Part shown: piece by piece, positions 1-64,000 of the stretch
Layout of the letters: every line of letters begins with the position of its first letter
How positions within the stretch are numbered: the first letter of the stretch is position 1
Assembly (NCBI GenBank): GCA_019685575.1
Contig: JABFQO010000001.1
Span: 62,001 to 126,000, forward strand
Source of the DNA: Candidatus Bathyarchaeota archaeon A05DMB-4
GTDB lineage: Archaea; Thermoproteota; Bathyarchaeia; Bathyarchaeales; SOJC01
Reading direction: 5' to 3'
Length of the DNA stretch: 64,000 nucleotides
Translations under genes and position numbers: made by a program
The notes under the pieces: generated by a model
Database searches by the model: none
What the model was told of the DNA's origin: nothing
The model's input: the letters and a program-made list of their open reading frames with translations, nothing else

Positions 1-97
1 TGTCGTGCCATCGACCATCTTGAAGTATTCTCAGTATTCGCTCGATACTTTGATCGGTCAACGAGCATCCTTTCTTGTTGGTTCTCCAGTTAGGCAT
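1..97 (-). CDS. Winged-helix protein, N-terminal fragment (runs off the left edge)
   Basis: An open frame starts with ATG at 97 on the minus strand and runs without a stop through base 1. The 32 visible residues begin MPNWRTNKKGC and continue into a helix-rich stretch (LTDQSIERILRILQDGRWHD) that looks like the first helix and turn of a winged-helix DNA-binding domain. A TATA-like stretch lies near 139-147 on the same strand. The gene is divergent from the HTH gene at 274. Other frames are also open over this short stretch, so the call rests on protein-like composition and is tentative. Confidence 0.45.
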   Translation of the reverse strand, partial: MPNWRTNKKGCSLTDQSIERILRILQDGRWHD

Positions 98-273
98 GCT
101 GGTTCTTAAGATTTCTGAAGTTTTCTTGAGGAAGAATTTTCTATAATCAAACACATGGAGTAATCTTCTAGAATATTATGCAAGTCGTAATATGCTTGCT
201 TGGGGAATTTTCCTTTTTAGGCTTTCCATTCTTTGGTTTGTTATAGACAAGTGTTATAGACGAGGTTTATAGA

Positions 274-612
274 TTGATAAACTGGGACAACCCGCAAAAA
301 AGGCGCGACCGACTGTATATCATCGCAGAAATTCTCGACATCGCCAAGGAAGGAACCTTAAAAACCCAAATCATGTACCGAGCCAACCTTAGTTTTACAC
401 AGTTGAACGAGTATTTGGATCTGCTTGTAAACATGAAGTTAGTCGGACTACAAGAAAGCGGAGAAAAAATAATTTACAAAACTACCCCAAAAGGGCTACA
501 ATACTTGCAGAACTATAAGGAAATAATTGAACTACTAAAAAACAACAACGATAACGGCAAGCCAAACATCAAGGGTGGACCCACCATATACTGGGTCAAA
601 AAAACACCATAA
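274..612 (+). CDS. Small winged-helix transcription regulator
   Basis: A 112-residue protein begins at a TTG with a GAGGT Shine-Dalgarno (SD) site about seven bases upstream (262-266). Residues 10-80 have the pattern of the archaeal single winged-helix family (ArnR1/HTH_45-like): ILDIAKEGTLKTQIMYRANLS, then a recognition helix and a wing with YKTTPKG followed by a terminal coiled-coil-like helix. Such proteins act as dimeric local transcription factors. It is divergently placed from another probable winged-helix gene at 1-97, so the 176-bp spacer may be a shared control region. Its target cannot be told from sequence. Confidence 0.8.
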   Translation: MINWDNPQKRRDRLYIIAEILDIAKEGTLKTQIMYRANLSFTQLNEYLDLLVNMKLVGLQESGEKIIYKTTPKGLQYLQNYKEIIELLKNNNDNGKPNIKGGPTIYWVKKTP

Positions 613-652
613 ACCGCCAAAACATTTCCATCTTTTTCGCGTCCCCTCGAAC

Positions 653-676
653 TTTTTTTTTAAAAAAAGAGAAAAA
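653..676. terminator. Bidirectional T-tract terminator
   Basis: Nine T (653-661) are followed directly by a long A-rich run (662-676) between two convergent genes. Read on either strand this gives the T-rich tract on which archaeal RNA polymerase terminates. Confidence 0.6.
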
Positions 677-686
677 ATTTGGGGGT

Positions 687-2024
687 TTAGTTTGGTTTTA
701 GCACGTTGACTGGACCTTTCTTCCAACGGATTGCGAGTATGCCGATGGCGATGATAGTTGCTATGCCTAAGAGTGCGATCACAAGTTCATACGTAGCAAG
801 CGCTGGCAGCGTTTCTAACCCTATGGAAGGATCATGTTCAAGGACGTAGTTTCCGAAGTACGGATAACAAATGTACGCCCGCAAGTGCCCACCAGCAGCA
901 ACGTAAGACGCAGTAACGTCCACCACGTCCATTACGGTATTGTTAGTCGGATCTCTAAGCAGAGCCTTCGGCACAAACTTGAAGAAACCAGCTAGTGTTG
1001 CGTTACCCTTTTCGTAACGGAACCTGAAGCGTTCCCTCAAACGGTTCGGCAACGGTTGACAATCTTGCAAAGTCATGTTCTGCGTTACTTGCACTCTTTC
1101 GCCTTCCACGTACATGTTGCGGGTCATCGCCGCCGTCTCGAGTCCCTCGTCGCTTAAACCTTGCGCGTCAGCCTCTAAAATTGGCAACTGCGTCATGTTA
1201 ATCGACGCCATGTTAACCCACAACGCCAAGCCTGACTTGCCTTCAGGTATGGTTATGCCCAAGTATTGCTCGAGCAGTTGCAGATAATTTCTCAGATACT
1301 GGTTGTCTATGTTCCATTCCCAGTGTTTTATCACCAAGTCCATCTTGAACTCGCCAGCTTCAACACTGTAGCTGTACTGTCCTTCCACATCCTCGGTTGC
1401 CGGTGTGTAGTAAAACCTGCATCTTATGATGATGTTGCCCTCAGCGAACTGCAAGTCTGGCCGATTGTCGGGAACGTCGACGAGAGTGAAGTTGAAAGCA
1501 AGATACTTCACGTCGCCCCTAGTCACGTCCCCATGAGTGCTAAGTTCCCATCTGGCACCGCTAAAGGGCAAGTAGGGCGCATGAAGACCTGTCAAATTTC
1601 CTATGTATGATAAGAGTTGCCATGCGGCTCTCAAGCGTAACATATCTTGTATCATGTGGCGTCTGGGTTCATAGAAGAGGGTTTGTATGCGTTGTCTGAT
1701 TCGCCAAGGTTCGGCTTGGGCTTTAAGCAAGAAGTATGGTTGATCGTAGCTTACGTATTCGATTAAGCCCTTGTATTTTACGACGTTAATGTTGTCTGGG
1801 TTCTTCGTGTACCACCATAGAAAAATGGGTTTTTTGCCGCCGGCTGGAAACGCGATGGTTATGACGTCATTTTGGATATAGGTCCAGTTTCCTTCTATAC
1901 GCCAAGTTGCTTCTTGATTCTGTTGCTGTTCTGCTTGCACGGTTGCGGTCGTTAGCGGAAGCGCCAAAGTCATCAGCAAAAGTCCTAGAAGAACGGTCGC
2001 AATTAGTTTTTCTCTTGTTTTCAC
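687..2024 (-). CDS. Secreted, C-terminally membrane-anchored surface protein of unknown function
   Basis: A 445-residue protein starts at a GTG with SD GGTGA six bases upstream. Residues 1-31 form a signal peptide (basic MKTREK, a leucine-rich core, then an A-x-A cleavage region before EQQQN). The body has several N-x-S/T sequons, as expected for an N-glycosylated archaeal exoprotein. Residues about 412-435 form one transmembrane helix followed by the basic tail RWKKG, so the protein is probably anchored by its C terminus and faces outward. I do not recognise the ectodomain. No partner is adjacent; it is followed by a shared T-rich terminator. Confidence 0.75.
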   Translation of the reverse strand: MKTREKLIATVLLGLLLMTLALPLTTATVQAEQQQNQEATWRIEGNWTYIQNDVITIAFPAGGKKPIFLWWYTKNPDNINVVKYKGLIEYVSYDQPYFLLKAQAEPWRIRQRIQTLFYEPRRHMIQDMLRLRAAWQLLSYIGNLTGLHAPYLPFSGARWELSTHGDVTRGDVKYLAFNFTLVDVPDNRPDLQFAEGNIIIRCRFYYTPATEDVEGQYSYSVEAGEFKMDLVIKHWEWNIDNQYLRNYLQLLEQYLGITIPEGKSGLALWVNMASINMTQLPILEADAQGLSDEGLETAAMTRNMYVEGERVQVTQNMTLQDCQPLPNRLRERFRFRYEKGNATLAGFFKFVPKALLRDPTNNTVMDVVDVTASYVAAGGHLRAYICYPYFGNYVLEHDPSIGLETLPALATYELVIALLGIATIIAIGILAIRWKKGPVNVLKPN

Positions 2025-2171
2025 GCTTTTTCACCGAAAATAACTTAGAAACGGGCTCTCTTAAGCAAATCGTTTCGATAAAACTCGAACATGACGAAGC
2101 AACAGTTCTAGAAAAATAGAACTTCATCACGCCTCTAATTAAAAAACTGGTGCCGTGTACTTTTAGAGAGG

Positions 2172-2678
2172 CTACTCTTTTGTCCCTTTGTCATCAGCAA
2201 AATATTTTAGATCAAAAGGCTTCATAATCACTCCTTTCTTAACGCTCACCAGAAAAGACTGCAAATCTATCACAAAATCTGCCCAATCCACGGTGAACTC
2301 CCGCATAAAATCGGCATAATCGCTATAACTTCTATGAAACGAAACAACAACCGCGTCCTTCCCCAAACCTTCACCATCACTCGCAAAAATGACACACGGA
2401 TGCTTCAAGTACCATTCACGCGCATGATTTATCATCTTGTCCGTGGTGGCTTTCTCATAGGTCTTCGACTTGCAAAACGTAAAGGCCAGAATTTCGTAAC
2501 CGATCTTGTCGAATCGTGGAACCAATGTATAAGTTTGGATGTAGTCCTTTTCCAATCTTTGGCGTGTCCTCGTAACCGTGGGTTGAGAAACATGTAGCAC
2601 CTTTGCCAAATCACGGTCACTTCGGCGGCTGTTTTTCATCATTTCAAGCAGAAGCCTTAAAGCATCCTTTTCCTTCAA
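2172..2678 (-). CDS. Lrp/AsnC-like transcription regulator
   Basis: A 168-residue protein whose N-terminal 60 residues form an AsnC-type winged helix: KDALRLLLEMMKNSRRSDRDLAKVLHVSQ followed by PTVTRTRQRLEK, the classic second and third helices of Lrp proteins. The C-terminal half (about 70-150) is not a clear RAM effector domain, although it could fold similarly. It is the first of a minus-strand gene after the zinc-ribbon/aIF1 pair, from which it is separated by 79 bases. Effector and targets are unknown. Confidence 0.75.
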   Translation of the reverse strand: MKEKDALRLLLEMMKNSRRSDRDLAKVLHVSQPTVTRTRQRLEKDYIQTYTLVPRFDKIGYEILAFTFCKSKTYEKATTDKMINHAREWYLKHPCVIFASDGEGLGKDAVVVSFHRSYSDYADFMREFTVDWADFVIDLQSFLVSVKKGVIMKPFDLKYFADDKGTKE

Positions 2679-2757
2679 TCGTCATCATCGTCCTAATGTT
2701 TTGTTTTCGGAATAGCCTATGCTTAAACGCTCAAAACTTAAAGATTTTTTGGATTCA

Positions 2758-2982
2758 TTATTCTAATCCTTCTTCTTTCTTCACAGAAGCCTCGTCTTTT
2801 TCCATGGCGATCGGCCCTCGGTAGCCGCAGTCGAGACACACGTACTTCGATGGCGTAAGCCAAAAATCAAAACCGCTCGACAACTTCAACCTTGCACTTC
2901 CACAACGGGGACAGTATTTTGCCGATGCTTTTCTATGCTTCAGATTTTTAACTACCTCACGCAGGTCTTGTAGTATGCCCAC
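2758..2982 (-). CDS. Small zinc-ribbon protein
   Basis: A 74-residue protein with one treble-clef or zinc-ribbon knuckle pair: CPRCGS near residue 24 and CLDCGYRG near residue 50. The N-terminal 20 residues are a basic helix and the C-terminal tail is acidic (EKDEASVKKEEG). It lies 20 bases downstream of aIF1 on the same strand, so the two are probably co-transcribed; a nucleic-acid or translation-linked role is plausible but only inferred from that linkage. Confidence 0.7.
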   Translation of the reverse strand: MGILQDLREVVKNLKHRKASAKYCPRCGSARLKLSSGFDFWLTPSKYVCLDCGYRGPIAMEKDEASVKKEEGLE

Positions 2983-3002
2983 GTTTTTCCGCTCCGTAGC
3001 GA

Positions 3003-3317
3003 TTACTGAACCTCAATGTTCTCCTGCGGGTATCCCAACTGCAAAAGAAACTTCAGCGATTTTTCCCGTTGGTCGCCTTGCAACATGATCTGTCCATTCT
3101 TCGCCGTACCGCCACACGCACAGAATGTCTTCATTTTCTGTGCAAGTCTGCCAAGGTCTTGGTCTTTGTCGTTTATGCCGTCTATCACGGTCATTGGTCT
3201 GCCGAATTTTCTTGTCTCCAACCGAACACGGATGCGCTGCTGTTCCTTGCCGATTTCGCTGCACACACAAATTTCACGAGGAAGCCCGCATGTTGGACAA
3301 ATTTCCGCCATTCGCAC
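3003..3317 (-). CDS. Translation initiation factor aIF1 (SUI1 family)
   Basis: 104 residues. An N-terminal zinc-binding knuckle (CPTCGLPREICVC) precedes the SUI1 fold: RIRVRLETRKFGRPMTVI, then LAQKMKTFCACGGTAKNGQI and the end LQLGYPQENIEVQ, which match the family closely. aIF1 binds the small ribosomal subunit near the P site and controls fidelity of start-codon choice. A TATA box lies 23-32 bases upstream of the ATG, so the mRNA has almost no leader. The downstream neighbour is a zinc-ribbon protein. Confidence 0.95.
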   Translation of the reverse strand: MRMAEICPTCGLPREICVCSEIGKEQQRIRVRLETRKFGRPMTVIDGINDKDQDLGRLAQKMKTFCACGGTAKNGQIMLQGDQREKSLKFLLQLGYPQENIEVQ

Positions 3318-3339
3318 TCACACAATAAACACCAAGGCA

Positions 3340-3349
3340 GATATATAAG
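3340..3349 (-). promoter_or_regulatory. TATA box of the aIF1 gene
   Basis: CTTATATATC on the minus strand, centred about 28 bases from the ATG at 3317. This spacing puts transcription start at or very near the start codon, implying a leaderless or nearly leaderless mRNA. Confidence 0.6.
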
Positions 3350-3474
3350 ACTTACATCACAACAACACGCGCCATAAAGATTTACGTTTGACTATAGAAG
3401 AAGATTCCACAAAACTCAAATTCGAATATTGCCAATTATTATGTGCTCGAAAAATTAAGGGGAGAAAGGAAAAA

Positions 3475-5910
3475 TTGTACACTGTCTCTTTAAGTTCAGT
3501 TAAGTGGAACTTTAAGCCTACGATGTTGATTTCTCTTCTGGCAGTATCTATGATTGCCATGAGTCTACCTCTCGGCTTCAACACGCCCTTATCCACCAGC
3601 GTACCAAACGTAGTAAAAATCTCTCCGACGCTCAGCGGCTTGATTGAAACCCAAAATGGTCTTCCGTTAAACGTTATAGTAACTACAGCCACGGGCGATT
3701 ATTCAGCGGTAATAGCTGACATTCAAAGACTAGGCGGACAAGTTAAAAATGAGTTCCAATACGTAAACGCCTTGGCAGCATCCATCCCCGCAAACAAAAT
3801 CCAAGCATTAGCCCAGAACGAAAACGTCGTAAAAATCTACTACGACGAACCCCGCTCAATAGCCAGCGACATCCCATACATCCCAGAACTAGACCCGAAA
3901 GCCGAAGCCGTATCAGCCATCCTTAAAGATTACGAAACAGTCACCCTTCGTCCAGACATGATCTCAAGCATCGAACCAAACAACTACTGGAACCCAACAG
4001 CCATGGGCGCTGAACCCGTTTGGAACCTCGGCGACCTCGGCCAAGGTTCAATGGTTGTAGTCATTGACACGGGCATTTGGGCAGGACACTTCTTATTCGG
4101 TGGCACTTCCATAATCGGAGGAGTTGACTTGAGCCCCGATGTAGGAACGCCGTACGAGGGATGGAGTAGCCCAGCTAACCATTGGCACGGCACTCATGTT
4201 GCTGGAATAATCGCGAGTACGGGTGGAATTATCGTGCCCGAAGACGACTTGCTTGTTCAAAGCATCGAGTTATACACAGGAATGACCCTGCCTTCGGCTG
4301 AGCCCTATGGTTTCCCACCAGGCTACAAGATAATCTGGCTCTTAGGCATGGCTCCGTTTGCGGATCTTTACGCCGTCAAAGTCTTCGACTACACGGGTGG
4401 CGCTGTCGCGACATCTTACATCCTTGCCGGAATGGAATACGCTTTGAACTTGAAACTTGTGGAAGGATATGATGTTGACGTCATAAGCATGAGCATCGGC
4501 GGCGCAAACAATTACGACGGCAGAGACGTAGAAGACCAACTGGTTGACTATATAACATCCTACGGAATAACCGTGGTCGTCGCTGCTGGGAACGAAGGCC
4601 CCGCATCCATGACCGTGAGCAGCCCAGGTTCTGCAAATACAGCCATCACCGTAGGAGCAGCCGCGACGCCAGTTCAAACAAGGGTGTACTGGGATTACAT
4701 GTATGAGATGCTTGGAATAGGCTACTACCTCTACACAAGCGAAACACCCCAAATTTACGCCTTCAGCAGCCGAGGACCAACATCTGATGGTCGCCTGAAA
4801 CCAACCTTAGCAGCCACAGGCATCATGGTGATGTCTGCTTATCACGAAGCAGATTATCCTCAAGAAATAGCATGGGCATCGGGAACTTCGATGGCTACAC
4901 CTGCAGTTTCGGGCGCTGTTGCTCTCTTGAATACTTATGCAGAATACTTCATTCCGGGAGCTACGCCAGAAGATTACAAACAAGCACTTCAAAACGGTGC
5001 TGTTTGGCTCGACGGCTATACCGAATATGATCAAGGCGCAGGTTTCCTAAACGCCTATAACTCTTTGGTGGCACTTGCAAACGATCCTTCAATAGGCGAT
5101 GTAGCAACCCCTCTGCCCCGTTTCGCTTGGCTTGAGGACATAAGCAACATTCCCATCTGGAGCGTCGGCACTTACGAAACTGACATTGTTGATTTGGCGC
5201 CTGGCCACAAGAAAGACTTCGTCTTTAGAGTCACGCAGTTCACGGGCTCGATAGAACTGGAGATTACCAACGTAGAATTAGGCTTCGACTTGGGCTTGAA
5301 CAGTTTTGAAGTCTACATCCAAAGCGCCAAAAGAACAACCTACGCCTACTTCATAGACAGCGCAAACGTTTGGGGAGACGCGTCATTCAAAATAACCGAC
5401 TACGAAACCACATGGACAGGAGAAGTCACAGGAGTCGTCTATGACGAGTTCACACGCTTGGCACCGATAGAAGCAGGATACGTAAAGATAGTCATCGAAA
5501 ACGACTGGACCAGCTTCGACAACATATCCGCGCACATAAAAATAAAAGCAAAACCAGAAACTTGCCAACCCGGATACTACAAGTACTTCATAAAAGCCGG
5601 AAGCCTCGCTGAAGGACAAAACACCGGTTGGATGTCAATCAAAATACCAAAGAACACCATAAAGGCAGAGATCACGTTGTATTGGCTTCGCGACTGGAGC
5701 GTCTACCCAACCTCGGATTTGGACATGATAATTTATTGGGACGAAGGCTACAACCTCTACGGCGCCACGTTAAACTCACCAGAGCGAGTAATACTCGAGA
5801 CCCCAACACTACTGTACATACTGATAGATGGCTATTCCATATACGCGCGAAATGAGCCATACGTGCTAACAATAAAGTTTACTGTAAGCCCCAGCGGTAG
5901 CTGGCGTTAG
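3475..5910 (+). CDS. Secreted subtilisin-like serine protease (S8 family)
   Basis: The start is taken as TTG 3475 because a strong SD (AAGGGGAGAAAGG, 3457-3469) precedes it and the next residues give a signal peptide with a hydrophobic core (TMLISLLAVSMIAMSLPLG); the open frame itself extends further upstream to 3388. The 811-residue product has an inhibitor-I9-like propeptide (about 60-125), then the catalytic triad Asp198 (VVVIDTGIW), His238 (HWHGTHVAGI) and Ser472 (GTSMATPAVSGA). The His-Ser interval is long, with inserts around 260-300. About 250 residues of beta-rich C-terminal domain follow, without an obvious membrane anchor. Probably an exported or cell-surface protease for protein degradation. 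Confidence 0.92.
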   Translation: MYTVSLSSVKWNFKPTMLISLLAVSMIAMSLPLGFNTPLSTSVPNVVKISPTLSGLIETQNGLPLNVIVTTATGDYSAVIADIQRLGGQVKNEFQYVNALAASIPANKIQALAQNENVVKIYYDEPRSIASDIPYIPELDPKAEAVSAILKDYETVTLRPDMISSIEPNNYWNPTAMGAEPVWNLGDLGQGSMVVVIDTGIWAGHFLFGGTSIIGGVDLSPDVGTPYEGWSSPANHWHGTHVAGIIASTGGIIVPEDDLLVQSIELYTGMTLPSAEPYGFPPGYKIIWLLGMAPFADLYAVKVFDYTGGAVATSYILAGMEYALNLKLVEGYDVDVISMSIGGANNYDGRDVEDQLVDYITSYGITVVVAAGNEGPASMTVSSPGSANTAITVGAAATPVQTRVYWDYMYEMLGIGYYLYTSETPQIYAFSSRGPTSDGRLKPTLAATGIMVMSAYHEADYPQEIAWASGTSMATPAVSGAVALLNTYAEYFIPGATPEDYKQALQNGAVWLDGYTEYDQGAGFLNAYNSLVALANDPSIGDVATPLPRFAWLEDISNIPIWSVGTYETDIVDLAPGHKKDFVFRVTQFTGSIELEITNVELGFDLGLNSFEVYIQSAKRTTYAYFIDSANVWGDASFKITDYETTWTGEVTGVVYDEFTRLAPIEAGYVKIVIENDWTSFDNISAHIKIKAKPETCQPGYYKYFIKAGSLAEGQNTGWMSIKIPKNTIKAEITLYWLRDWSVYPTSDLDMIIYWDEGYNLYGATLNSPERVILETPTLLYILIDGYSIYARNEPYVLTIKFTVSPSGSWR

Positions 5911-5942
5911 ACGTCGGCAACAAAGTTTCACTTCAATTCCCC

Positions 5943-5959
5943 TTTTTTCTCATTAAAAA
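5943..5959. terminator. T-tract between convergent genes
   Basis: Six T (5943-5948) on the plus strand and an A-rich run (5954-5959) that reads as T on the minus strand, in the 54-base gap between the subtilase and the ribonucleotide reductase genes. Confidence 0.45.
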
Positions 5960-5964
5960 GAATT

Positions 5965-7764
5965 TTAGCTCCACGGACAGTACGGTGTGGGGCATCCGCC
6001 CGCGTATTCCGAGTCGGCTTTGACTATTTTCGGCGCGGTTTTGTTCAGTTCCATCGTGCCAATGTACAAGACTTGTTCGCTCTTGCTTCCATAACGATAC
6101 ACGGTGATGCCTTTGCATTTTAGTTCGTAAGCCAGCCAGAAAATGTCTTCCACGTTTTTGATGGACGCGTTGTTAGGCAAGTTCACTGTTTTGGAAACTG
6201 CGTTGTCCGTGTATTTTTGGAAGACCGCCTGCATTCGAACATGCCATTCCGGGGCTATGTCGTGTGCAGTTACGAAAACTCGTTTCACGTCGTCTGGGAT
6301 TTCCTGAAAATCCTTAATCGAGCCGTGCTGCGAGACCTTTTTCATCAGTTCCTCGCTGTAAAAGCCTCTTTCCTTGGCGGCTTTTTCGAAGTATTGGTTG
6401 ACCTCTAACAGTTGTGTGCCTTCCATAACGTTGCGAATGAAAGCGATGGCGAATAGAGGTTCGATGCCGCTGCTACATCCAGCGATGACGCTTATCGTGC
6501 CCGTGGGTGCGACTGTGGTCACGGTGGCGTTACGCATGGCTTTGTAGCCTTTTTGTTCCCAGACGCTTCCTTTGAAATTCGGGAAAGAGCCACGTTCTTC
6601 TGCAATGGTGATGGAGGCTTTGTGGCCCTCTTGTTCAACGAACTGCATAATCTCCTCGCCAACCGCCAACGCTCCCTCGGAATCATAAGGAATTCCAAGT
6701 TGCAGTAACAGGTCGGCGAAGCCCATGACGCCGAGCCCGATTTTCCTGTTCGCATGCGTGAGTTTTTTGATTTGTGGAAGCGGGTATTTGTTTGCGTCTA
6801 TGGTGTTATCGAGAAAATGCACAGCCAAACGTATGGTTCTACGCAGTTTTTCCCAGTCGATTTGGTTGTCTTTCACCATCTTCGCCAGGTTAATCGAGCC
6901 TAAATTGCAAGATTCATAAGGCAAAAGTGGTTGTTCCCCGCACGGGTTAGTCGCCTCGATTTTGCCCACGTGAGGCGTCGGGTTGTGCCTGTTCACCTCG
7001 TCGATGAAAATCATTCCTGGATCGCCGGTTTTCCAAGCCATTTCCACGATGAGGTTCCAAACTCCTCTTGCCTTGACCTCGTTTACGACTTTTTTTGTGC
7101 GGGGGTTCACGAGTTTCAGTGTGCCGTCGTTTTTCACTGCGTTGATAAACTCGTCTGTGACGGCGACGGAAATGTTGAAGTTGGTCAAGAAACCCTCGTG
7201 CAGTTTGGCTTTAATAAAATCAATGACGTCGGGATGCGTGATGTGAAGTATACCCATGTTAGCGCCTCGGCGTTTTCCTCCCTGTTTTATGACATCCGTA
7301 GAAACGTCGAAAACCCGCATAAAAGAAATCGGCCCAGACGCCATACCCTCTGTGGTTTTCACTATGTCGCCTCGCGGGCGCAGATGAGAAAAAGAGAAAC
7401 CCGTGCCGCCGCCGGACTTGTGAATCAAAGCCATGTTTTTCACTGCGTTGAAGATGCCTGGAATGCTGTCCTCGACGGGTAGTACGAAGCAGGCGGAAAG
7501 TTGCCCGATGTCTGTGCCTGCGTTCATAAGCGTGGGTGTGTTGGGCAAAAATTCCAAGTTAAACATTAGCCGATAAAATTGTTCCTCGGTGTCAGCGACT
7601 TCCGCGTCACTCACGCCATATTTTCGGTCAACCGCTGCCACGGCTTTCGCGACACGACGAAACAATTGCGCCGGGGTTTCTATTATTTCGCCCTTCAAAT
7701 TCTTCAGCAAATAGCGTCTTTCGAGAACCTTTACCGCGTTGATTGAGAGTTTCGGTTCTTCCAA
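5965..7764 (-). CDS. nrdJ: Adenosylcobalamin-dependent (class II) ribonucleotide reductase
   Basis: Makes deoxyribonucleotides using a B12 radical. The start is set at TTG 7764, which has GGGGAG five bases upstream and gives MEEPKLSINAVKVLERRYLL, a usual family N terminus; an in-frame GTG at 7788 is the alternative. About 599 residues. Visible motifs: LPNTPTLMNAG, LSACFVLPVEDS with the first redox cysteine, KSGGGTGFSFS, the active-site NPCGEQPLLPYESCNLGS (Asn, thiyl Cys, Glu), and APTGTIS. The C terminus ends with the exchanging cysteine pair GGCPTPYCPWS. No NrdB-type small subunit is nearby, as expected for class II. Confidence 0.95.
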   Translation of the reverse strand: MEEPKLSINAVKVLERRYLLKNLKGEIIETPAQLFRRVAKAVAAVDRKYGVSDAEVADTEEQFYRLMFNLEFLPNTPTLMNAGTDIGQLSACFVLPVEDSIPGIFNAVKNMALIHKSGGGTGFSFSHLRPRGDIVKTTEGMASGPISFMRVFDVSTDVIKQGGKRRGANMGILHITHPDVIDFIKAKLHEGFLTNFNISVAVTDEFINAVKNDGTLKLVNPRTKKVVNEVKARGVWNLIVEMAWKTGDPGMIFIDEVNRHNPTPHVGKIEATNPCGEQPLLPYESCNLGSINLAKMVKDNQIDWEKLRRTIRLAVHFLDNTIDANKYPLPQIKKLTHANRKIGLGVMGFADLLLQLGIPYDSEGALAVGEEIMQFVEQEGHKASITIAEERGSFPNFKGSVWEQKGYKAMRNATVTTVAPTGTISVIAGCSSGIEPLFAIAFIRNVMEGTQLLEVNQYFEKAAKERGFYSEELMKKVSQHGSIKDFQEIPDDVKRVFVTAHDIAPEWHVRMQAVFQKYTDNAVSKTVNLPNNASIKNVEDIFWLAYELKCKGITVYRYGSKSEQVLYIGTMELNKTAPKIVKADSEYAGGCPTPYCPWS

Positions 7765-7787
7765 TCTTGCTCCCCGCTTGGGAAACA

Positions 7788-7813
7788 CATATTTTTGTTT
7801 CTATTAATAAAAT
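7788..7813. promoter_or_regulatory. Divergent promoters for nrdJ and the nitroreductase
   Basis: In the 74-base spacer, CATATTTTT (7788-7796) sits about 30 bases before the likely leader of the plus-strand nitroreductase, while ATTTTATTAATAG read on the minus strand (7801-7813) sits about 25 bases before the nrdJ SD site. Both distances fit archaeal TATA boxes; the assignment is by position only. Confidence 0.4.
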
Positions 7814-7838
7814 CATACCATTTAAAGGTGCAGGCAAC

Positions 7839-8588
7839 ATGGAAAATCCAGCGTTGAAGTTTGTTTTCGAGCGGCGGAGCATACGCAGATTCAAACAGAA
7901 AACAGTTCCCCGAAGATTGATAAATAGAATTGTAGATGCTGGTCAACGAGCACCGACGGCTTGTGGGATGCAAGGCTACAGTCTCATCCTCGTCACTGAC
8001 CGAAAACTTCGAGAAGAAGTCTACAAAGCCATCGGAAAACAGAAGTGCATGGAAGAAGCCCCAACATGGATTCTCGTCTGCGCAGACATGGCGCGGCAAC
8101 TGAGGCTTTTCGAAACCCTAGGCGTTAAGACTAAGATAGAACCATTAAGCAAGTTTATTCCCGCCGTGGTTGATGCGGCTCTGGTGGCTGAAAACATGGT
8201 CATCGCTGCTGAAATGTTTGGGTTGGGCTCCGTGTTTATTGGGTCGGTGTGGGCCGAGATGAAAAGGGTTGCAGATGTTTTTGGGCTTCCTAAAAACGTG
8301 TGCCCAATAGTGCTCGTGTGTATTGGCTATCCGGATGAGTCGCCGCCGACCCGTCCACGTTGGCCTCGAGAAGCGGTGCTGCATGAAAACAAGTACAAGA
8401 TGCCGTCGAAAACGTTGATGAAAGATTACTATGAAAAAGCAAACGAGCAACTTGTTAAAATGAGGTATTTTCCGAAGAGTGTCCATAATTGGGCGGAACA
8501 TTGGCAGAGAAAGTTTCCGCCGAAAGAAATGAAAGTATGGGAAGCGCAACTGAGAAAGGATTTGAAGGCTTTAGGATTTCTGCCCTAG
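7839..8588 (+). CDS. Nitroreductase-family flavoprotein
   Basis: The start is ATG 7839 with SD AAAGGTG (7824-7830), giving 249 residues; the frame is open further upstream but would run into the nrdJ promoter. The N terminus has the FMN-binding nitroreductase signature FERRSIRRFKQKTVP, followed by DAGQRAPTACGMQGYSLILV; the middle has APTWILVCADMARQ and AAEMFGLGSVFIGSV. The C-terminal 60 residues extend beyond the short family core. It is likely an FMN-dependent NAD(P)H oxidoreductase; substrate unknown. A second, shorter nitroreductase is at 36528. Confidence 0.88.
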   Translation: MENPALKFVFERRSIRRFKQKTVPRRLINRIVDAGQRAPTACGMQGYSLILVTDRKLREEVYKAIGKQKCMEEAPTWILVCADMARQLRLFETLGVKTKIEPLSKFIPAVVDAALVAENMVIAAEMFGLGSVFIGSVWAEMKRVADVFGLPKNVCPIVLVCIGYPDESPPTRPRWPREAVLHENKYKMPSKTLMKDYYEKANEQLVKMRYFPKSVHNWAEHWQRKFPPKEMKVWEAQLRKDLKALGFLP

Positions 8589-9787
8589 TCTTCTTTTTCT
8601 AAACCGACTTTTTCTAGTTGTTTCAATACGTAGTCGCGAATTTCTTTAGGTTTAGGCAATTTTGCCACGATTTTCCCGTTTTTAATCAGTGGTTGCAGCA
8701 TGGGAGCAGTTTTGCCGCCGCATTTTGGACATTTTGGCTGAGGTTGCGTGTAGGGCTGTAAAATGTCTACCATACACTCGTAGCATCTCCAGACTTGTTT
8801 TTTGCCGCCAATTTTTCCCCTTTTGGCGCACGGTTTGCCTTGTTTTTCGATTATGTCCATGGCGAAGTCTACGGTGGGTGCGTTGCTGATGCAGGTGCCT
8901 ACTCCGAACCCATCTGCGCCTGCTTCGCTTAGTGTTTTAACGGATTTCTCGTTTAATCCGCCTGAGACGAAAATTTTAACGTGGTTGTAGCCTCTAAGGT
9001 TAAGTTCCCAGCGGACTTCTTTCACAATCTCTGCAAAGTTGCCCTTCCTTGAACCAGGAGTGTCAAGTCTCACGCCAGCTAAACGTTTTCCAAGAGCCTC
9101 CGCAGCCATAATTGCCTCAATCTTTTCGTCAAAATAAGTGTCAACCAGAGCCACGCGGGGAGCATCTTTTTCGATGATTTCGTCGAAGGCTTTCCATGCT
9201 TTAACTTGGTCGCCGAGCATGATTATTAAGGCATGAGGCATCGTGCCCGTGGGTTTTGTGCCTATTATCTTAGCGCCACTAAGGCTGGAGACAGCGTCGA
9301 ACCCTCCAATATACGCTGCACGGTCAAGCATGGGCGAAATAGCTGGGTGCATCCTGCGAATTCCAAACGAAAGAAGCGTCTTGTTGCCGGCGACTTTTCT
9401 AATCCTTGCCGCTTGAGTTGCCGCTCCAGAGGCTTGGCAAATAAGCCCCAGCATAGGCGTTTCGTAGATGCAGAATCGGCCATATTGACCCTCTATGAAC
9501 ATGGCTGGAACACGAAAGCCATAGTAATCTTCCGGGGCGAAAATCGTGCCTTCTGACATCGAGTATATGTTGACTGGTATGCCTTCAAAGAGCCTTGCTT
9601 CTTCTTCAATTCCGCATAGAACCGCCCATGGCCAGTTTTCGGGGAGCCCGCTTGTTGTCACGTCTGCAACTACAGAGACGCTGCCGAGTTTTTTGGCTTT
9701 AAGGATTTTTTCCGTACGGACGAAGTAGATGTCGGTTGTTTCGCCGCGTTTTATCTCTGCGTCCGAGGCTATATGAAACGTTGACAT
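8585..9787 (-). CDS. pncB: Nicotinate phosphoribosyltransferase
   Basis: Converts nicotinate and PRPP to nicotinate mononucleotide in NAD salvage. ATG 9787 is chosen: AGGA precedes it and MSTFHIASDAEIKRGETTD is the usual archaeal N terminus (400 residues); the open frame upstream is unlike protein. Motifs include GTMPHALIIM and the phosphate-binding end FVSGGLNEKSVKTLSEAGADGFGVGT. A C-terminal extension carries a zinc-ribbon-like CYEC ... CPKCGG. It lies 11 bases downstream of a nicotinamidase-like gene, so the two form a two-step nicotinamide salvage operon. Confidence 0.93.
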   Translation of the reverse strand: MSTFHIASDAEIKRGETTDIYFVRTEKILKAKKLGSVSVVADVTTSGLPENWPWAVLCGIEEEARLFEGIPVNIYSMSEGTIFAPEDYYGFRVPAMFIEGQYGRFCIYETPMLGLICQASGAATQAARIRKVAGNKTLLSFGIRRMHPAISPMLDRAAYIGGFDAVSSLSGAKIIGTKPTGTMPHALIIMLGDQVKAWKAFDEIIEKDAPRVALVDTYFDEKIEAIMAAEALGKRLAGVRLDTPGSRKGNFAEIVKEVRWELNLRGYNHVKIFVSGGLNEKSVKTLSEAGADGFGVGTCISNAPTVDFAMDIIEKQGKPCAKRGKIGGKKQVWRCYECMVDILQPYTQPQPKCPKCGGKTAPMLQPLIKNGKIVAKLPKPKEIRDYVLKQLEKVGLEKED

Positions 9788-9798
9788 GATTCCTACTC

Positions 9799-10344
9799 TT
9801 ATGCAGCGAGTTCTTTTAACAATTTTTCTATCGTGGTGATTTTCGCGTTGTAGACTTTTTTCATGTATTCGAGGCTTGTCTTTTGGGCTTCTGGAGAAAC
9901 CGTTTCCACACCATCTTTGGGTATTACAATATGATATCCTCGGAAAAACGCATCGCCAGCCGTGTGCTGCACGCAAATGTCCGTCACCAAGCCGACAATC
10001 ACCACTTGATCTATCTGTAACTCTCGAAGAAGTGTGTCCAAGTCTGTGCCGAAGAAACTACTATAACGGCGCTTGTGAATGACAAAATCAGTTTTTTTCG
10101 GCTTGAGTTCGTCAACCACTTCAGCGCCCCTTGTTCCCTTCACTGCATGAGGAGGCCAAACTTCAAATTCATCGTCAAGTTCTGGCAAATGAGTATCACA
10201 AGTGTAAATCACTGGAATTTTTTTTGTCCGCGCAAAATCCAGCAACCGTTTGACGTTGGGGATAATTTTTTCTGCGCGCTTGTTTCCCAGAACGCCAGTA
10301 ACGAAATCGTTTATTATGTCGACCACGATAATTGCGGTTTTCAT
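9799..10344 (-). CDS. Isochorismatase-family hydrolase, probable nicotinamidase
   Basis: 181 residues, ATG with SD GGTGA nine bases upstream. The cysteine-hydrolase triad is visible: Asp in VVDIINDF (residue 9), Lys in FVIHKRRYSSF (about 90) and the nucleophile Cys in VGLVTDICVQHTA (about 130). The family includes nicotinamidases and isochorismatases; the direct link to nicotinate phosphoribosyltransferase 11 bases downstream favours nicotinamide to nicotinate deamidation. The substrate is inferred from context. Confidence 0.88.
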   Translation of the reverse strand: MKTAIIVVDIINDFVTGVLGNKRAEKIIPNVKRLLDFARTKKIPVIYTCDTHLPELDDEFEVWPPHAVKGTRGAEVVDELKPKKTDFVIHKRRYSSFFGTDLDTLLRELQIDQVVIVGLVTDICVQHTAGDAFFRGYHIVIPKDGVETVSPEAQKTSLEYMKKVYNAKITTIEKLLKELAA

Positions 10345-10398
10345 ACAGTCTTATCACCAATTTTCTCTATGGCTGTTCTGATTATTTTAAGAAATCGA

Positions 10399-10938
10399 TT
10401 AGGCCACTATCACCAAACGCAGAACAGTCATGAATCCCACCTCGACGACTGCCGCGACAAAAAACAATCCATAAATCAAAATTAAATCATTAGTTTGCAT
10501 GGTACGTTTGAAGGTTTTTTGTAGAGTTTGAAAAATGGCGTAGGCTTCGATAATTCCGTTGGGCAGACTCATTAACACAACAAACACTAGAGTGTCCACT
10601 CTGACTTCGTCATAAATCAACATACTTGCCCTAAAAATACTCACAAAAATAATCACCAGCGTAAACACGAGCGCAAAAACACGAGGATGCTCAAGCACCA
10701 CATATTCATATTTGCGTTTTGGAAAGAAGTTCAAAACTAACCCCACGTAGAACGTCATGCTTAGAAGAATAAGCGAAATCACCAGCACATTATGAACAAA
10801 GACAACTCCAACCGCGAGTGGAGGGTTAGAAAAAAAGTTACCCGCATAACTAAAGAAAGCCGTGTTTTCCACAAAAGCAAGCCCCAAAAACCCCAAGACC
10901 AACAGACCCAGCAAAGCCGTTCTCGCCCTGTCGTTCAA
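10399..10938 (-). CDS. SpoIIM-like integral membrane protein
   Basis: Start taken as TTG 10938, seven bases after SD GGTGA; an upstream in-frame TTG at 10962 is the alternative. About 179 residues with five hydrophobic helices. The segment NPPLAVGVVFVHNVLVISL and the later LPNGIIEAYAIF match the two conserved patches of the stage II sporulation protein M family (usual HN and PHG-E motifs). In archaea this family is widespread and not linked to sporulation; its molecular role is unknown. Confidence 0.65.
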   Translation of the reverse strand: MNDRARTALLGLLVLGFLGLAFVENTAFFSYAGNFFSNPPLAVGVVFVHNVLVISLILLSMTFYVGLVLNFFPKRKYEYVVLEHPRVFALVFTLVIIFVSIFRASMLIYDEVRVDTLVFVVLMSLPNGIIEAYAIFQTLQKTFKRTMQTNDLILIYGLFFVAAVVEVGFMTVLRLVIVA

Positions 10939-11221
10939 AAACTTTTCACCAACACAATGCAACCATAGTATGCCAAGTTAGCATAAAAAAATTGCTCGAC
11001 AACCAGAAGGATTTAGCCGTTTTTTTGATGCGTTTCTTGAGGCATAAACCAACACAACACCTTACACAACGTCGCATATCCGTAAGGAGCCTAGCGCCTT
11101 CACGTGAAGCATTTTTCCGATAACTTTATGAACACTTACCCGAATTTTGAATGGGTCAAGAAAACTGAACCTTGTTTATACCAAAAAATAAAGGTCATAA
11201 ACCGTGAAAGGAGAAAAACAT
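10939..11221. other. Intergenic region without a gene
   Basis: A 283-base divergent spacer. Apart from the TATA box at 11175-11181 and the SD before 11222 I see no further gene, repeat or structured RNA in it. Confidence 0.5.
11175..11181 (+). promoter_or_regulatory. TATA box of the thiolase/HMG-CoA synthase operon
   Basis: TTTATAC about 25-30 bases before the SD AAAGGAG (11207-11213). It would give a short leader carrying that SD and the ATG at 11222. Confidence 0.5.
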
Positions 11222-12421
11222 ATGCAACTTCGTCATCCAGCAATAATTGGAGCCGGCCGAACCCAATTCGGAGAACATTACGAAAGAGAACCAGAGGCGC
11301 TTATCGAAGAGGCAGGACTTAAAGCCTTTGACGCTGCAGGCATAGAACGACGCGACTTGGACGCTTGCTTCTTAGCCGACTATTTCTTACCGTTCACCAA
11401 CAAAATCGGGCTTGAAGAAGGCTTCTTCTCAGAACTTCTGGAACTTCATGTTCCCATGGAAATCACACGTTCCTTCAGTTCCGCACTGTTAAGCGCCACC
11501 AACGCGATACAATCAGGTCGTTATCAACTTGTGCTTGTCGGAGGCATGGAAAAAATGACAGACAGGTGGGACAAAATCCGCGACGACCTCATGCTCTTGG
11601 AAGATCCCTTAAGCTATTATGCTGGCTGCACACCCGAAGCAAACCACGAACTCATGGTAAGAGCGTACATTAAAAAATACGGGATTAAAGATGAGGACTT
11701 GACAAAATTCAACACAGCCCTTGCGCAGATTCCTGTGAAAAATCATAAACACGCCATAAAAAACGAATACGCCCAGTACCGCCGAGAGATCACGGTTGAA
11801 CAAGTTTTGAAGGAAAGAGCACAAGCACGAAAGCCTTTAGGGTTGTATGATTACGCACCGATTTCAGACGGTGCAGCGGCTTTGATTCTGGCGAGCCCAG
11901 AGGCAGCAAAAACATACACTGATATGCCTATTTACATTCTCGGCTCGGCTTCAGCGACGGATTATGTCACTTTCCCCGCTAGAGAAAACCGCACCAGTTT
12001 TATCGCGACTTCGCTTGCTATGCAAAATGCGTTAAAAATGGCAAACGTTCAGTTAAGCAACATTCAAATCGTCGAATTGTACGACCAGTCCAGCATGTTG
12101 GAGTTGGTGGCACTGGAGGATTTAGGCTTCTGCAAACCTGGAACGGCTTGGATAAACATTTACGATAGTTGCTTGGATTATAAAGGCTGCTACATGGTTA
12201 ACGGCAAGGAACTTTTTGTTAATTTGAACGGCGGTTTGAAGGCTGACGGTAACCCTTTAGGTGCGACTGGAGGAGCACAAGTTTTCGAGATTGTTAAGCA
12301 GTTAAGCGGCGACGCAGGAGAACGGCAAGTAAGCGTCGAGGGAGGGCTCCAGTACGGTTGCTCATTGGAGCTGGAAGGCTTTGGAACAAAATCGTACGTC
12401 TACATTTTCGGGAGGGATTAG
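11222..12421 (+). CDS. Thiolase-superfamily protein lacking the canonical catalytic residues
   Basis: ATG 11222 follows SD AAAGGAG; 399 residues. Overall it aligns with archaeal acetyl-CoA acetyltransferases (for example VLVGGMEKMTD, PISDGAAALILAS, ALEDLGF, NGGLKADGNPLGATGG). However, the nucleophile region reads TRSFSSALLSA with Ser86 where a Cys is expected; the usual VEVHDC reads VELYDQ (Tyr287 for His); the usual GHP reads GNP (Asn344 for His); and the C-terminal HNxGG is replaced by QYGCSLELEGFG. It sits three bases before the DUF35-HMG-CoA synthase gene. In archaea thiolase, DUF35 and HMG-CoA synthase form one complex, so this may be a structural subunit or have a changed reaction. Confidence 0.85.
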   Translation: MQLRHPAIIGAGRTQFGEHYEREPEALIEEAGLKAFDAAGIERRDLDACFLADYFLPFTNKIGLEEGFFSELLELHVPMEITRSFSSALLSATNAIQSGRYQLVLVGGMEKMTDRWDKIRDDLMLLEDPLSYYAGCTPEANHELMVRAYIKKYGIKDEDLTKFNTALAQIPVKNHKHAIKNEYAQYRREITVEQVLKERAQARKPLGLYDYAPISDGAAALILASPEAAKTYTDMPIYILGSASATDYVTFPARENRTSFIATSLAMQNALKMANVQLSNIQIVELYDQSSMLELVALEDLGFCKPGTAWINIYDSCLDYKGCYMVNGKELFVNLNGGLKADGNPLGATGGAQVFEIVKQLSGDAGERQVSVEGGLQYGCSLELEGFGTKSYVYIFGRD

Positions 12422-12424
12422 TAA

Positions 12425-13939
12425 ATGAGCAGTGAACCCATAGAGAGACGAGTCTCCTACATCTGTGACAGACTACGCGGCTCACGTTGCAGTGTTTGTG
12501 GCAAAGAATACTTCAGAAAGAAAGACTATTGCGGTAACTGTGGAAGAAGAAGTTTCGGCTTGATGCAGGACATCGACTTTTTCTTTGAAAAGGGCGAGTT
12601 AGAAGTTTGCACTCTTGTTAATGAACCTACAAACAAGTTCACGAAACTGGGCACTTTTGTCTACGGCATCGTTTCCTTCCATAACGGCAAGGTTCGCGTG
12701 CCGGGCAGATTGACTGACCGTTTGATACGGGAAGGTGAACAAATCGACCTTTCAAAATTCGAAGGCCGCACGGTTGTTCCCCGTTTTAGGCGAAGACACG
12801 CTGTGGATACGAGTGAAATCATTCCGACAATCTCGCTGGCCTTCACTTTCACAGACGAATACTATCCACATCAAAAATATACCATAACAGAACCAAAAAA
12901 GGAATATGAAAAACCAGGAATCGTAGGCTACGGAGCCTACACGTCACGTTTTCGGTACAAAGAACCCAACATGGAGCGAGCCGTGCCGTTCTTAGATGAA
13001 GACTCCATAACAGCAGCAGTCGAAGCGGGAAAGATGGCACTCATTCAATCAGGAATTGACCATTCGCGTGTAAGCAAAGTTTACGTGGGTTCCGAGTCAA
13101 ATCCCTACGCCGTCAAGCCTATAGCCTCAAAAGTCTCGCAAGTGCTTAAGCTTGGTCAAGAAGACAAAACCGACGGCGTGCAATGCGTCGACGCTATCGA
13201 CACAGAATTTGCCTGCAAAGCCGCCACAAGCGTGTTCAAAGACGCCGCCTCTCTGGTCTATTATCCAGAGAATAAGGACGCCTATGCAATGGTAATAGGC
13301 ACGGATAACTCTCAAGCCGCGCCCCGCGGCGAACCAGGTGGCGAACTCGACTTCTTTGTTGGTTATGGCGCCTGCTGCTTCTTGTTTGGCATGCATGACG
13401 TAATCGCAGAGATTGAAGGCTGGTACTCCTGCACGTCTGACACGCCTGACTTTTGGAGGAGAGACCGAGAACCCTACCCGAGTCATGGAGGCCGCTTCAC
13501 GGGCGACCCTGCCTACTTCAAGCACGTCGCAAAAGCAGCGACAAAACTCATGGAAAAAATGAGACTAAAACCAAGCGACATAAATTATTTCGTTTCACAT
13601 CAACCCAACATCAATTTCCCAACAAAAGTAGCCAAACAACTAGGCTTCAAAGAAGACCAGTACCTTCCAGGCTTGCAGGTAGCAAAATTCGGCAACACGT
13701 ATTCCGGCGCTTCACCCTTCGGACTTGCGGCAACCTTGGACATAGCCAAGCCAAACGAGAGAATAGTCGTCGCTAGTTACGGCTCGGGCGCAGGAAGCGA
13801 CGCCTACTCATTCATCGCAACCAACCAATTACCAGAGAAAAGGGAGAGACAAAAGTTTACGATTCGTTATCAAGCAGAAAACCCGTTCCTCGAATACGTC
13901 GACTACAACACGTATAGAAAACTGAAAACGGGACTATAA
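12425..13939 (+). CDS. DUF35-HMG-CoA synthase fusion protein
   Basis: 504 residues in two parts. Residues 1-150 are a DUF35 protein: rubredoxin-like zinc ribbon (C22, C25, C36, C39) then an OB fold (ELEVCTLVNEP ... GTFVYGIVSFHNGKVRVPG). Residues 162-504 are an archaeal HMG-CoA synthase with the catalytic set Glu224 (VGSESNPYAVKP), Cys264 (DTEFACKA) and His392 (FVSHQPNINFP) and the end GSGAGSDAYSF. The enzyme condenses acetyl-CoA with acetoacetyl-CoA for the mevalonate pathway. In other archaea DUF35 is a separate protein bridging thiolase and synthase; here it is covalently joined. Co-transcribed with the thiolase-like gene. Confidence 0.93.
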   Translation: MSSEPIERRVSYICDRLRGSRCSVCGKEYFRKKDYCGNCGRRSFGLMQDIDFFFEKGELEVCTLVNEPTNKFTKLGTFVYGIVSFHNGKVRVPGRLTDRLIREGEQIDLSKFEGRTVVPRFRRRHAVDTSEIIPTISLAFTFTDEYYPHQKYTITEPKKEYEKPGIVGYGAYTSRFRYKEPNMERAVPFLDEDSITAAVEAGKMALIQSGIDHSRVSKVYVGSESNPYAVKPIASKVSQVLKLGQEDKTDGVQCVDAIDTEFACKAATSVFKDAASLVYYPENKDAYAMVIGTDNSQAAPRGEPGGELDFFVGYGACCFLFGMHDVIAEIEGWYSCTSDTPDFWRRDREPYPSHGGRFTGDPAYFKHVAKAATKLMEKMRLKPSDINYFVSHQPNINFPTKVAKQLGFKEDQYLPGLQVAKFGNTYSGASPFGLAATLDIAKPNERIVVASYGSGAGSDAYSFIATNQLPEKRERQKFTIRYQAENPFLEYVDYNTYRKLKTGL

Positions 13940-14001
13940 TCACACAAAATTTGCAACACTCATGGATGACGCCTAATCAATCATCCCAATCATACACAAA
14001 A

Positions 14002-14015
14002 CTTTGTTTTTGTTT
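14002..14015 (+). terminator. T-rich terminator after the HMG-CoA synthase gene
   Basis: CTTTGTTTTTGTTT about 65 bases after the stop codon, overlapping the end of the convergent OB-fold gene. Confidence 0.4.
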
Positions 14016-14652
14016 AAGCCCTAGTTGCATTTGTACAGGTAGGCAAGGGTTTTGCGACCACGTTTAACTGTCCGTTTCTTCCTAGTTTCAACTGGTTTTC
14101 ACCTCGAAACCTAACCACGCTTGCGCCTCTGATCTCGATAACCGAATCCACCGAAACCTCGTCGATCTTCTCGTTCCACAAACACAGTTTAATCGTACCT
14201 GTTTCGTCAGCAATCAGCGCAGCCGACACGCGGGCATATCCGCCGAACCGAGTAAAGACGAAGGTAGATTTTGGAACGTTGAGGACACGCGCTGTAACGT
14301 TGACCTGCTTCATCCCGCACCGTAAATCCCCTACATGCTTGGGACCGTCTGGAATGGCACGTTTTGCAAAATGTCTAAACAAACGACCTTCAGTTGGCAC
14401 CCTAATCTGGTCAGGCTGATCCAAATAATACTTAGAAACCGGAAACTGCGCAACCACTTGATAACCGGTTGTTATTAGAAAAACGTCATACTCCGCTGTT
14501 CTACGTCGGCACTGTATCGAAAGTTTTCCACAAGTAACTTCAGAATTCTGCCGTGCCAAAACCAACCCTTTCAGTAGACCATCAAAACTCACTTCATATT
14601 TGGCTGAAAGAAAAAAGAGATATTCGCCCGTTGATATCTTGTTCTGCTTCAT
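14014..14652 (-). CDS. OB-fold (RPA-like) nucleic-acid-binding protein
   Basis: 212 residues. The C-terminal half (about 115-195) is a clear OB fold of the RPA/archaeal SSB kind: VNVTARVLNVPKSTFVF, SAALIADETGTIKLCLWNEK, DSVIEIRGASVVRFRGENQLKLGRNGQL. The N-terminal half is less clear and has no recognisable motif. The family binds single-stranded DNA or RNA. It is the third gene of a minus-strand cluster after aIF1A and a small unknown gene (27-base gap), so a link to translation or RNA is possible. Confidence 0.75.
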   Translation of the reverse strand: MKQNKISTGEYLFFLSAKYEVSFDGLLKGLVLARQNSEVTCGKLSIQCRRRTAEYDVFLITTGYQVVAQFPVSKYYLDQPDQIRVPTEGRLFRHFAKRAIPDGPKHVGDLRCGMKQVNVTARVLNVPKSTFVFTRFGGYARVSAALIADETGTIKLCLWNEKIDEVSVDSVIEIRGASVVRFRGENQLKLGRNGQLNVVAKPLPTCTNATRA

Positions 14653-14679
14653 ACAACCAATCTCTATATGTTTCTACTC

Positions 14680-14892
14680 TCAACAACTGAGCTCTGTTCT
14701 CAAAGCAACAAATCGATTTCTCTTGCAAACATCACCGTTCTTTTCCGATTTATCGATCACATACTGCACCCAGTTTTCAAGCTCGATAGAATAGTAATCG
14801 ATCAAACTAGTCGGACGCATGTTTGGCATGCGTGACGCATAATGTTTTGAACTTGATTGTCGCGATGGTTTCTTGTCTGTTTTCATACTCAT
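14680..14892 (-). CDS. Small uncharacterised protein
   Basis: 70 residues starting with ATG 14892, preceded by SD AAGGTGA. It is rich in Ser, Lys and Arg in the first 25 residues and then has one amphipathic helix (LIDYYSIELENWVQYVIDKSEK). No known family recognised. Its support is the good ribosome site and its placement: 17 bases after aIF1A and 27 bases before the OB-fold gene, all on the same strand. Confidence 0.55.
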   Translation of the reverse strand: MSMKTDKKPSRQSSSKHYASRMPNMRPTSLIDYYSIELENWVQYVIDKSEKNGDVCKRNRFVALRTELSC

Positions 14893-14909
14893 GTCTGTTC
14901 ACCTTCACT

Positions 14910-15215
14910 TTAAATTTTTAAGTATCCTTTGCTTCGCAGCCATTCAGTTTGATTTTTTCTGTAACGCCAGTAAATGTCGCCTCGCGTGTCAGATTGAAAA
15001 TCCCACGGAGAAACAAGAACGATGTCGCCCAAACGAATCCAGACTCTTCTCTTCAACTTTCCCCTAACACGACACAAACGGTCATGACCGTCTTGGCATT
15101 TGACCATAATTCGGTCAAACCCTAGAAGTTTTATAGCGACACCTAATACATCATTTGCAACCGGAAGTTTCACATCGCTTAAATCGTCTTCATTCAATAC
15201 TTTTCTTTTGCCCAA
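14910..15215 (-). CDS. Translation initiation factor aIF1A
   Basis: About 101 residues. TTG 15215 is preferred to GTG 15224 because GGGGAG lies eight bases before it and it gives MGKRKVLNEDDL, a usual N terminus for the family. The S1-like OB fold is evident: GVAIKLLGFDRIMVKCQDGHDRLCRVRGKLKRRVWIRLGDIVLVSPWDFQ, ending WLRSKGYL. It binds the ribosomal A site and acts with aIF1, which is encoded at 3003. It has its own TATA box (15278-15285). Confidence 0.95.
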   Translation of the reverse strand: MGKRKVLNEDDLSDVKLPVANDVLGVAIKLLGFDRIMVKCQDGHDRLCRVRGKLKRRVWIRLGDIVLVSPWDFQSDTRGDIYWRYRKNQTEWLRSKGYLKI

Positions 15216-15277
15216 CTTTTTCACTCCCCTTTAAAATAGACACCGCCACACGTTGGAGCCCTGCGGAAGCACATTAG

Positions 15278-15285
15278 TAATATAG
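15278..15285 (-). promoter_or_regulatory. TATA box of the aIF1A gene
   Basis: CTATATTA on the minus strand, about 66 bases from the TTG start, leaving room for a leader that carries AAAGGGGA. Confidence 0.45.
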
Positions 15286-15291
15286 ATTAAC

Positions 15292-15402
15292 CTACATGCC
15301 CCCTCGTTTTTTGGTGTCCACGAACGTTTTTCTTCTGGTCTTCTTTCTAAGCGCACAATGAACCCGCGTGAACGACTTGCATTTTCTACAGTTAGTTACC
15401 AT
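15292..15402 (-). CDS. Possible 36-residue basic protein
   Basis: An ORF from ATG 15402 encodes a strongly basic peptide with MVTNCRKCKSF at the start and KKTRRKTFVDTKKRGGM at the end. A TATA-like box (15438-15446) lies about 40 bases upstream and GAGAG precedes the ATG. The composition resembles small ribosome-associated proteins, but I recognise no family. The longer frame that continues upstream to 15702 runs through a dispersed repeat and is not believed. Confidence 0.3.
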   Translation of the reverse strand: MVTNCRKCKSFTRVHCALRKKTRRKTFVDTKKRGGM

Positions 15403-15437
15403 ACCTACTCTCAAACTACACAACAATGATTCCTTCC

Positions 15438-15446
15438 TTAATATAG
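15438..15446 (-). promoter_or_regulatory. TATA-like box upstream of the small basic ORF
   Basis: CTATATTAA on the minus strand, about 40 bases before ATG 15402. Confidence 0.3.
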
Positions 15447-15610
15447 TTCGAAAAGATTCAATTATTCCAAAGGCAAAGCCAAAGGATAAAAGAAAGCCTT
15501 TCACACATACATGCACTTGCGCTCTTATAAAGGCATAGGTCACCAAACATCTAAAATCAACACTCACAACGCCAAAACCATTCCGAAAAAGAGAACCACA
15601 AGTCGACTCG

Positions 15611-15697
15611 TCATATTTGCGGTATATTTGGATCCTAATAGGATCATATATGGAAGAGGGGGGAGAGAAGCGCGACACGCACAGAAAATCAGAAAAA
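15611..15697 (-). repeat. Dispersed palindromic element, copy A
   Basis: 87 bases that match copy B (22658-22744) with a single difference when read on the minus strand. The 51-base core (15611-15661) is shared with copy C (47109-47159) and includes the perfect palindrome GATCCTATTAGGATC (15631-15645) and a CATATATG motif. It begins 14 bases downstream of the stop of the membrane protein gene at 15711, in the same orientation. Confidence 0.9.
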
Positions 15698-15710
15698 AGC
15701 ACAATATTAA

Positions 15711-15995
15711 CTAATCAAGTTTCGCCCACTGATAAACCTCAAGGATTGCTCCAGCAGCAAGACATAAAATAGCACCGATAATCAGCAACAACCCAGGAAT
15801 GAGCTGTTGGGCCATCAACATAGGCATCGCTAACCCCAGTATGAGAAAAACAAAACCGACGCCCATACAAACCCCATCCACAAGTGCCGAAAACCTGTGT
15901 TTCTTGATAAACTCCACTATTTTAGCATCTGGATCCACTGGCGAATTGATTGCTTGGGTAATTAGTTCAGCGTCTGCAAGTGTTTCTTGCTCCAA
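15711..15995 (-). CDS. Small two-helix membrane protein
   Basis: 94 residues from a TTG start (15995) preceded by SD GGTGATGG. Residues 1-38 are hydrophilic and acidic (MEQETLADAELITQAINS), then two transmembrane helices (about 43-63 and 68-86) with a short loop. No known family recognised. Repeat copy A lies 14 bases beyond the stop codon. Confidence 0.65.
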   Translation of the reverse strand: MEQETLADAELITQAINSPVDPDAKIVEFIKKHRFSALVDGVCMGVGFVFLILGLAMPMLMAQQLIPGLLLIIGAILCLAAGAILEVYQWAKLD

Positions 15996-16106
15996 ATTCC
16001 ATCACCAATTCACAACAATAATTTCACCAGATATATGTGATTTGCTAACTGAAAATACAGATTTTGAATTTCATGATTTTTCGATAAAGATATAAACTTC
16101 GCAAAT

Positions 16107-16114
16107 CTTTAAAC
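16107..16114 (+). promoter_or_regulatory. TATA-like box of nadA
   Basis: CTTTAAAC centred about 29 bases upstream of ATG 16140. There is no SD before that ATG, so a leaderless mRNA is likely. Confidence 0.45.
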
Positions 16115-16139
16115 CCCTCTCAAACCGAAGGCACACTTC

Positions 16140-17051
16140 ATGAATCTAACCGAAAAAATAGAACAACTAAAAAAAGAAAAGAAAGCCGTAATCCTAGCCC
16201 ACAATTACCAGAGACCCGAAATCCAAGACATCGCCGACTATACAGGCGACAGCATAGAACTAAGCCGACAAGCAGCAGAAGAAAAAAACGCCAAAATCCT
16301 CGTATTTTCTGCAGTAGATTTCATGGCTGAATCAGCCGCCATCCTAAACCCCGAAAAAACAGTACTCTTGCCAAGCAGCGGCGCCAGATGCCCAATGGCA
16401 CAAATGCTTCCATTGACGCAAGTCAAAATGTGGAAGAAAAAATACCCAAAAATTCCCCTCGTGCTCTACGTCAACACTCTCGCCGAAGCCAAAACAGAAT
16501 GCGAAGTATGCTGCACATCCGCAAACGCAGTGGAAGTCATAAAAGCCATTGATGCCGATACCCTCCTTTTCGGACCCGACACCAACTTAGCATGGTACGT
16601 CCAACAAAAAACTGGAAAAAAAATAATTCCCATACCTCCCGGCGGATTCTGCCCAACGCATTTACTTTTCATGAAAGAGGACGCACTTTTGCGTAAACAA
16701 GAACACTCGAACGCCGTAATAATGGTGCATCCAGAATGCAGCCCAGACGTACAAGAAATCGCAGACTTCATCGGAAGCACTTCACAAATGTGCAAATACG
16801 CCAAAAACTCCTCTTCACAAAGGTTTGTTGTCGCCACCGAAACAGGGCTACTACACCGTCTTAAAAAGGAAAACCCAAACAAGGAATTCTACTCAGCATA
16901 CGAGGGCGGTGTTTGCCCAAACATGAAACTAAACACTCTGGAAAGAATCTACCTCGCCCTAAAAACCGAACAAACACGAATAACAGTACCCGCAGCCGTG
17001 GCAAAAAAAGCTAAAGATGCCTTAGAAAAAATGTATAAACTCACTTCTTAA
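16140..17051 (+). CDS. nadA: Quinolinate synthase
   Basis: 303 residues. Condenses iminoaspartate with dihydroxyacetone phosphate to quinolinate, the second step of de novo NAD synthesis, using a 4Fe-4S cluster. The three cluster cysteines are visible: Cys84 (SGARCPMAQM), Cys171 (GGFCPTHLL) and Cys259 (EGGVCPNMKLNTLE), together with AHNYQRPEIQDIADYTGDS at the N terminus and VHPECSPDV. The partner genes nadB/nadX and nadC are not in the window. NAD salvage genes are present at 8585-10344. Confidence 0.96.
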   Translation: MNLTEKIEQLKKEKKAVILAHNYQRPEIQDIADYTGDSIELSRQAAEEKNAKILVFSAVDFMAESAAILNPEKTVLLPSSGARCPMAQMLPLTQVKMWKKKYPKIPLVLYVNTLAEAKTECEVCCTSANAVEVIKAIDADTLLFGPDTNLAWYVQQKTGKKIIPIPPGGFCPTHLLFMKEDALLRKQEHSNAVIMVHPECSPDVQEIADFIGSTSQMCKYAKNSSSQRFVVATETGLLHRLKKENPNKEFYSAYEGGVCPNMKLNTLERIYLALKTEQTRITVPAAVAKKAKDALEKMYKLTS

Positions 17052-17071
17052 ACAGATTATAAGGAAAAACT

Positions 17072-17407
17072 TTGAGCAACACCGCAAAAATAGTTCACAT
17101 CAAAACATGGAATGAATTCCTACATCTAGCCAACAATCTAAAACCCGCCAGCATCGCGTATACTATCCAAAGAGCCCCCCTCTGCAAACCGCCCATAGGA
17201 TTGAGGCTCATTTTTGCATCAAAAAATACCCAATATGTTTTCTTGGACTTTGCTAAAGGCGACGCGTTAAGACGCACAAAAATCCCAGTGCAGAGAAACA
17301 AAGCAGGCGAAGCTTTCATAGATGAAGAAACAATCAGAAATTTCCTCCATGACCAGCTTAGAAGAAAAGACCTAAATGTTTACTCGTTAGAAGTTTTAGG
17401 TTATTAA
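17072..17407 (+). CDS. Uncharacterised protein downstream of nadA
   Basis: 111 residues from TTG 17072, with SD AAGGA seven bases upstream, 20 bases after nadA and so probably in the same operon. It has an alpha/beta pattern with IVHIKTWNEFLHLANNL, RLIFASKNTQYVFLDFAKG and a basic C-terminal helix. No family recognised; no membrane or signal segments. Confidence 0.7.
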   Translation: MSNTAKIVHIKTWNEFLHLANNLKPASIAYTIQRAPLCKPPIGLRLIFASKNTQYVFLDFAKGDALRRTKIPVQRNKAGEAFIDEETIRNFLHDQLRRKDLNVYSLEVLGY

Positions 17408-17508
17408 CAAAGTCAAGGCATCCAAAAAACATTGACGGAATGTTGTTCAAAGTTCCAAAAAAACTTTTTATCATGCATAACACTTTTTTCTTAATAACGA
17501 GGCCATAA

Positions 17509-18003
17509 ATGTACGATTTGGATATTGCAAAATACGAATTACTAAAGAAAGACCTTAACTTGGTTATCGTTAAGAAGGGCGTGGCTATTTTTGAAACAAA
17601 ATCACCCGGTATAGGCGGCATCCTGGAAGCAATTGAAAAGTTTGACAAAGAGGGCTTAAGCGGCTCTTTTGTTGCTGACAGGGTTGTTGGTCGTGCAGCG
17701 GCGCTGCTTTGTGTATATTGTGAAGTGAGCGCTGTTTATGCGGTTGTCCTTAGCCGAGGCGGAAAAGACGTGTTGGAAAATAATGGCGTGGCTTTTGAGT
17801 TTGAAGACCTTGTGCCTAATGTTTTAAACAAGCAAAAAACCGACGTGTGCCCTTTTGAAAAGGCAGTAGCAAACATATCCAAACCAGAAAAGGCTTATGA
17901 AAAACTCAAATCTTGCGTTAGGGAAAAGATACAAGCAGAAAAAGCCCATTATTCTTTCAAGAAAAACATTAGCCCCAACCCCGCCAAGAGCAAAACGAAT
18001 TGA
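17509..18003 (+). CDS. DUF1893-family protein
   Basis: 164 residues, ATG with GAGG upstream. The first 130 residues match DUF1893 (TM1506-like, a cytidine-deaminase-like fold of unknown function): LVIVKKGVAIFETKSPGIGG, FVADRVVGRAAALLCVY, NGVAFEFEDLVPNVLNKQKTDVCPFEKAV. A lysine-rich tail of about 35 residues follows. Its 3' end overlaps the convergent ZIP transporter gene by 55 bases. Confidence 0.85.
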   Translation: MYDLDIAKYELLKKDLNLVIVKKGVAIFETKSPGIGGILEAIEKFDKEGLSGSFVADRVVGRAAALLCVYCEVSAVYAVVLSRGGKDVLENNGVAFEFEDLVPNVLNKQKTDVCPFEKAVANISKPEKAYEKLKSCVREKIQAEKAHYSFKKNISPNPAKSKTN

Positions 18004-18683
18004 AGAGCAGAATTTACAAATCCTCTTTCTTTATGAAGTTCCGGAATCAAATCAGTAGTAGCAATGTAAATAAAACCACCCGCAGCAAAGGCTAAAAGGT
18101 ACGCTGTATTTGGAATGTACGGAAAGAAAAAATACGTAATCAATGCGCCGAGTAGAGCAACAAGAGCGCTTAAGAAATTGTAAAACAATGCTTTCTTTTT
18201 CGTGAACCCACCGAAAACAAGTAACCCAAAGTCACCGATTTCCTGCGGAATTTCATGCGATATGACGAGAAGCGTGGTGATGAACCCCAAGGAGAAGTTA
18301 GGACTCGGTGGAGCAAGGAAACCCGCTGCGATTATTAGACCATCAATAAAATTATGAATGCCATCACCAACAAGATTAAGATATGCAAAAGGATGAATAG
18401 GGCATTCTCTTTCGTGGCAGTGTCTCCATAGAAATTTCTCAAGCAGGAAGAACACAACTATCCCAGAAACCAAGACTAATAATACGTTCTCTTCTACGGG
18501 GCTTAGTGACTCCGGAATTAAATGAAAAAAGGCACCGCCAAGCAATGTACCAGAAGCAAAACTTACCAATATTAACATCAACTTCTTGAAAAACTTTTCA
18601 TTCAAAGCGAGAAAGAAAACCCCAACGAATGAGACTAAACTTACAAGAAACGTGGAAACCAAAATCCAGAGCAAAATTTCCAT
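17949..18683 (-). CDS. ZIP-family metal transporter
   Basis: 244 residues with about eight transmembrane helices. The ZIP metal-site motifs are present: LNLVGDGIHNFIDGLIIAAGF in helix 4 and VISHEIPQEIGDFGLLVFGGF in helix 5, plus a histidine-rich loop (WRHCHERECPIHP) between helices 3 and 4. It probably takes up zinc, iron or manganese into the cytoplasm. The gene converges on DUF1893 with a 55-base coding overlap, and the small RHH regulator at 18743 lies just upstream on the same strand. Confidence 0.92.
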   Translation of the reverse strand: MEILLWILVSTFLVSLVSFVGVFFLALNEKFFKKLMLILVSFASGTLLGGAFFHLIPESLSPVEENVLLVLVSGIVVFFLLEKFLWRHCHERECPIHPFAYLNLVGDGIHNFIDGLIIAAGFLAPPSPNFSLGFITTLLVISHEIPQEIGDFGLLVFGGFTKKKALFYNFLSALVALLGALITYFFFPYIPNTAYLLAFAAGGFIYIATTDLIPELHKERGFVNSALQFVLLLAGLGLMFFLKE

Positions 18684-18742
18684 GTGTGCTCACGGCTTTA
18701 TAGTTGAGGCGGGCATGCCATAATAAGCTTTATGTTATGCAA

Positions 18743-18955
18743 CTATTTCTTTTGAAAGCATTTCTCGTTGGTTGTTTGTTCGGGCAACATTTTTTTGTGA
18801 AACCCTTCTCTAAGCGCTGACCGCACGATATCCCGGATGCATTCCCCCCTGCTGGAGTAAACGCCCGCATTTATGAGTTGATCAATTATTTCTACGCATC
18901 TTTTAGGCAAACGAATGGTAAACGCGATGCTTTTCTCATTTTTTTGCGAACTCAA
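18743..18955 (-). CDS. Ribbon-helix-helix (CopG/NikR N-terminal type) regulator
   Basis: 70 residues from a TTG start. IAFTIRLPKRCVEIIDQLINAGVYSSRGECIRDIVRSAL is a standard ribbon-helix-helix domain. It contains no C-terminal metal-binding ACT domain as in NikR. It lies 59 bases upstream of the ZIP metal transporter gene on the same strand and is divergent from the AIR-synthase-like operon, so it could control either; that is inference from position. Confidence 0.82.
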   Translation of the reverse strand: MSSQKNEKSIAFTIRLPKRCVEIIDQLINAGVYSSRGECIRDIVRSALREGFHKKMLPEQTTNEKCFQKK

Positions 18956-18991
18956 ACCGAACCACTTTGAAACTAAAATGTGTCAGAACAG

Positions 18992-18998
18992 TTATAAA
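18992..18998 (+). promoter_or_regulatory. TATA box of the AIR-synthase/GNAT/radical SAM operon
   Basis: TTATAAA centred about 26 bases before the likely transcript start, which lies just before SD GGTGA (19021-19025) and TTG 19030. This spacing is the reason for rejecting the upstream in-frame TTG at 18967. Confidence 0.55.
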
Positions 18999-19029
18999 TC
19001 TTCGCTCAACGATTGGTTTTGGTGAATTA

Positions 19030-20004
19030 TTGAATAAAAAAACCTCGCAACAATCACTGGCGCACGTTTTGAAAGTCCTTAGAGAGTTTAAAGGAATTCA
19101 ACGTAAATCCGTCCTTCACGAAGTTTTTCCTATTCTAGGAGAAAATTCCTTCGACGATGCCGGATTACTCGAAGTAAAGAACGCACGCATCGTTGTTTCA
19201 ACCGACGGGATAGTGGAAGAACTCGTTAATGACGACCCATGGCTTGCAGGTTTCTACTCTGTTGTAGTGAACGTCAACGACGTGGTTGCCAAAGGTGCGC
19301 ACCCCTTAGGGTACGCTTGTGTAATTTCTTCAAATTCTATAGACACGCTTAAAAAAATGACAAGGGGAATCAAGCACGGCTTGGACAAATACCGCCTACA
19401 ATTCTTAAAGGGGCACACTCATCCAGACACATCATTCAACAGCATAGAAGCCTCAGTTATTGGCATAGCAGAAAAAAGTTTTCTCCCAAGCAACACTGCT
19501 AAACCAAGCGATGACCTTGTGCTTGCAATAGATCTGAATGGCGAACGCGGCTTAAAAGGGTGGGTCAAAATTTTTGACTCTGCAAGGTCAAAATCAAGCG
19601 AAGAACTTTTGGAACGCTTGAATGCCGTGGTTGGTATCGCTGAAAAAGGGTTTGCGAATGCTTCTAGGGACATCAGCGGCCCGGGGATAATTGGTACGGT
19701 CGCCATGCTTTGTGAATCGAGCAAAGTTGGTGCGACAATAGATTTGGGAAACATATCCGTGCCAAGAAATGTTACCCTCGAGGATTGGCTAACCACTTAT
19801 CCGTCGCTTGGTTTCGTTTTCGCCACAGACAAAGCAGAGAAATGCAGAGCCTTTCTTGAGGGATACGGGTTCACAGTTGACTTAATAGGGAAGATCATAA
19901 AGGAACCCAAGATTTACATTTTCCATCATTGTTCTACTGAGATTTTCATGGATTTGAATAAACACTCTATCTTCGGCAATAAAACTTCTCAAGGAACCAC
20001 GTGA
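19030..20004 (+). CDS. AIR-synthase-related (PurM-like) protein, sll0787 / methanogenesis-marker-2 type
   Basis: Start at TTG 19030 with SD GGTGA. 324 residues of the PurM/SelD fold: SVLHEVFPILGENSFDDAGLL, STDGIVEELVNDDPWLAGFYSVVVNVNDVVAKGAHPLG, the phosphate-binding FLKGHTHPDTSFNSIE, SRDISGPGIIGTVAML and TTYPSLGFVFAT. These features match both the AIR-synthase-related family of the Nit1C cluster and methanogen marker protein 2. It likely binds ATP; the substrate is unknown. It leads an operon with a GNAT acetyltransferase (6-base gap) and a radical SAM protein, the same three families that occur together in Nit1C. Confidence 0.85.
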   Translation: MNKKTSQQSLAHVLKVLREFKGIQRKSVLHEVFPILGENSFDDAGLLEVKNARIVVSTDGIVEELVNDDPWLAGFYSVVVNVNDVVAKGAHPLGYACVISSNSIDTLKKMTRGIKHGLDKYRLQFLKGHTHPDTSFNSIEASVIGIAEKSFLPSNTAKPSDDLVLAIDLNGERGLKGWVKIFDSARSKSSEELLERLNAVVGIAEKGFANASRDISGPGIIGTVAMLCESSKVGATIDLGNISVPRNVTLEDWLTTYPSLGFVFATDKAEKCRAFLEGYGFTVDLIGKIIKEPKIYIFHHCSTEIFMDLNKHSIFGNKTSQGTT

Positions 20005-20010
20005 GCACTT

Positions 20011-20493
20011 ATGAAAACATTACTACAGATAAAAGTGGAAGAATTGACAGAAGCCGATGCTCCAGAGATTGCGCTTCTGCTGCGTAAGGTTTGGCTTGAA
20101 AATGCCCAAGAATACCCAGAGAAATGGAGAAAATCGAGAGCGTTAAGCCAAGTTCAAATTTTGGAGGAGATGGGAAAGGGCTACCGTTTCTTCGGGATAA
20201 GAATAAGATGCAAACTCGTGGGCGTTTACAAAGCCCTAATCACGAGTAAAGGCTTGTTTGGAGAACATCAATCAGTGCATCCGGATTTTCGAAAGAGGGG
20301 ATTGGCAACGGCAATGTACAAGCACTTCATCAATTATGCAAGAACACACAAAATCGAAAAAGTCTACGTAAACATCCTATTAAACCACACAGCAAGCAGA
20401 AAAATCGTGGAAAAAATGGGGTTCCACAAAACAGGAAATCCCTATGGACAAAGCAAAGGAATGCTAGTGCAAACGTATGAAAAGCAAGTTTAA
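20011..20493 (+). CDS. GNAT-family N-acetyltransferase
   Basis: 160 residues, ATG with GTGAG six bases upstream. The acetyl-CoA binding motif A is clear (VHPDFRKRGLATAMYKHF), followed by VYVNILLNHTASRKIVEKMGFHKTG. Located between the AIR-synthase-like and radical SAM genes, it takes the place of the GNAT protein (MSMEG_0567/sll0786 type) of the bacterial Nit1C cluster, but I cannot tell by eye whether it belongs to that exact subfamily. Substrate unknown. Confidence 0.85.
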   Translation: MKTLLQIKVEELTEADAPEIALLLRKVWLENAQEYPEKWRKSRALSQVQILEEMGKGYRFFGIRIRCKLVGVYKALITSKGLFGEHQSVHPDFRKRGLATAMYKHFINYARTHKIEKVYVNILLNHTASRKIVEKMGFHKTGNPYGQSKGMLVQTYEKQV

Positions 20494-21565
20494 CCCTGTA
20501 AGAACCAAGATTGAACTTCTCTGCTACGGCGCTCGGGTGGCGCACCTTTTGGATAAAGGCCGCAAAACGGGCGCGGGTCCTGCTGGCGGAAGATTTTTTC
20601 TTCTAGAAGATGGAACATGCGTCGAAATACCTCTCCAAGGTAATTTTGTCGAAAAATCACCATTCACGCTTGTTAGAAAGGGAAACGATTGGGCAATACG
20701 GAAAAATAATAAGCGTTTTGTGAATGCCAAAATTGTTCCAAACCCATGTTTCTATGAAAAACAAACCTCCAAAGGCACACCTATGCGGAAGCTCGCTATT
20801 TTACATGGAAAAGATTGTTTGGCTTCAACGGTGTATTCAAAGTGCGTGTATTGGATTGGCTCAAAACAGTGCAAGTTTTGCGGAATCGGCTTGGAAAAAC
20901 CTGGACGTTTAGACATTAAGAACCCTCAAGAATTGAGCGAAGTGGCAGAAGAAGCGTTCAGAGAAGGCATAGCAAAACATGTAACATTAACAACCGGCAC
21001 TCCCTCTTCGCCGGATAAAGGAGCAGTTTTATTGGCGGAAGCAACGAAAGCCATAAAAAAACAGGTAGCCTTGCCAGTGCATGTTCAACTTGAACCGCCT
21101 GATGACAAGGTTTTTCTAGATGAATTATATGCTACAGGCGTTGATACGGTAGGTGTTCACGCGGAATGTTTTGATGGCAAGGTTCGTTCACACGTTTGTC
21201 CCATGAAGAAAAATTTGGGCGTTTACTTTGAGGCGTGGAAGTATTGTGTTGAACTTTTTGGCGATGCACAAGTTAGTTCTTTTGTAATAGTTGGTTTGGG
21301 TGAATCCGATGAGAGCATCTTAAAAGGGGCTGAGAAATTAGCAGGATTGGGCGTGGTACCTTTTTTGTTGCCGTTACATCCAATCGCTGGTTCTGCTCTC
21401 GAATATGCACGGCCGCCGAGCCCTAAAAGAATGCTGAAGCTTTATGAGGGAGTATGTGAGATTCTTCGGAAATACGGGTTAAACCCGTTGAAGAATAAGG
21501 CTGGATGCGTTAAGTGTTGCGCATGTTCAGCGTTGAACGAGGCTTTTCTGTATGGGTTTAAATAA
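20477..21565 (+). CDS. Radical SAM protein, MSMEG_0568/Nit1C-like family
   Basis: 362 residues, overlapping the GNAT gene by 17 bases. It shows TGAGPAGGRFFLLEDG near the N terminus, AILHGKDCLAST, then the cluster motif Cys123-x8-Cys132-x2-Cys135 rather than the usual Cx3Cx2C, LTTGTPSSPDKGA, VQLEPPDD, VVPFLLPLHPIAGS and a C-terminal Cys344/347/348/350 group (GCVKCCACSAL). This order matches what I know of the MSMEG_0568 family of the nitrilase-containing Nit1C cluster. The reaction is unknown; a 5'-deoxyadenosyl radical enzyme is expected. Confidence 0.85.
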   Translation: MKSKFNPVRTKIELLCYGARVAHLLDKGRKTGAGPAGGRFFLLEDGTCVEIPLQGNFVEKSPFTLVRKGNDWAIRKNNKRFVNAKIVPNPCFYEKQTSKGTPMRKLAILHGKDCLASTVYSKCVYWIGSKQCKFCGIGLEKPGRLDIKNPQELSEVAEEAFREGIAKHVTLTTGTPSSPDKGAVLLAEATKAIKKQVALPVHVQLEPPDDKVFLDELYATGVDTVGVHAECFDGKVRSHVCPMKKNLGVYFEAWKYCVELFGDAQVSSFVIVGLGESDESILKGAEKLAGLGVVPFLLPLHPIAGSALEYARPPSPKRMLKLYEGVCEILRKYGLNPLKNKAGCVKCCACSALNEAFLYGFK

Positions 21566-21604
21566 CCGTGTATTTTCTTACTTAGGCCAAAGGAAGAATG
21601 AGTT

Positions 21605-22441
21605 ATGGAAGAGAATTTAATTCGTTCGATATTAGAGCAGTGCAAGACGGTTGCCATTGTGGGGCTGTCAAAGGATTCTCAGAAGGATAGCTACCGTGTT
21701 GCGGAGTATTTGAAAAGTCAGGGGTACCGCGTGGTTCCTGTTAATCCTTTCGCTGACGAGATTCTGGGAGAAAAATGTTTCAAGTCTTTGCTTGATATGC
21801 CTGAAGACGTGCAGAAGACGATTGAGGTTGTGGATATTTTTAGGCCTCCTGAAGATGTGCCGCCTATTGTGGAGCAAGCGATTGAGTTGAAGAAACGTTT
21901 TAACACGTTAGAGGCAGTTTGGATGCAGTTGGGAATAACGAACGAAGCCTCAGCAGCTAAGGCGAGGAAGGCAGGGTTGAAGGTAATTATGAATGCGTGC
22001 ATGATGATGCAGCACAAGAATCTTAAAGCAAGAGCAAAAGAAACAAAAGACGAAGAACTCGAAACAATTCGGTCAAGGAAAATGCAGGAGATGATGACAA
22101 AGGTAATGAAGGAAACTAAAAAAGATGCGCCTGTTGTTGTTGAAGATTCGACTTTTGAGGAATTCGTGAAGCAGTATCCTTTGGTCGTGGTTGATTTTTG
22201 GGCCGCTTGGTGTGACCCTTGTAGAATGATTGCGCCGGTGGTGGAGGAGCTTGCGAAGGAGTACGGGGGAAGAGTGGTTTTTGGGAAACTGAATGTGGAC
22301 GAAAATCCTGATACACCTGCACAGTTTGGGGTTGTGGGAATACCGACGCTTGTTGTTTTGAAGGGTGGGGTAGAGGTTGATAGGATTGTGGGTGCTGTGC
22401 CGAAGGATGCTATTAAGGCGAAACTTGCACGGCACCTTTAA
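21605..22441 (+). CDS. CoA-binding domain-thioredoxin fusion protein
   Basis: 278 residues. Residues 8-140 are a YccU-type CoA-binding Rossmann domain: TVAIVGLSKDSQKDSYRVAEYL, VVPVNPFADEILGEKCFKSL and VWMQLGITNEASAAKARKAGLKVIMNACMM. A charged linker (145-175) leads to a thioredoxin domain (180-278) with active site WAAWCDPCRM, that is WCDPC in place of WCGPC, and the cis-proline GIPTL. The combination suggests CoA-disulfide or protein-thiol redox chemistry, but this is inference. It follows the radical SAM gene by 40 bases and may belong to the same transcript. Confidence 0.9.
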   Translation: MEENLIRSILEQCKTVAIVGLSKDSQKDSYRVAEYLKSQGYRVVPVNPFADEILGEKCFKSLLDMPEDVQKTIEVVDIFRPPEDVPPIVEQAIELKKRFNTLEAVWMQLGITNEASAAKARKAGLKVIMNACMMMQHKNLKARAKETKDEELETIRSRKMQEMMTKVMKETKKDAPVVVEDSTFEEFVKQYPLVVVDFWAAWCDPCRMIAPVVEELAKEYGGRVVFGKLNVDENPDTPAQFGVVGIPTLVVLKGGVEVDRIVGAVPKDAIKAKLARHL

Positions 22442-22503
22442 CACAGCAATTCTTTAATACATGGTTTGTATTGCCTTTGCTTACTGTAGGGTGTGTGTGT
22501 TGG

Positions 22504-22653
22504 TTGGAGATTGCTGAGAAACGCGTGGTTGGTTCGCTTCTGCTTTTGCTGGGTTTGAGTTTTTTCGTTGTTGGGTGGTATAGTGGCCAGTTGGGGCTGA
22601 TTGCTGACTTTGTAAGGCGTGTCTTCGGGCCGGCTGTCGCAGGCATGCCCTAG
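22504..22653 (+). CDS. Possible 49-residue membrane protein
   Basis: TTG 22504, with AGGG about 12 bases upstream, opens MEIAEKRVVGSLLLLLGLSF and continues FVVGWYSGQLGLIADFVRRVFGP. One transmembrane helix is clear. Repeat copy B starts four bases beyond the stop. It resembles the small ORF at 22845 in its start (ME, then VGS-L and a G-FV-G pattern). Confidence 0.45.
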   Translation: MEIAEKRVVGSLLLLLGLSFFVVGWYSGQLGLIADFVRRVFGPAVAGMP

Positions 22654-22657
22654 AGCG

Positions 22658-22744
22658 TTTTTCTGATTTTCTGTGCGTGTCGCGTTTCTCTCCCCCCTCT
22701 TCCATATATGATCCTATTAGGATCCAAATATACCGCAAATATGA
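22658..22744 (+). repeat. Dispersed palindromic element, copy B
   Basis: 87 bases matching copy A (15611-15697, opposite strand) with one difference, and sharing the 51-base core (22694-22744) with copy C at 47109. The palindrome GATCCTATTAGGATC is at 22710-22724. It directly follows a small ORF in the same orientation. An imperfect hairpin follows at 22747-22765. Confidence 0.9.
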
Positions 22745-22746
22745 AC

Positions 22747-22765
22747 AGAGAACCCGTGGTTCACT
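22747..22765 (+). repeat. Hairpin following repeat copy B
   Basis: AGAGAACC and GGTTCACT can pair around a CGT loop with one mismatch. Copy C has a hairpin at the same place with different stem and loop bases. No T tract follows, so it is not a simple terminator. Confidence 0.5.
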
Positions 22766-22844
22766 TTGAGCGTTGGGGCTGGTTAGAGTGGATTTTGGGT
22801 GCTTAATTTTTTTGCTTTGATGGTAAGTTTTACTGGTGGTCGGG

Positions 22845-23009
22845 TTGGAAGTTAGGGGTGTGATTGTGGGGAGTGTTTTGTGTTTTGTAGGGGTGGTTCT
22901 TTTTGTTTATGGAATGATGGATATTACTTTTCTGAATGCGGTTTCTAACATGTTTCTCGTGGTGATGGGCTTGTTTTTGTGTTGGCTGGGTTGCTCGTAT
23001 TGGTTGTGA
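22845..23009 (+). CDS. Possible 54-residue membrane protein
   Basis: TTG 22845 follows GGTGG by about five bases. The product starts MEVRGVIVGSVLCFVGVVLF and is almost wholly hydrophobic, with two transmembrane helices joined by a short loop (YGMMDITFLNAVS), ending in WLGCSYWL. Strand composition is strongly G/T rich. It lies 100 bases after repeat copy B, and I recognise no family. Confidence 0.45.
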   Translation: MEVRGVIVGSVLCFVGVVLFVYGMMDITFLNAVSNMFLVVMGLFLCWLGCSYWL

Positions 23010-23033
23010 ATTTTTTCGGTAGAGGGTCTATTT

Positions 23034-23861
23034 TTACTCAGGTTTTGTTTTGAATGGTTTGGTTTTGCCGCCTTTGGTTTGGATTATATCGTTTATTTGA
23101 ATCAGTGCTCTCGTGACATGGTTTCGTGCGGTTGCTGGGTTTTTCGCTGTAGTGGATATGTGTAGTTCTATGTGGGGGGTTTTTTCTGCGCCTCTGGGAT
23201 GAGATTTGATGTAAACATATGGGTTGTCGTGCATAACTTTGTCGATGATCGGTGCTAATTCGGACTCCATGATTCCCGATACGCCGAGACTGGTTTCATA
23301 AAACGTAACATCGCCAGTTAACCTCTTCAGCATCGGCTCCAAAGACTCGTCAAATATTGCTTTCATCTCGGGTGGAACGCCGGGCAAAGCCACTATCTTC
23401 ACGTTTTTGCATTCAATTATCATGCCAGGTGCTGTTCCTAAAGGATTGGGTAATGGGGCGGCGTTTTTTGGAAGGTTTGCCATTTTGACGCGGGCTGGGG
23501 TTAATTCGATTTTTTCGAGTCCGCGTTCTTTGGCGTAGTTTTGGTATTTTTCTTTAATCATGTGGAATGCCTTTGGGTTTGTTTCCAGCGTGGTGTCAAG
23601 CGCTTTTGCGATGCCTTCGAGGGTTTTGTCGTCGAATGTGGGTCCTAACCCACCGGTAGTTATGAGGATGTCTGGTTTGCGATTGATAATTTCTTTCACC
23701 ACATTGCTTATTTCTTCTACGTCATCGGGGGCGACTGTTATGCGACGTACATTAAGCCCCATCACTGTGAGACGCTTGGCAAGCCACTGAGCGTTTGTGT
23801 TGAGAACCTTGCCTATGAGAAGCTCGTTGCCGACGCTTAGGATTTCAACGGTCACGGTCAA
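23034..23861 (-). CDS. CinA-like molybdopterin-binding-fold protein
   Basis: Start at TTG 23861 with AAAGGAG upstream (the ATG at 23882 lies before that SD). 275 residues. The MoaB/MogA-like fold is evident: VEILSVGNELLIGKVLNTNAQWLAKRL, DILITTGGLGPTFDDKTLEGIA and LPGVPPEMKAIFDE. These define the N-terminal domain of CinA; the C-terminal NMN-deamidase domain is missing, as in many archaea. Possible roles include nucleotide or ADP-ribose hydrolysis; the substrate is not known. Confidence 0.88.
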   Translation of the reverse strand: MTVTVEILSVGNELLIGKVLNTNAQWLAKRLTVMGLNVRRITVAPDDVEEISNVVKEIINRKPDILITTGGLGPTFDDKTLEGIAKALDTTLETNPKAFHMIKEKYQNYAKERGLEKIELTPARVKMANLPKNAAPLPNPLGTAPGMIIECKNVKIVALPGVPPEMKAIFDESLEPMLKRLTGDVTFYETSLGVSGIMESELAPIIDKVMHDNPYVYIKSHPRGAEKTPHIELHISTTAKNPATARNHVTRALIQINDIIQTKGGKTKPFKTKPE

Positions 23862-23959
23862 TTTTTTGAAAACTCCTTTCATAGACTAGTTGAGGTGTTG
23901 TATTTAAAAATAAAGCAAGTCGCCTAAGGCTACGTTAACGCTTGCCGCGTCACAACAGG

Positions 23960-24166
23960 CTATTTTTTCTTGCCCAGCCACCACTTCAAGTATTCCCGTT
24001 GTTCCTTCTTCTTCTCGTCCTCTTCGGTTTCAAAGTTCGGGCGCAATTTTTCGCGAAGCTCAATCAGTTCCTGATGGGTGACTGAAAGCCCGCAGCTCTT
24101 GCAAACGTAGCATTTCGTAGTAGCCGTGTACTGCATTTCGCCTCCGCATTCTGGACAATAGGGCAT
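23960..24166 (-). CDS. Small zinc-ribbon protein
   Basis: 68 residues starting at ATG 24166 (SD-like GAAGGA upstream). MPYCPECGGEMQYTATTKCYVCKSCG is a four-cysteine zinc ribbon of the TFIIS/TFIIB kind, followed by a charged helix (ELIELREKLRPNF, then KKKEQREYLKWWLGKKK). An upstream frame extension is not protein-like. The role is unknown; similar archaeal proteins are often linked to RNA metabolism. Confidence 0.75.
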   Translation of the reverse strand: MPYCPECGGEMQYTATTKCYVCKSCGLSVTHQELIELREKLRPNFETEEDEKKKEQREYLKWWLGKKK

Positions 24167-24267
24167 ATTGCTGTGTTCCTTCTTGAAGAGAATGCAAAGG
24201 CAAACCAGCAAAAAATACCTTTTGGTTTAAGCGTCAAATCGGCGTGTTAGAATTATTATTGCACGTA

Positions 24268-25359
24268 TTACGTGATGAAGTTGGTGAGCCCTGTTTCTTT
24301 GGCAAGTTTGACTGCTTTCGCCATCTCTTCTTTCATCAGTCTTCGTTTTAGCTCTGGGATTTCGTAAGCCCGCCATTCCGGACGGTACTGGAACATAATG
24401 TTTGTGCGCGTGTTGGTTCCGAGATTTTTCGCTATCCATTCTAAAATCGGCCGTGTGCAACAGTCCAAATGCTCGGGCAACACAAGCACTCGGATAAGGA
24501 GTTCGCCGTATTTTTTGCCGTACAAGTGGTTTCTCGTGCAGGCTTCCCAGTAGTCGGGCGCGTCTGAAATCCGCTTGGCGCAGTCGTTGTTGCCGTACTT
24601 GAAGTCCAAAAGGTAAACATCCACGAAACCCGCAAGTAGCTTGGCAGTTTCTTCGCTATAATAGGAGTTGCTATTCCACACAACAGGCACGTTCACGTTC
24701 ACATGCTTGAACGTTTCCAGCCACAAAGCCAACCAAGGCGTAGGTTCGCCGCCCACTAGGTTAATGTTCCGGCAGCCACTGTTCCGTAGATGTTCCGCCG
24801 CTGTTGCGAGTTGCTGGGGCGTGTAAACCTCGCCGTTCTCGAACCACTGAGAAATAGTCCAATTCTGACAATGCAAACACCGCATCGTGCAACCCATCGT
24901 GAAAATTGTGCCCGAAGGAACCAGTTCAGGCTCTTCGCCCATGTGCTGAAACATGCTCGAAACCAAAACCTCAATGCCGCATTTGCAGTAGCCCAACTTG
25001 TTTTTTGAACGGTCGGCGCCGCAACGGCGATTGCAAAAGTGGCAGTTTGTTAAAATGCGTCTCGCCAACTCGATCTTTAGATCCAAAAAAGACTGGTTTG
25101 GTGTTTCTTTGTTTTCGAGAGTTTCTTGTTTCAAGTCTGTTTTCTTCTCGAAAGACGCGTATTCTTCCGTAAGCTTCTCGTGGAGCCGCCACAGTTCTTT
25201 GTCTGAGTCTTCTTTATCGAAGTGGGCAGGTAGTCGTTTGGCGAGTATGAACTTGGCTGTTTTCTTGTCTTCCATGACGTCGAAGTATCTGGCTAAACTC
25301 TTGCGTGCCCGTTCATCCTCGAGCACCGCAACCGAGTCGGGTCGCCAAACAGTCCACAT
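24268..25359 (-). CDS. Radical SAM enzyme, pyruvate-formate-lyase-activase-like
   Basis: 363 residues. An N-terminal helical part (1-95) is followed by a cysteine-rich segment (CHFCNRRCGADRSKNKLGYCKC) and then the radical SAM core with CTMRCLHCQNW (Cx3Cx2C), the GGEP motif in NLVGGEPTPWLALWLETF, and DVYLLDFKYG. It belongs to the PflA/AmmeMemo-type branch of activating enzymes. It is adjacent to another member of the same branch at 25434 on the same strand. Its partner protein is not identified. Confidence 0.85.
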   Translation of the reverse strand: MWTVWRPDSVAVLEDERARKSLARYFDVMEDKKTAKFILAKRLPAHFDKEDSDKELWRLHEKLTEEYASFEKKTDLKQETLENKETPNQSFLDLKIELARRILTNCHFCNRRCGADRSKNKLGYCKCGIEVLVSSMFQHMGEEPELVPSGTIFTMGCTMRCLHCQNWTISQWFENGEVYTPQQLATAAEHLRNSGCRNINLVGGEPTPWLALWLETFKHVNVNVPVVWNSNSYYSEETAKLLAGFVDVYLLDFKYGNNDCAKRISDAPDYWEACTRNHLYGKKYGELLIRVLVLPEHLDCCTRPILEWIAKNLGTNTRTNIMFQYRPEWRAYEIPELKRRLMKEEMAKAVKLAKETGLTNFIT

Positions 25360-25433
25360 ACCACGTCAAACACTGATAAAAGAAGACACGATGATTTATA
25401 CGTTAACCACACAAAAAACGGCGAAAAAAGCCG

Positions 25434-26528
25434 TTACAAAACTGCGTAGGGATAAGAACGTCCCGCCGTGTGCAACTCGCCCTTAATCGGAATGTCCCGT
25501 CCACATGCTGGACAACGCATGTCCTTGGTTAAATTCCACTTCACGATTTCAAAGCTGAAACGTTTAATCAACAACTCGTTACAGTTTGGGCAGTAGGTGT
25601 TTTCGAACCTGTGCCCTGGCACGTTGCCGATGTAAACGTAGTTCATTTCCACCTCCTTCTTGACCACTACGTATGCTTCCTCCAACGCGCTTACGGTAGT
25701 GGTCGCATAACCCGTCATTTTATAGTCTGGATGAAAACGCAACAAATGAAACGGCGTATCCTCGCCCAATGCTTCTTTTATCCACGTTGCCAATTGCTTC
25801 AATCTTTCCAGAGAATCACCCGTTTTAGGCACAATGAGGTTGGTGATTTCAACGTGAATTCCTTGCCGTTTCATTTCTTTCAAGCATTCGAAAATCGGCT
25901 CAACCGACGGCACGCTGGAAAATTTCTTGTAAAAATCTGGGTCAGCCGCGCCTTTAAAGTCCACGGTCGCCGCGTCCAGTAAGGGGGCTATTGTTTTGAC
26001 GGCGTCGGGCGTCATGTAGCCGTTCGTGACAAACGTGTTGAAGTAGCCTACCTGCTTCGCCAAACTCGCCGTGTCGTAAGCGTACTCCATAAAAATCGTC
26101 GGTTCCGTATAAGTGTAACTGATACCTTGGCATTCGTTCTCCCGCGTCGCCTTCACGACCTCTGCAGGTGGAAAAACTTGTCCTTCTACCTCTTTGCTTT
26201 GACTTATCATCCAATTGTCGCAAAATTGACAACGAAAATTACAGCCCATCGTCGCGATTGACATGACGATGGCGCCCGGGTGAAAATGGAATAAGGGTTT
26301 TTTGGCAATCGGGTCGACGCAAGCAGAACAAGCCTTGGCATAGTTGAGTGAATAAAGCGTTCCGCCTTGATTCTTTCTTACGAGGCAAAAACCGACTCCG
26401 CCGTCGTTGATGTGACAGTGCCTGGCGCAGAGGAAACAGTGAACCTTATTCTCGGACAACTTTTCATACAACATCGCTTCATGCAAACCAGCAGACAACG
26501 TTGACTCCTCTGCTTTTGTATTGAGCAT
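25434..26528 (-). CDS. AmmeMemoRadiSam-system radical SAM enzyme
   Basis: 364 residues. KVHCFLCARHCHINDGGVGFC, KACSACVDPIAKKPLFHFHPG and the cluster motif CNFRCQFCDNW with YTYTEPTIFMEYAYD identify the radical SAM member of the AmmeMemoRadiSam set (AMMECR1, Memo and radical SAM proteins that co-occur in archaea). It ends with a zinc-ribbon-like CPNC ... CPACGRDIP. Neither AMMECR1 nor Memo is in the window. The reaction is unknown. Confidence 0.9.
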   Translation of the reverse strand: MLNTKAEESTLSAGLHEAMLYEKLSENKVHCFLCARHCHINDGGVGFCLVRKNQGGTLYSLNYAKACSACVDPIAKKPLFHFHPGAIVMSIATMGCNFRCQFCDNWMISQSKEVEGQVFPPAEVVKATRENECQGISYTYTEPTIFMEYAYDTASLAKQVGYFNTFVTNGYMTPDAVKTIAPLLDAATVDFKGAADPDFYKKFSSVPSVEPIFECLKEMKRQGIHVEITNLIVPKTGDSLERLKQLATWIKEALGEDTPFHLLRFHPDYKMTGYATTTVSALEEAYVVVKKEVEMNYVYIGNVPGHRFENTYCPNCNELLIKRFSFEIVKWNLTKDMRCPACGRDIPIKGELHTAGRSYPYAVL

Positions 26529-26615
26529 GGTGGATTTTAAACTTTAACCAGTTTTCGCTAAAATTTAGTGGTTAAATTCCTTTCCAAACCTAAACCCAAA
26601 GAATTGCATAGTTCT

Positions 26616-27083
26616 CTAACTGGTACGAATAGCAATTTCTGACGATTTTGCTTTCCGATATGTCCAAGCAGGTTTTATCACGAAGAGACAGGTTATCACT
26701 AGATAAAATATCCATTGAACAGTCTGTACGACGGCAAGATACGTGAGATTCCAAAGAAACGACATCAACGTGGTTGCGATGCTCATGGCAGTAGTAGAAA
26801 CAAAAAGGAAGAGTAAATTTGTGATCGCAGTAGTTTTTGTCATTGGGGGAAAATTTCTGCAACAATGAAGTACCGCATTCAAAAAATATCCCAAACAATA
26901 CAGGCAGATGCTCAAGTAGATTGATATAACTAACAGCGTTAACTGCGCCGTGATGGAACCGGGATCTGGGAGTCTTGTGATTAGTACGGTGTAAGCGGTA
27001 AACAAGAAACCAGAACACAACGACATAACATGAATGAGGTTTGACAGATGCTTGAGATAATCGGAGTAGTCATCTTCATCCAT
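26616..27083 (-). CDS. Four-helix integral membrane protein of unknown function
   Basis: About 155 residues from ATG 27083; a GTG at 27098 is an alternative start. A short acidic N terminus (MDEDDYSDYLKHL) leads into four predicted transmembrane helices separated by short loops, ending in KPAWTYRKAKSSE. No conserved motif recognised. A second frame over the same bases (26590-27018) is discarded because it is not hydrophobic in a regular way. Confidence 0.6.
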   Translation of the reverse strand: MDEDDYSDYLKHLSNLIHVMSLCSGFLFTAYTVLITRLPDPGSITAQLTLLVISIYLSICLYCLGYFLNAVLHCCRNFPPMTKTTAITNLLFLFVSTTAMSIATTLMSFLWNLTYLAVVQTVQWIFYLVITCLFVIKPAWTYRKAKSSEIAIRTS

Positions 27084-27203
27084 GGACAATAGAGCCACCT
27101 CATTATTGTTTCTTTCTTGTAGGCAATAACTTTTCGGTTGGGGTTAAATTCTTATGTGCTGACGTAATGTATGTAGTCTGGTTCAGAAAGGAGAAATCAA
27201 AAC

Positions 27204-28481
27204 ATGACTAGATCATCCATGATTTCGGGCTTTTACAAACTCAGCCCAAAAGAACGCCTAGCCGTTGTGAAGGAATTTGCCGGCCTAACCGACGAAGAAG
27301 TCACGCTTCTCCAACAAACAGGCTCGCTACCCTTGGAACTTGCTGACAGAATGATAGAGAACGTGGTCGGCGCGTTTCCCGTCCCGTTGGGCATCGCAGT
27401 TAATTTCCTAATCAACGGCAGAGACTACCTTATCCCCATGGCGATAGAAGAACCCTCAGTCGTTGCAGCAGCGAGCAACGCGGCAAAAATGGCAAGAGAC
27501 GGCGGCGGATTCCACACCAGCAGCACGGGACCAATAATGATCGGGCAGATCCAAGCAGTAGGCATAAAAGATCCCCACGCGGCGCGGATGCGAATCCTAG
27601 ACGCGAAAGAGGAGATTCTGAAGAAAGCCAACGACCAAGATCCGCTGCTGGTCTCAGTGGGCGGGGGCGCCAAAGACTTGGACGCCAAGGTCATCAACAC
27701 AATCGCGGGGCAGATGGTGATAACCGAGTTGCACGTTGACTGCAGAGACGCTATGGGACCGAACGCCGTGAACACGATGCTGGAAGCCGTGGCGCCTTTG
27801 ATCGAAAAAATCACGGGCGGACGCGTCTATCTTCGGATAATCTCAAACTTGGCGGTCAAAAGACTCGCCAGAGCGTGGTGCGTCGTGCCGAAGGAAGCAG
27901 TTGGCGGAGAAGAAGTCGTCGACGGCATCGTCCAAGCCTACGCCTTCGCAGACGCAGACCCCTACCGCGCAGCAACCCACAACAAGGGTATTTTGAACGG
28001 CATTATCGGCGTCGTAATCGCCACGTGCAACGACCACCGAGCCGTGGAAGCAGGCGCGCATGCGTACGCGGCGAGGAATGGGCATTATGGGTCGCTCTCG
28101 GTTTGGGAGAAAAACCAGAACGGCGACTTGGTAGGCTCGATTGAGTTACCCATGGCGGTGGGCATAATCGGCGGCGCAGTCCGCACGCACCCCATCGCAA
28201 AAATTGCCTTGAAAATCTTAGGCGTAAAAACAGCCAACGAACTTGGCGAAGTCTTGGCCGCGGTTGGTTTGGCGCAAAATCTAGGCGCATTGAGGGCGTT
28301 GGCTGCTGAAGGCATACAAAGAGGACACATGCGACTTCACGCAAGAAACATAGCCATCGCAGCGGGCGCCACAAGCGAACTTGTCGACAAGATCGTGGAG
28401 AAAATGGTCGCAGAACGCAAAATAAGAATGGATCATGCGAAAGAACTCATAGAGCAATACAAGAAAACTGGAAAACTTTAA
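27204..28481 (+). CDS. HMG-CoA reductase, class II (bacterial type)
   Basis: 425 residues, ATG with AAAGGAG ten bases upstream. Reduces HMG-CoA to mevalonate. It is the class II type, seen from VNFLINGRDYLIPMAIEEPSVVAAAS and the long C-terminal identity-rich stretch GLAQNLGALRALAAEGIQRG. Catalytic residues by alignment to the Pseudomonas mevalonii enzyme: Glu52, Lys261 (THNKGI), Asp277 (CNDHRA) and His379 (LHARNIA). It is next to PRPP synthase and far from the HMG-CoA synthase at 12425. Class II reductases are scattered in archaea and are usually explained by transfer from bacteria. Confidence 0.95.
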   Translation: MTRSSMISGFYKLSPKERLAVVKEFAGLTDEEVTLLQQTGSLPLELADRMIENVVGAFPVPLGIAVNFLINGRDYLIPMAIEEPSVVAAASNAAKMARDGGGFHTSSTGPIMIGQIQAVGIKDPHAARMRILDAKEEILKKANDQDPLLVSVGGGAKDLDAKVINTIAGQMVITELHVDCRDAMGPNAVNTMLEAVAPLIEKITGGRVYLRIISNLAVKRLARAWCVVPKEAVGGEEVVDGIVQAYAFADADPYRAATHNKGILNGIIGVVIATCNDHRAVEAGAHAYAARNGHYGSLSVWEKNQNGDLVGSIELPMAVGIIGGAVRTHPIAKIALKILGVKTANELGEVLAAVGLAQNLGALRALAAEGIQRGHMRLHARNIAIAAGATSELVDKIVEKMVAERKIRMDHAKELIEQYKKTGKL

Positions 28482-28525
28482 CACGAGAAACTCTCAACCC
28501 TTACATGCGAGGCGTAAACAACAAA

Positions 28526-29407
28526 ATGCTACTTATTTCCGGTCCAGCGTTGCAAGAATTGGGCAAAAACGTAGCTGAGCTGCTAAAGACGAACACGGTT
28601 AACGTCGTCTTCAAGAGGTTTCCGGACGGCGAAAACTATGTCAGACTAGAAGGCTCGGTTAAGAATGAAGAAGTGGCAATCGTTCAGACAACCAGCCCCC
28701 CTCAAGACACTCATCTGCTGCAACTTTTTTTGCTTGCCGACTTGGCGAAGGATTTGGGCGCAAAAAAAGTCACCGCTGTTGTTCCATACCTAGCCTACTC
28801 GAGACAAGACAAACGATTCCTACCCGGCGAAGCTTGGAGCATCGAAACCATAGCCAAACTCATGAAAACAGCAGGCGTAGACCAACTAGTAACCATAAAC
28901 GTACACGCAAACGAAATATTGAAAAAATTTCCTTTCCCGGCTAAAAGCATCTCGGCCATGCCACTCTTAGCAGAATACTTTAAGAAAATGGGGTTGGAAG
29001 GCGCGTTTGCCTTGGCGCCCGACGAAGGAGCGAAAGAATACGCCATCGTTGCTGACAGGATTCTGCATGGTGGTTATGGATGGCGCCACAAGATGAGGGA
29101 CCGTTACACGGGCGAGATTGGTTTCAGAAACGACAAGTTCGACGTTAAAGGCAAAGACGCCATAATTTTCGACGACATCATCAGCACAGGAGGCACCACT
29201 GCAGCAGCAGTGAAAATGCTAAAAAACCAAGGTGCAAAACGCGTTTACTCCGCATGCGTGCATCCGCTACTTATCGGCGATGCAGAAAAAAGAATTTTAG
29301 AAAACGGCGCCGAAGCAATCGTGGGCACGGATTGTGTTCCCAGCCACGTGAGTAAGGTTTCTGTTGCGCCACTCATCGCGGACGCTTTGGGCAAGAAGGA
29401 AGCCTAA
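28526..29407 (+). CDS. prs: Ribose-phosphate pyrophosphokinase
   Basis: ATG 28526 is preferred over ATG 28505 because GAGGCG lies between them and MLLISGPALQELGKNVAELL is the normal archaeal start; about 293 residues. Makes PRPP from ribose 5-phosphate and ATP. Motifs: FPDGENYVRL, PYLAYSRQDKRFLPGEA, the divalent-cation site VNVHANEI-like (INVHANEILKKF), and the PRPP loop DAIIFDDIISTGGTTAAA. PRPP is used by the NAD genes in the window, but the neighbours here are HMG-CoA reductase and TrmG10. Confidence 0.95.
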   Translation: MLLISGPALQELGKNVAELLKTNTVNVVFKRFPDGENYVRLEGSVKNEEVAIVQTTSPPQDTHLLQLFLLADLAKDLGAKKVTAVVPYLAYSRQDKRFLPGEAWSIETIAKLMKTAGVDQLVTINVHANEILKKFPFPAKSISAMPLLAEYFKKMGLEGAFALAPDEGAKEYAIVADRILHGGYGWRHKMRDRYTGEIGFRNDKFDVKGKDAIIFDDIISTGGTTAAAVKMLKNQGAKRVYSACVHPLLIGDAEKRILENGAEAIVGTDCVPSHVSKVSVAPLIADALGKKEA

Positions 29408-29408
29408 C

Positions 29409-30443
29409 GTGACAAGGCTTTTCCTCCTACTCTCAGGCGAACACCAAACACTGCCGTTTTTCGAAGTCACATCTATTCTGGAAGCAGAAGGCTTCAAACA
29501 CAGCGTTATAGAAAGACTGCGACAGGTTTTCCGAATCGAAGCCGACAAAGACGCCGTCAAGTCGATTATCTCAAGAGCCGCCATGACACGAGTGTGCTGC
29601 CAAGAACTCTTCACCAGCCAAGCCACGATGCAGAAAATTACCGACACATTGCGACGTACATCCATAGACACGTTCATAAAAAAAGACGAAAGCTTCGTCG
29701 TGCGTGTACGAAGAATCGGCGAAGCATCCACGATCACGGGCATGGAGTTAGAAAGAAAACTGGGCAAAACGATTCTGGAAAAGGTCGAAGGCGCAAAAGT
29801 AAGACTTAAAACGCCAGAACACACGTTCTTCGGAGTTTTAACTGAAAATAAATTTGTTTTCGGCTTGAAACTCGGGGAAATCTTGCCAAAACCCTTCAGC
29901 GAACGACGCCCACGAAAACGCCCATTTTTTCAGCCCTCCGCAATGCCTGCTAAGCTTGCGAGGTGCATGGTTAACTTGACCCGAACAAAAGCGGGTGACG
30001 TGATTTTTGACCCCTTCTGCGGGACAGGAACCTTCCTCATCGAAGCGGGACTAATTGGTTGCAAGGTGTTCGGAAGCGACGCCCAGAGGCACATGGTAGA
30101 AGGCAGCCTTCGTAACCTTCGTTTCTTTGGCGTTGAGCCAGAAGCAATGATTGTTGCGGACGCGGCTCACCCACCGATTACTAGAACCAACTGCATAGTC
30201 ACAGACCCGCCCTACGGAAGAACAGCGTCAACCCTAGGTGAAAGCACAGAACAAATTGTCAGAAAAGTACTGCCAGAATTCCAAAACTTACTACGGAAAA
30301 AAGGCAAAATCTGCATCGCAGCACCTAAAACGATGAACATCGGAAAAATGGCAAAAGAGGTTGGCTTAAAACATTTAGAGTCCCATTATGTTTATGTGCA
30401 TCGCACGTTGACGCGAGAGGTCGCGGTGCTGGAGAAAAACTAA
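29409..30443 (+). CDS. trmG10: tRNA (guanine(10)-N2)-dimethyltransferase
   Basis: Start at GTG 29409 (GGAAG upstream), only two bases after the prs stop; the frame extends further upstream within prs. 344 residues. An N-terminal THUMP domain (about 45-140) is followed by a class I SAM methyltransferase: VIFDPFCGTGTFLIEAGLIG (SAM binding), VFGSDAQRHMVEG and the catalytic TDPPYGR. It forms N2-methyl or N2,N2-dimethyl G10 in archaeal tRNA. Confidence 0.92.
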   Translation: MTRLFLLLSGEHQTLPFFEVTSILEAEGFKHSVIERLRQVFRIEADKDAVKSIISRAAMTRVCCQELFTSQATMQKITDTLRRTSIDTFIKKDESFVVRVRRIGEASTITGMELERKLGKTILEKVEGAKVRLKTPEHTFFGVLTENKFVFGLKLGEILPKPFSERRPRKRPFFQPSAMPAKLARCMVNLTRTKAGDVIFDPFCGTGTFLIEAGLIGCKVFGSDAQRHMVEGSLRNLRFFGVEPEAMIVADAAHPPITRTNCIVTDPPYGRTASTLGESTEQIVRKVLPEFQNLLRKKGKICIAAPKTMNIGKMAKEVGLKHLESHYVYVHRTLTREVAVLEKN

Positions 30444-30444
30444 A

Positions 30445-31371
30445 ATGGACTTACAAGTGATTTTCCTCGGAACTGCAGGAAGCGTGCCCACGACGCAACG
30501 GGCTTTGCCAGCGGTTGTTGTGAAAAGAGAGGGCGAACTCTTAATCTTTGACTGCGGCGAAGGCGTCCAACGTCAGATGGTCAGAGCCAGAGTGGGGTTC
30601 CACAAAAAGACAAAAATCTTCATCACCCACATGCACGGGGATCATGTTTTGGGTTTGCCAGGGCTCATTCAGACGATGTCACTTCTTGACAGAAGAAAAG
30701 AATTGGAAGTGTTCGGTCCTGTCGGTGTTAAAGCCTTCCTCGACGCTGTTAGACAGACGGTTCAATTCACGCAAACTTTCCCGATTTTGGTTCAAGAAAT
30801 TTCTGAAGAAGGCATAGTTCGTGAAGAAAAAGAATACACCGTCGAAGCAGCACACGCAAACCATGCAATTCCCAGCTTGGCTTACGCGTTTGTGGGAAAA
30901 CCGAGACCCGGCAGGTTCAGCATAGAAAAAGCCCAAAGGTTAGGCGTCCCTGAAGGTCCATTATGGTCGAAGCTGCAACATGGCGAAAACGTGAGGTTGA
31001 CAAACGGCAAAACAGTCAAACCCCGCGACGTTTTAGGCAAACCGCGACAAGGCAGAAAAATCGTTTACACTGGCGACACAAGACCCACGAAAGCTTTGGT
31101 TAAGCTTGCCCGCAATGCGGATTTATTGATTCATGACTCCACGTTTGACGATGAGTTGGCTGAAAGGGCAAGAGAAGACGGGCATTCCACGCCAAAGGAT
31201 GCGGCGAAAATCGCGAAACAGTCTCGAGTGAAGAGGCTCGTTTTAACCCATATCAGCGCTAGGTACAAAACACCCGATCTTTTGCTTAGCCAAGCGCGAA
31301 AAATATTCAAGAACGTGGATGTCGCCGAGGATTTTATGCGGATAGATCTGCCGTTGAATGATCCTGTTTAG
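30445..31371 (+). CDS. rnz: Ribonuclease Z
   Basis: 308 residues, beginning one base after the TrmG10 stop. Metallo-beta-lactamase fold with the zinc motif FITHMHGDHVLGLPG, TGDTRPT, LIHDSTFDDELAE and the last histidine in VLTHISARY. It removes 3' trailers from pre-tRNA. Together with TrmG10 and the prs gene it forms a plus-strand operon; the CCA-adding enzyme that acts next on the tRNA is at 35014. Confidence 0.96.
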   Translation: MDLQVIFLGTAGSVPTTQRALPAVVVKREGELLIFDCGEGVQRQMVRARVGFHKKTKIFITHMHGDHVLGLPGLIQTMSLLDRRKELEVFGPVGVKAFLDAVRQTVQFTQTFPILVQEISEEGIVREEKEYTVEAAHANHAIPSLAYAFVGKPRPGRFSIEKAQRLGVPEGPLWSKLQHGENVRLTNGKTVKPRDVLGKPRQGRKIVYTGDTRPTKALVKLARNADLLIHDSTFDDELAERAREDGHSTPKDAAKIAKQSRVKRLVLTHISARYKTPDLLLSQARKIFKNVDVAEDFMRIDLPLNDPV

Positions 31372-32150
31372 CCGAGAAGTTCTCTTAGAAAAGATAGGCT
31401 TTCTTTTGCGTCTTGCACCGATTCAATCATGACCACGCCGTGGAACTGTGTTTTTTTCATTGTCTTCGCGAATTCTTGCCAGTTTACGGTTCCTTTGCCC
31501 ACACCCAAGTGCATGTCTTGTTTGCCGTCGTTGTCACTGACGTGCATGTGAACGATTCGGTCTTTAAACTTCTCCATAAATTCGCAGATTTGCCCATTCA
31601 GGTTCGCATGTCCGACATCCAGCACCATTTTAATGTCTTCGCCTAATTCTTCGAAAAACTTGGAGAAATCATCGACGCTCTTCATCAAGAACGGGAAAGG
31701 TTCGGGCACGTTTTCGATGATAATCTTTACCTCATGTTTTCGTCCAAGTTCCAAGAGAGATCTCACAGATTCCAAGTTTATCTGCCAATCCCAGCCAGGA
31801 TAGAAACTACTGATGCCAGAATGCAGCCCTGGGTGGAATATCCAGTAGAGGCTGTCGAGTTGGTGAGCGTGCTGGATTGACCGTTCGAGTCGTTTCAGGA
31901 TGAAGCGTCTTAGTTTGTGGTCGGAGGCTGCGATGTTGATGTCGGCGAACGGTGCGTGGACGGTGCATTCGAAGTTGAAAGTGCCGGCGATGTGGTTTAT
32001 GGTTTCGACTCGTTTTTCGTCGAGTATGTGTAAACCGTCGTCCACGAATTCTATATAATGCACATCGAGTGTTTCTAACCGTTTCAGCATCGGTGGGAAG
32101 CCTTCGTTGAGACAGTGAAGCATTGATAATCCGATTTTTGTTTGCGTCAT
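31368..32150 (-). CDS. Xylose-isomerase-like TIM-barrel protein
   Basis: 260 residues of the sugar phosphate isomerase/epimerase (AP endonuclease family 2) fold: HYIEFVDDGLH, ECTVHAPFADINI, KIIIENVPEP, KMVLDVGHANLNG, VHMHVSDNDGKQDMHLGVGKG and VVMIESVQ. The metal-binding Glu, Asp and His residues are present, so an active enzyme is likely; the substrate is unknown. It is the last gene of a minus-strand group and overlaps the rnz stop by four bases. Confidence 0.87.
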   Translation of the reverse strand: MTQTKIGLSMLHCLNEGFPPMLKRLETLDVHYIEFVDDGLHILDEKRVETINHIAGTFNFECTVHAPFADINIAASDHKLRRFILKRLERSIQHAHQLDSLYWIFHPGLHSGISSFYPGWDWQINLESVRSLLELGRKHEVKIIIENVPEPFPFLMKSVDDFSKFFEELGEDIKMVLDVGHANLNGQICEFMEKFKDRIVHMHVSDNDGKQDMHLGVGKGTVNWQEFAKTMKKTQFHGVVMIESVQDAKESLSFLRELLG

Positions 32151-32176
32151 CCGTGCCCATGCCTTTTCTTGTTTGC

Positions 32177-33325
32177 TTAGAGAATCCGTGTTCTTTGGAT
32201 GGTTTCGGTGATTTTGACGCCTCTTTTAGCCAATTCCTTCATGAACGGTTCGGGTTTGAGGGCAATTTCGGGCGGTAAGACGCCTGTTTGTTTGATTTCG
32301 CCTTTTGCCAGCATCTGGCTCGCCACGGACAAGGGCATACCCGTCAGGTAAGCCAAGGCGCTTACGCCGTATTTTTCGTGATGGCGGTAAACTAGACTGT
32401 AAAAACATTTAAGGGACTCGCCTTCTTTTTTGCCCGTAACTGTTACTACTATGCTGGCGGCGTCTCTAACGTTAACGTCAGGCGGAGGGGCAACTCGCAA
32501 GAGAAACTCTCTGGGTGAGATAGAAACGCCGTCAACAGTAATCGGCTGCGTACTGGTCATTCCCATCTCGTTCAGCACCTTAATCCTAACTTCGTCCTCA
32601 TCCACGTAAGACATGGCACAGTCGACTAAACGCACACCTTTTCCAACGCTAGTGGGCAAGGTCGCAAGTCCAGAGTACAAGGCGAAACAGCATTGGCGTT
32701 TGCCCACGGGCTCGGGAAATTCGAAGACATGCTTACCCGAGAAAGGTGCTAGTTCTTTGAATTTGCCGTTTTCGTAGATAACTGGTCCTGTAGTGTATTC
32801 TTCTAAGACCGTGCGGAAAGTCCATTTGTACTTTGCAGGGTCAAAATTGACTTCGCCATAACGAATATGCACTTCATCTACATGGTCAAGCTTGTCCGCG
32901 CCTAATTTGGCGAGAACATCTGCGATGCCCGGTGCGACGCCACAGCCGAGTGCAACGGTTATGCCTGCTTTTTCTGCTTCTTTGTTTAGGTTCAACTGTT
33001 TCAGTGTCATGTAATAGACACCGCCGAGGTCGGTTAGGTTTCGTTTTGCTTCGATTGCCGCTCGGGTTATTGTTAAGTTTAGGTGGTAGGGTGCAGCGTT
33101 GGCTACGGCGTCTGCTTTTTGCATGGCTTCAATCATGCCTTTACTGTCGGAAACGTCTAGTTTTGTTATGGAAACCTTTTTGCTTCCAGTCCATTTTTGT
33201 ACTGTTTTTGCTTTTTCAAGGTTGGCGTCGGCGATAATTACTTCTGAGACCTCTGGGCTTTCCGCCAAGTCTCTTACGGTAACCATTCCCATTGCGCCAG
33301 CGCCGCCTATGACGAGAACTTTCAT
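32177..33325 (-). CDS. Saccharopine-dehydrogenase-like protein
   Basis: ATG 33325 (GGACGG upstream) gives 382 residues beginning MKVLVIGGAGAMGMVTVRDLAE, a Rossmann NAD(P)-binding start; the frame upstream of it is not protein-like. NAAPYHLNLTITRAAIEAKRNLTDLGG and GCGVAPGIADVLAK follow, as in saccharopine dehydrogenase-type enzymes. Candidate substrates include lysine, saccharopine and carboxynorspermidine analogues; the sequence alone does not decide. It lies 62 bases after the UPF0201 gene. Confidence 0.88.
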   Translation of the reverse strand: MKVLVIGGAGAMGMVTVRDLAESPEVSEVIIADANLEKAKTVQKWTGSKKVSITKLDVSDSKGMIEAMQKADAVANAAPYHLNLTITRAAIEAKRNLTDLGGVYYMTLKQLNLNKEAEKAGITVALGCGVAPGIADVLAKLGADKLDHVDEVHIRYGEVNFDPAKYKWTFRTVLEEYTTGPVIYENGKFKELAPFSGKHVFEFPEPVGKRQCCFALYSGLATLPTSVGKGVRLVDCAMSYVDEDEVRIKVLNEMGMTSTQPITVDGVSISPREFLLRVAPPPDVNVRDAASIVVTVTGKKEGESLKCFYSLVYRHHEKYGVSALAYLTGMPLSVASQMLAKGEIKQTGVLPPEIALKPEPFMKELAKRGVKITETIQRTRIL

Positions 33326-33387
33326 GTTTTCAACCGTCCTTTCACGTGTTTTGTTAGAAGTTTCAGTATTATTGTGTTTCGAGTATT

Positions 33388-33789
33388 TTATGTTGTTCGT
33401 GGCGCCAACCAATCGATAATTTCTTTTGGGTTTTCGCATGTTATTCTGACTTTTATCGGACCTAGAGGTGATTCGCCCGTGGGTTCTGAGAAAGACACAT
33501 GCCCTGCGTAGGCTACTTGTTTGTTCAAATAAAAAGTGATAGAATCGTTTTCAAGTCCCTCGAAAAGAACCCTACGCGTAGCATCTCGGATACGTTCTCT
33601 TCGGAGGAGATTGTAAAGTTTCGTCAAACCTTCCTTGCCTTGGGTTCGCGCTACAAGTTGTGCACCTTGTTTTCCCGGCTGAACTTCAAATTTTACAGCG
33701 CCAAAAATGTTCTCGACTGCCCGTTTTACTTTTTCAGGGTTTTCGGTTGGGTTGATTTCTGTTTCTATAACTATCATTATTTCATTCAT
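33388..33789 (-). CDS. UPF0201-family RNA-binding-fold protein
   Basis: 133 residues. IVIETEINPTENPEKVKRAVENIFG and RIRDATRRVLFEGLENDSITFYLNKQVAYAGHVSF match the archaeal UPF0201 (DUF54) family, which has an L5-like RNA-binding fold. The start overlaps the stop of the preceding kinase gene by four bases (ATGA), so translation is probably coupled. Confidence 0.9.
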   Translation of the reverse strand: MNEIMIVIETEINPTENPEKVKRAVENIFGAVKFEVQPGKQGAQLVARTQGKEGLTKLYNLLRRERIRDATRRVLFEGLENDSITFYLNKQVAYAGHVSFSEPTGESPLGPIKVRITCENPKEIIDWLAPRTT

Positions 33790-34340
33790 TTTTCCACAAC
33801 CTTCCTCAGAATACTCCGAATTTTGTTTTCGGTTTGAATTTTTCCATCTTCGTTTACGATTAGATAATCAGCGGTTGCGATTACTTTGCCCAAACCCACA
33901 GAAAGTTCACGCATATCGCGTATATGAAAGGTTTCCCAGCCTTTTGGGTCGTCACTTCGTTTTCTCCTGAAAAGCCGTTGAAAGCGCGTTTCAGGCGTGG
34001 AGTGAATAGCGATTGAGACGAAGCCTTCAAAGTGCCGCTTGTATTCTTCAACCTCATGCAGGCTCCGCAAACCATCAACAACCACCACGTCAGATGGGGC
34101 TCTTTCAATCTTTGGGATGCATCGTTTAGCCACGACGGCGGGGCCTTCTTCTTCTCGTAGTTTCAGCATCACGGCGCCCACGTTTTCCGGCGTGGGTTCG
34201 AGACCTCTTTTTTTAGTCTCTTCTCGCACTATATCGCCCATCACAACAACAGAATACCCCATCTTCTTCGCGATTTTAACAACTAGCGATTTGCCCGCGC
34301 CCGGCATGCCGGCCACGCCTATGACTATTTTTGTTTTCAT
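33786..34340 (-). CDS. UPF0200-family P-loop nucleotide kinase
   Basis: ATG 34340 with GGGAG directly upstream gives 184 residues: MKTKIVIGVAGMPGAGKSLVV (P-loop), VMGDIVREETKKRGLEPTPENVGAVM, VVVDGLRSLHEVEEYK and RRKRSDDP. The archaeal UPF0200 family is often annotated as a dephospho-CoA-kinase-like or adenylate-kinase-like protein; its substrate is not settled. It starts the minus-strand group that also holds UPF0201. Confidence 0.88.
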   Translation of the reverse strand: MKTKIVIGVAGMPGAGKSLVVKIAKKMGYSVVVMGDIVREETKKRGLEPTPENVGAVMLKLREEEGPAVVAKRCIPKIERAPSDVVVVDGLRSLHEVEEYKRHFEGFVSIAIHSTPETRFQRLFRRKRSDDPKGWETFHIRDMRELSVGLGKVIATADYLIVNEDGKIQTENKIRSILRKVVEK

Positions 34341-34447
34341 TTCTCCCTTAACCACTCGCATGTTACAGCGATTGCAGATTTAAATTCACCGCGTTTTTGG
34401 TTAAACTTATTATCGTACACGTGTAAGGAGTATGCGGGAGAAAAGTC

Positions 34448-35017
34448 ATGCCTGAAACTATCAGAAGTTTCATAGCCTTCGACATCGATAACCCACAAGT
34501 GCTGAAAAAATTAGCCGACGCCCAAGAAGCCCTCGCAAAAACTGGCGCCGACTTGACACTGGTAAAGCCGCAGAACATTCACATAACAATACGCTTCCTC
34601 GGCGACATCACACCGAGCATGATAGAAAAAATAGACAAAGAAATGCAAAACGTCGCTTTCAAACCATTTGATGTTGAAATAAAAGGCATCGGGGCTTTCC
34701 CAAACCTTAAATACGCCCGCGTGATTTGGGCGGGAATCCAGCAAGGCGAAGAAGAATTGAAGAAGATTTTTAACCAACTAGAACCACGCCTCCGCTCACT
34801 CGGCTTGAGACCCGACCCGAAAGGTTTCAGCGCACACCTCACAATCGCACGAGTAAAAAGTGGAAGAAACAAAGCACAACTTGCTGAAAGCATTAACAGC
34901 ATGATAGGCTTCGAGTTCGGAAAGGTTCGAGCAGACTGCTTAAAACTTAAAAAAAGCGTTTTAACGCCGCAAGGTCCCATTTACTCGACACTTAAAGAAG
35001 CCCACGCCACGCAGTGA
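34448..35017 (+). CDS. thpR: RNA 2',3'-cyclic phosphodiesterase (2'-5' RNA ligase family)
   Basis: 189 residues, ATG with GGGAG seven bases upstream. The two HxTx motifs of the 2H phosphoesterase family are present: QNIHITIRFLGD near residue 42 and FSAHLTIARVK near residue 132, with IRSFIAFDIDN at the start. It acts on 2',3'-cyclic ends of RNA. It overlaps the CCA-adding enzyme gene by four bases, which is a common archaeal arrangement. Confidence 0.95.
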   Translation: MPETIRSFIAFDIDNPQVLKKLADAQEALAKTGADLTLVKPQNIHITIRFLGDITPSMIEKIDKEMQNVAFKPFDVEIKGIGAFPNLKYARVIWAGIQQGEEELKKIFNQLEPRLRSLGLRPDPKGFSAHLTIARVKSGRNKAQLAESINSMIGFEFGKVRADCLKLKKSVLTPQGPIYSTLKEAHATQ

Positions 35018-36471
35018 TTGCTATGACAACGCCTTTGCAGAAAGTATGCGAAAAAATCCTGAACCAAATCGCCCCAGACGCGAAAAGAAAAAGACAAATC
35101 CGCTCGTTGGCTGAAAAACTGAGAAAAAAAGTCGAAGCCAGCGCTGAAAAAGCCAGAATTAAGGCAGTGGTCCGCGTGGAAGGCTCGGTTGCAAAGGATA
35201 CGTGGCTGAGCCGAGAGCCCGACATCGACATTTTCATGCAATTGCCCTCCAGTATGTCTCGAGAAGAATTTGAGAAAACCGCATTGAAGATTGCGATAGA
35301 AGCAACCGCGGGATGTAAGCAGGTTGAACGATTTGCAGAGCACCCTTACTTGGAAGCGTTCGTCGACGGTGTCAGGGTTAACATCGTGCCCTGCTACAAA
35401 GTAAAAAGAGGACAATGGAGAAGCGCCACTGACCGCACACCGTTCCACACCGACTACGTGAAAACCTTGCTCACACCTCGCCTAAGGGACGAGGTTCGAC
35501 TGCTTAAACAGTTCATGAAGGGCGTGGGCGTCTATGGGGCTGAGATTAAGGTGGGCGGTTTCAGCGGCTATCTTTGCGAACTACTCATCTTAAACTATCA
35601 ATCATTCACAAACGTGTTAAATGCGGCGGCAATCTGGAAAGACGGCCAAGTGGTTGATTACGGCGGCTTCTACAAGAAAAAAGAAAGAGAACTACAACTG
35701 CTTTTCAAAGACCCCCTCATAATAATCGACCCGGTGGACAAGGGAAGAAACGCCGCGTCTGCGGTGAGAAAAGAACGGTTAGACGAGTTTGTAGCCGCAT
35801 CCCGCGCATTCCTCCAATTGCCAAACACACGGTTCTTTAATCCACCCAAAACAAAGCCTTACCAGCCTCGAGAAGTCGCCGAGCGAATGATGAATCGTGA
35901 TTCGAGTATTGTTTTCGTGAAATTCGGCCGAGTCAACGCCGTGCCAGATGTTTTGTGGGGACAACTCTACAGGTCACAAAGAGCACTGAGGAACCTGCTT
36001 TGGCAGAATGATTTTAGGATAATTCGCGACGCGGTTTGGAGCAACGAAAACGACATTAACATGTTCATATTCGAGCTTGAGCAACTGCAATTGCCCGCCG
36101 TGAAGAAGCATCTTGGGCCTCCCTTGGACCGGCAGAGAGAATGCGAAAACTTTCTGCAAAAACACCTTAACTCTGCCGAGACATTCTCTGGGCCAATGCT
36201 TGAGGATGGAAGGTGGGTCGTGGAAACACGGCGGAAGGTGTTGGAGGCGGATGAACTTTTGGAACAAAAGCTAAAGATAGACGGTGGGAGGCAAGTAGGC
36301 GTCGCCGAAGAAATCGCCAAGGCGATCAAGGAGAATTTTGAGATACTCACAGACGACGTTATCCTAAGCCTCTACCGAGTTAACAAGGCCTTCGCAGAAT
36401 TTCTCACGAGGTATTATGAAGGCAGGCCAAGCTGGTTGGCAAAGCCTTTAAGCCGAAAAAGTAAACGCTAA
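35014..36471 (+). CDS. cca: CCA-adding tRNA nucleotidyltransferase (archaeal class I)
   Basis: 485 residues from GTG 35014, overlapping the thpR stop by four bases; ATG 35023 is an alternative start. The catalytic beta-polymerase motif is VEGSVAKDTWLSREPDIDIFMQLP, followed by ATAGCKQVERFAEHPYLEAFVDGVRVNIVPCYKVKRGQWRSATDR and VGGFSGYLCELLI. It adds or repairs the 3' CCA end of tRNA. The long helical C-terminal part is of normal archaeal size. Confidence 0.95.
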   Translation: MIAMTTPLQKVCEKILNQIAPDAKRKRQIRSLAEKLRKKVEASAEKARIKAVVRVEGSVAKDTWLSREPDIDIFMQLPSSMSREEFEKTALKIAIEATAGCKQVERFAEHPYLEAFVDGVRVNIVPCYKVKRGQWRSATDRTPFHTDYVKTLLTPRLRDEVRLLKQFMKGVGVYGAEIKVGGFSGYLCELLILNYQSFTNVLNAAAIWKDGQVVDYGGFYKKKERELQLLFKDPLIIIDPVDKGRNAASAVRKERLDEFVAASRAFLQLPNTRFFNPPKTKPYQPREVAERMMNRDSSIVFVKFGRVNAVPDVLWGQLYRSQRALRNLLWQNDFRIIRDAVWSNENDINMFIFELEQLQLPAVKKHLGPPLDRQRECENFLQKHLNSAETFSGPMLEDGRWVVETRRKVLEADELLEQKLKIDGGRQVGVAEEIAKAIKENFEILTDDVILSLYRVNKAFAEFLTRYYEGRPSWLAKPLSRKSKR

Positions 36472-36527
36472 AATCGTTTGTTGACTATGTGTCTTCTTCA
36501 GCGCGAAGAACGGAGAGAAAAACGAGG

Positions 36528-37049
36528 TTGGACGTGTTAGATGCAGTTAAAGGAAGAAGAAGTATTCGTGCTTTTACTGACCAGCCTGTTTCTGAAGACG
36601 AAGTGAACGCCTTAATTGACGCTGCTTGTCATGCGCCTTCTGCGGGCAACATTCAACCGTGGGAATTCATAATCGTTAGAAGCGCCGAGGTCAAGCGGGA
36701 AATCGCCGCTGCAGCGTTGAATCAAAAGTTTATCGAGGACGCGCCAGTGGTGATTGTTGTCTGCGCCGATATGGCGCGGTCTAGACGCGGCTACGGATCT
36801 CGCGGCGCTACGTTATACTGTATCCAAGACACCGCGGCGGCTACCCAGAATATTCTCCTAACTGCTCACGCCATGGGACTTGGAACGTGTTGGGTTGGGG
36901 CTTTTCGAGAAGAAGGCGTAAAGAAAGCGTTAGGCATTCCAGACAATGTTAGGCCGGTTGCGATAATCCCCGTTGGGCATTCGACGGCCAAGCCTGTACG
37001 ACCGCCTAGAAGGCCATTGAGTGACGTGGTGCATTATGAAAAATTCTGA
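36528..37049 (+). CDS. Nitroreductase-family flavoprotein
   Basis: TTG 36528, ten bases after GGAGAG, gives MDVLDAVKGRRSIRAFTDQPV, a normal family start; GTG 36489 would add 13 residues. 173 residues: AACHAPSAGNIQPWEFIIV (FMN contacts), APVVIVVCADMARS, TAAATQNILLTAHAMGLGTCWVGAF and PVGHSTAKPVRPPRRPL. Shorter than the nitroreductase at 7839. Likely FMN-dependent; substrate unknown. Confidence 0.9.
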   Translation: MDVLDAVKGRRSIRAFTDQPVSEDEVNALIDAACHAPSAGNIQPWEFIIVRSAEVKREIAAAALNQKFIEDAPVVIVVCADMARSRRGYGSRGATLYCIQDTAAATQNILLTAHAMGLGTCWVGAFREEGVKKALGIPDNVRPVAIIPVGHSTAKPVRPPRRPLSDVVHYEKF

Positions 37050-37076
37050 GGAAACAATGGGAAAAAAAAGAAAACG

Positions 37077-40000
37077 CTAGGCGGAAGTGGCAGACGAAGT
37101 AGCGGTCGAATAGGCCGTGGATGCCAGTTTTTTCTTTAGCAACAACCAAACAAGCAATGCGCCGACTGCCAAACCTAAAACGGCCGTTACGGTGGGCCAG
37201 ACGTAGGGTGGAAGGGCGTTTGAGGTTTTCACTTTTATGGCGGCTTCTTTGGTGTTTCCTGCCCAGTCGGTTGCTACGATTCTTATCGTGTGGTCGCCGT
37301 CTACGAGTTTTGTGGTGTCCCACTGATAGAAGGTTTGGCCTCCGACTGTGTACGGTGCATCATCGATGAATAGGATGACGTCTGCCAAGTTGGCGTCTGT
37401 AACGCTGAAGTTTATGATTATTACTCCCGAAAGTGAAGCGTTGCTTTGTGGCGAATTTATCGTGACGGTGGGCAAAGTGTTGTCCGTGTGCACCGTGGCG
37501 GTGGTGATTAGCTGGTTCCCTGCTTTGTCGTAAATTTCTAGTCTGAGCGTGTAAGTTGCGTCTGCACTTGTGGTGTTCCATAAGCGACTGTGTGTTCCCG
37601 AAGTGTACCAAGTGTAGGGTGGTACGGCAGCACTGTCTATGTAGAGTTTTGTGACGTTTAGGTTGGCGTCGTATACGTAGAAGGTTATGTTGACCAAGCC
37701 CTTAACGTAGGCTCCGTTTAATGGTGCCCGAATTTCTCCGACCGGAGGCGTGTTATCAACTGTTACGGAGATTTCGTGAGTTTTTTTGTTTCCAGCCTTA
37801 TCCAACACTGTTAGCGTGATTGTGTATTGCCCATCACTGAGGCTCGTGGTGTTCCACGGGTGGAACGTGGTCGCCGTCACGTCGAAAGTTTCCCCAGCGA
37901 CCGTCAAAGAAGCTTTTTCAAGGTTCGAGTCCTCAAACGTAAAAGTCGCGTTCACCAAGCCCTTAACGTAGGCGTTGGCTGTTGGCAAAGTGATTTGGGC
38001 GGTAGGTAACGTGTTGTCGATTGTCACTGCGATTTGGGTTTCAGCTCGGTTTTCTGCCAAGTCGTAGGCTATCAGTTTAACTATGTAGTTCCCGTCTGTG
38101 AGTGTGGCTGTGTTGAATGGATGGGAGGTTTTTCCTGTGACATCAAAAGTGACGCTGTCGCCTATTTTTATAATTTTTATAGAGGCATTTTTTAGTACGA
38201 AATCCTGAGCCACGAAAACGAAGGTAATGTTTCCAGCCACGTATGGGTTGTTTGCGGGTGATGCTATGTTGACGGTCGGCAGGATGTTGTCCACCACAAC
38301 CGTAATCGTCACACTCGCGTTGTTTCCAACCGTGTCATATCCAATCAGCGTTATTTGGTGGGTGGCGTAGAGTTCCATGGTGGTGTTCCAAAGGTACGTG
38401 TGGACGCCGGCGGGGAAGGTTGCCACTTTATTTTCGTCAATGAATAAGTCCATATAATCAAAATGGTCGTCTGCCCCTGAAATGTTAATGGGCACAACTT
38501 GCCTGACGTAACTGTTGTTTGCTGGCGAAAGTATTTCCACAGTAGGCGAAGCAAGGTCGACGATTATGGTGGTTTGGCGATTTGCATAATTTCCCGCCTT
38601 GTCGTAGGCAACAATTGTTACATTGTTTGGTCCTTGGATAAGGTTGGAAAGCACGTATGATGCGAGAGTAGTGTTTGCCACAAATTGGTTATTGAGATAA
38701 ACAGAGTACTTGATGACTCCACTTTGAGAATCTGTTGCAACCCATTGCATTTGCACGCTGGTTGTTCCTATGACGGTTCCGTTTGACGGCGAAACTGAAG
38801 TAATCTGGGGCGAAGTAACGTCTTCTTTGCAAATCCAGACTATCATGTTGGTTGCGAGACGGAGATTGTCTGCCATGCCGATACCGTAATCACGTAAAGC
38901 GTCGTCATCCACAAAGCCCAAAACCCTGCCTTTCTCAACCCAATTTACTCCAAGCATAATTTCCATGTACTCGTCCCTAACAATCGCAGAAGCACTGCCA
39001 GACAATGAAAGCAATGCCTCTGGATCGCCTAAATAGACTTGACTGACCCCCTGGGTCACTTCATGAGCGACTATGTACGAAGTGAAGCCAGGCATGCCGC
39101 CGCCTGCCCAAGCGATGCCTCCGAAATAAGTGAGATTAGTGTATAAGGATGGATAGTCGTCGCCGATCACCAAGAGACCACCGCCGTTTGCGACAAACGC
39201 TCGTATCGCGTCTAATTCGGCACCAGTATAGTCCGTGCGCGATTGGAGTATAACAAAGGCGTCATAACCCGCAAGAACACTCGAGGTTATAGAGCCGGCC
39301 ACGTGAAGGTCTACTATGTATCCCATCGTTTGGATAGTGCTAACCCATTGACTGTAACTATAGACTGAATCCGTGCCGTGGGTTTGGTCGAAGAGCACGT
39401 AACCCTTCACTGCGAAAACTTTCACCATAACAGTCACCAAGTTGTCTGAGGTGATGGTTTCACCAGCAACAGGCGGCGCATACGCAGTCACGTTGTAGGT
39501 TGCCTCGACGGAGGGCGTCCACATGAGGCTTATTGAATGAGACGCGTTAACTGCCAACTCGGCTATTGGTATTGAAGCCACGACGGTTTCGTTAATCTCT
39601 AACGTCAACAGAACATCGGTTTCGTTGCTTAAACCAAAATTGGACACCGTAGCACTCAACAGAGTAGAACCATTAATCGGGACAAACGTCGGCGCCTCTA
39701 ACGCCACGTTCAACTCGTGCTCAGGCACATAGCCCGCCGGAATGTTTGTTTCGTCAAGCATGATGATTTGATGAAATGAGCCGCCAAAACCCTCGTAACG
39801 CACCCAGAGCCCCGTTGCTTTCTCGAACCACCACATGTATTCGATTGTTGTGTAGTTTTGGTAGAGTTTCCACGTGTCCATTGCTTTTCTGCCGACCATT
39901 AACGTCTCGCTCCCTATCACCGTCGCTGGACCGAGAAGAACGTTTACCGTCGAGCCTAATGTTACGTTGGTCTCTATCATCCCCGGGAACCACAAACTCT

Positions 40001-42875
40001 GCCAAACTCCGCTTTCGCAGAGACGGCTCACGATGTTAACAACCGTCCAGTCGACTGAGTAGCCCGCCCCATAAAGCATGCTCAGCAAAGTGACGTTAAT
40101 TTGGTATGAAGAGATGTATTTGGAGTAGTTGAGTTGCATTTTTCCCATTGAGACTTGTTGGCCAAAACTGTCCACAGTGTATGCGGAGTAGTTTGCCCAC
40201 TGTCCTTCTTGAGGCGTTATCAAAGGAGCCGCGACAGTGACGAGTACCGCGGCTTTGTTGTTAACCGTGAATTCTTCCCCTATGATTGGAGGCGAATAAG
40301 CCGTCACGTTGTACAAGCCTTCTTGAGTTGGGTTCCACGGGTTGCTTAACGTGGAGGAACTGCCAGCGGGAAGCGAGGAGATGTGCTTAGAGATGAATAA
40401 TTTGGTTTCATTGCGCGTCATGTCATAAACTGACAGGTAAAGGTCTATGTCGCTTTCATTTTGCAAGCCGTCGTTCCGAACTGTGGCGTTCAACCAGATG
40501 GTGCCGCCTGGAAACAGAACATTGGGCGCTTCGAGCGAAACCGACAATTCATGCTCGGGTTTTTGGTACTGTGACCATACCATGGCGTTGTAGAGAATTT
40601 GATAATTGTAATAGTAGTGTTCCGGGATTATTTCCAGCCACGGAGAAATAAACACGAGCCCACGGTAAACGATGATAGCGCTCTCCTTATAGTGCCCAAG
40701 TGCTATGTACGTGCCGCCCGCGAGTTCGTTAGACGACCATTCTCCGTCGAAGGGAACTGATGTTTGAATGAGGGGCATCGTGTAGGGGCTCGGAACACCA
40801 GCGAAAACTGGATGCGAAGAGTTTTGAAGTTCCAAAAGATCAGTAGCAGTGACGCCCCAAGATATAGACTGATTTATTCCGATTATTGAGCCGAACTTGT
40901 TGTTGTTGGGAACTTGATAGTAGAACGTGCCTGCTGTGATGATAAACCCGTGCCCCTCATGCACGTAGCGTTTAATCGCTTCTATTTCTTTGTCTGAGTA
41001 TTCCCATGCGTAGGCGCAACTGATGATTAGCACATCGGCGCCTGTTGCGTTAAGGTCGTTGTATGTTATGTTGTCTTTGTCGAGGGTGGTGTAGTCGATG
41101 TTGATTAGTCGGTCGCCGAATTGTTTCCAGTTGTAGTTCAACGATTCCCATGCGTCTGTAACGAGTCGAGTCCCAGCGGAACGCAACACGAAAACTTTCA
41201 AGGGGAAATCCACGTACACAAAGCCCTGAACCACGTTGTTTGCCGTGCTGGTCTCATTAGTCACCGGCAGAACATACACTGTCACGTTATAGTTTCCAAT
41301 AATCGTGGGGCTCCAAGACATGCTGACTCTGGTGGAAGTGCCGCTTACAAGGTTATCGATGGTTAGTGATTCTTCGAGCGTGCCATTCACAAGCAGTTGG
41401 ACAGTTGCAGTTTCGTTAGAGCGTCCGTAATTCACTATCGTTGCGTTGATTGTTCCCGTACTGTTCGGTTCAACATAAGGCGGTCTCTTCCAACTCGTGA
41501 CGACCAAATCATGCGGCGGAAGAGGCTGTGTGATGGCTTTGTAAGCGTTCAATCTGCCGTAACCATAATAGACATCAAAACCAGCGGCTCCCAAATCGTC
41601 CGCTGTGTCCCTCAGATGAAACCTCAAAACATCTCGTGACATGTTCGGAAACTTGCTCCACACCAACGCAGCCACGCCTGACACGTGCGGGCAAGCCATC
41701 GAAGTTCCACTTAGTTGATCATAGGGGTAGTTCAACCCTGGATAATGCGTGTAAGAAATTGTCGAAAAAATCTGTACCCCTGGTGCGCCAAGTTCGACCC
41801 AATCGCCATATGAGGTAAATGAAGCCGGTTTGTCATTTTGGTCTGTCGCCGTCACCGCGATTACTTCGTCGAAAGCGGCTGGATATAGCCTTGTTGAAGA
41901 CCCAGCGTTTCCAGCGGCCGCTACGAGTAACACGTTATGGTCGTAGGCGTACTTCAAAGCGTCATGAAGAACCGAACTTGCAGATGAACCGCCCCAACTC
42001 ATGCTGATGATGTTTGCGCCTTGGTCAGTGGCGTGGATAATGGCGTTTGCAAGGTCATCGTAGTATCCTCCCCCAGAGTCTAAGCCTTTTTCAGCCATAA
42101 TTCTCACTTGTGCGAGGCCGGCGATGCCTTGAGCGTTGTTTATTACTGCACTGATTATGCCTGCAACATGAGTGCCGTGACCGTGGTCGTCCATCGGGTC
42201 TGAGTCGCCGTTTACCCAGTCGTAGCCTAATGGAACATAGTTCGCGGCGAGGTCGGGGTGATTGTAATCCACTCCCGTGTCAACGACTGCTACGAGAACT
42301 GCACTGTTGCCTACAGTGATGTTCCACGCATAATCTGCTTGAATTTTCACTGGTCCCCACTGTCGATTCCAAAAAGTGTCGTTTGGAACCATAAACGCTT
42401 GATACTGCAAATTGGGCTCAACATACCGGCCGACTCCGCTTTCCTTTACTTCAGTCATAAAAGCAACGCGAAATTCTTGCGGCACATCCACAACGACAGC
42501 GCCAACCTTGTTTCCTAAGAAAATTTTGTTTACGATTCTTCCGTTCTTAGCAAGGACTAATTGTTCCACTTTCTCATAAGAACCCCAAGCGTCCGAAAGC
42601 CCGACGATTAATTCTGCAGAATCACTTCCGTAAGTGAAAAAGTTGGCGTTCTGATTTGCGTGGCTGAAGTTTAAAAGGTCTATTGGTTTGTTCTGTGAAG
42701 CGTCAGTGTTCACAAGTGGATTTTTGCTAAAATCTACTCCCTTCAGCAATTCTTCACTTATGCTGTCAGCATTTCGGGAGACACTGGCGAAAACTTGTGT
42801 CAAATTTAGAAAGGTTATGGTTGTGTTTGTTAAGAGAACGATTAATAAAATTGTGGTCACTATTTTATAGTTCAT
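37077..42875 (-). CDS. Giant membrane-anchored surface subtilase with CARDB and Ig-like repeats
   Basis: 1932 residues, ATG with GAGGGG upstream. Signal peptide 1-30. Subtilase domain with Asp199 (VAVVDTGVDYNHPDL), His233 (HGHGTHVAG) and Ser392 (GTSMACPHVSG). Then three CARDB-type domains, each starting with HDL or HEL, alternate with two glutamine-amidotransferase-like Rossmann segments (for example VLIISCAYAWEYSDKEIEAI and GYDAFVILQSRTDYTGAELDA) and a further beta domain. About six Ig-like repeats with SP-N-YV and YD-AGN signatures run from about 1370 to 1880. The C terminus is a transmembrane helix with a short basic and Ser/Thr/Ala tail. Many N-glycosylation sequons. Probably a cell-envelope protease or adhesin. 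Confidence 0.95.
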   Translation of the reverse strand: MNYKIVTTILLIVLLTNTTITFLNLTQVFASVSRNADSISEELLKGVDFSKNPLVNTDASQNKPIDLLNFSHANQNANFFTYGSDSAELIVGLSDAWGSYEKVEQLVLAKNGRIVNKIFLGNKVGAVVVDVPQEFRVAFMTEVKESGVGRYVEPNLQYQAFMVPNDTFWNRQWGPVKIQADYAWNITVGNSAVLVAVVDTGVDYNHPDLAANYVPLGYDWVNGDSDPMDDHGHGTHVAGIISAVINNAQGIAGLAQVRIMAEKGLDSGGGYYDDLANAIIHATDQGANIISMSWGGSSASSVLHDALKYAYDHNVLLVAAAGNAGSSTRLYPAAFDEVIAVTATDQNDKPASFTSYGDWVELGAPGVQIFSTISYTHYPGLNYPYDQLSGTSMACPHVSGVAALVWSKFPNMSRDVLRFHLRDTADDLGAAGFDVYYGYGRLNAYKAITQPLPPHDLVVTSWKRPPYVEPNSTGTINATIVNYGRSNETATVQLLVNGTLEESLTIDNLVSGTSTRVSMSWSPTIIGNYNVTVYVLPVTNETSTANNVVQGFVYVDFPLKVFVLRSAGTRLVTDAWESLNYNWKQFGDRLINIDYTTLDKDNITYNDLNATGADVLIISCAYAWEYSDKEIEAIKRYVHEGHGFIITAGTFYYQVPNNNKFGSIIGINQSISWGVTATDLLELQNSSHPVFAGVPSPYTMPLIQTSVPFDGEWSSNELAGGTYIALGHYKESAIIVYRGLVFISPWLEIIPEHYYYNYQILYNAMVWSQYQKPEHELSVSLEAPNVLFPGGTIWLNATVRNDGLQNESDIDLYLSVYDMTRNETKLFISKHISSLPAGSSSTLSNPWNPTQEGLYNVTAYSPPIIGEEFTVNNKAAVLVTVAAPLITPQEGQWANYSAYTVDSFGQQVSMGKMQLNYSKYISSYQINVTLLSMLYGAGYSVDWTVVNIVSRLCESGVWQSLWFPGMIETNVTLGSTVNVLLGPATVIGSETLMVGRKAMDTWKLYQNYTTIEYMWWFEKATGLWVRYEGFGGSFHQIIMLDETNIPAGYVPEHELNVALEAPTFVPINGSTLLSATVSNFGLSNETDVLLTLEINETVVASIPIAELAVNASHSISLMWTPSVEATYNVTAYAPPVAGETITSDNLVTVMVKVFAVKGYVLFDQTHGTDSVYSYSQWVSTIQTMGYIVDLHVAGSITSSVLAGYDAFVILQSRTDYTGAELDAIRAFVANGGGLLVIGDDYPSLYTNLTYFGGIAWAGGGMPGFTSYIVAHEVTQGVSQVYLGDPEALLSLSGSASAIVRDEYMEIMLGVNWVEKGRVLGFVDDDALRDYGIGMADNLRLATNMIVWICKEDVTSPQITSVSPSNGTVIGTTSVQMQWVATDSQSGVIKYSVYLNNQFVANTTLASYVLSNLIQGPNNVTIVAYDKAGNYANRQTTIIVDLASPTVEILSPANNSYVRQVVPINISGADDHFDYMDLFIDENKVATFPAGVHTYLWNTTMELYATHQITLIGYDTVGNNASVTITVVVDNILPTVNIASPANNPYVAGNITFVFVAQDFVLKNASIKIIKIGDSVTFDVTGKTSHPFNTATLTDGNYIVKLIAYDLAENRAETQIAVTIDNTLPTAQITLPTANAYVKGLVNATFTFEDSNLEKASLTVAGETFDVTATTFHPWNTTSLSDGQYTITLTVLDKAGNKKTHEISVTVDNTPPVGEIRAPLNGAYVKGLVNITFYVYDANLNVTKLYIDSAAVPPYTWYTSGTHSRLWNTTSADATYTLRLEIYDKAGNQLITTATVHTDNTLPTVTINSPQSNASLSGVIIINFSVTDANLADVILFIDDAPYTVGGQTFYQWDTTKLVDGDHTIRIVATDWAGNTKEAAIKVKTSNALPPYVWPTVTAVLGLAVGALLVWLLLKKKLASTAYSTATSSATSA

Positions 42876-42961
42876 TTTTTCCCCTCGGACACTTAAAGAA
42901 GCACGTATGGATTATTTGAAGTTTCCCGTAAACCCTCAGCAAAGCATTTTAGCCGTCGCTT

Positions 42962-42970
42962 GATAATATT
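42962..42970 (+). promoter_or_regulatory. TATA-like box of the creatininase-family gene
   Basis: GATAATATT centred 24 bases before ATG 42990, which has no SD; a leaderless transcript is likely. Confidence 0.4.
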
Positions 42971-42989
42971 CGATTGATAGTGATTAACA

Positions 42990-43751
42990 ATGGGCTATTA
43001 TCTGGGCGAAATGGCGTGGCTAGACGTGCAAGAATTCTTGGCTAACCATAACGTCGCCATCATACCCGTCGGAAGCAACGAACAACACGGTCCACACTTG
43101 CCTCTCGATACAGACGCGTATGACGCGTTTTGGCTCTCGTTAAAAGCAGCCGAAAAAGCAGGCTGCGCCCTCGTGGCTCCTCCGATTTATTATGGCGTTT
43201 CAATGCACCACATGGACTTTCCAGGTACGGTAACGCTTAATCCACACACATTGGAGAAGTTGGCATACGAGGTTGCTACGAGTTTAGTGAGACACGGCTT
43301 TAGAAAAATTGTTTTTGAGAACGGGCATGGCGGGAATACGCAGGCTTTGGAGTCTGCAGCGCAGAGAGTAAAGATGGATACAGGCGCGTTCGTGGTTGTT
43401 GACACGGTTAGCCTCATACCAGACTACATCGAAAAATTTGTCACATCACCGCACGATGCACATGCAGGTGAATTCGAAACATCTACTTCTCTGGCAAACC
43501 GAGAAGAAAAGGTCAAAAAAGACAGAATAAAAAAACCCGCCCTAAAACTTCCAAGTTCCAAATACACAAAAATCGGACTAAAAGAAACGGGTCCAAAAGT
43601 ATTCTGGGGCTTCAGAACGAAGGAAATTAGCGACACAGGCGTAATAGGCGACCCCACGAAAGCGTCTAAAAAGAAAGGCGCAATCGCTTGGAAAATGGCT
43701 ACCGAGAGACTGGCAGATTTGTTGGTTGAGCTTGACAAGATGAAGGTGTAA
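42990..43751 (+). CDS. Creatininase-family amidohydrolase
   Basis: 253 residues. The metal-binding motifs of the family are intact: VGSNEQHGPHLPLDTDAYDA, FENGHGGNTQALE and DAHAGEFETS. In archaea this family includes the formamide hydrolase of riboflavin/F420 synthesis (ArfB) and several uncharacterised amidohydrolases; the sequence alone does not decide. It is followed after seven bases by a low-molecular-weight phosphatase-fold gene. Confidence 0.9.
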   Translation: MGYYLGEMAWLDVQEFLANHNVAIIPVGSNEQHGPHLPLDTDAYDAFWLSLKAAEKAGCALVAPPIYYGVSMHHMDFPGTVTLNPHTLEKLAYEVATSLVRHGFRKIVFENGHGGNTQALESAAQRVKMDTGAFVVVDTVSLIPDYIEKFVTSPHDAHAGEFETSTSLANREEKVKKDRIKKPALKLPSSKYTKIGLKETGPKVFWGFRTKEISDTGVIGDPTKASKKKGAIAWKMATERLADLLVELDKMKV

Positions 43752-43758
43752 GGTAAGC

Positions 43759-44154
43759 ATGTTGAAACGCGTGTTGTTTGTTTGTGTTGAAAACGCAGGC
43801 AGAAGCCAGATGGCCGAAGCCTTCGCGAATCATTACGGAAAGGGAAAACTGATTGCTCAAAGCGCTGGGGTAAAGTTGGCGGACAGAGTTAACCCAGTCG
43901 TGGTTGAAGTCATGAAAGAGAAGGGAATCGACATTTCAAACCACAAACCTAAACTCCTAACCGTAAAAATGGTCGAAGAAGCAGACCTAGTCATCTCCAT
44001 GGGCTGCAGCGTCGAAAAATTTTGTCCAGCACCACTCCTCAAAAACGTAATAGACTGGCAACTAGAAGATCCAAAAGACAAACCCATAGAAGTCGTCCGA
44101 AAAATACGAGACCAAATAGAAGCAAAAGTCCAAGAACTGGTTGCAGAAATCTGA
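43759..44154 (+). CDS. Low-molecular-weight phosphatase / arsenate-reductase-family protein
   Basis: 131 residues with SD AAGGTAAG. The N terminus has the active-site loop VLFVCVENAGRSQMAEAF (Cys9-x5-Arg15), and the C-terminal part has DWQLEDPKDKPIEVVRKIRDQIE. The family holds both protein tyrosine phosphatases and thioredoxin-linked arsenate reductases; several Cys residues are not arranged decisively for reductase activity. Co-transcribed with the creatininase-family gene. Confidence 0.9.
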   Translation: MLKRVLFVCVENAGRSQMAEAFANHYGKGKLIAQSAGVKLADRVNPVVVEVMKEKGIDISNHKPKLLTVKMVEEADLVISMGCSVEKFCPAPLLKNVIDWQLEDPKDKPIEVVRKIRDQIEAKVQELVAEI

Positions 44155-44195
44155 CCGTCTAATCTTATCCGTGTTCACAGCGGCAATCTTCAAAG

Positions 44196-44906
44196 TTACG
44201 CCTTGATGCTTAAACGCCTTCTTACAGCAGGATTTTTCTTTGCAAGCAACTGGAGCACCATTTCAAACGTTTCATCTGACGCGAGTTCTTTTTCCACAAA
44301 TACTCCTGTTCTGCCCACGTCGTCGCGACGCAAAAGCGCATGCACACGGTCCAGTACTGTTTCGAGAGAAACGCCTAAAATTTTCGCCACCTCTTCCTCA
44401 CGCCCCACTATGCTACTTTCAACGTGTCCTTTTTCCGTGGGCTTAATCAACATAAGCCGTTTATCAACGCCGGCGACCCGTAAATTGTTTCTTAGCATTT
44501 CCAAGTTTATTTCGCCACTGTACCTGTAAAAATCCCGTTCTACTCTCCGCATTTTCACAAGCGGAAAAGACACACACTGTTTTTCATTCAACTCTATATA
44601 CCCCTTCGCAGCATAAACCGGCGTCGCTTGCACCAAAACCCGTCGATTAATGGAAAAACCAGCATTTTCCAAAGCGCACTCTATAATAAAAGACGAAGGT
44701 GGTTCGGGTAAAAACACGTCAACATCACTTTTCTCAGAAACATCTCCCCGCGCAATACTACCATGCACAACAGAATAAACACGCGCACGTGCCAAGGCCT
44801 CCATAATATTTAACGCTTGGCAACGTAGCATTTTTAACAATCGCCAACGTTTATTGTCATAAATAACTTCAATCTGCTCCGCATGTCTCAACGGTTTCTT
44901 CGCCAT
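44196..44906 (-). CDS. Predicted nucleotidyltransferase (COG2413-like)
   Basis: About 236 residues from ATG 44906 (GTG 44915 possible). The Pol-beta-type core motif VVHGSIARGDVSEKSDVDVF is clear near residue 50. The C-terminal part has EEEVAKILGVSLETVLDRVHALLRRDD, a helical region. Such archaeal proteins are minimal nucleotidyltransferase-like proteins of unknown substrate. Confidence 0.8.
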   Translation of the reverse strand: MAKKPLRHAEQIEVIYDNKRWRLLKMLRCQALNIMEALARARVYSVVHGSIARGDVSEKSDVDVFLPEPPSSFIIECALENAGFSINRRVLVQATPVYAAKGYIELNEKQCVSFPLVKMRRVERDFYRYSGEINLEMLRNNLRVAGVDKRLMLIKPTEKGHVESSIVGREEEVAKILGVSLETVLDRVHALLRRDDVGRTGVFVEKELASDETFEMVLQLLAKKNPAVRRRLSIKA

Positions 44907-44972
44907 TCTCGTCACGACTTACAAAAACTATACTAAACCGTTGCTTTAGAAGATTCCGTGAGGAGCACACGC

Positions 44973-46103
44973 ATGCAACTAACACCCGAAACCATTTTTC
45001 TGTTGGGCTTGTTTCTATTTTGGAGCATCATCTACGTCATCGGCCAAATAATTCACGCAGACAAACATGGGTTCAAAATTTTCCTCTTCTTCTTATCCTA
45101 CCGCTCCAAAAAATTCAAAAATGCCATACAAACACTGGGCAAAAAATACACGTTGTTCTGGAAAACGCTGGCCACCGTTGGATCGGCTTTGGCTTTCGGA
45201 TTAACAATCTTCGCCACGTACTTTCTCTTAGGTAATTTGCTCAAATTCTTCTCTCCTATCGTAGAGAGCGTACCAATAGTGCCAGTTATTCCAGCCATCA
45301 CCATACGCTTGGATTCGTTGCCCTTTTTCTTCACTGCGGTAGCCCTTGTCGTCTTTTTGCACGAATTGGCTCACGGTGTCATAGCGGTTTCAGAAAAAGT
45401 CGCCGTGAAATCTGCTGGTTTGGCCTTAATGTTTGCCTTTTTCGGAGGCTTTGTGGAGCCTGAAGAAAAGAGCTTCGAAAAGGCTTCGAGGGCTTCGAAG
45501 CTTCGAATGTTGGCTGCTGGGTCTGCAGTGAATTTGGCTGTGGGTTTTCTTGTTGTTTTATTGTTGTCTGGTTTATTTGCGCCTTCAGCGGGCGTCGTGG
45601 TCAACGGTGTTGCGGAAAATGGTCCTTTGGCGGTTGCTGGTGTGAGACGGTTCGATGTGATTACTGCTGTGAATAATACTGAAATCTATTCGTTGCAGAA
45701 TCTTGCAGAGTATCTGGCGAATGTTACGCCGGGTGATGTTTTGGTTTTCAGAATAAATGATGTGCCTGTCGTTGTCATTCCTCAAAATTCTGATGGGAAG
45801 GCAGTGATTGGGCTTTTTGGTTTCAATTATCATCCTTTTCGTTTAGGTTTTGATCGTGTGGTGGGTGTGAATTTTTATTTGTTTTTGGATTGGGTGTTTG
45901 TTGTGGCCTTTAGTGTTGCGGTGTTTAACATGTTGCCAGTTTATCCTTTTGATGGAGAAAAGTTTCTTTATTATTCGGTTAGGGATTATGTTGGAGAAAA
46001 GAAGCGTCTACGGTTACGTGTTTTAATTAATGTGGTTTTTTCGGGATTGCTTTTTGCGAATATGATTTTGAGTTTTCTTTTGTTCGGTTTGCCCAGCGCT
46101 TGA
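44973..46103 (+). CDS. Site-2 protease (M50-family intramembrane metalloprotease)
   Basis: ATG 44973 with GAGGAG seven bases upstream gives 376 residues; the frame extends 15 bases upstream. Multiple transmembrane helices, the zinc motif VFLHELAHGVIA near residue 140, a PDZ domain (about 205-275, SAGVVVNGVAENGPLAVAGV), and the second site NMLPVYPFDGEKF near residue 323. It cleaves membrane-bound substrates, usually regulators or signal-peptide remnants. A tRNA-thiolation gene follows after 19 bases. Confidence 0.93.
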   Translation: MQLTPETIFLLGLFLFWSIIYVIGQIIHADKHGFKIFLFFLSYRSKKFKNAIQTLGKKYTLFWKTLATVGSALAFGLTIFATYFLLGNLLKFFSPIVESVPIVPVIPAITIRLDSLPFFFTAVALVVFLHELAHGVIAVSEKVAVKSAGLALMFAFFGGFVEPEEKSFEKASRASKLRMLAAGSAVNLAVGFLVVLLLSGLFAPSAGVVVNGVAENGPLAVAGVRRFDVITAVNNTEIYSLQNLAEYLANVTPGDVLVFRINDVPVVVIPQNSDGKAVIGLFGFNYHPFRLGFDRVVGVNFYLFLDWVFVVAFSVAVFNMLPVYPFDGEKFLYYSVRDYVGEKKRLRLRVLINVVFSGLLFANMILSFLLFGLPSA

Positions 46104-46122
46104 GCATGATGGATGTGGTAGA

Positions 46123-47067
46123 ATGGTTATGTGTAGTTTTTGTGGACGGCGTGAGGCGGTTTTTATTCGTGCTTACAGTGGCGAGAAATTGTGTAAGAAA
46201 TGTTTCTGTACCTCTATTGAGAATCGTGTTCGCGCCACTATTGCCGAGTATGACATGCTAAAGTTTGATGATAAGCTTTTAGTGGCGGTTTCGGGTGGAA
46301 AAGATAGTGTAGGGCTTCTTCATGTTTTGGCTAGGATAGAGAAAAATTTTCCGAAGGCTACATTGCTTGCGGTTTCAATTGACGAGGGAATAAAAGGCTA
46401 CCGTGATGAAGCGTTGCAGATTGCAGCGGAAAACTGTTCGTTGCTGGGCGTTGAGCATCATGTTTTAAGTTTTAAAGAGTTATTTGGTTTGCAGCTGGAC
46501 GAAATTGTGCAAAAAGCAGAAAAAATTCTCAGCGGCGAACGTTTAAGCGCATGTGCTTATTGTGGGGTTCTGCGGCGTCGTGCTTTGGATTTGGCAGCAA
46601 AACAGTTAAAGGCGGATGTTTTGGCTTTAGGTCACAATTTGGACGATGTGGTTCAGACTTTTTTGCTGAATGTTGCACATGGTGATGTTGACCGTTTGGC
46701 ACGCTTTGGTGCAGTGAGTGTAAATAAAGGCGGCATGTTTGTGCGTCGGGTGCGGCCTTTTTGCCTTGTTCCGGAAAGGGAAACGGCGTTTTATGCTTAT
46801 TTGAGGGGTATACGGTTTCAGAGCGTAGTTTGCCCGTATGCGAGCGATGCGTTAAGGAATGACGTGAGGGTTTGGCTAAACAAGTTGGAGCAAAGGCATG
46901 CTGGGAGTTTGTTTACTGTTTTTAGGAGTTTTGAAAAAATCGGGACCATGATGCCGTGGGACAAGAAACGGTTTAACGTTTGTAGAGGATGCGGTGAACC
47001 GTGCACCGAGGGTAAGAACACATGCATGGTTTGCGAATTTCTGGAAAAACTGGGAGTTTTAAGCTAG
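46123..47067 (+). CDS. tRNA-2-thiouridine synthetase TtuA/Ncs6-like
   Basis: 314 residues. N-terminal zinc finger (C4, C7, C24, C27), the PP-loop motif LLVAVSGGKDSVGLLHVL, AYCGVLRRRALDLAAK, LGHNLDDVVQTFLLNV, and a C-terminal zinc finger (CRGCGEPCTEGKNTCMVCEFL). These mark the TtuA/Ncs6 family, which thiolates U54 or U34 of tRNA with a ubiquitin-like sulfur carrier. Repeat copy C starts 41 bases after the stop. Confidence 0.93.
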   Translation: MVMCSFCGRREAVFIRAYSGEKLCKKCFCTSIENRVRATIAEYDMLKFDDKLLVAVSGGKDSVGLLHVLARIEKNFPKATLLAVSIDEGIKGYRDEALQIAAENCSLLGVEHHVLSFKELFGLQLDEIVQKAEKILSGERLSACAYCGVLRRRALDLAAKQLKADVLALGHNLDDVVQTFLLNVAHGDVDRLARFGAVSVNKGGMFVRRVRPFCLVPERETAFYAYLRGIRFQSVVCPYASDALRNDVRVWLNKLEQRHAGSLFTVFRSFEKIGTMMPWDKKRFNVCRGCGEPCTEGKNTCMVCEFLEKLGVLS

Positions 47068-47108
47068 AATAAGCCCCGTTTTTGGTGGTTGCTCGGCGCT
47101 GGGCTAGG

Positions 47109-47159
47109 CCCCTCTTCCATATATGATCCTATTAGGCTCCAAATACACCGCAAATATGA
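47109..47159 (+). repeat. Dispersed palindromic element, copy C
   Basis: 51-base core matching copies A and B with two substitutions, one of which breaks the palindrome (GGCTC in place of GGATC at 47135-47139). Located downstream of the TtuA-like gene in the same orientation. A 7-bp hairpin follows at 47162-47180. Confidence 0.85.
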
Positions 47160-47161
47160 AC

Positions 47162-47180
47162 AGAGAACTACGGGTTCTCT
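47162..47180 (+). repeat. Hairpin following repeat copy C
   Basis: AGAGAAC and GTTCTCT form a perfect 7-bp stem around TACGG. The same position beside copy B carries a related hairpin with changed stem bases. No T tract follows. Confidence 0.55.
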
Positions 47181-47201
47181 GGGGTTAGAAGGAGTGTGAC
47201 G

Positions 47202-47327
47202 TTGTTTTTAGGCTGTGGTGTGTGGCGTGGTGTTTTCTCGCTGTTGAGGGTGCTGTTTATCTATGATGGATTGTTATGCGTATTGGATTTGCGTATGGAT
47301 GTTGAATGCAAAAAACGTAAATTCTAG
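47202..47327 (+). CDS. Possible 41-residue hydrophobic peptide
   Basis: TTG 47202 lies seven bases after AAGGAG (47189-47194). The product MFLGCGVWRGVFSLLRVLFI continues YDGLLCVLDLRMDVECKKRKF. It is hydrophobic with a basic tail and sits in a G/T-rich stretch after repeat C, much as the small ORF at 22845 follows repeat B. Compositional bias could explain part of this. Confidence 0.3.
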   Translation: MFLGCGVWRGVFSLLRVLFIYDGLLCVLDLRMDVECKKRKF

Positions 47328-47333
47328 ATAATG

Positions 47334-47390
47334 GTAAAGGTAATGCTTAAATAATAATTTACTATGTAAAGGTAATACATATCATATGTA
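47334..47390 (+). promoter_or_regulatory. Repeat-flanked promoter and candidate operator of the Lrp-like gene
   Basis: GTAAAGGTAAT occurs twice (47334-47344 and 47366-47376), 32 bases apart, flanking an AT-rich TATA region (47348-47361). The second copy runs into the 15-base palindrome TACATATCATATGTA (47376-47390), located just before the TTG start at 47405. The design fits autoregulation by the adjacent DNA-binding protein. Confidence 0.55.
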
Positions 47391-47404
47391 GTGGTGTGTG
47401 AGTT

Positions 47405-47869
47405 TTGGCTAAAAATGTTTTATCTGGTCGTCCGCTTAGGTTGTTGCGAATGCTTTTCGAAACGGGCAAGCCCGTGACTTTTTACACTTTACATGTTAAA
47501 CAGGGCGAATTAGCCAAGCAGCTTCAAATCAGTCGCCAAGCCTTAAACGTGCACTTGCGGAAGTTGAGGGATTTGGGCTACATCCGCACTGGTAGAGGCT
47601 TCATCGATGTCACCGAAGAAGGTTTAGAATTATTGGGCGTTTCCACGAACCCCGCGTTCGTCTTCCTTAAAGTCTCGCCGTTGAAACGCACTGAAGTCTA
47701 CGAAAAAATCATCCAAACCCAAGCGCAACGAATATTTCGCGTGGCTGGTGACATGGATGCGATTCTTGTTGTTCAAAGTGACAAACTTGACGAGGCACTT
47801 CAACGTCTCGGCGAAATCGAGGGCATCCAAGACACGAAATCTTATATTACCATCCAATCTCTAAAATAG
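47405..47869 (+). CDS. Lrp-like transcription regulator
   Basis: 154 residues from TTG 47405, after GGTGTGTGAG. The N-terminal half is a winged helix (QGELAKQLQISRQALNVHLRKLRDLGYIRTGRGFIDVTEEG). The C-terminal half (about 75-154) looks like an AsnC/Lrp RAM effector domain: AFVFLKVSPLKRTEVYEKI, RVAGDMDAILVVQ and IEGIQDTKSYITI. It precedes sucCD by 26 bases, so it may sense a metabolite and control itself and perhaps the succinyl-CoA synthetase genes. Confidence 0.87.
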   Translation: MAKNVLSGRPLRLLRMLFETGKPVTFYTLHVKQGELAKQLQISRQALNVHLRKLRDLGYIRTGRGFIDVTEEGLELLGVSTNPAFVFLKVSPLKRTEVYEKIIQTQAQRIFRVAGDMDAILVVQSDKLDEALQRLGEIEGIQDTKSYITIQSLK

Positions 47870-47895
47870 GCTCCCACGAAGAGGAACGGTAACCG

Positions 47896-49047
47896 ATGAA
47901 ACTGTTCGAGCACGAAGCGAAAAACATACTCGCTAAATACAAGATTCCAATTCCACAAGGCGGGTTGGCAACAACCCCGGCACAAGCCAAAGAAATCGCT
48001 CTTAGACTGAAGCCTCCATACGCTGTGAAAGCCCAAGTTCTCGTGGCAGGCAGAGGAAAAGCAGGTGGAATACAATTTGCAAGCACGCCCGAGGAAGCAG
48101 AAATCGTCGCCAGCAAGATTTTGGGAATGACTATTAAGGGGATAAAGGTGCGAAGCGTTTGGGTTGAAGAGAAAATTAACGTCAAGAAGGAACTGTATTT
48201 CGGCATCACTACCGACCGCTCACAACGCTGCTACGTCGCCATCGCCACCTCCGCCGGCGGAATGGACATCGAAGAAGTCGCTACAAAAACGCCGGAAAAA
48301 ATCGCCAAACACTTCATCGACCCGGCTCTGGGCTTTCGCACTTATAACGCCAGAGATTTAGCTAAAAAAATCGGCTACACCTCGGGTCAGATGCAGGAAC
48401 TGACAGAGATTTTCATGCGATTTTACATAGCAGCTATGGATTATGACGCGGAATTGATGGAGATGAACCCGCTCGTCGAAACTACAGAGGGCAAATTCGT
48501 CGCCGCGGATGCGAGGCTCATAATCGACGACAACGCGTTGTTTAGACATCCCGACTACAAAACTCGAGTAGCCGGCGAAGGCGAAACCGAACTCACACCG
48601 CAAGAAATCAAAGCCCAAAAAGCCGACCTTGCCTACGTAAAACTGGACGGCAACATAGGTATAATCGGAAACGGCGCAGGCTTGGTCATGGCAACACTAG
48701 ACGCGATTCAACTTTACGGTGGGCGACCAGCAAACTTCCTCGACGCAGGCGGCGGAGCCTCACCCGAGCAGATGGCGACTGCCTTGGACATTGTTTTGTC
48801 CGACCCGAACGTCAGCGTGGTTTTCATCAACATCTTAGGCGGCATAACTCGTTGTGATGATGTGGCTCGGGGAATTTTGGAGGCAAAGAAACGCGTGGGC
48901 TTTACGAAACCCATCGTCATCAGGCTAGTGGGCACGAACGAGGAAGAAGGACGAAGATTGCTCACTGCTGAAGGAATCCACGTGTTAGACAGTATGGAGA
49001 ACGCGGCGAAGAAAGCCGTAGAAATCACAAAGACAAAGGAGCCATAA
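47896..49047 (+). CDS. sucC: Succinate-CoA ligase, beta subunit
   Basis: 383 residues, ATG with AGGAACGG. ATP-grasp N-terminal part (MKLFEHEAKNILAKYKIPIPQGGLATTP, VKAQVLVAGRGKAGGI) and the CoA-ligase C-terminal part (NGAGLVMATLDAIQLYGGRPANFLDAGGGAS). Together with the alpha subunit it interconverts succinyl-CoA and succinate with nucleotide phosphorylation. Nucleotide preference cannot be assigned by eye. Forms an operon with sucD (4-base gap). Confidence 0.96.
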   Translation: MKLFEHEAKNILAKYKIPIPQGGLATTPAQAKEIALRLKPPYAVKAQVLVAGRGKAGGIQFASTPEEAEIVASKILGMTIKGIKVRSVWVEEKINVKKELYFGITTDRSQRCYVAIATSAGGMDIEEVATKTPEKIAKHFIDPALGFRTYNARDLAKKIGYTSGQMQELTEIFMRFYIAAMDYDAELMEMNPLVETTEGKFVAADARLIIDDNALFRHPDYKTRVAGEGETELTPQEIKAQKADLAYVKLDGNIGIIGNGAGLVMATLDAIQLYGGRPANFLDAGGGASPEQMATALDIVLSDPNVSVVFINILGGITRCDDVARGILEAKKRVGFTKPIVIRLVGTNEEEGRRLLTAEGIHVLDSMENAAKKAVEITKTKEP

Positions 49048-49051
49048 CAAA

Positions 49052-49939
49052 ATGGGCATAATCGTCAACAATTCGACCAAAGCCATAGTACTAGGTATAA
49101 CGGGCTCACAAGGAAAATTTCACACGCACCTAATGCTTGAATACGGCACAAAAATCGTAGCAGGCACAACTCCAGGCAAAGGCGGCACCTCAGTCGAGGG
49201 CGTCCCTGTTTACGATACAGTTAAAGAGGCACTCAAAAACCACGAAGCCAACGCGTCCATAATCTTCGTGCCCGCGCCTTTCGCAGCGGACGCAGCGTTC
49301 GAAGCCATGGAAAACGGGCTAAAAACCGTTGTCATAATAACAGAGCACGTGCCGGTAAAAGACTCAATCCAAGTCATGTGGAAAGCAAAAAACGACAAAA
49401 TCACCATAATCGGCCCCAACACACCTGGAATCATCACACCAAGCATGTGCAAATTGGGAATAATGCCCGCTCACATCTTCAAAAAAGGCGTCGTAGGCAT
49501 AGCGTCCAGAAGCGGCACTTTGACTTATGAAATTGCCGCAGGACTCACAGCGATGGGCTTGGGGCAGTCCACGTGCGTGGGTTTGGGTGGAGACCCGATT
49601 GTCGGTTTGAGCTTTGTGGACGTGTTAAGAATGTTCGAAAAAGACAAACAGACACGAGCAGTCGCCTTAATCGGCGAAATCGGCGGCAACGCGGAAGAGT
49701 TAGCTGCGACGTACATCCAAGAAGTAGATTATCCAAAACCCGTAGTGGCCTTTGTAGCAGGCAGAACCGCACCGCCGGGCAAACGCATGGGTCACGCGGG
49801 TGCGATTGTCATGGGCAAGGCAGGAACGGCGCAGAGCAAAATTGAGGCTTTTAAGGCTGTGGGTGTGGATGTTGCCGAGCGACCGGGGGATGTTGCGAAA
49901 TTGCTGACGGAACGTTTACAAAAGAAAAGAGGGCTTTAG
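49052..49939 (+). CDS. sucD: Succinate-CoA ligase, alpha subunit
   Basis: 295 residues; SD AAGGAG lies in the end of sucC. CoA-binding Rossmann part (AIVLGITGSQGKFHTHLMLEYGTKIVAGTTPGKGG), GIASRSGTLTYEIAAGL, and the phosphohistidine region (KRMGHAGAIVMGKAGTAQSKIEAF). Partner of sucC. Confidence 0.96.
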   Translation: MGIIVNNSTKAIVLGITGSQGKFHTHLMLEYGTKIVAGTTPGKGGTSVEGVPVYDTVKEALKNHEANASIIFVPAPFAADAAFEAMENGLKTVVIITEHVPVKDSIQVMWKAKNDKITIIGPNTPGIITPSMCKLGIMPAHIFKKGVVGIASRSGTLTYEIAAGLTAMGLGQSTCVGLGGDPIVGLSFVDVLRMFEKDKQTRAVALIGEIGGNAEELAATYIQEVDYPKPVVAFVAGRTAPPGKRMGHAGAIVMGKAGTAQSKIEAFKAVGVDVAERPGDVAKLLTERLQKKRGL

Positions 49940-49942
49940 TGG

Positions 49943-51166
49943 CTAAACCTTTAAGCGCACAGTTTTCTTGGTGACTTCGTAAACCGTTTTTTCCAGTTCT
50001 TTTTTGTACGCTTCTAGTTTATCCTTTTTTTCTTTTTTGTTGTTTTCGAGGGCAGATTGTTTGGAGTTTAGATGATTCAGCATTCTTTCTTGTTCTTTTA
50101 ACGTCGCTTTAAGCGTGGTGGCTTCGTTTTGAAGGTTCATGATGTTACTTGAGGTTAGGAGTTGTTTTCTTCGCCGATAGACTTGTTTACATTGCTGCTG
50201 AAGCTGGATTAAAGCATCATTCCGCAGTATGGATTCTATCCGGTCTTGCGCCTTTTTTTGACGGCTAGTCTTGAGTTTTATTTTGTTGTTTTCCATGTTT
50301 TCGCTGGTTCTCTGCAGAATCTTCTTCAACAACGGATATCCATCCTCTTCTTTAGCCAACGCAAAGAATGGTCGGCGCAGGTATTCGGCAAGTTTTTGGT
50401 GTTCTTCGGAGGGTATGGCTATGTCGCCGCTGTGGTAAAGGTTCTGCATTTTGACAAAGGGCTTCTGTACGTAACGCAACTCGTATTTAGCTTTACGGTT
50501 AAGTTCATGCGCTTGACTGTTAGTTTGCAGCAGCTCCCGCATTTCTGCGTGCTGCTCGATGGAGAGTATTCTTTGCTGCTTTTCTTGCATCTCCTTGGTT
50601 ACTGATGAAATCGCTGTTCTTGTGTCGTGGGTTTCCTTTTCTAACTTCTCCAATTCGCCTCGTAGTTGGGCTATGTTACGGGCTGTTGTGAAGCCGTCGG
50701 CCACGCTTTTCGCTTTAGAATATTTTTCTTTCGTGAAAGCGTCCAGTTTTTCGATTAAATCAAAAAGCCTGCTTAGGCTCACGTCTATCTTTCTGCGGGC
50801 GATTATGAAAAGGGGCGAGATTCTGGGGAACCAAATGTTCCGCTCACGTCCAATCACGGAGAAGGTTTTTTTCAAATCTTTAACAAATGTTTCAGTGGTT
50901 TCGAGTGAAACTTGCTGTGGAAAATTAATCTTGCCTAACGTGTCGATGAAGAATGTTGCCAATCGCCTCGTCACGCGTGCTCGGTGGTATGCCTTGCCCT
51001 TTTCAATCTCTCTTTCGCACTCTTTGATCAGGCTTTCGCAGTCTTCTTTGACTTGGTTTATTCTTTTTCTTACGTCGTCGATCAGCTTGTTTGCTTCGTT
51101 GTCTAGGGGTTTTACAAGGTTGGCGGTTTCCTTTTCAAACCATTTCTCGAACTCTTGAAATGGCAT
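49943..51166 (-). CDS. Coiled-coil protein of unknown function
   Basis: 407 residues with several long coiled-coil stretches (about 20-60, 165-225, 335-395) and no ATPase motif, membrane helix or signal peptide. The middle holds FFALAKEEDGYPLLKKIL and helix-rich segments. Similar SMC-like coiled-coil proteins occur in other uncultured archaea but their role is not known. It converges on sucD with a 3-base gap and is followed upstream by another unknown gene on the same strand. Confidence 0.7.
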   Translation of the reverse strand: MPFQEFEKWFEKETANLVKPLDNEANKLIDDVRKRINQVKEDCESLIKECEREIEKGKAYHRARVTRRLATFFIDTLGKINFPQQVSLETTETFVKDLKKTFSVIGRERNIWFPRISPLFIIARRKIDVSLSRLFDLIEKLDAFTKEKYSKAKSVADGFTTARNIAQLRGELEKLEKETHDTRTAISSVTKEMQEKQQRILSIEQHAEMRELLQTNSQAHELNRKAKYELRYVQKPFVKMQNLYHSGDIAIPSEEHQKLAEYLRRPFFALAKEEDGYPLLKKILQRTSENMENNKIKLKTSRQKKAQDRIESILRNDALIQLQQQCKQVYRRRKQLLTSSNIMNLQNEATTLKATLKEQERMLNHLNSKQSALENNKKEKKDKLEAYKKELEKTVYEVTKKTVRLKV

Positions 51167-51236
51167 CTCTACAACGCCAGAAATTACAAGTCCTCCAATC
51201 TTGATTGTTTTGAGTAGTATATTGAGATTTTAATAT

Positions 51237-51716
51237 TTATTTATGCCCATTTTCACGGTCGACAGTGTTGCCTAAAGCTTTTCTGAATTTTTCCATCAGA
51301 ACTTTCGCTCGCGGCATCATTTCTTCAGGCAGGTTTGGGTCGTCTGTCATGACGAGGTTATGATGTTTTAGTCTTGTTTTTATCCAAGAATAATCCTTTC
51401 TGAGCAGAGCATAGTCCAGTTCTTTTTCCATGGCGTTGAAGTGGGCAGTATAGATTACGGTTTTCGGCGAGTTCACGATCACGTGTTTGTCGATTGTTCT
51501 TCCCATCTTCTTAAGTTCACTTATCTCTATCAATTCATGAACCATCAAATACTCACTATCTAGGACATCGCGCAGGGTAGTCGTGTTTTTAGAAAAAATC
51601 TCTCCCGTCATGTAGTCGCAGAATTCCTTGGCTGAAACCTCTCTTAACGAGTAGCCAAACTGTCTGAGAGTCTTCTTTGTCTCTTTTATCCTTTCTCCTA
51701 CCTCAGCCAGCATCAT
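51237..51716 (-). CDS. Uncharacterised archaeal protein
   Basis: 159 residues from ATG 51716. Helical throughout with conserved-looking motifs MVHELIEISELKKMGRTIDKHVI, VIYTAHFNAMEKELDYALLRKDYSWIKTRL and DDPNLPEEMMPRAK. The HE and H residues could suggest metal binding, but no known family is recognised. It lies upstream of the coiled-coil gene on the same strand (70-base gap). Confidence 0.7.
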   Translation of the reverse strand: MMLAEVGERIKETKKTLRQFGYSLREVSAKEFCDYMTGEIFSKNTTTLRDVLDSEYLMVHELIEISELKKMGRTIDKHVIVNSPKTVIYTAHFNAMEKELDYALLRKDYSWIKTRLKHHNLVMTDDPNLPEEMMPRAKVLMEKFRKALGNTVDRENGHK

Positions 51717-51750
51717 CGAGTCACTGAAAAAGAACTTTCAATGTTTCGGC

Positions 51751-51757
51751 TAATTAA
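51751..51757 (+). promoter_or_regulatory. TATA-like box of the topoisomerase IB gene
   Basis: TAATTAA centred about 27 bases before ATG 51781. There is no SD before that ATG, so a leaderless start there is the likeliest choice. Confidence 0.4.
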
Positions 51758-51780
51758 CCTAACCTCTCTTGATTTCAAAA

Positions 51781-53346
51781 ATGACTTTCCAAAAACAAAG
51801 TTTAATTATGATGACGAAAAACAATGTTGCGAACAAAATGAAACAACTCATCCACAACGGTATACTCATTCCAAAATACGAGCCAAAAGGCTTCCACATA
51901 AAAATCAAAGGCGAAACCGTAGCCCTCACGCCCGAGCAAGAGGAAATGGCGGTGGCTTGGGTTAAAAAACTGGAGACCGACTATGTTAAAGACCCTGTTT
52001 TCGTCAACAACTTCTTCGAAGACTTCCGCGCCGCCTTGGGTTTAAACGAGAAAATTCCGCCGGAACAGTTTGACTTTAAAGAAATAATCGACTATGTGCA
52101 AAAAGAGAAAGCGCTGAAAGCCAGCATGTCGAAGGAAGAAAAGAAGCGGTTAGCAGAGGAACGAAAGAAAATTCGCGAGGCAAACAAGGAAAAGTACGGT
52201 TACGCGATTATTGACGGCGAAAAGGTGGAAATCGGCGCTTACATGGCGGAACCTTCAAGTATCTTCATGGGTCGAGGACAGCATCCGCTTCGAGGAAAAT
52301 GGAAAAAGGGACCAAAAGAAAACGACATCACCCTCAACCTTTCACCCGACGCGCCTCGACCGCCGGGTAACTGGAAAGAAATTGTTTGGTATCCCGATTT
52401 CATGTGGATAGCCAGATGGGACGACAAACTTCGTGGCAAGGAGAAATACGTTTGGCTGGCAGACACGTGTTCTTTAAAACAACAAAGCGACATCCAAAAA
52501 TTTGACAAAGCGGCAGAGTTGAACAGCCGAATTGAAAACGTACGCAGACACATCGAGAAAAATCTGACATCTCCAGACGCCCAGAAACGAAAAATCGCCA
52601 CAGTCTGCTATTTAATCGACGCTTTGAAATTGCGTGTGGGCGACGAGAAAAACGAAGACGAAGCCGACACCGTGGGCGCCACCACACTCAGACCTGAACA
52701 CATCCGTTTTGAGCCAAACGGTTTGACAACGTTCGATTTTCTCGGCAAAGACGCCGTGCATTGGCAAAAACAGATCAAACTACCCGAAATCGTGATTAAA
52801 AACCTGAAAGAATTCATCGGAGAATCGAAATCAGTAATCTTCGACGGCGTCCGCTCAAACCACGTGAACGCCTTCTTAAACGAAGCCATGCCGGGTTTAA
52901 CCGCCAAAGTTTTCAGAACCTACCACGCCACAAACGTCGTCAGTGACTACTTAAAAGAAGCAAAAATTTCTCGCTCCGAACCAGATTTCGTGAAAAAATA
53001 CGTTGCCACAAAGGCGAACCTACAAGCCGCCATAGTCTGCAACCATAAACGAAAAATCCCCAAGACATGGGAACAATCGCTGACAAAAAAGAAGGAACGA
53101 CTAGAAAAACTTAAAACAGAAAAAGAAACCGAGTCGAGGAAGAAGGCGATACAAAAACTCGAGTTGAAGGTTAAGGAGACCGAGGAAACCAAGGAATACA
53201 ACTTAAGAACCTCGCTTAAGAGTTACATTGACCCGCGGGTTTACTACCGCTGGGGCAAAAAAGTCGACTTCGACTGGAAACTCTACTACCCCAAAACCCT
53301 ACAACGCAAATTCTCGTGGGTAGAGTCAGAAAAACCATGCAAATAA
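51781..53346 (+). CDS. Eukaryotic-type DNA topoisomerase IB
   Basis: 521 residues from ATG 51781; ATG 51808 or 51811 and an upstream TTG are alternatives. Motifs match eukaryotic topoisomerase I: HNGILIPKYEPKGFHI, FMGRGQHPLRGKWKKG, ITLNLSPDAPRPPG, ALKLRVGDEKNEDEADTVGATTLR (catalytic Arg), FRTYHATN, and the active-site Tyr482 in LKSYIDPRVYYRWGKK after a coiled-coil linker. It relaxes supercoils by a 3'-phosphotyrosyl link. Among archaea this type is known from Nitrososphaerota and relatives, which supports the TACK placement. Confidence 0.95.
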   Translation: MTFQKQSLIMMTKNNVANKMKQLIHNGILIPKYEPKGFHIKIKGETVALTPEQEEMAVAWVKKLETDYVKDPVFVNNFFEDFRAALGLNEKIPPEQFDFKEIIDYVQKEKALKASMSKEEKKRLAEERKKIREANKEKYGYAIIDGEKVEIGAYMAEPSSIFMGRGQHPLRGKWKKGPKENDITLNLSPDAPRPPGNWKEIVWYPDFMWIARWDDKLRGKEKYVWLADTCSLKQQSDIQKFDKAAELNSRIENVRRHIEKNLTSPDAQKRKIATVCYLIDALKLRVGDEKNEDEADTVGATTLRPEHIRFEPNGLTTFDFLGKDAVHWQKQIKLPEIVIKNLKEFIGESKSVIFDGVRSNHVNAFLNEAMPGLTAKVFRTYHATNVVSDYLKEAKISRSEPDFVKKYVATKANLQAAIVCNHKRKIPKTWEQSLTKKKERLEKLKTEKETESRKKAIQKLELKVKETEETKEYNLRTSLKSYIDPRVYYRWGKKVDFDWKLYYPKTLQRKFSWVESEKPCK

Positions 53347-54357
53347 CTATGGTTTTAGTTTTTCAAAACGCACTATGTAAACTAGTTCGTTATCGTTCCA
53401 TTCGCCATGTTTTTGGCGCCAATGTTTCTTGAATTTTTCTAGTGTAGAATAGCCTTCTGCCCTAGCGTCGTCTTCCGTAAAGTATTTCAGACGCTTGCGT
53501 TCGACCGTCGTGATGCGCAATTCCGCAAAGTCGGGCTTTTCTATCGTAGCGACGACAGTCACACCCTGCTTAATCTGTTGCGGCGGCGCCGTCCGTGTAG
53601 TGTTCTGCGTTTTAGCGCCTACCAATATCGGCTCCACTTGCGAAAAATCAAACGCGAGTTTGGGCGGTGCTTCGATAACCTCTTTTATCGCCTCTTCGAC
53701 GGTTTTCTCTGGTTCTTTCGCGATTTTTTTGACGATTTCGCGCGCCTTTTTACTAGGCAAGGGTTTTGCCGCGATTTCTTTGGCAACTTCAACCTGTTTC
53801 TCGGGGGTTTCGATTTGGCGGACGATGGTGGCGGCTGTGCTATAGTCGATTTTGCCCATTTCTCGAGCCACGCCTGCTTTTTCTTGTGGCGCGACGAGTT
53901 TTTGAAGTTCTTCGGGCGCTTCAGTTAGCTTTAGCCACGTGCTGAGGGTTTCTGGGCTTATGCCGATGCGTGTGCTGATGACTTGGCGTGAGGGGTATTT
54001 ATGTTGATATTTTGTGAGGAGTTGTTTTACGCAGTTGCCTTTTTCCACGGCTGTGAGCTCTTCGCGTTGAATGTTTTCGATGAGGTTCAACTCGATGACT
54101 TGCTCGTCTGTATACTCGCGTACTATGGCGGGCACGGTTTCGAGCCCAGCTTGCTGAGCCGCACGGTAACGACGCTCACCCACGACGACTTCGAACCCGT
54201 CGCCCGCTGGACGGAGAATTAAAGGTTCCAGCACGCCGATTTGTTTGATGCTTTCCGCGAGTTCGTTCAAACGTTCGATGTTAATGCCTAGACGTGGGTT
54301 TAGTCGGTTAGGGCGAATTTTTTTCAATTCGACTAGCCGCATTTGTTGTTCGGTCAT
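53347..54357 (-). CDS. ParB-like protein with a C-terminal ASCH-like domain
   Basis: ATG 54357 with GGAGCGG gives 336 residues. The N-terminal ParB/Srx-like nuclease-fold domain shows IRPNRLNPRLGINIERLNELAESIKQIGVLEPLILRP and the box VVVGERRYRAAQQAG, then LIENIQREELTAVEKG and an HTH (ISPETLSTWLKLTEAPEEL). After a Glu/Lys linker (195-250), residues about 255-336 resemble an ASCH (PUA-like) domain: LRITTVERKRLKYFTEDDARAEGYSTLEKFKKHW and VYIVRFEKL. No ParA or parS site is adjacent. It converges on the topoisomerase IB gene with a 1-base gap. Confidence 0.88.
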   Translation of the reverse strand: MTEQQMRLVELKKIRPNRLNPRLGINIERLNELAESIKQIGVLEPLILRPAGDGFEVVVGERRYRAAQQAGLETVPAIVREYTDEQVIELNLIENIQREELTAVEKGNCVKQLLTKYQHKYPSRQVISTRIGISPETLSTWLKLTEAPEELQKLVAPQEKAGVAREMGKIDYSTAATIVRQIETPEKQVEVAKEIAAKPLPSKKAREIVKKIAKEPEKTVEEAIKEVIEAPPKLAFDFSQVEPILVGAKTQNTTRTAPPQQIKQGVTVVATIEKPDFAELRITTVERKRLKYFTEDDARAEGYSTLEKFKKHWRQKHGEWNDNELVYIVRFEKLKP

Positions 54358-54487
54358 GCGCAACCGCTCCTTTTTTGTGACAAACATCTTTCTTTTTCTC
54401 GAGTGTGTCTTATATCTGTGCTTCTGTCAAGGCATAAACTCTATAATCGCAACTCAACCTAAAACACACTAAGCGGACGTCAATCAC

Positions 54488-55261
54488 ATGGCAACAATAC
54501 CAGAAATCATAATCCTCGGCATAATCCAAGGCATAACCGAATGGCTACCAGTCTCCAGTTCGGGTCACCTCGTCCTTGTACAAGAGTTCTTTCAAATCAA
54601 GCAGCCTCTAGTTTTTGACGTTATGCTACATTTTGGAACCTTAATTGTTATTCTGGTGGTTTTCAGAAGAGACATTGAAAGAATTCTCAAGGCGTTGACG
54701 AGGCGGGATTTTGCCAGCGAAGACGGAAAACTCGCAGGTTACGTAATCATAGGAACCATACCCGCCGTCATAATCGGCTATCTTTTCCACGATTTTTTCC
54801 AATCGTTGTTCCAAAACGCGTTAGCCGTAAGCGTCGCCTTGCTTTTCACTGGTTGCTTGCTTTTCGTCTCAGAGCGTCGACTGGGCAACAGACCGCTTGG
54901 TTTTGTTGACTCGGTGCTCATAGGAGTGGCGCAAGCGGTTTCTATCATCCCCGGTATTTCACGAAGCGGTGCCACAATAAGCGCTGGGTTACTGCGGGGA
55001 GTGGAAAAAGAAAGAGTGTTTAGGTTTTCGTTTCTTCTTTCAGTGCCAGTCATATTGGGCGCGACGGCGTTCGAGGCGAAGAATATCGCAGTGCAAGAAG
55101 CGGATTTTGCTGCAATGTTTCTGGGCATGATTGTTTCTATAGTGGTTGGCTATTTTGCGTTGAAGGCTTTGATGAAGATTGTTTTGCAACGGCGGTTTCA
55201 TTATTTTGCCTATTACTGTTGGGTTTTAGGATTAGGTGTTATCGTTCTTCTGCTGCTTTAA
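54488..55261 (+). CDS. uppP: Undecaprenyl/polyprenyl-diphosphatase UppP
   Basis: 257 residues, a typical eight-helix membrane enzyme with LGIIQGITEWLPVSSSGHLVLVQ, GISRSGATISAGLLRGVEKE and a hydrophobic C terminus. In archaea it probably dephosphorylates dolichyl or other polyprenyl diphosphates to recycle lipid carriers for N-glycosylation, since there is no murein. The many sequons in the surface proteins here are consistent with that. Confidence 0.95.
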   Translation: MATIPEIIILGIIQGITEWLPVSSSGHLVLVQEFFQIKQPLVFDVMLHFGTLIVILVVFRRDIERILKALTRRDFASEDGKLAGYVIIGTIPAVIIGYLFHDFFQSLFQNALAVSVALLFTGCLLFVSERRLGNRPLGFVDSVLIGVAQAVSIIPGISRSGATISAGLLRGVEKERVFRFSFLLSVPVILGATAFEAKNIAVQEADFAAMFLGMIVSIVVGYFALKALMKIVLQRRFHYFAYYCWVLGLGVIVLLLL

Positions 55262-55288
55262 GAAAAATGTACGTCGCCATCGTTTAGG

Positions 55289-56056
55289 CTATTGTTGGCT
55301 GATGGTGGCGTTGGCTTGTACAAGGATGTTCCGTGTGTCGAAAACTCTTGCAGAGACATCTACAGAATCTGCGACGGTTATCAAGGTGAAAGTTGCCCGG
55401 TAAGTGCCGTTTCCATAATCAGTAAGCACGTAATCGCTGGCGGCGTCTGGCTTGACCCATAAAACCAGTTCTCGGTAGCAGATGGTTACGTTCTTTGCGA
55501 GTGCTGGTTGTTCCTCGTTGAAAAGACGGAATATCACCGTGGCTTGCTTGGTGAGAGGCGTAAGTTGCGTTAGGAATCCTTCCATGTAGAGCCGCGTGGA
55601 AACATTAACGTAAAAGGGATACTGCACTCTCACTTCTTTCCCGGTTATGTTGAGTTGAAGGTTTGTGTACGCTTCGGAGATGCCGCTTCCCTCGGCGCTC
55701 CAGCTTACATAAAGCCCGTCGGAATAAGGCGCAGCCTCCAAAAGCGTAAAATCCAAAGCGAACGTTCCGAGCGAGTACAACTGTTCAACCGCGGCTTTCC
55801 ACCTGTTCAAGTTGGCCACGAGCGTTTGGTTTTGCCCGCTGTTTGTTATGTTGGCGAGCGCACCGATCACGACGTGCCTTGACCCTGACTTTATCAAACC
55901 AACGTAATCGTTCAACATGTACGCGTCTGCGTCGCTGATGTTTCCGCTGAGTTCGTAGATGTACATCGTAGTCGAGCTCATGATGAGGGCGATAACAAGC
56001 GCGCTTATGGCAATGATTTGACCCGAACGCCCGCGTTTGTTGTGTCTAGGCATCAT
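55289..56056 (-). CDS. Pilin-like protein of the Tad-like cluster (gene 7)
   Basis: 255 residues; ATG overlaps the stop of the preceding gene (ATGA) and has GGTGGTGA upstream. A short basic stretch (PRHNKRGRSGQ) precedes one hydrophobic helix (IIAISALVIALIMSSTTMYIY), as in type IV pilin-like proteins, followed by a beta-rich extracellular part with several sequons (for example NVTICYRELVLWVKP). Probably a pseudopilin or minor pilin; last gene of the seven-gene operon. Confidence 0.7.
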   Translation of the reverse strand: MMPRHNKRGRSGQIIAISALVIALIMSSTTMYIYELSGNISDADAYMLNDYVGLIKSGSRHVVIGALANITNSGQNQTLVANLNRWKAAVEQLYSLGTFALDFTLLEAAPYSDGLYVSWSAEGSGISEAYTNLQLNITGKEVRVQYPFYVNVSTRLYMEGFLTQLTPLTKQATVIFRLFNEEQPALAKNVTICYRELVLWVKPDAASDYVLTDYGNGTYRATFTLITVADSVDVSARVFDTRNILVQANATISQQ

Positions 56057-56472
56057 TTCACCACCGACAACTGCAACCGCAACATGTAAGAACGGTACCG
56101 AAGACCTTGACTGGCACAGAGGTATTCGACCACAACAACATTGCCCGCCAAGTTGCCGTTAGAAATTGGCGCGTTGTTAATTTGCTGCATGTCTTCGTCG
56201 TAGACGGTTAAATTGTAAGCAACGCCGACGGGAAGCGAAAGTTGAAGCATGTTAGACAGGGCCGTCCAGTTGTTCTGGTCAATCATACGCGCAAGCATGC
56301 CGCCATTGTCGAGTTGAAGTAACGCTTGCATGCCTTGGGCCGTCAAAGTTTTTTGGTCGCCGTTATAGGGATGTGGTGAAAAAGCAGAACAAATAGCCAA
56401 TGCAGAGAAAATTATTAGCGCGGATAAAAATGCCTCTGTAACCCGTATCTGTCCCCGATTGTTCTTCGGCAT
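56053..56472 (-). CDS. Pilin-like protein of the Tad-like cluster (gene 6)
   Basis: 139 residues. MPKNNRGQIRVTEAFLSALIIFSAL is a basic leader and a hydrophobic N-terminal helix typical of archaeal pilin-like proteins; the G-Q site before the helix may be the peptidase cut. The remainder is a small soluble domain (MQALLQLDNGGMLARMIDQNNW). Overlaps gene 7 by four bases; two bases after gene 5. Confidence 0.7.
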   Translation of the reverse strand: MPKNNRGQIRVTEAFLSALIIFSALAICSAFSPHPYNGDQKTLTAQGMQALLQLDNGGMLARMIDQNNWTALSNMLQLSLPVGVAYNLTVYDEDMQQINNAPISNGNLAGNVVVVEYLCASQGLRYRSYMLRLQLSVVK

Positions 56473-56474
56473 GG

Positions 56475-57545
56475 CTAACCCACTTCCCGGCAGGTTATTT
56501 GCAACTTGTATAACGCCTCACCTATTGCGACGAGATAAGTGAACGAAGCGACGTTTGAGCCCGCAAAGTTTGACGCGTCAAAGTTCACTCCTATCCTTAA
56601 TGGAATTTGCGGATACACTACCCATTCGGCAAACGGTTCGGTGCCGTTTAAGCCCGTTAGCACGAGTATTGTGGGGCTTTTGTCAAGAAAACGTGGAACC
56701 GTGTATTGGGCTGATTGGGTTGTGTTGGTCAGTTGGGTTAAATTGCTCCAGTAACCGTAAGAGAAGGCGTACTTGCCCAGAATCTGCAGGTTTGGATAGT
56801 TGAAAGTGGCATTTAGCCTATAGCCCAATGGACTGAGTTTGATGAACGTGCTGTTTGGCTTGGGCGACGACGAATTGTGGCTAAAAGAATAAGTGCCGAA
56901 ACTAACCATGCTCGGGTTGACTTGTGCCTTTGCGAGAACGATTAGTAGGGCGTTACCGTTTAGAGTGTTTGGAAGGGTAAACGTTACGTTTGCTTCTCCG
57001 TTTGAATTCGTGAAAGAAGACAAGCCGTCCACGTAATTCTCCACGACAACATAGCATGTTAAGTTCGAAACAACTCTTAGCCCAGAGTTTTGCGTGATTA
57101 TTTCAAAGAAGTAACTTGTAGAATTTCCGTTGTTTATGCTAGCGGCTAGGGTGATGGAAGTGTTAAAGATCGGGTCTACTTGAATTCTAAGGGCGATGTT
57201 GCTTATCCTCAAAGCATCCAGCAGTTGCGCGTAGTTAATAGCATAAATGTTTTGGCTGTTTAATCTTGTGACCTTGTCCACGTCCAACCCGTAGGGCTGA
57301 AGAACAGAGATTGATGCTAACCCGAAATCCGTTAACGAAACGCTTTTGTTGCTGCCCCAGTCAGAGGGCACGCCTGGGTTAAGAAGGACGTACTGCGCGA
57401 GTTGTTGAAACCTTTCAACATCGTTTTTGTGGGCTAACCCGTCTAAAAAGGGATACAAAATTTTTGGCATGCCAGCCATGACGGCCACTACGAGAATTAC
57501 GAGGAGCGAGCACGCGAAAAACGTGTCAATGGTCGTGGTCGGCAC
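56475..57545 (-). CDS. Pilus-cluster exported protein with beta-rich ectodomain (gene 5)
   Basis: Start at GTG 57545, five bases after GGGAGGTG; the TTG at 57560 lies before that SD. 356 residues. One N-terminal transmembrane helix (TFFACSLLVILVVAVMAGM) is followed by a large beta-rich ectodomain with a carboxypeptidase-regulatory-like or Ig-like part (VDGLSSFTNSNGEANVTFTL) and several sequons. Likely a minor pilin or assembly platform protein; not recognised by family. Confidence 0.75.
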   Translation of the reverse strand: MPTTTIDTFFACSLLVILVVAVMAGMPKILYPFLDGLAHKNDVERFQQLAQYVLLNPGVPSDWGSNKSVSLTDFGLASISVLQPYGLDVDKVTRLNSQNIYAINYAQLLDALRISNIALRIQVDPIFNTSITLAASINNGNSTSYFFEIITQNSGLRVVSNLTCYVVVENYVDGLSSFTNSNGEANVTFTLPNTLNGNALLIVLAKAQVNPSMVSFGTYSFSHNSSSPKPNSTFIKLSPLGYRLNATFNYPNLQILGKYAFSYGYWSNLTQLTNTTQSAQYTVPRFLDKSPTILVLTGLNGTEPFAEWVVYPQIPLRIGVNFDASNFAGSNVASFTYLVAIGEALYKLQITCREVG

Positions 57546-57561
57546 AGGGGCACCTCCCAAA

Positions 57562-59082
57562 TTATGTCGGGGCGATCGCCTGCATGCCCATCAAGAAGCT
57601 TTGAGACAGCAAAAGTGACACATAAGCAGTCACCGCCAATATGGCGGAGTACTTGAAACCAGCCGCGAACGCACCCTCACTGATTTTGCCGATGAAGAAC
57701 CCAGACAGCCAGCATTGGAGAATTATGCCCACAGAAAGAATTATCATCTGCTCCTGCGCACCCGCCAAGCCTGATTGCCCCGTCATGCCGGGTAACGAGA
57801 CGGTTCCGAGGATGTATATGGTCATGGCGACGATCGTGGTTGTAAGGGCGATAAGGATACTCCAAATGAACGCCAAGACAACATAAGGCTTAAGCGTGGC
57901 TCGTTTGTTGGATTCTATATCCTTGGCTTTTTCGCTGTACTCTGATAGGATTTCCAATGCCGTCGCCGAACCGCCGCCGATTTCTATGGTTTCAACCAAG
58001 ATGAAAAAGTGAACAAGAACAGGCCAGCTTCGGATTTTTTTCTTGACGTTTTCGAAGATTTTCTTAAGCGAGACACCCCATTCAATTTGGCTTCTCACCA
58101 AGCCCAGAATTTCTGAGAAGTTTCCGTAGGCGCCTCGTTTGCTGGCGTGAATTATGCTTTTTTCGGGAGACAAGCCGATTTTTCTGGCTTCGCTCACGTC
58201 TCTAAGGAAGCTGGGCATGGATTCCTCGGCTGTAAAGTTGACCTTTGCGATTTTGCGGTAACTGAGCCACGGCGGCACGGAGATTATGAGGAAGCAAATT
58301 GTCGCTACGCCGGTCATGCCTATGGGCGAAACTACCGACTGCAACGAAGGCATCAGCAAGAAAACACTCATCACTCCTATTGCTATAAAGGAAGTGAACA
58401 AAGCCCTACGGTAACACTCCCTTAAGGAGAGTATGTTCCCCTTTCTCGCAGTGTGAGCAATAAAGATGAATAAAACCGAAAGCATAGGCATGGCTAAGAA
58501 AACGAAAAGGTAGAGGAGAAAGTTAGAAGTGCCGGTCACGCCGCCAGCGGTTAACTCGAAAAAACTACTCGACGATACAACAACATACAAGATGTACGCG
58601 CACAAGGTTACGATGAGCATGACTGCGTAGGCCTCGATGAGTGTTCCCAGTTTTTCAATTGCGCGGTTCGACGCTGCGCTTTGGGTTTCGAACATAGACC
58701 GCATTTTGCTCTTCAGAAAACTGACTACGTTGATGCCGCTTTTCACTGAAGACACGTAGCCCGCCAAAAAGTCACGGTACATTCTCGATTTTGTGTTTTC
58801 TGCGCGTTTATACATAACAGTCAATGGGTCGTACCCCAAAACTTCCACTTGGCGAACCACTTCCTCTGCTTCTTTTTGGAATGTGGGAAGCAGATTGATT
58901 GAACGCATTTTCTTCCAGCCGTCGTAGAGCGTCACTCCGCTCGCTGCCATCAACGTGAAAAGCATCACGGCAAACGGAAGCTCGCGTTCTATTTCGCCCG
59001 TGTCTTGTCCTTTCTTAAGCGAGCCGAGGAAACGCCCGAACACCTTGCCGAGCAAAAAAGAGAAAGACAAGGTTTTCGCCAT
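57562..59082 (-). CDS. Pilus assembly platform protein TadC/GspF-like (gene 4)
   Basis: ATG 59082 shares its A with the stop of the ATPase gene (TGATG). About 506 residues with two GspF/FlaJ-type cytoplasmic domains: LPFAVMLFTLMAASGVTLYDGWKKM in the first, and SMPSFLRDVSEARKIGLSPEKSIIHASKRGAYG in the second, plus membrane helices between and at the C terminus. The double-domain form is typical of archaeal pili and archaella. It is the inner-membrane partner of the ATPase. Confidence 0.9.
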   Translation of the reverse strand: MAKTLSFSFLLGKVFGRFLGSLKKGQDTGEIERELPFAVMLFTLMAASGVTLYDGWKKMRSINLLPTFQKEAEEVVRQVEVLGYDPLTVMYKRAENTKSRMYRDFLAGYVSSVKSGINVVSFLKSKMRSMFETQSAASNRAIEKLGTLIEAYAVMLIVTLCAYILYVVVSSSSFFELTAGGVTGTSNFLLYLFVFLAMPMLSVLFIFIAHTARKGNILSLRECYRRALFTSFIAIGVMSVFLLMPSLQSVVSPIGMTGVATICFLIISVPPWLSYRKIAKVNFTAEESMPSFLRDVSEARKIGLSPEKSIIHASKRGAYGNFSEILGLVRSQIEWGVSLKKIFENVKKKIRSWPVLVHFFILVETIEIGGGSATALEILSEYSEKAKDIESNKRATLKPYVVLAFIWSILIALTTTIVAMTIYILGTVSLPGMTGQSGLAGAQEQMIILSVGIILQCWLSGFFIGKISEGAFAAGFKYSAILAVTAYVSLLLSQSFLMGMQAIAPT

Positions 59083-60674
59083 CACCAACCGAATTTTTTC
59101 GCCAAGTCTTCAAACGTGACTTGTGGGTTGTGGTAGTACTTGTTGAGCACGTTGTGTACGTCGCGGTAGTTTCGAATGTTGTGCTCCACCATTTCAAGCA
59201 GAACCCTTTCTCGATGCTCGAGCTCAGTAAGCAGTTTTTCCATGGGGATGTCGAGGTTTTTGGCGATTTTTTGAAGCAAATAGCTCTTCGCCACGTTTTC
59301 TTGGAATATGTCGGAAGACGGGTTCCAACTGAAAACCTCGTTTATCGAGTCCGCGCTCTTGAGTTCCTTGATGCTGATGAACTTTCGGCTGGATAATCGT
59401 TTGCCTGTTTCGAGGAAAATGGGTGTTCTCACGTGCTTGACGACGATGACACAGTTCATAAGTGAAAGGATTGACGGCGGAATGTTCATCGGCGGCTGTG
59501 TGAGCCTTTTAATCGCCGTTTCAGCATCATCAGCGTGCATGGTGCAGAGTCCACCGTGTCCGGTTGCGAGTGCTTGAAAGAGGACGTAGGCTTCTTCTCC
59601 CCTCACTTCGCCCACTATAACGAGGTCTGGGCGGTGTCTGACGCTGGACTTGATAAGGTCATAAAGCGTAATCTCGCCCTCGTTTTCCGTGCCGAACCCG
59701 GAGCGGGCGATGGTAGAGGTCCAGTTCTCGTGGGGCAGGTTTATCTCTGCAACTTCTTCGACGGAGATGATTTTGTAGTTTGGTCTTATGAGGCAGGCGA
59801 TGGCGTTGAGGGCGGTTGTTTTGCCCGCTCCCGTGGCGCCGAGAATCATGACGGACATCTTATTTTCCATGAGAAGCCACAAATATGCACCTATGGTTTC
59901 GTTGATAGTCTCGTTTTCGATCAAGTCGATTATCGTGAACGGGTCCTTGCGGAACTTGCGTATCGTGAAGCTCGTGCCCGAAGGCGTGGTTTCTCTGCCG
60001 TACGAAACTGCCAAGCGGTGTTTTCCCGGAAGCGTGACGTCGACGATGGGGAAGGCGAGGCTTACGTGTTTTCCCGCCTTGTGCACCACGCGCATGATGA
60101 AATCGTCAAGTTCCTCTTCTTCCTTGAAGATAATGTTGGTTTTGATGTTCTCGTATTTTCTGTGCCAGAGGAATATGGGTTTGTTGACTCCGCTGCAGCT
60201 TATGTCTTCCACGTATTCGTCAAACATCACGGGATCAATCTTGCCGTAGCCGACTATGCCTCGTTCGAGGTAGTAAACAATCTTTCTTATGCCAATAGGC
60301 GTAATCGCTTCGAGGGCTTTTTTGTGGTTCTCTATGATTTCGGGCATTTGTCTGTGGAACGATTCCGCTAATGTTTCGTCGCTTTCGGGGGCCTTTAACT
60401 CGTATTCTAGAATGTTATGCATTCGTTCGAACGCTTCTCTCTCTTCCTTATTCAGGGGTAATTCATCAACTATGTAAAGATGGTCTAATGTTTCCTCGTG
60501 TTGGACGATTGTGGCGTAAGAGAACGGTGGTTTCAGCGGGTAGGTTTCGACTTCAAAATATCCTTCGGGTGGGCTCCATTTTTTGAGGTCAAGAAATCCC
60601 ACTAACTCTTCTTCGGATAATTTTTGAAGTTCAGCCTCGCTTTTTTTCTTGTCATCCTTTTTCAGTCCTTTCAA
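59082..60674 (-). CDS. Pilus assembly ATPase TadA/GspE-like (gene 3)
   Basis: 530 residues from TTG 60674, overlapping the stop of gene 2. N-terminal domain (1-130) unlike bacterial TadA. Core: Walker A GATGAGKTT (279-287), catalytic-Glu region (ISVEEVAEINL), Walker B LVIVGEVRGEE (351-361) and the His box GLCTMHADD (375-383). It is a secretion ATPase of the archaeal type IV pilus class powering assembly through the TadC-like protein that follows. Confidence 0.95.
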   Translation of the reverse strand: MKGLKKDDKKKSEAELQKLSEEELVGFLDLKKWSPPEGYFEVETYPLKPPFSYATIVQHEETLDHLYIVDELPLNKEEREAFERMHNILEYELKAPESDETLAESFHRQMPEIIENHKKALEAITPIGIRKIVYYLERGIVGYGKIDPVMFDEYVEDISCSGVNKPIFLWHRKYENIKTNIIFKEEEELDDFIMRVVHKAGKHVSLAFPIVDVTLPGKHRLAVSYGRETTPSGTSFTIRKFRKDPFTIIDLIENETINETIGAYLWLLMENKMSVMILGATGAGKTTALNAIACLIRPNYKIISVEEVAEINLPHENWTSTIARSGFGTENEGEITLYDLIKSSVRHRPDLVIVGEVRGEEAYVLFQALATGHGGLCTMHADDAETAIKRLTQPPMNIPPSILSLMNCVIVVKHVRTPIFLETGKRLSSRKFISIKELKSADSINEVFSWNPSSDIFQENVAKSYLLQKIAKNLDIPMEKLLTELEHRERVLLEMVEHNIRNYRDVHNVLNKYYHNPQVTFEDLAKKFGW

Positions 60675-61132
60675 TTCCCGTCCTCCCTTGCGCTGGTTAA
60701 GTAAATTTGGATGGCCGAGCCGTTCATGTGACTCTTTAAAACTGCTGGTCCAAAACCGCTCATGTACTGTCCCGAAGCATAGGGTTTTCCGGCGAGGTAG
60801 ACCCGATGGTTAGCAATCGTGTTTTCCATGATTTCGCCTAAGCCGCCCTCTATCCATGATTGAACAGTGTCGTTGCGGAGGCGAAGCCAATAAGGTTTGT
60901 CGCCAATTTTGGAAGGCAGGTTCAAATAAACCTGCGTGCTCGTATTCACTGTTGTCAGAGACTGGAGTTCCATGGCTTTGGCGGCCACACAACTTAGCAG
61001 GTTGTCCAATTGTTCTGTTTCAGGTATGAAACGCAAAGTCGCGGCGTAGGAGTTGAACGAAAAAATTAGGAGCGTGCCCACCGCGGTCATCGCGGCGAAC
61101 ATGTAAACGTAGCTGGGTATTATTGATGGCAA
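60671..61132 (-). CDS. Pilin-like membrane protein (gene 2)
   Basis: TTG 61132 with GGAGGT six bases upstream; 153 residues. A single N-terminal hydrophobic helix (YVYMFAAMTAVGTLLIFSFN) leads to a soluble domain with TQVYLNLPSKIGDKPYWLRLRND and no strong family match. Overlaps the ATPase start by four bases. Likely an anchor or minor pilin. Confidence 0.7.
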   Translation of the reverse strand: MPSIIPSYVYMFAAMTAVGTLLIFSFNSYAATLRFIPETEQLDNLLSCVAAKAMELQSLTTVNTSTQVYLNLPSKIGDKPYWLRLRNDTVQSWIEGGLGEIMENTIANHRVYLAGKPYASGQYMSGFGPAVLKSHMNGSAIQIYLTSAREDGN

Positions 61133-61134
61133 GT

Positions 61135-61971
61135 TTAGACCTCCACGCGTTGTAGTTGAATGTTGCAGACCACGGTTTCCACGTTTATGACGACGCCCGC
61201 CGGACCGCTCGAAATCGGGAGAGAAACAGCGCCGCTTTTGTCGTCGAAAACCGTTTTCACTCGGAGAGACGAAACCGGGTAGGTTAGGTTATAACTTCGC
61301 GAAATGGAATCTACGTTTACGCTTCGAACTTTAAGGTAGAAGCCGCCGGACAACGTGAGGCTTTGAGAAAGGTTCATGTTGACAACGTAAATTCGCACCG
61401 TGTTCACTGGTTTGCCGTTGTCAGAACCAGTCAGGGCGACTGAGGCAAACGGCCGATAAGAAAGCGTGATTTCTTGAGCGGTCTCGCCCGTTATGATTTG
61501 AAGTTGCGTCATCGTCGAGGCGCTGCTGTTCACGATGACTCTGCTGTCGCCTTTTAGGAAAAGTCCGCTTGCGCCGGGCTCGGCGTACGAAAGCACATAA
61601 ACTGCTTTTCCGACTGGGCTGTTGAAGACTACCTCATAAAAAACATCATCAGTCACATTAACGAGCAACGACTTTGCAACGGGTAGAATTTTGAAGGTTC
61701 CGCCGAAATCATCGAAATAATAAACTCTAGACGCGCCTGGAGACCAGAGAATGTTTTCTATGTTGCTTTCTAGCGCAGTCATTGATTGTTTGGCGGCGGA
61801 AAAGTTTAGCAGTTGCCCCCGCGCCGAGATTCTCGTCATGGCGACATAGTAGGTGGCGGTGATTATGAGCATCAAAGAAACAAACAGCATAAGAAACGTC
61901 ACGGGCAGCGCCGTGGCTCTCCTAGACCGGCATACTCGCGAATACTTTTTCCTCACGCTTTCTCTACCCAC
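61135..61971 (-). CDS. Exported pilus-cluster protein (gene 1)
   Basis: 278 residues from GTG 61971. A basic N terminus (RKKYSRVCRSRRATALP) and one helix (VTFLMLFVSLMLIITATYYVA) give a pilin-like leader, followed by a beta-rich region with many Ser and sequons. First gene of the operon that holds the ATPase and platform protein. No family recognised. Confidence 0.7.
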   Translation of the reverse strand: MGRESVRKKYSRVCRSRRATALPVTFLMLFVSLMLIITATYYVAMTRISARGQLLNFSAAKQSMTALESNIENILWSPGASRVYYFDDFGGTFKILPVAKSLLVNVTDDVFYEVVFNSPVGKAVYVLSYAEPGASGLFLKGDSRVIVNSSASTMTQLQIITGETAQEITLSYRPFASVALTGSDNGKPVNTVRIYVVNMNLSQSLTLSGGFYLKVRSVNVDSISRSYNLTYPVSSLRVKTVFDDKSGAVSLPISSGPAGVVINVETVVCNIQLQRVEV

Positions 61972-62178
61972 CTAGGCACACCCGGGCAAGTTAATGAAAG
62001 GAGGGGAGGGGACTCCTGGAGTGCGTATGCAAAGAGAGGAGTTCCAGCCTCCCGATGTTCTCCATGCACACCACATTCATCCAGCAGAAGATATGTTGGT
62101 TTGTGTGTAACCGAACACTACACATTGAGAATCTGAATCCAAGATAAAAACAGAGAAACACGAAATTAACGAGTACAG

Positions 62179-62205
62179 AAAAAAATAGAGGGAAAAAAAG
62201 AAAAA
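62179..62205 (-). terminator. T-tract terminator after pilin 1
   Basis: Three A runs on the plus strand (62179-62185, 62193-62199, 62201-62205) read as T tracts on the minus strand, 25-50 bases after the pilin stop. Confidence 0.6.
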
Positions 62206-62229
62206 GGGAGTGGGGGCTATCTAGCGCGT

Positions 62230-62793
62230 TTACTGTGCAGCTTCAACGTTGACTTCTTGTGTCCAGTGGGCGTTCGCTGTGAAAACAGTGATCTCTACTG
62301 GAGTGCCAACGTCGTTCTGGCCAACGCTGTCTGGGCTGTCAACATAAATAACGATTGTCCAGCCTGACTTCAAAGTAACATCATCGCTAGCTTGTGTCAA
62401 ACTTCTTGTTGATCCCTGGATTGTGTGGTCGTAGGATGTGCCATTGAGTTGTGTTGGCGTGACGGTCAAATCTTGCGTAATTGTAACGGTGTTGGTTCTC
62501 CAATAGTAGACGTCAGACCAGTTTGCTGTTTGGCTGCGTGCGGTGATTTTGTCGATAACAACGTCTTTGCCGCCAGTGTTAATCAGCACAAAAGCAGCTT
62601 GAGCCCATCCGCCGGTTGTGTTGTACCATATGTGCAGTTTTGACATGTAGAGCGATTCTTGCTGTGTTCGGTTGGTGGTGATGTTGATTGTGTAGAATGT
62701 GACGACTGTGGCGAGAAGCACTGAAACGACGAGGATGATCAGCGTTGTCACTACTGTGCTAAGCCCTTTCTTACTCTTTAGCAAGTTCTTCAT
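62230..62793 (-). CDS. Archaeal pilin 1 (class III signal peptide)
   Basis: ATG 62793 with GGAGAAA upstream, 187 residues. The leader KKG followed by LSTVVTTLIILVVSVLLATVV is a class III signal peptide cut by the PibD/EppA-type peptidase after the glycine. The mature protein has a Tyr/Trp-rich beta domain (WAQAAFVLINTGGKDVVIDKI, LTVTPTQLNG) and ends HWTQEVNVEAAQ. It lies upstream of the pilus operon on the same strand, so it is probably the main pilin. The upstream frame to 62874 is not used. Confidence 0.9.
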   Translation of the reverse strand: MKNLLKSKKGLSTVVTTLIILVVSVLLATVVTFYTINITTNRTQQESLYMSKLHIWYNTTGGWAQAAFVLINTGGKDVVIDKITARSQTANWSDVYYWRTNTVTITQDLTVTPTQLNGTSYDHTIQGSTRSLTQASDDVTLKSGWTIVIYVDSPDSVGQNDVGTPVEITVFTANAHWTQEVNVEAAQ

Positions 62794-62924
62794 TTCTATT
62801 TTCTCCGTGCCAGAGGGTTTTGAAGCAGAAAAGATATGATAATTTGTGCGTAGAACTGTACTACACATGCACAAAACATGGTAAACGAGTTATTCCAAAA
62901 AATCAAACAAAGCGTTGTGGGTTG

Positions 62925-62935
62925 AAAAAGAAAAA
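62925..62935 (-). terminator. T-rich terminator after pilin 2
   Basis: Two A5 runs (62925-62929 and 62931-62935) read as T tracts on the minus strand, 12-22 bases after the pilin 2 stop. Confidence 0.5.
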
Positions 62936-62946
62936 GAAGAGCGCGT

Positions 62947-63513
62947 TTATTGTGCAGCTTCGACGTGAGCCTCTTGTGTCCAGTGGGCGTTCGCCGTATA
63001 AACGGTGACTTCTACTGGAGTGCCAACGTCGTTCTGGCCGACACTGTCAGGGTTGTTGATGTATATGACTATTGTCCAGCCTGATTTTAAGGTGATGTCG
63101 TCAGTCGCTTGGATCAGTGTTCGGGAAGCATTCTGAATTGTGTGACTGTAGGTTGTGCCAGAAAGTTGTGTAGGCGTTACGGTAAGGTCTATTGTGACCG
63201 TGACCGTGTTAGTTCTCCAATAATAAACATTGCTCCAGTCGCTTGTTTGACTTCTGGCTGTAATCTTATCAATGACTACGTCTCGGCCACCGGTGTTTAC
63301 CAGCACGAACGCGGCTTGCGCCCACGTCGGCGAGGTAGTGTTAAACCACACATGCAGTTTTGACATGTAGAGCGATTCTTGCTGGACACGGTTAGTGGTG
63401 ATGTTAATAGCGTAGAACGTGACGATTGTTGCCAGCAAAACAGAGACCACCAGAATTATCAGTGTTGTTACTACTGTGCTGAGCGCTTTCTTATTTTTCA
63501 TAATGCACTTCAT
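62947..63513 (-). CDS. Archaeal pilin 2 (class III signal peptide), paralogue of pilin 1
   Basis: 188 residues, ATG with GGAGCGAG; an in-frame ATG at 63501 would remove four residues. Leader KKA followed by LSTVVTTLIILVVSVLLATIV, with alanine rather than glycine at the probable cut site. The rest aligns with pilin 1 over nearly the whole length, including DVVIDKITARSQ and SVGQNDVGTPVE. Gene duplication with a 29-base identical block in both copies (62294-62322 and 63011-63039). Confidence 0.9.
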   Translation of the reverse strand: MKCIMKNKKALSTVVTTLIILVVSVLLATIVTFYAINITTNRVQQESLYMSKLHVWFNTTSPTWAQAAFVLVNTGGRDVVIDKITARSQTSDWSNVYYWRTNTVTVTIDLTVTPTQLSGTTYSHTIQNASRTLIQATDDITLKSGWTIVIYINNPDSVGQNDVGTPVEVTVYTANAHWTQEAHVEAAQ

Positions 63514-63644
63514 ATTTTCAACTCGCTCCGTTTGAAAAAAATAACGCCACGCAAAAATATCGTCATTTGTGTGTGAAAAAAGAGACGCATGCTAGGAATT
63601 CAGATTACAGTTACAGCTAAGGTATGAAAGTCGAAACTGCGGCT

Positions 63645-64000
63645 TTACCTTAATGTTGTAGCCACTTCTAACGAGGCTTCGGTTCCCCACAGTTCGCCGA
63701 ACAGTTTGCCTAGGGCTTTGGTGAAGGCGCCGTAGTTTGTCCACAGGGCAGTGATTCTTTCTCGTCTTCCACGGGCATCCTCAGTGTCTTCATTGTTTTT
63801 CCGTATAGAGAGGAGAATCTGCTCTTTGTCGGTTATAATGAAACTCGGCAAATCATCAATGTCGGAATTCGAGTATTTCACGTTGAGTTTGGTCTTCTCC
63901 ACAAAGAACCGGCTCTTAGGCGAATGATTCGTCAACACCATGACGTTCATGCTTTTCTTGGAAATCCTCTCAAGCTTGTCGAGAAAACCCGAGTAATAAA
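63645..64000 (-). CDS. TrmB-like transcription regulator, C-terminal fragment (runs off the right edge)
   Basis: The frame is open from 64000 to the stop at 63645 without a stop codon upstream, so the gene continues beyond the window. The visible 117 residues include KKSMNVMVLTNHSPKSRFF, LPSFIITDKEQILLSIRK and RITALWTNYGAFTKALGKLFGELW, which resemble the effector end of TrmB-family regulators (PLD-like fold). The N-terminal winged helix must lie outside. ATG 63950 is internal, not the start. Confidence 0.65.
   Translation of the reverse strand, partial: YYSGFLDKLERISKKSMNVMVLTNHSPKSRFFVEKTKLNVKYSNSDIDDLPSFIITDKEQILLSIRKNNEDTEDARGRRERITALWTNYGAFTKALGKLFGELWGTEASLEVATTLR

Follow-up and report, generated by a model that had tools for sequence, protein, structure and literature searches.

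A conserved AIRS-like, GNAT and radical SAM gene cassette of Bathyarchaeia, a probable sister lineage of the bacterial Nit1C core

The bacterial Nit1C cluster (nitBCDEFGH, sll0783-0787; PMC1199592, PMC11049912) is among the closest known systems to the genes considered here. Its radical SAM and AIR-synthase-like (AIRS-like) genes were noted in 2005 to be closest to archaeal genes (PMC1199592). For a homologous eight-gene cluster in mycobacteria, GlnR-dependent induction upon nitrogen starvation and peroxide resistance have been described, in a study that assigns no enzyme functions (PMC6039565). In the literature we searched, no function is assigned to the radical SAM, GNAT and AIRS-like proteins of Nit1C or to methanogenesis marker 2, and searches for archaeal versions returned no description of an archaeal trio. 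Here, we analyzed a 64-kb stretch of bathyarchaeal DNA (the window), for which a preliminary description made from the letters alone had linked three genes to Nit1C.

Organization of the cassette and its insertion site

The trio lies on the forward strand and comprises an AIRS-like gene of the PurM superfamily (19030..20004; 324 aa), a GNAT N-acetyltransferase gene (20011..20493; 160 aa) and a radical SAM gene (20477..21565; 362 aa). The AIRS-like gene opens with a TTG start at 19030, with ggtgaa just 5′ of it. Open reading frames and family domains agree with the three adjacent genes of the preliminary description; the overlap it reported applies to the GNAT and radical SAM genes, whose reading frames share 17 nt, and not to the AIRS-like and GNAT genes, which are 6 nt apart. 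The gene noted close behind the trio is indeed a fusion of CoA-binding and thioredoxin domains, as identified by Pfam (21605-22441).

A gene absent from that account, encoding a 70-residue CopG-type ribbon-helix-helix (RHH) regulator (18746..18955, reverse strand), lies between a ZIP transporter gene and the trio; in four loci, it and the trio are divergently oriented. It has no occurrence away from the trio in any locus compared, and none was found at the Bathyarchaeon BA2 locus or on the separate trio contigs of genome G028. Between the four trio loci the RHH proteins share 75-80% identity, versus 50-60% for the trio proteins. The divergent intergenic region holds an element, ACCACTTT-N10-TGTGTCA-...-TTATAAA (18961..18998), that is conserved at trio loci only and includes an archaeal TATA-like sequence; its 25-base pattern has a single match in the window, where 0 are expected. 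We predict that this element combines an operator with the archaeal TATA box and promoter of the trio operon, and that the RHH protein controls the trio; on this sequence evidence, we assign both regulator and element to the trio unit.

Upstream, a conserved Bathyarchaeia backbone (16140-18003) encodes NadA, a 111-residue protein with no Pfam match, TM1506, a CooC-like ATPase and the ZIP transporter. In genomes G022, G021 and G013 (loci L304, L313 and L314), the order (NadA)-TM1506-CooC-like-ZIP(-)-CoA-binding-thioredoxin occurs without the trio, and in such trio-free loci at most a few hundred bases separate the ZIP and thioredoxin genes. The regulator and trio of the window occupy exactly this interval; in genome G048 they lie between the CooC-like and thioredoxin genes, and at L068 and L035 they follow the ZIP gene and a DUF362 gene. 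The cassette is either there as a block or missing, at a single site of a conserved chromosomal backbone. The backbone around the site was also seen in L154, L035, L304 and L314, and L035 carries a NadB-like flavoprotein gene close to the trio.

Two further proposals concerning this site were rejected. The CoA-binding-thioredoxin gene is not a trio member: about 14 of the 61 relatives have a near full-length fusion of this kind; most of these lack the trio, and three share the backbone. Because trio-free relatives keep the same flanking genes, we assign it to the backbone. A foreign origin of the trio gained no support from base composition, its G+C being equal to that of the backbone; with the trio thus not set apart by composition, an old presence with losses and an old insertion are both possible.

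Distribution and arrangement of the trio

Full-length radical SAM homologs were present in 4 of the 61 relatives (G000, the genome of the window, G028, G048 and G054), which represent four genera in three families. The AIRS profile matched the same four genomes and none of the other 57, and the GNAT profile matched them at E below 1e-74, with the next best match among the 61 at 4e-12. Independent distributions of the AIRS-like and radical SAM genes would yield the same four genomes with a probability of about 2e-6, a figure that ignores relatedness. The co-occurrence of three families in the same genomes is no chance grouping. In G028 each gene of the trio is on a different contig, and the exact co-occurrence therefore cannot be put down to linkage alone.

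Gene order varies among loci, from AIRS-GNAT-radical SAM in the window to GNAT-radical SAM-AIRS in L035 and L068. In L005/L154, the AIRS-like and GNAT domains are fused in one 478-residue protein followed by the radical SAM gene, and bacterial relatives join the functional counterparts as well, with radical SAM-GNAT fusions followed by an AIRS-like gene. At the BA2 locus (L033) the radical SAM and AIRS-like genes are convergent and the GNAT gene lies a few kilobases off. A BtuFCD-like transporter is encoded between the AIRS-like and GNAT genes of this locus (L033 9280-12778).

The three enzymes and their relatives

The radical SAM protein matches PF04055 above cut-off and scores 307.5 bits on TIGR04043, just above the cut-off of 303.7. 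Its iron-sulfur motif CX8CX2C (C123, C132, C135) and a C-terminal CX2CX2C (C344, C347, C350) are each at least 98% conserved in 52 homologs, and conservation of the latter makes a second cluster site plausible. In comparisons with an AlphaFold model (pLDDT 94.3), the solved structures closest to the radical SAM domain were LipA, HydE, BioB and ThiH (TM about 0.5); these enzymes carry CX3CX2C, in contrast to the two motifs of the trio protein. In the radical SAM tree, the Bathyarchaeia proteins group together as a clade (99/97) and fall outside a clade of 34 rows (100/99) that holds Nit1C, Thermodesulfobacteriota and ANME-1-type proteins and within which Nit1C and Bacillus form a small clade (100/99). 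Grouping Bathyarchaeia with Nit1C was rejected (AU test, p 0.007), so the phylogeny suggested in the preliminary description places the protein outside Nit1C.

Several other radical SAM genes came to light. At ANME-1-type loci (L036-L080) the homolog usually lies directly 3′ of a gene for a homocysteine-biosynthesis (PF01837)-CBS protein (cluster c1, present in 25 loci), and a sulfur-related role there is possible. A divergent homolog in the class-level relative G254 (308.5 bits; L152 7159-10071) adjoins genes for a TiaS-domain protein and a ZIP protein, with no AIRS-like or GNAT gene beside it. Within the window, a tandem pair of mutually related radical-SAM-like genes (24268-26528, reverse strand; 363 and 364 aa) falls outside the trio family.

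The GNAT protein matches PF13673, PF00583 and PF13302 above cut-off and contains the acetyl-CoA motif RxxGxA (RKRGLA in the alignment). The Nit1C GNAT model TIGR04045 gave no match to it even at E<1, whereas all bacterial GNATs tested from Bacillus and Thermodesulfobacteriota loci pass this model with 124-139 bits (cut-off 68.45), and direct BLAST against one bacterial GNAT gave no match (E 26). These comparisons place the protein in an archaeal subfamily other than that of the Nit1C GNAT. Among 197 Halobacteriota genomes, this subfamily is present in 33, TIGR04043 in 35 and both in 29 (Fisher 1e-24, but reflecting one or few clades). The Halobacteriota homologs have other gene contexts, lying beside a Tsr3-like gene in ANME-1 and heading cobalamin operons elsewhere; because of these differing contexts, the GNAT may not be specific to the trio pathway there. 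In L234/L263 (7043-8020) and L264, a GNAT homolog and a CbiT-like methyltransferase domain share one open reading frame; in L292-L294 the homolog is first in an apparent cobalamin operon, with CbiD confirmed by Pfam. An "AIRS" behind the cobalamin genes of L263 appears ThiL-like by eye.

Both AIRS domains, PF00586 and PF02769, are above cut-off in the AIRS-like protein. Its best NCBIfam model is methanogenesis marker 2 (TIGR03267; 246 bits, below the cut-off of 365), and it also falls short of the sll0787 model TIGR04049 (188 bits; cut-off 321) and the MSMEG_0567 C-terminal model TIGR04050 (121 bits; cut-off 312). The L070 and L071 proteins are narrowly under the TIGR04049 cut-off too (303 and 309). 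Since bacterial AIRS proteins likewise reach about 300 bits on TIGR03267, we rejected that score as proof of marker 2 identity. In an unrooted tree with long branches, from which very long rows were left out, the Bathyarchaeia proteins join methanogenesis marker 2 (99/96) and stand apart from the Nit1C AIRS proteins, on a long separate branch; a common clade with Nit1C was rejected (AU test, p 0.019). A Gly-rich segment of ~10 residues that precedes the DDA motif in bacterial and marker 2 homologs is missing from them, which could alter the ATP chemistry. In the alignment, the Asp residues predicted for the ATP/Mg site are kept, with D43, D84 and D214 invariant and D59 nearly so. The AlphaFold model (pLDDT 91.6) is nearest SelD, ThiL, HypE and PurL (fold matches at E about 1e-20; TM about 0.6-0.75), which share its fold and conserved ATP/Mg-site Asp residues but only 13-21% sequence identity.

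Two of the three enzymes thus belong to the same broad lines as those of Nit1C and the third to a different GNAT subfamily. The "same family set" of the preliminary description survives for the radical SAM protein, which passes TIGR04043 and stays in the wider MSMEG_0568 family; for the AIRS-like protein it holds at the level of the superfamily branch and fails at that of the sll0787 and MSMEG_0567 models and of the tree, where marker 2 takes the place of Nit1C; and for the GNAT it fails. The Nit1C link proposed there is accordingly retained only in part: the grouping of the AIRS-like protein with marker 2 answers to half of the refutation that the description itself named. The absence of the nitrilase that it reported extends genome-wide: in this 94% complete genome, no Nit6803-type nitrilase (TIGR04048) was found, the best score being 43 bits against a cut-off of 502.6. 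Its statement that flavoprotein and MSMEG_0572-like genes are missing at the locus also stands, as the open reading frames neighboring the trio include no candidate for MSMEG_0572, MSMEG_0570 or the flavoprotein. Nitrilase-free sets are found elsewhere too: the Thermodesulfobacteriota loci L071, L173, L178 and L187 encode radical SAM, GNAT and AIRS-like proteins with no nitrilase beside the core genes. Because of these loci, we place the trio, on present phylogenetic evidence, as a sister of a shared core and not as a Nit1C member or a reduced Nit1C. An NMT1/SsuA-type ABC transporter precedes the radical SAM, GNAT and AIRS-like genes in L071, L173, L174 and L187, with no nitrilase alongside.

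Proposed pathway, alternatives and comparison with known systems

We consider it probable that the cassette, consisting of an RHH regulator gene and a three-enzyme operon, encodes one small-molecule pathway and is a sister lineage of the Nit1C core. Based on the established chemistry of these families, we propose a combination of radical chemistry, acetylation and ATP-dependent activation. The radical SAM enzyme would use its CX8CX2C iron-sulfur cluster to cleave SAM and would transform, by radical chemistry, a small metabolite that probably contains nitrogen, perhaps with the help of a second cluster at the C-terminal site; the GNAT would acetylate an amine on the metabolite; and the AIRS-like enzyme would catalyze ATP-dependent phosphorylation or activation of an amide, an acid or a phosphate group, in the manner of PurL, HypE and ThiL. 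The cassette is a real, conserved and dispensable unit, and is probably self-regulated.

Other readings of the locus carry less weight. GNAT and radical SAM families are large and promiscuous, so three unrelated enzymes might stand side by side by chance, but the identical patchy distribution, varied gene order, fusion, shared divergent regulator and shared site make this scarcely credible, the distribution already refuting it. A reduced Nit1C still serving the assimilation of cyanide or nitriles during nitrogen starvation, its nitrilase lost or encoded elsewhere, would fit the radical SAM score on TIGR04043 and the enzyme classes, which are those of the Nit1C core as seen in L192-L196. This reading is highly unlikely and largely refuted: the genome has no Nit1C nitrilase, the GNAT is of another subfamily, and neither the radical SAM nor the AIRS-like protein is nested in Nit1C, a common clade being rejected for both. 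"Ancestral", the other term used in the preliminary description, does fit, though weakly: Nit1C is a minor, derived clade of a wider family, and at the other loci of that family covered here no nitrilase adjoins the core genes.

The closeness of the AIRS-like protein to marker 2 raises the possibility that it is a marker 2 orthologue and that the trio serves the maturation of a component required by methyl/alkyl-coenzyme M reductase (MCR). The radical SAM protein and the same GNAT subfamily do occur together in genomes of ANME-1 type, the majority of them with a marker 2 match as well, and the trio is present in BA2, which has been published as MCR-bearing. However, the MCR alpha subunit (PF02745) was not found in the window genome or in G028, G048 and G054, and the sub-threshold, non-specific marker 2 score and the long separate branch without the Gly-rich segment likewise tell against this link, which we regard as quite improbable. 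Modification or salvage of cobamides or other tetrapyrroles is suggested by two Halobacteriota genomes in which the GNAT homolog shares an open reading frame or operon with CbiT/CbiL-like genes, by three more in which it heads a cobalamin operon, and by the BtuFCD-like transporter enclosed by the BA2 trio. Other Bathyarchaeia trio loci are without cobalamin genes, however, bacterial relatives have an NMT1-type transporter instead, and the ANME-1 GNAT genes adjoin a Tsr3-like gene; because contexts differ between clades, we keep a cobalamin role as an alternative only, and an unlikely one. A possible but doubtful scenario is that the trio is the archaeal version of an ancient pathway in which the AIRS step is the marker 2 reaction and whose core later acquired a nitrilase to give Nit1C; the trio would then be a stand-alone, RHH-controlled form with a swapped acetyltransferase.

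Returning to the pathway that we favor, a compact, nitrilase-free operon of three genes, with a regulator of its own, sets the core reaction apart and opens it to direct tests. The product of the operon would tell the function of the Nit1C core and may tell the type of reaction carried out by marker 2. Such an operon also suggests that the nitrilase and the role in cyanide metabolism are an add-on of one derived clade. Among known systems, methanogenesis marker 2 (TIGR03267) provides the closest AIRS relatives in the tree, although the trio protein scores under the cut-off, lacks the Gly-rich segment and comes from a genome without MCR. The Thermodesulfobacteriota loci resemble the cassette in combining the three enzyme classes with no adjoining nitrilase; their GNAT is a TIGR04045 protein, often fused to the radical SAM protein, and their proteins belong to different clades. 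Nit1C likewise encodes a radical SAM protein (TIGR04043), a GNAT and an AIRS-like protein together, but the trio differs from it in having a GNAT of another subfamily, an AIRS-like protein below the TIGR04049 and TIGR04050 cut-offs, radical SAM and AIRS-like proteins outside the Nit1C clades in both trees, and an RHH regulator at its locus.
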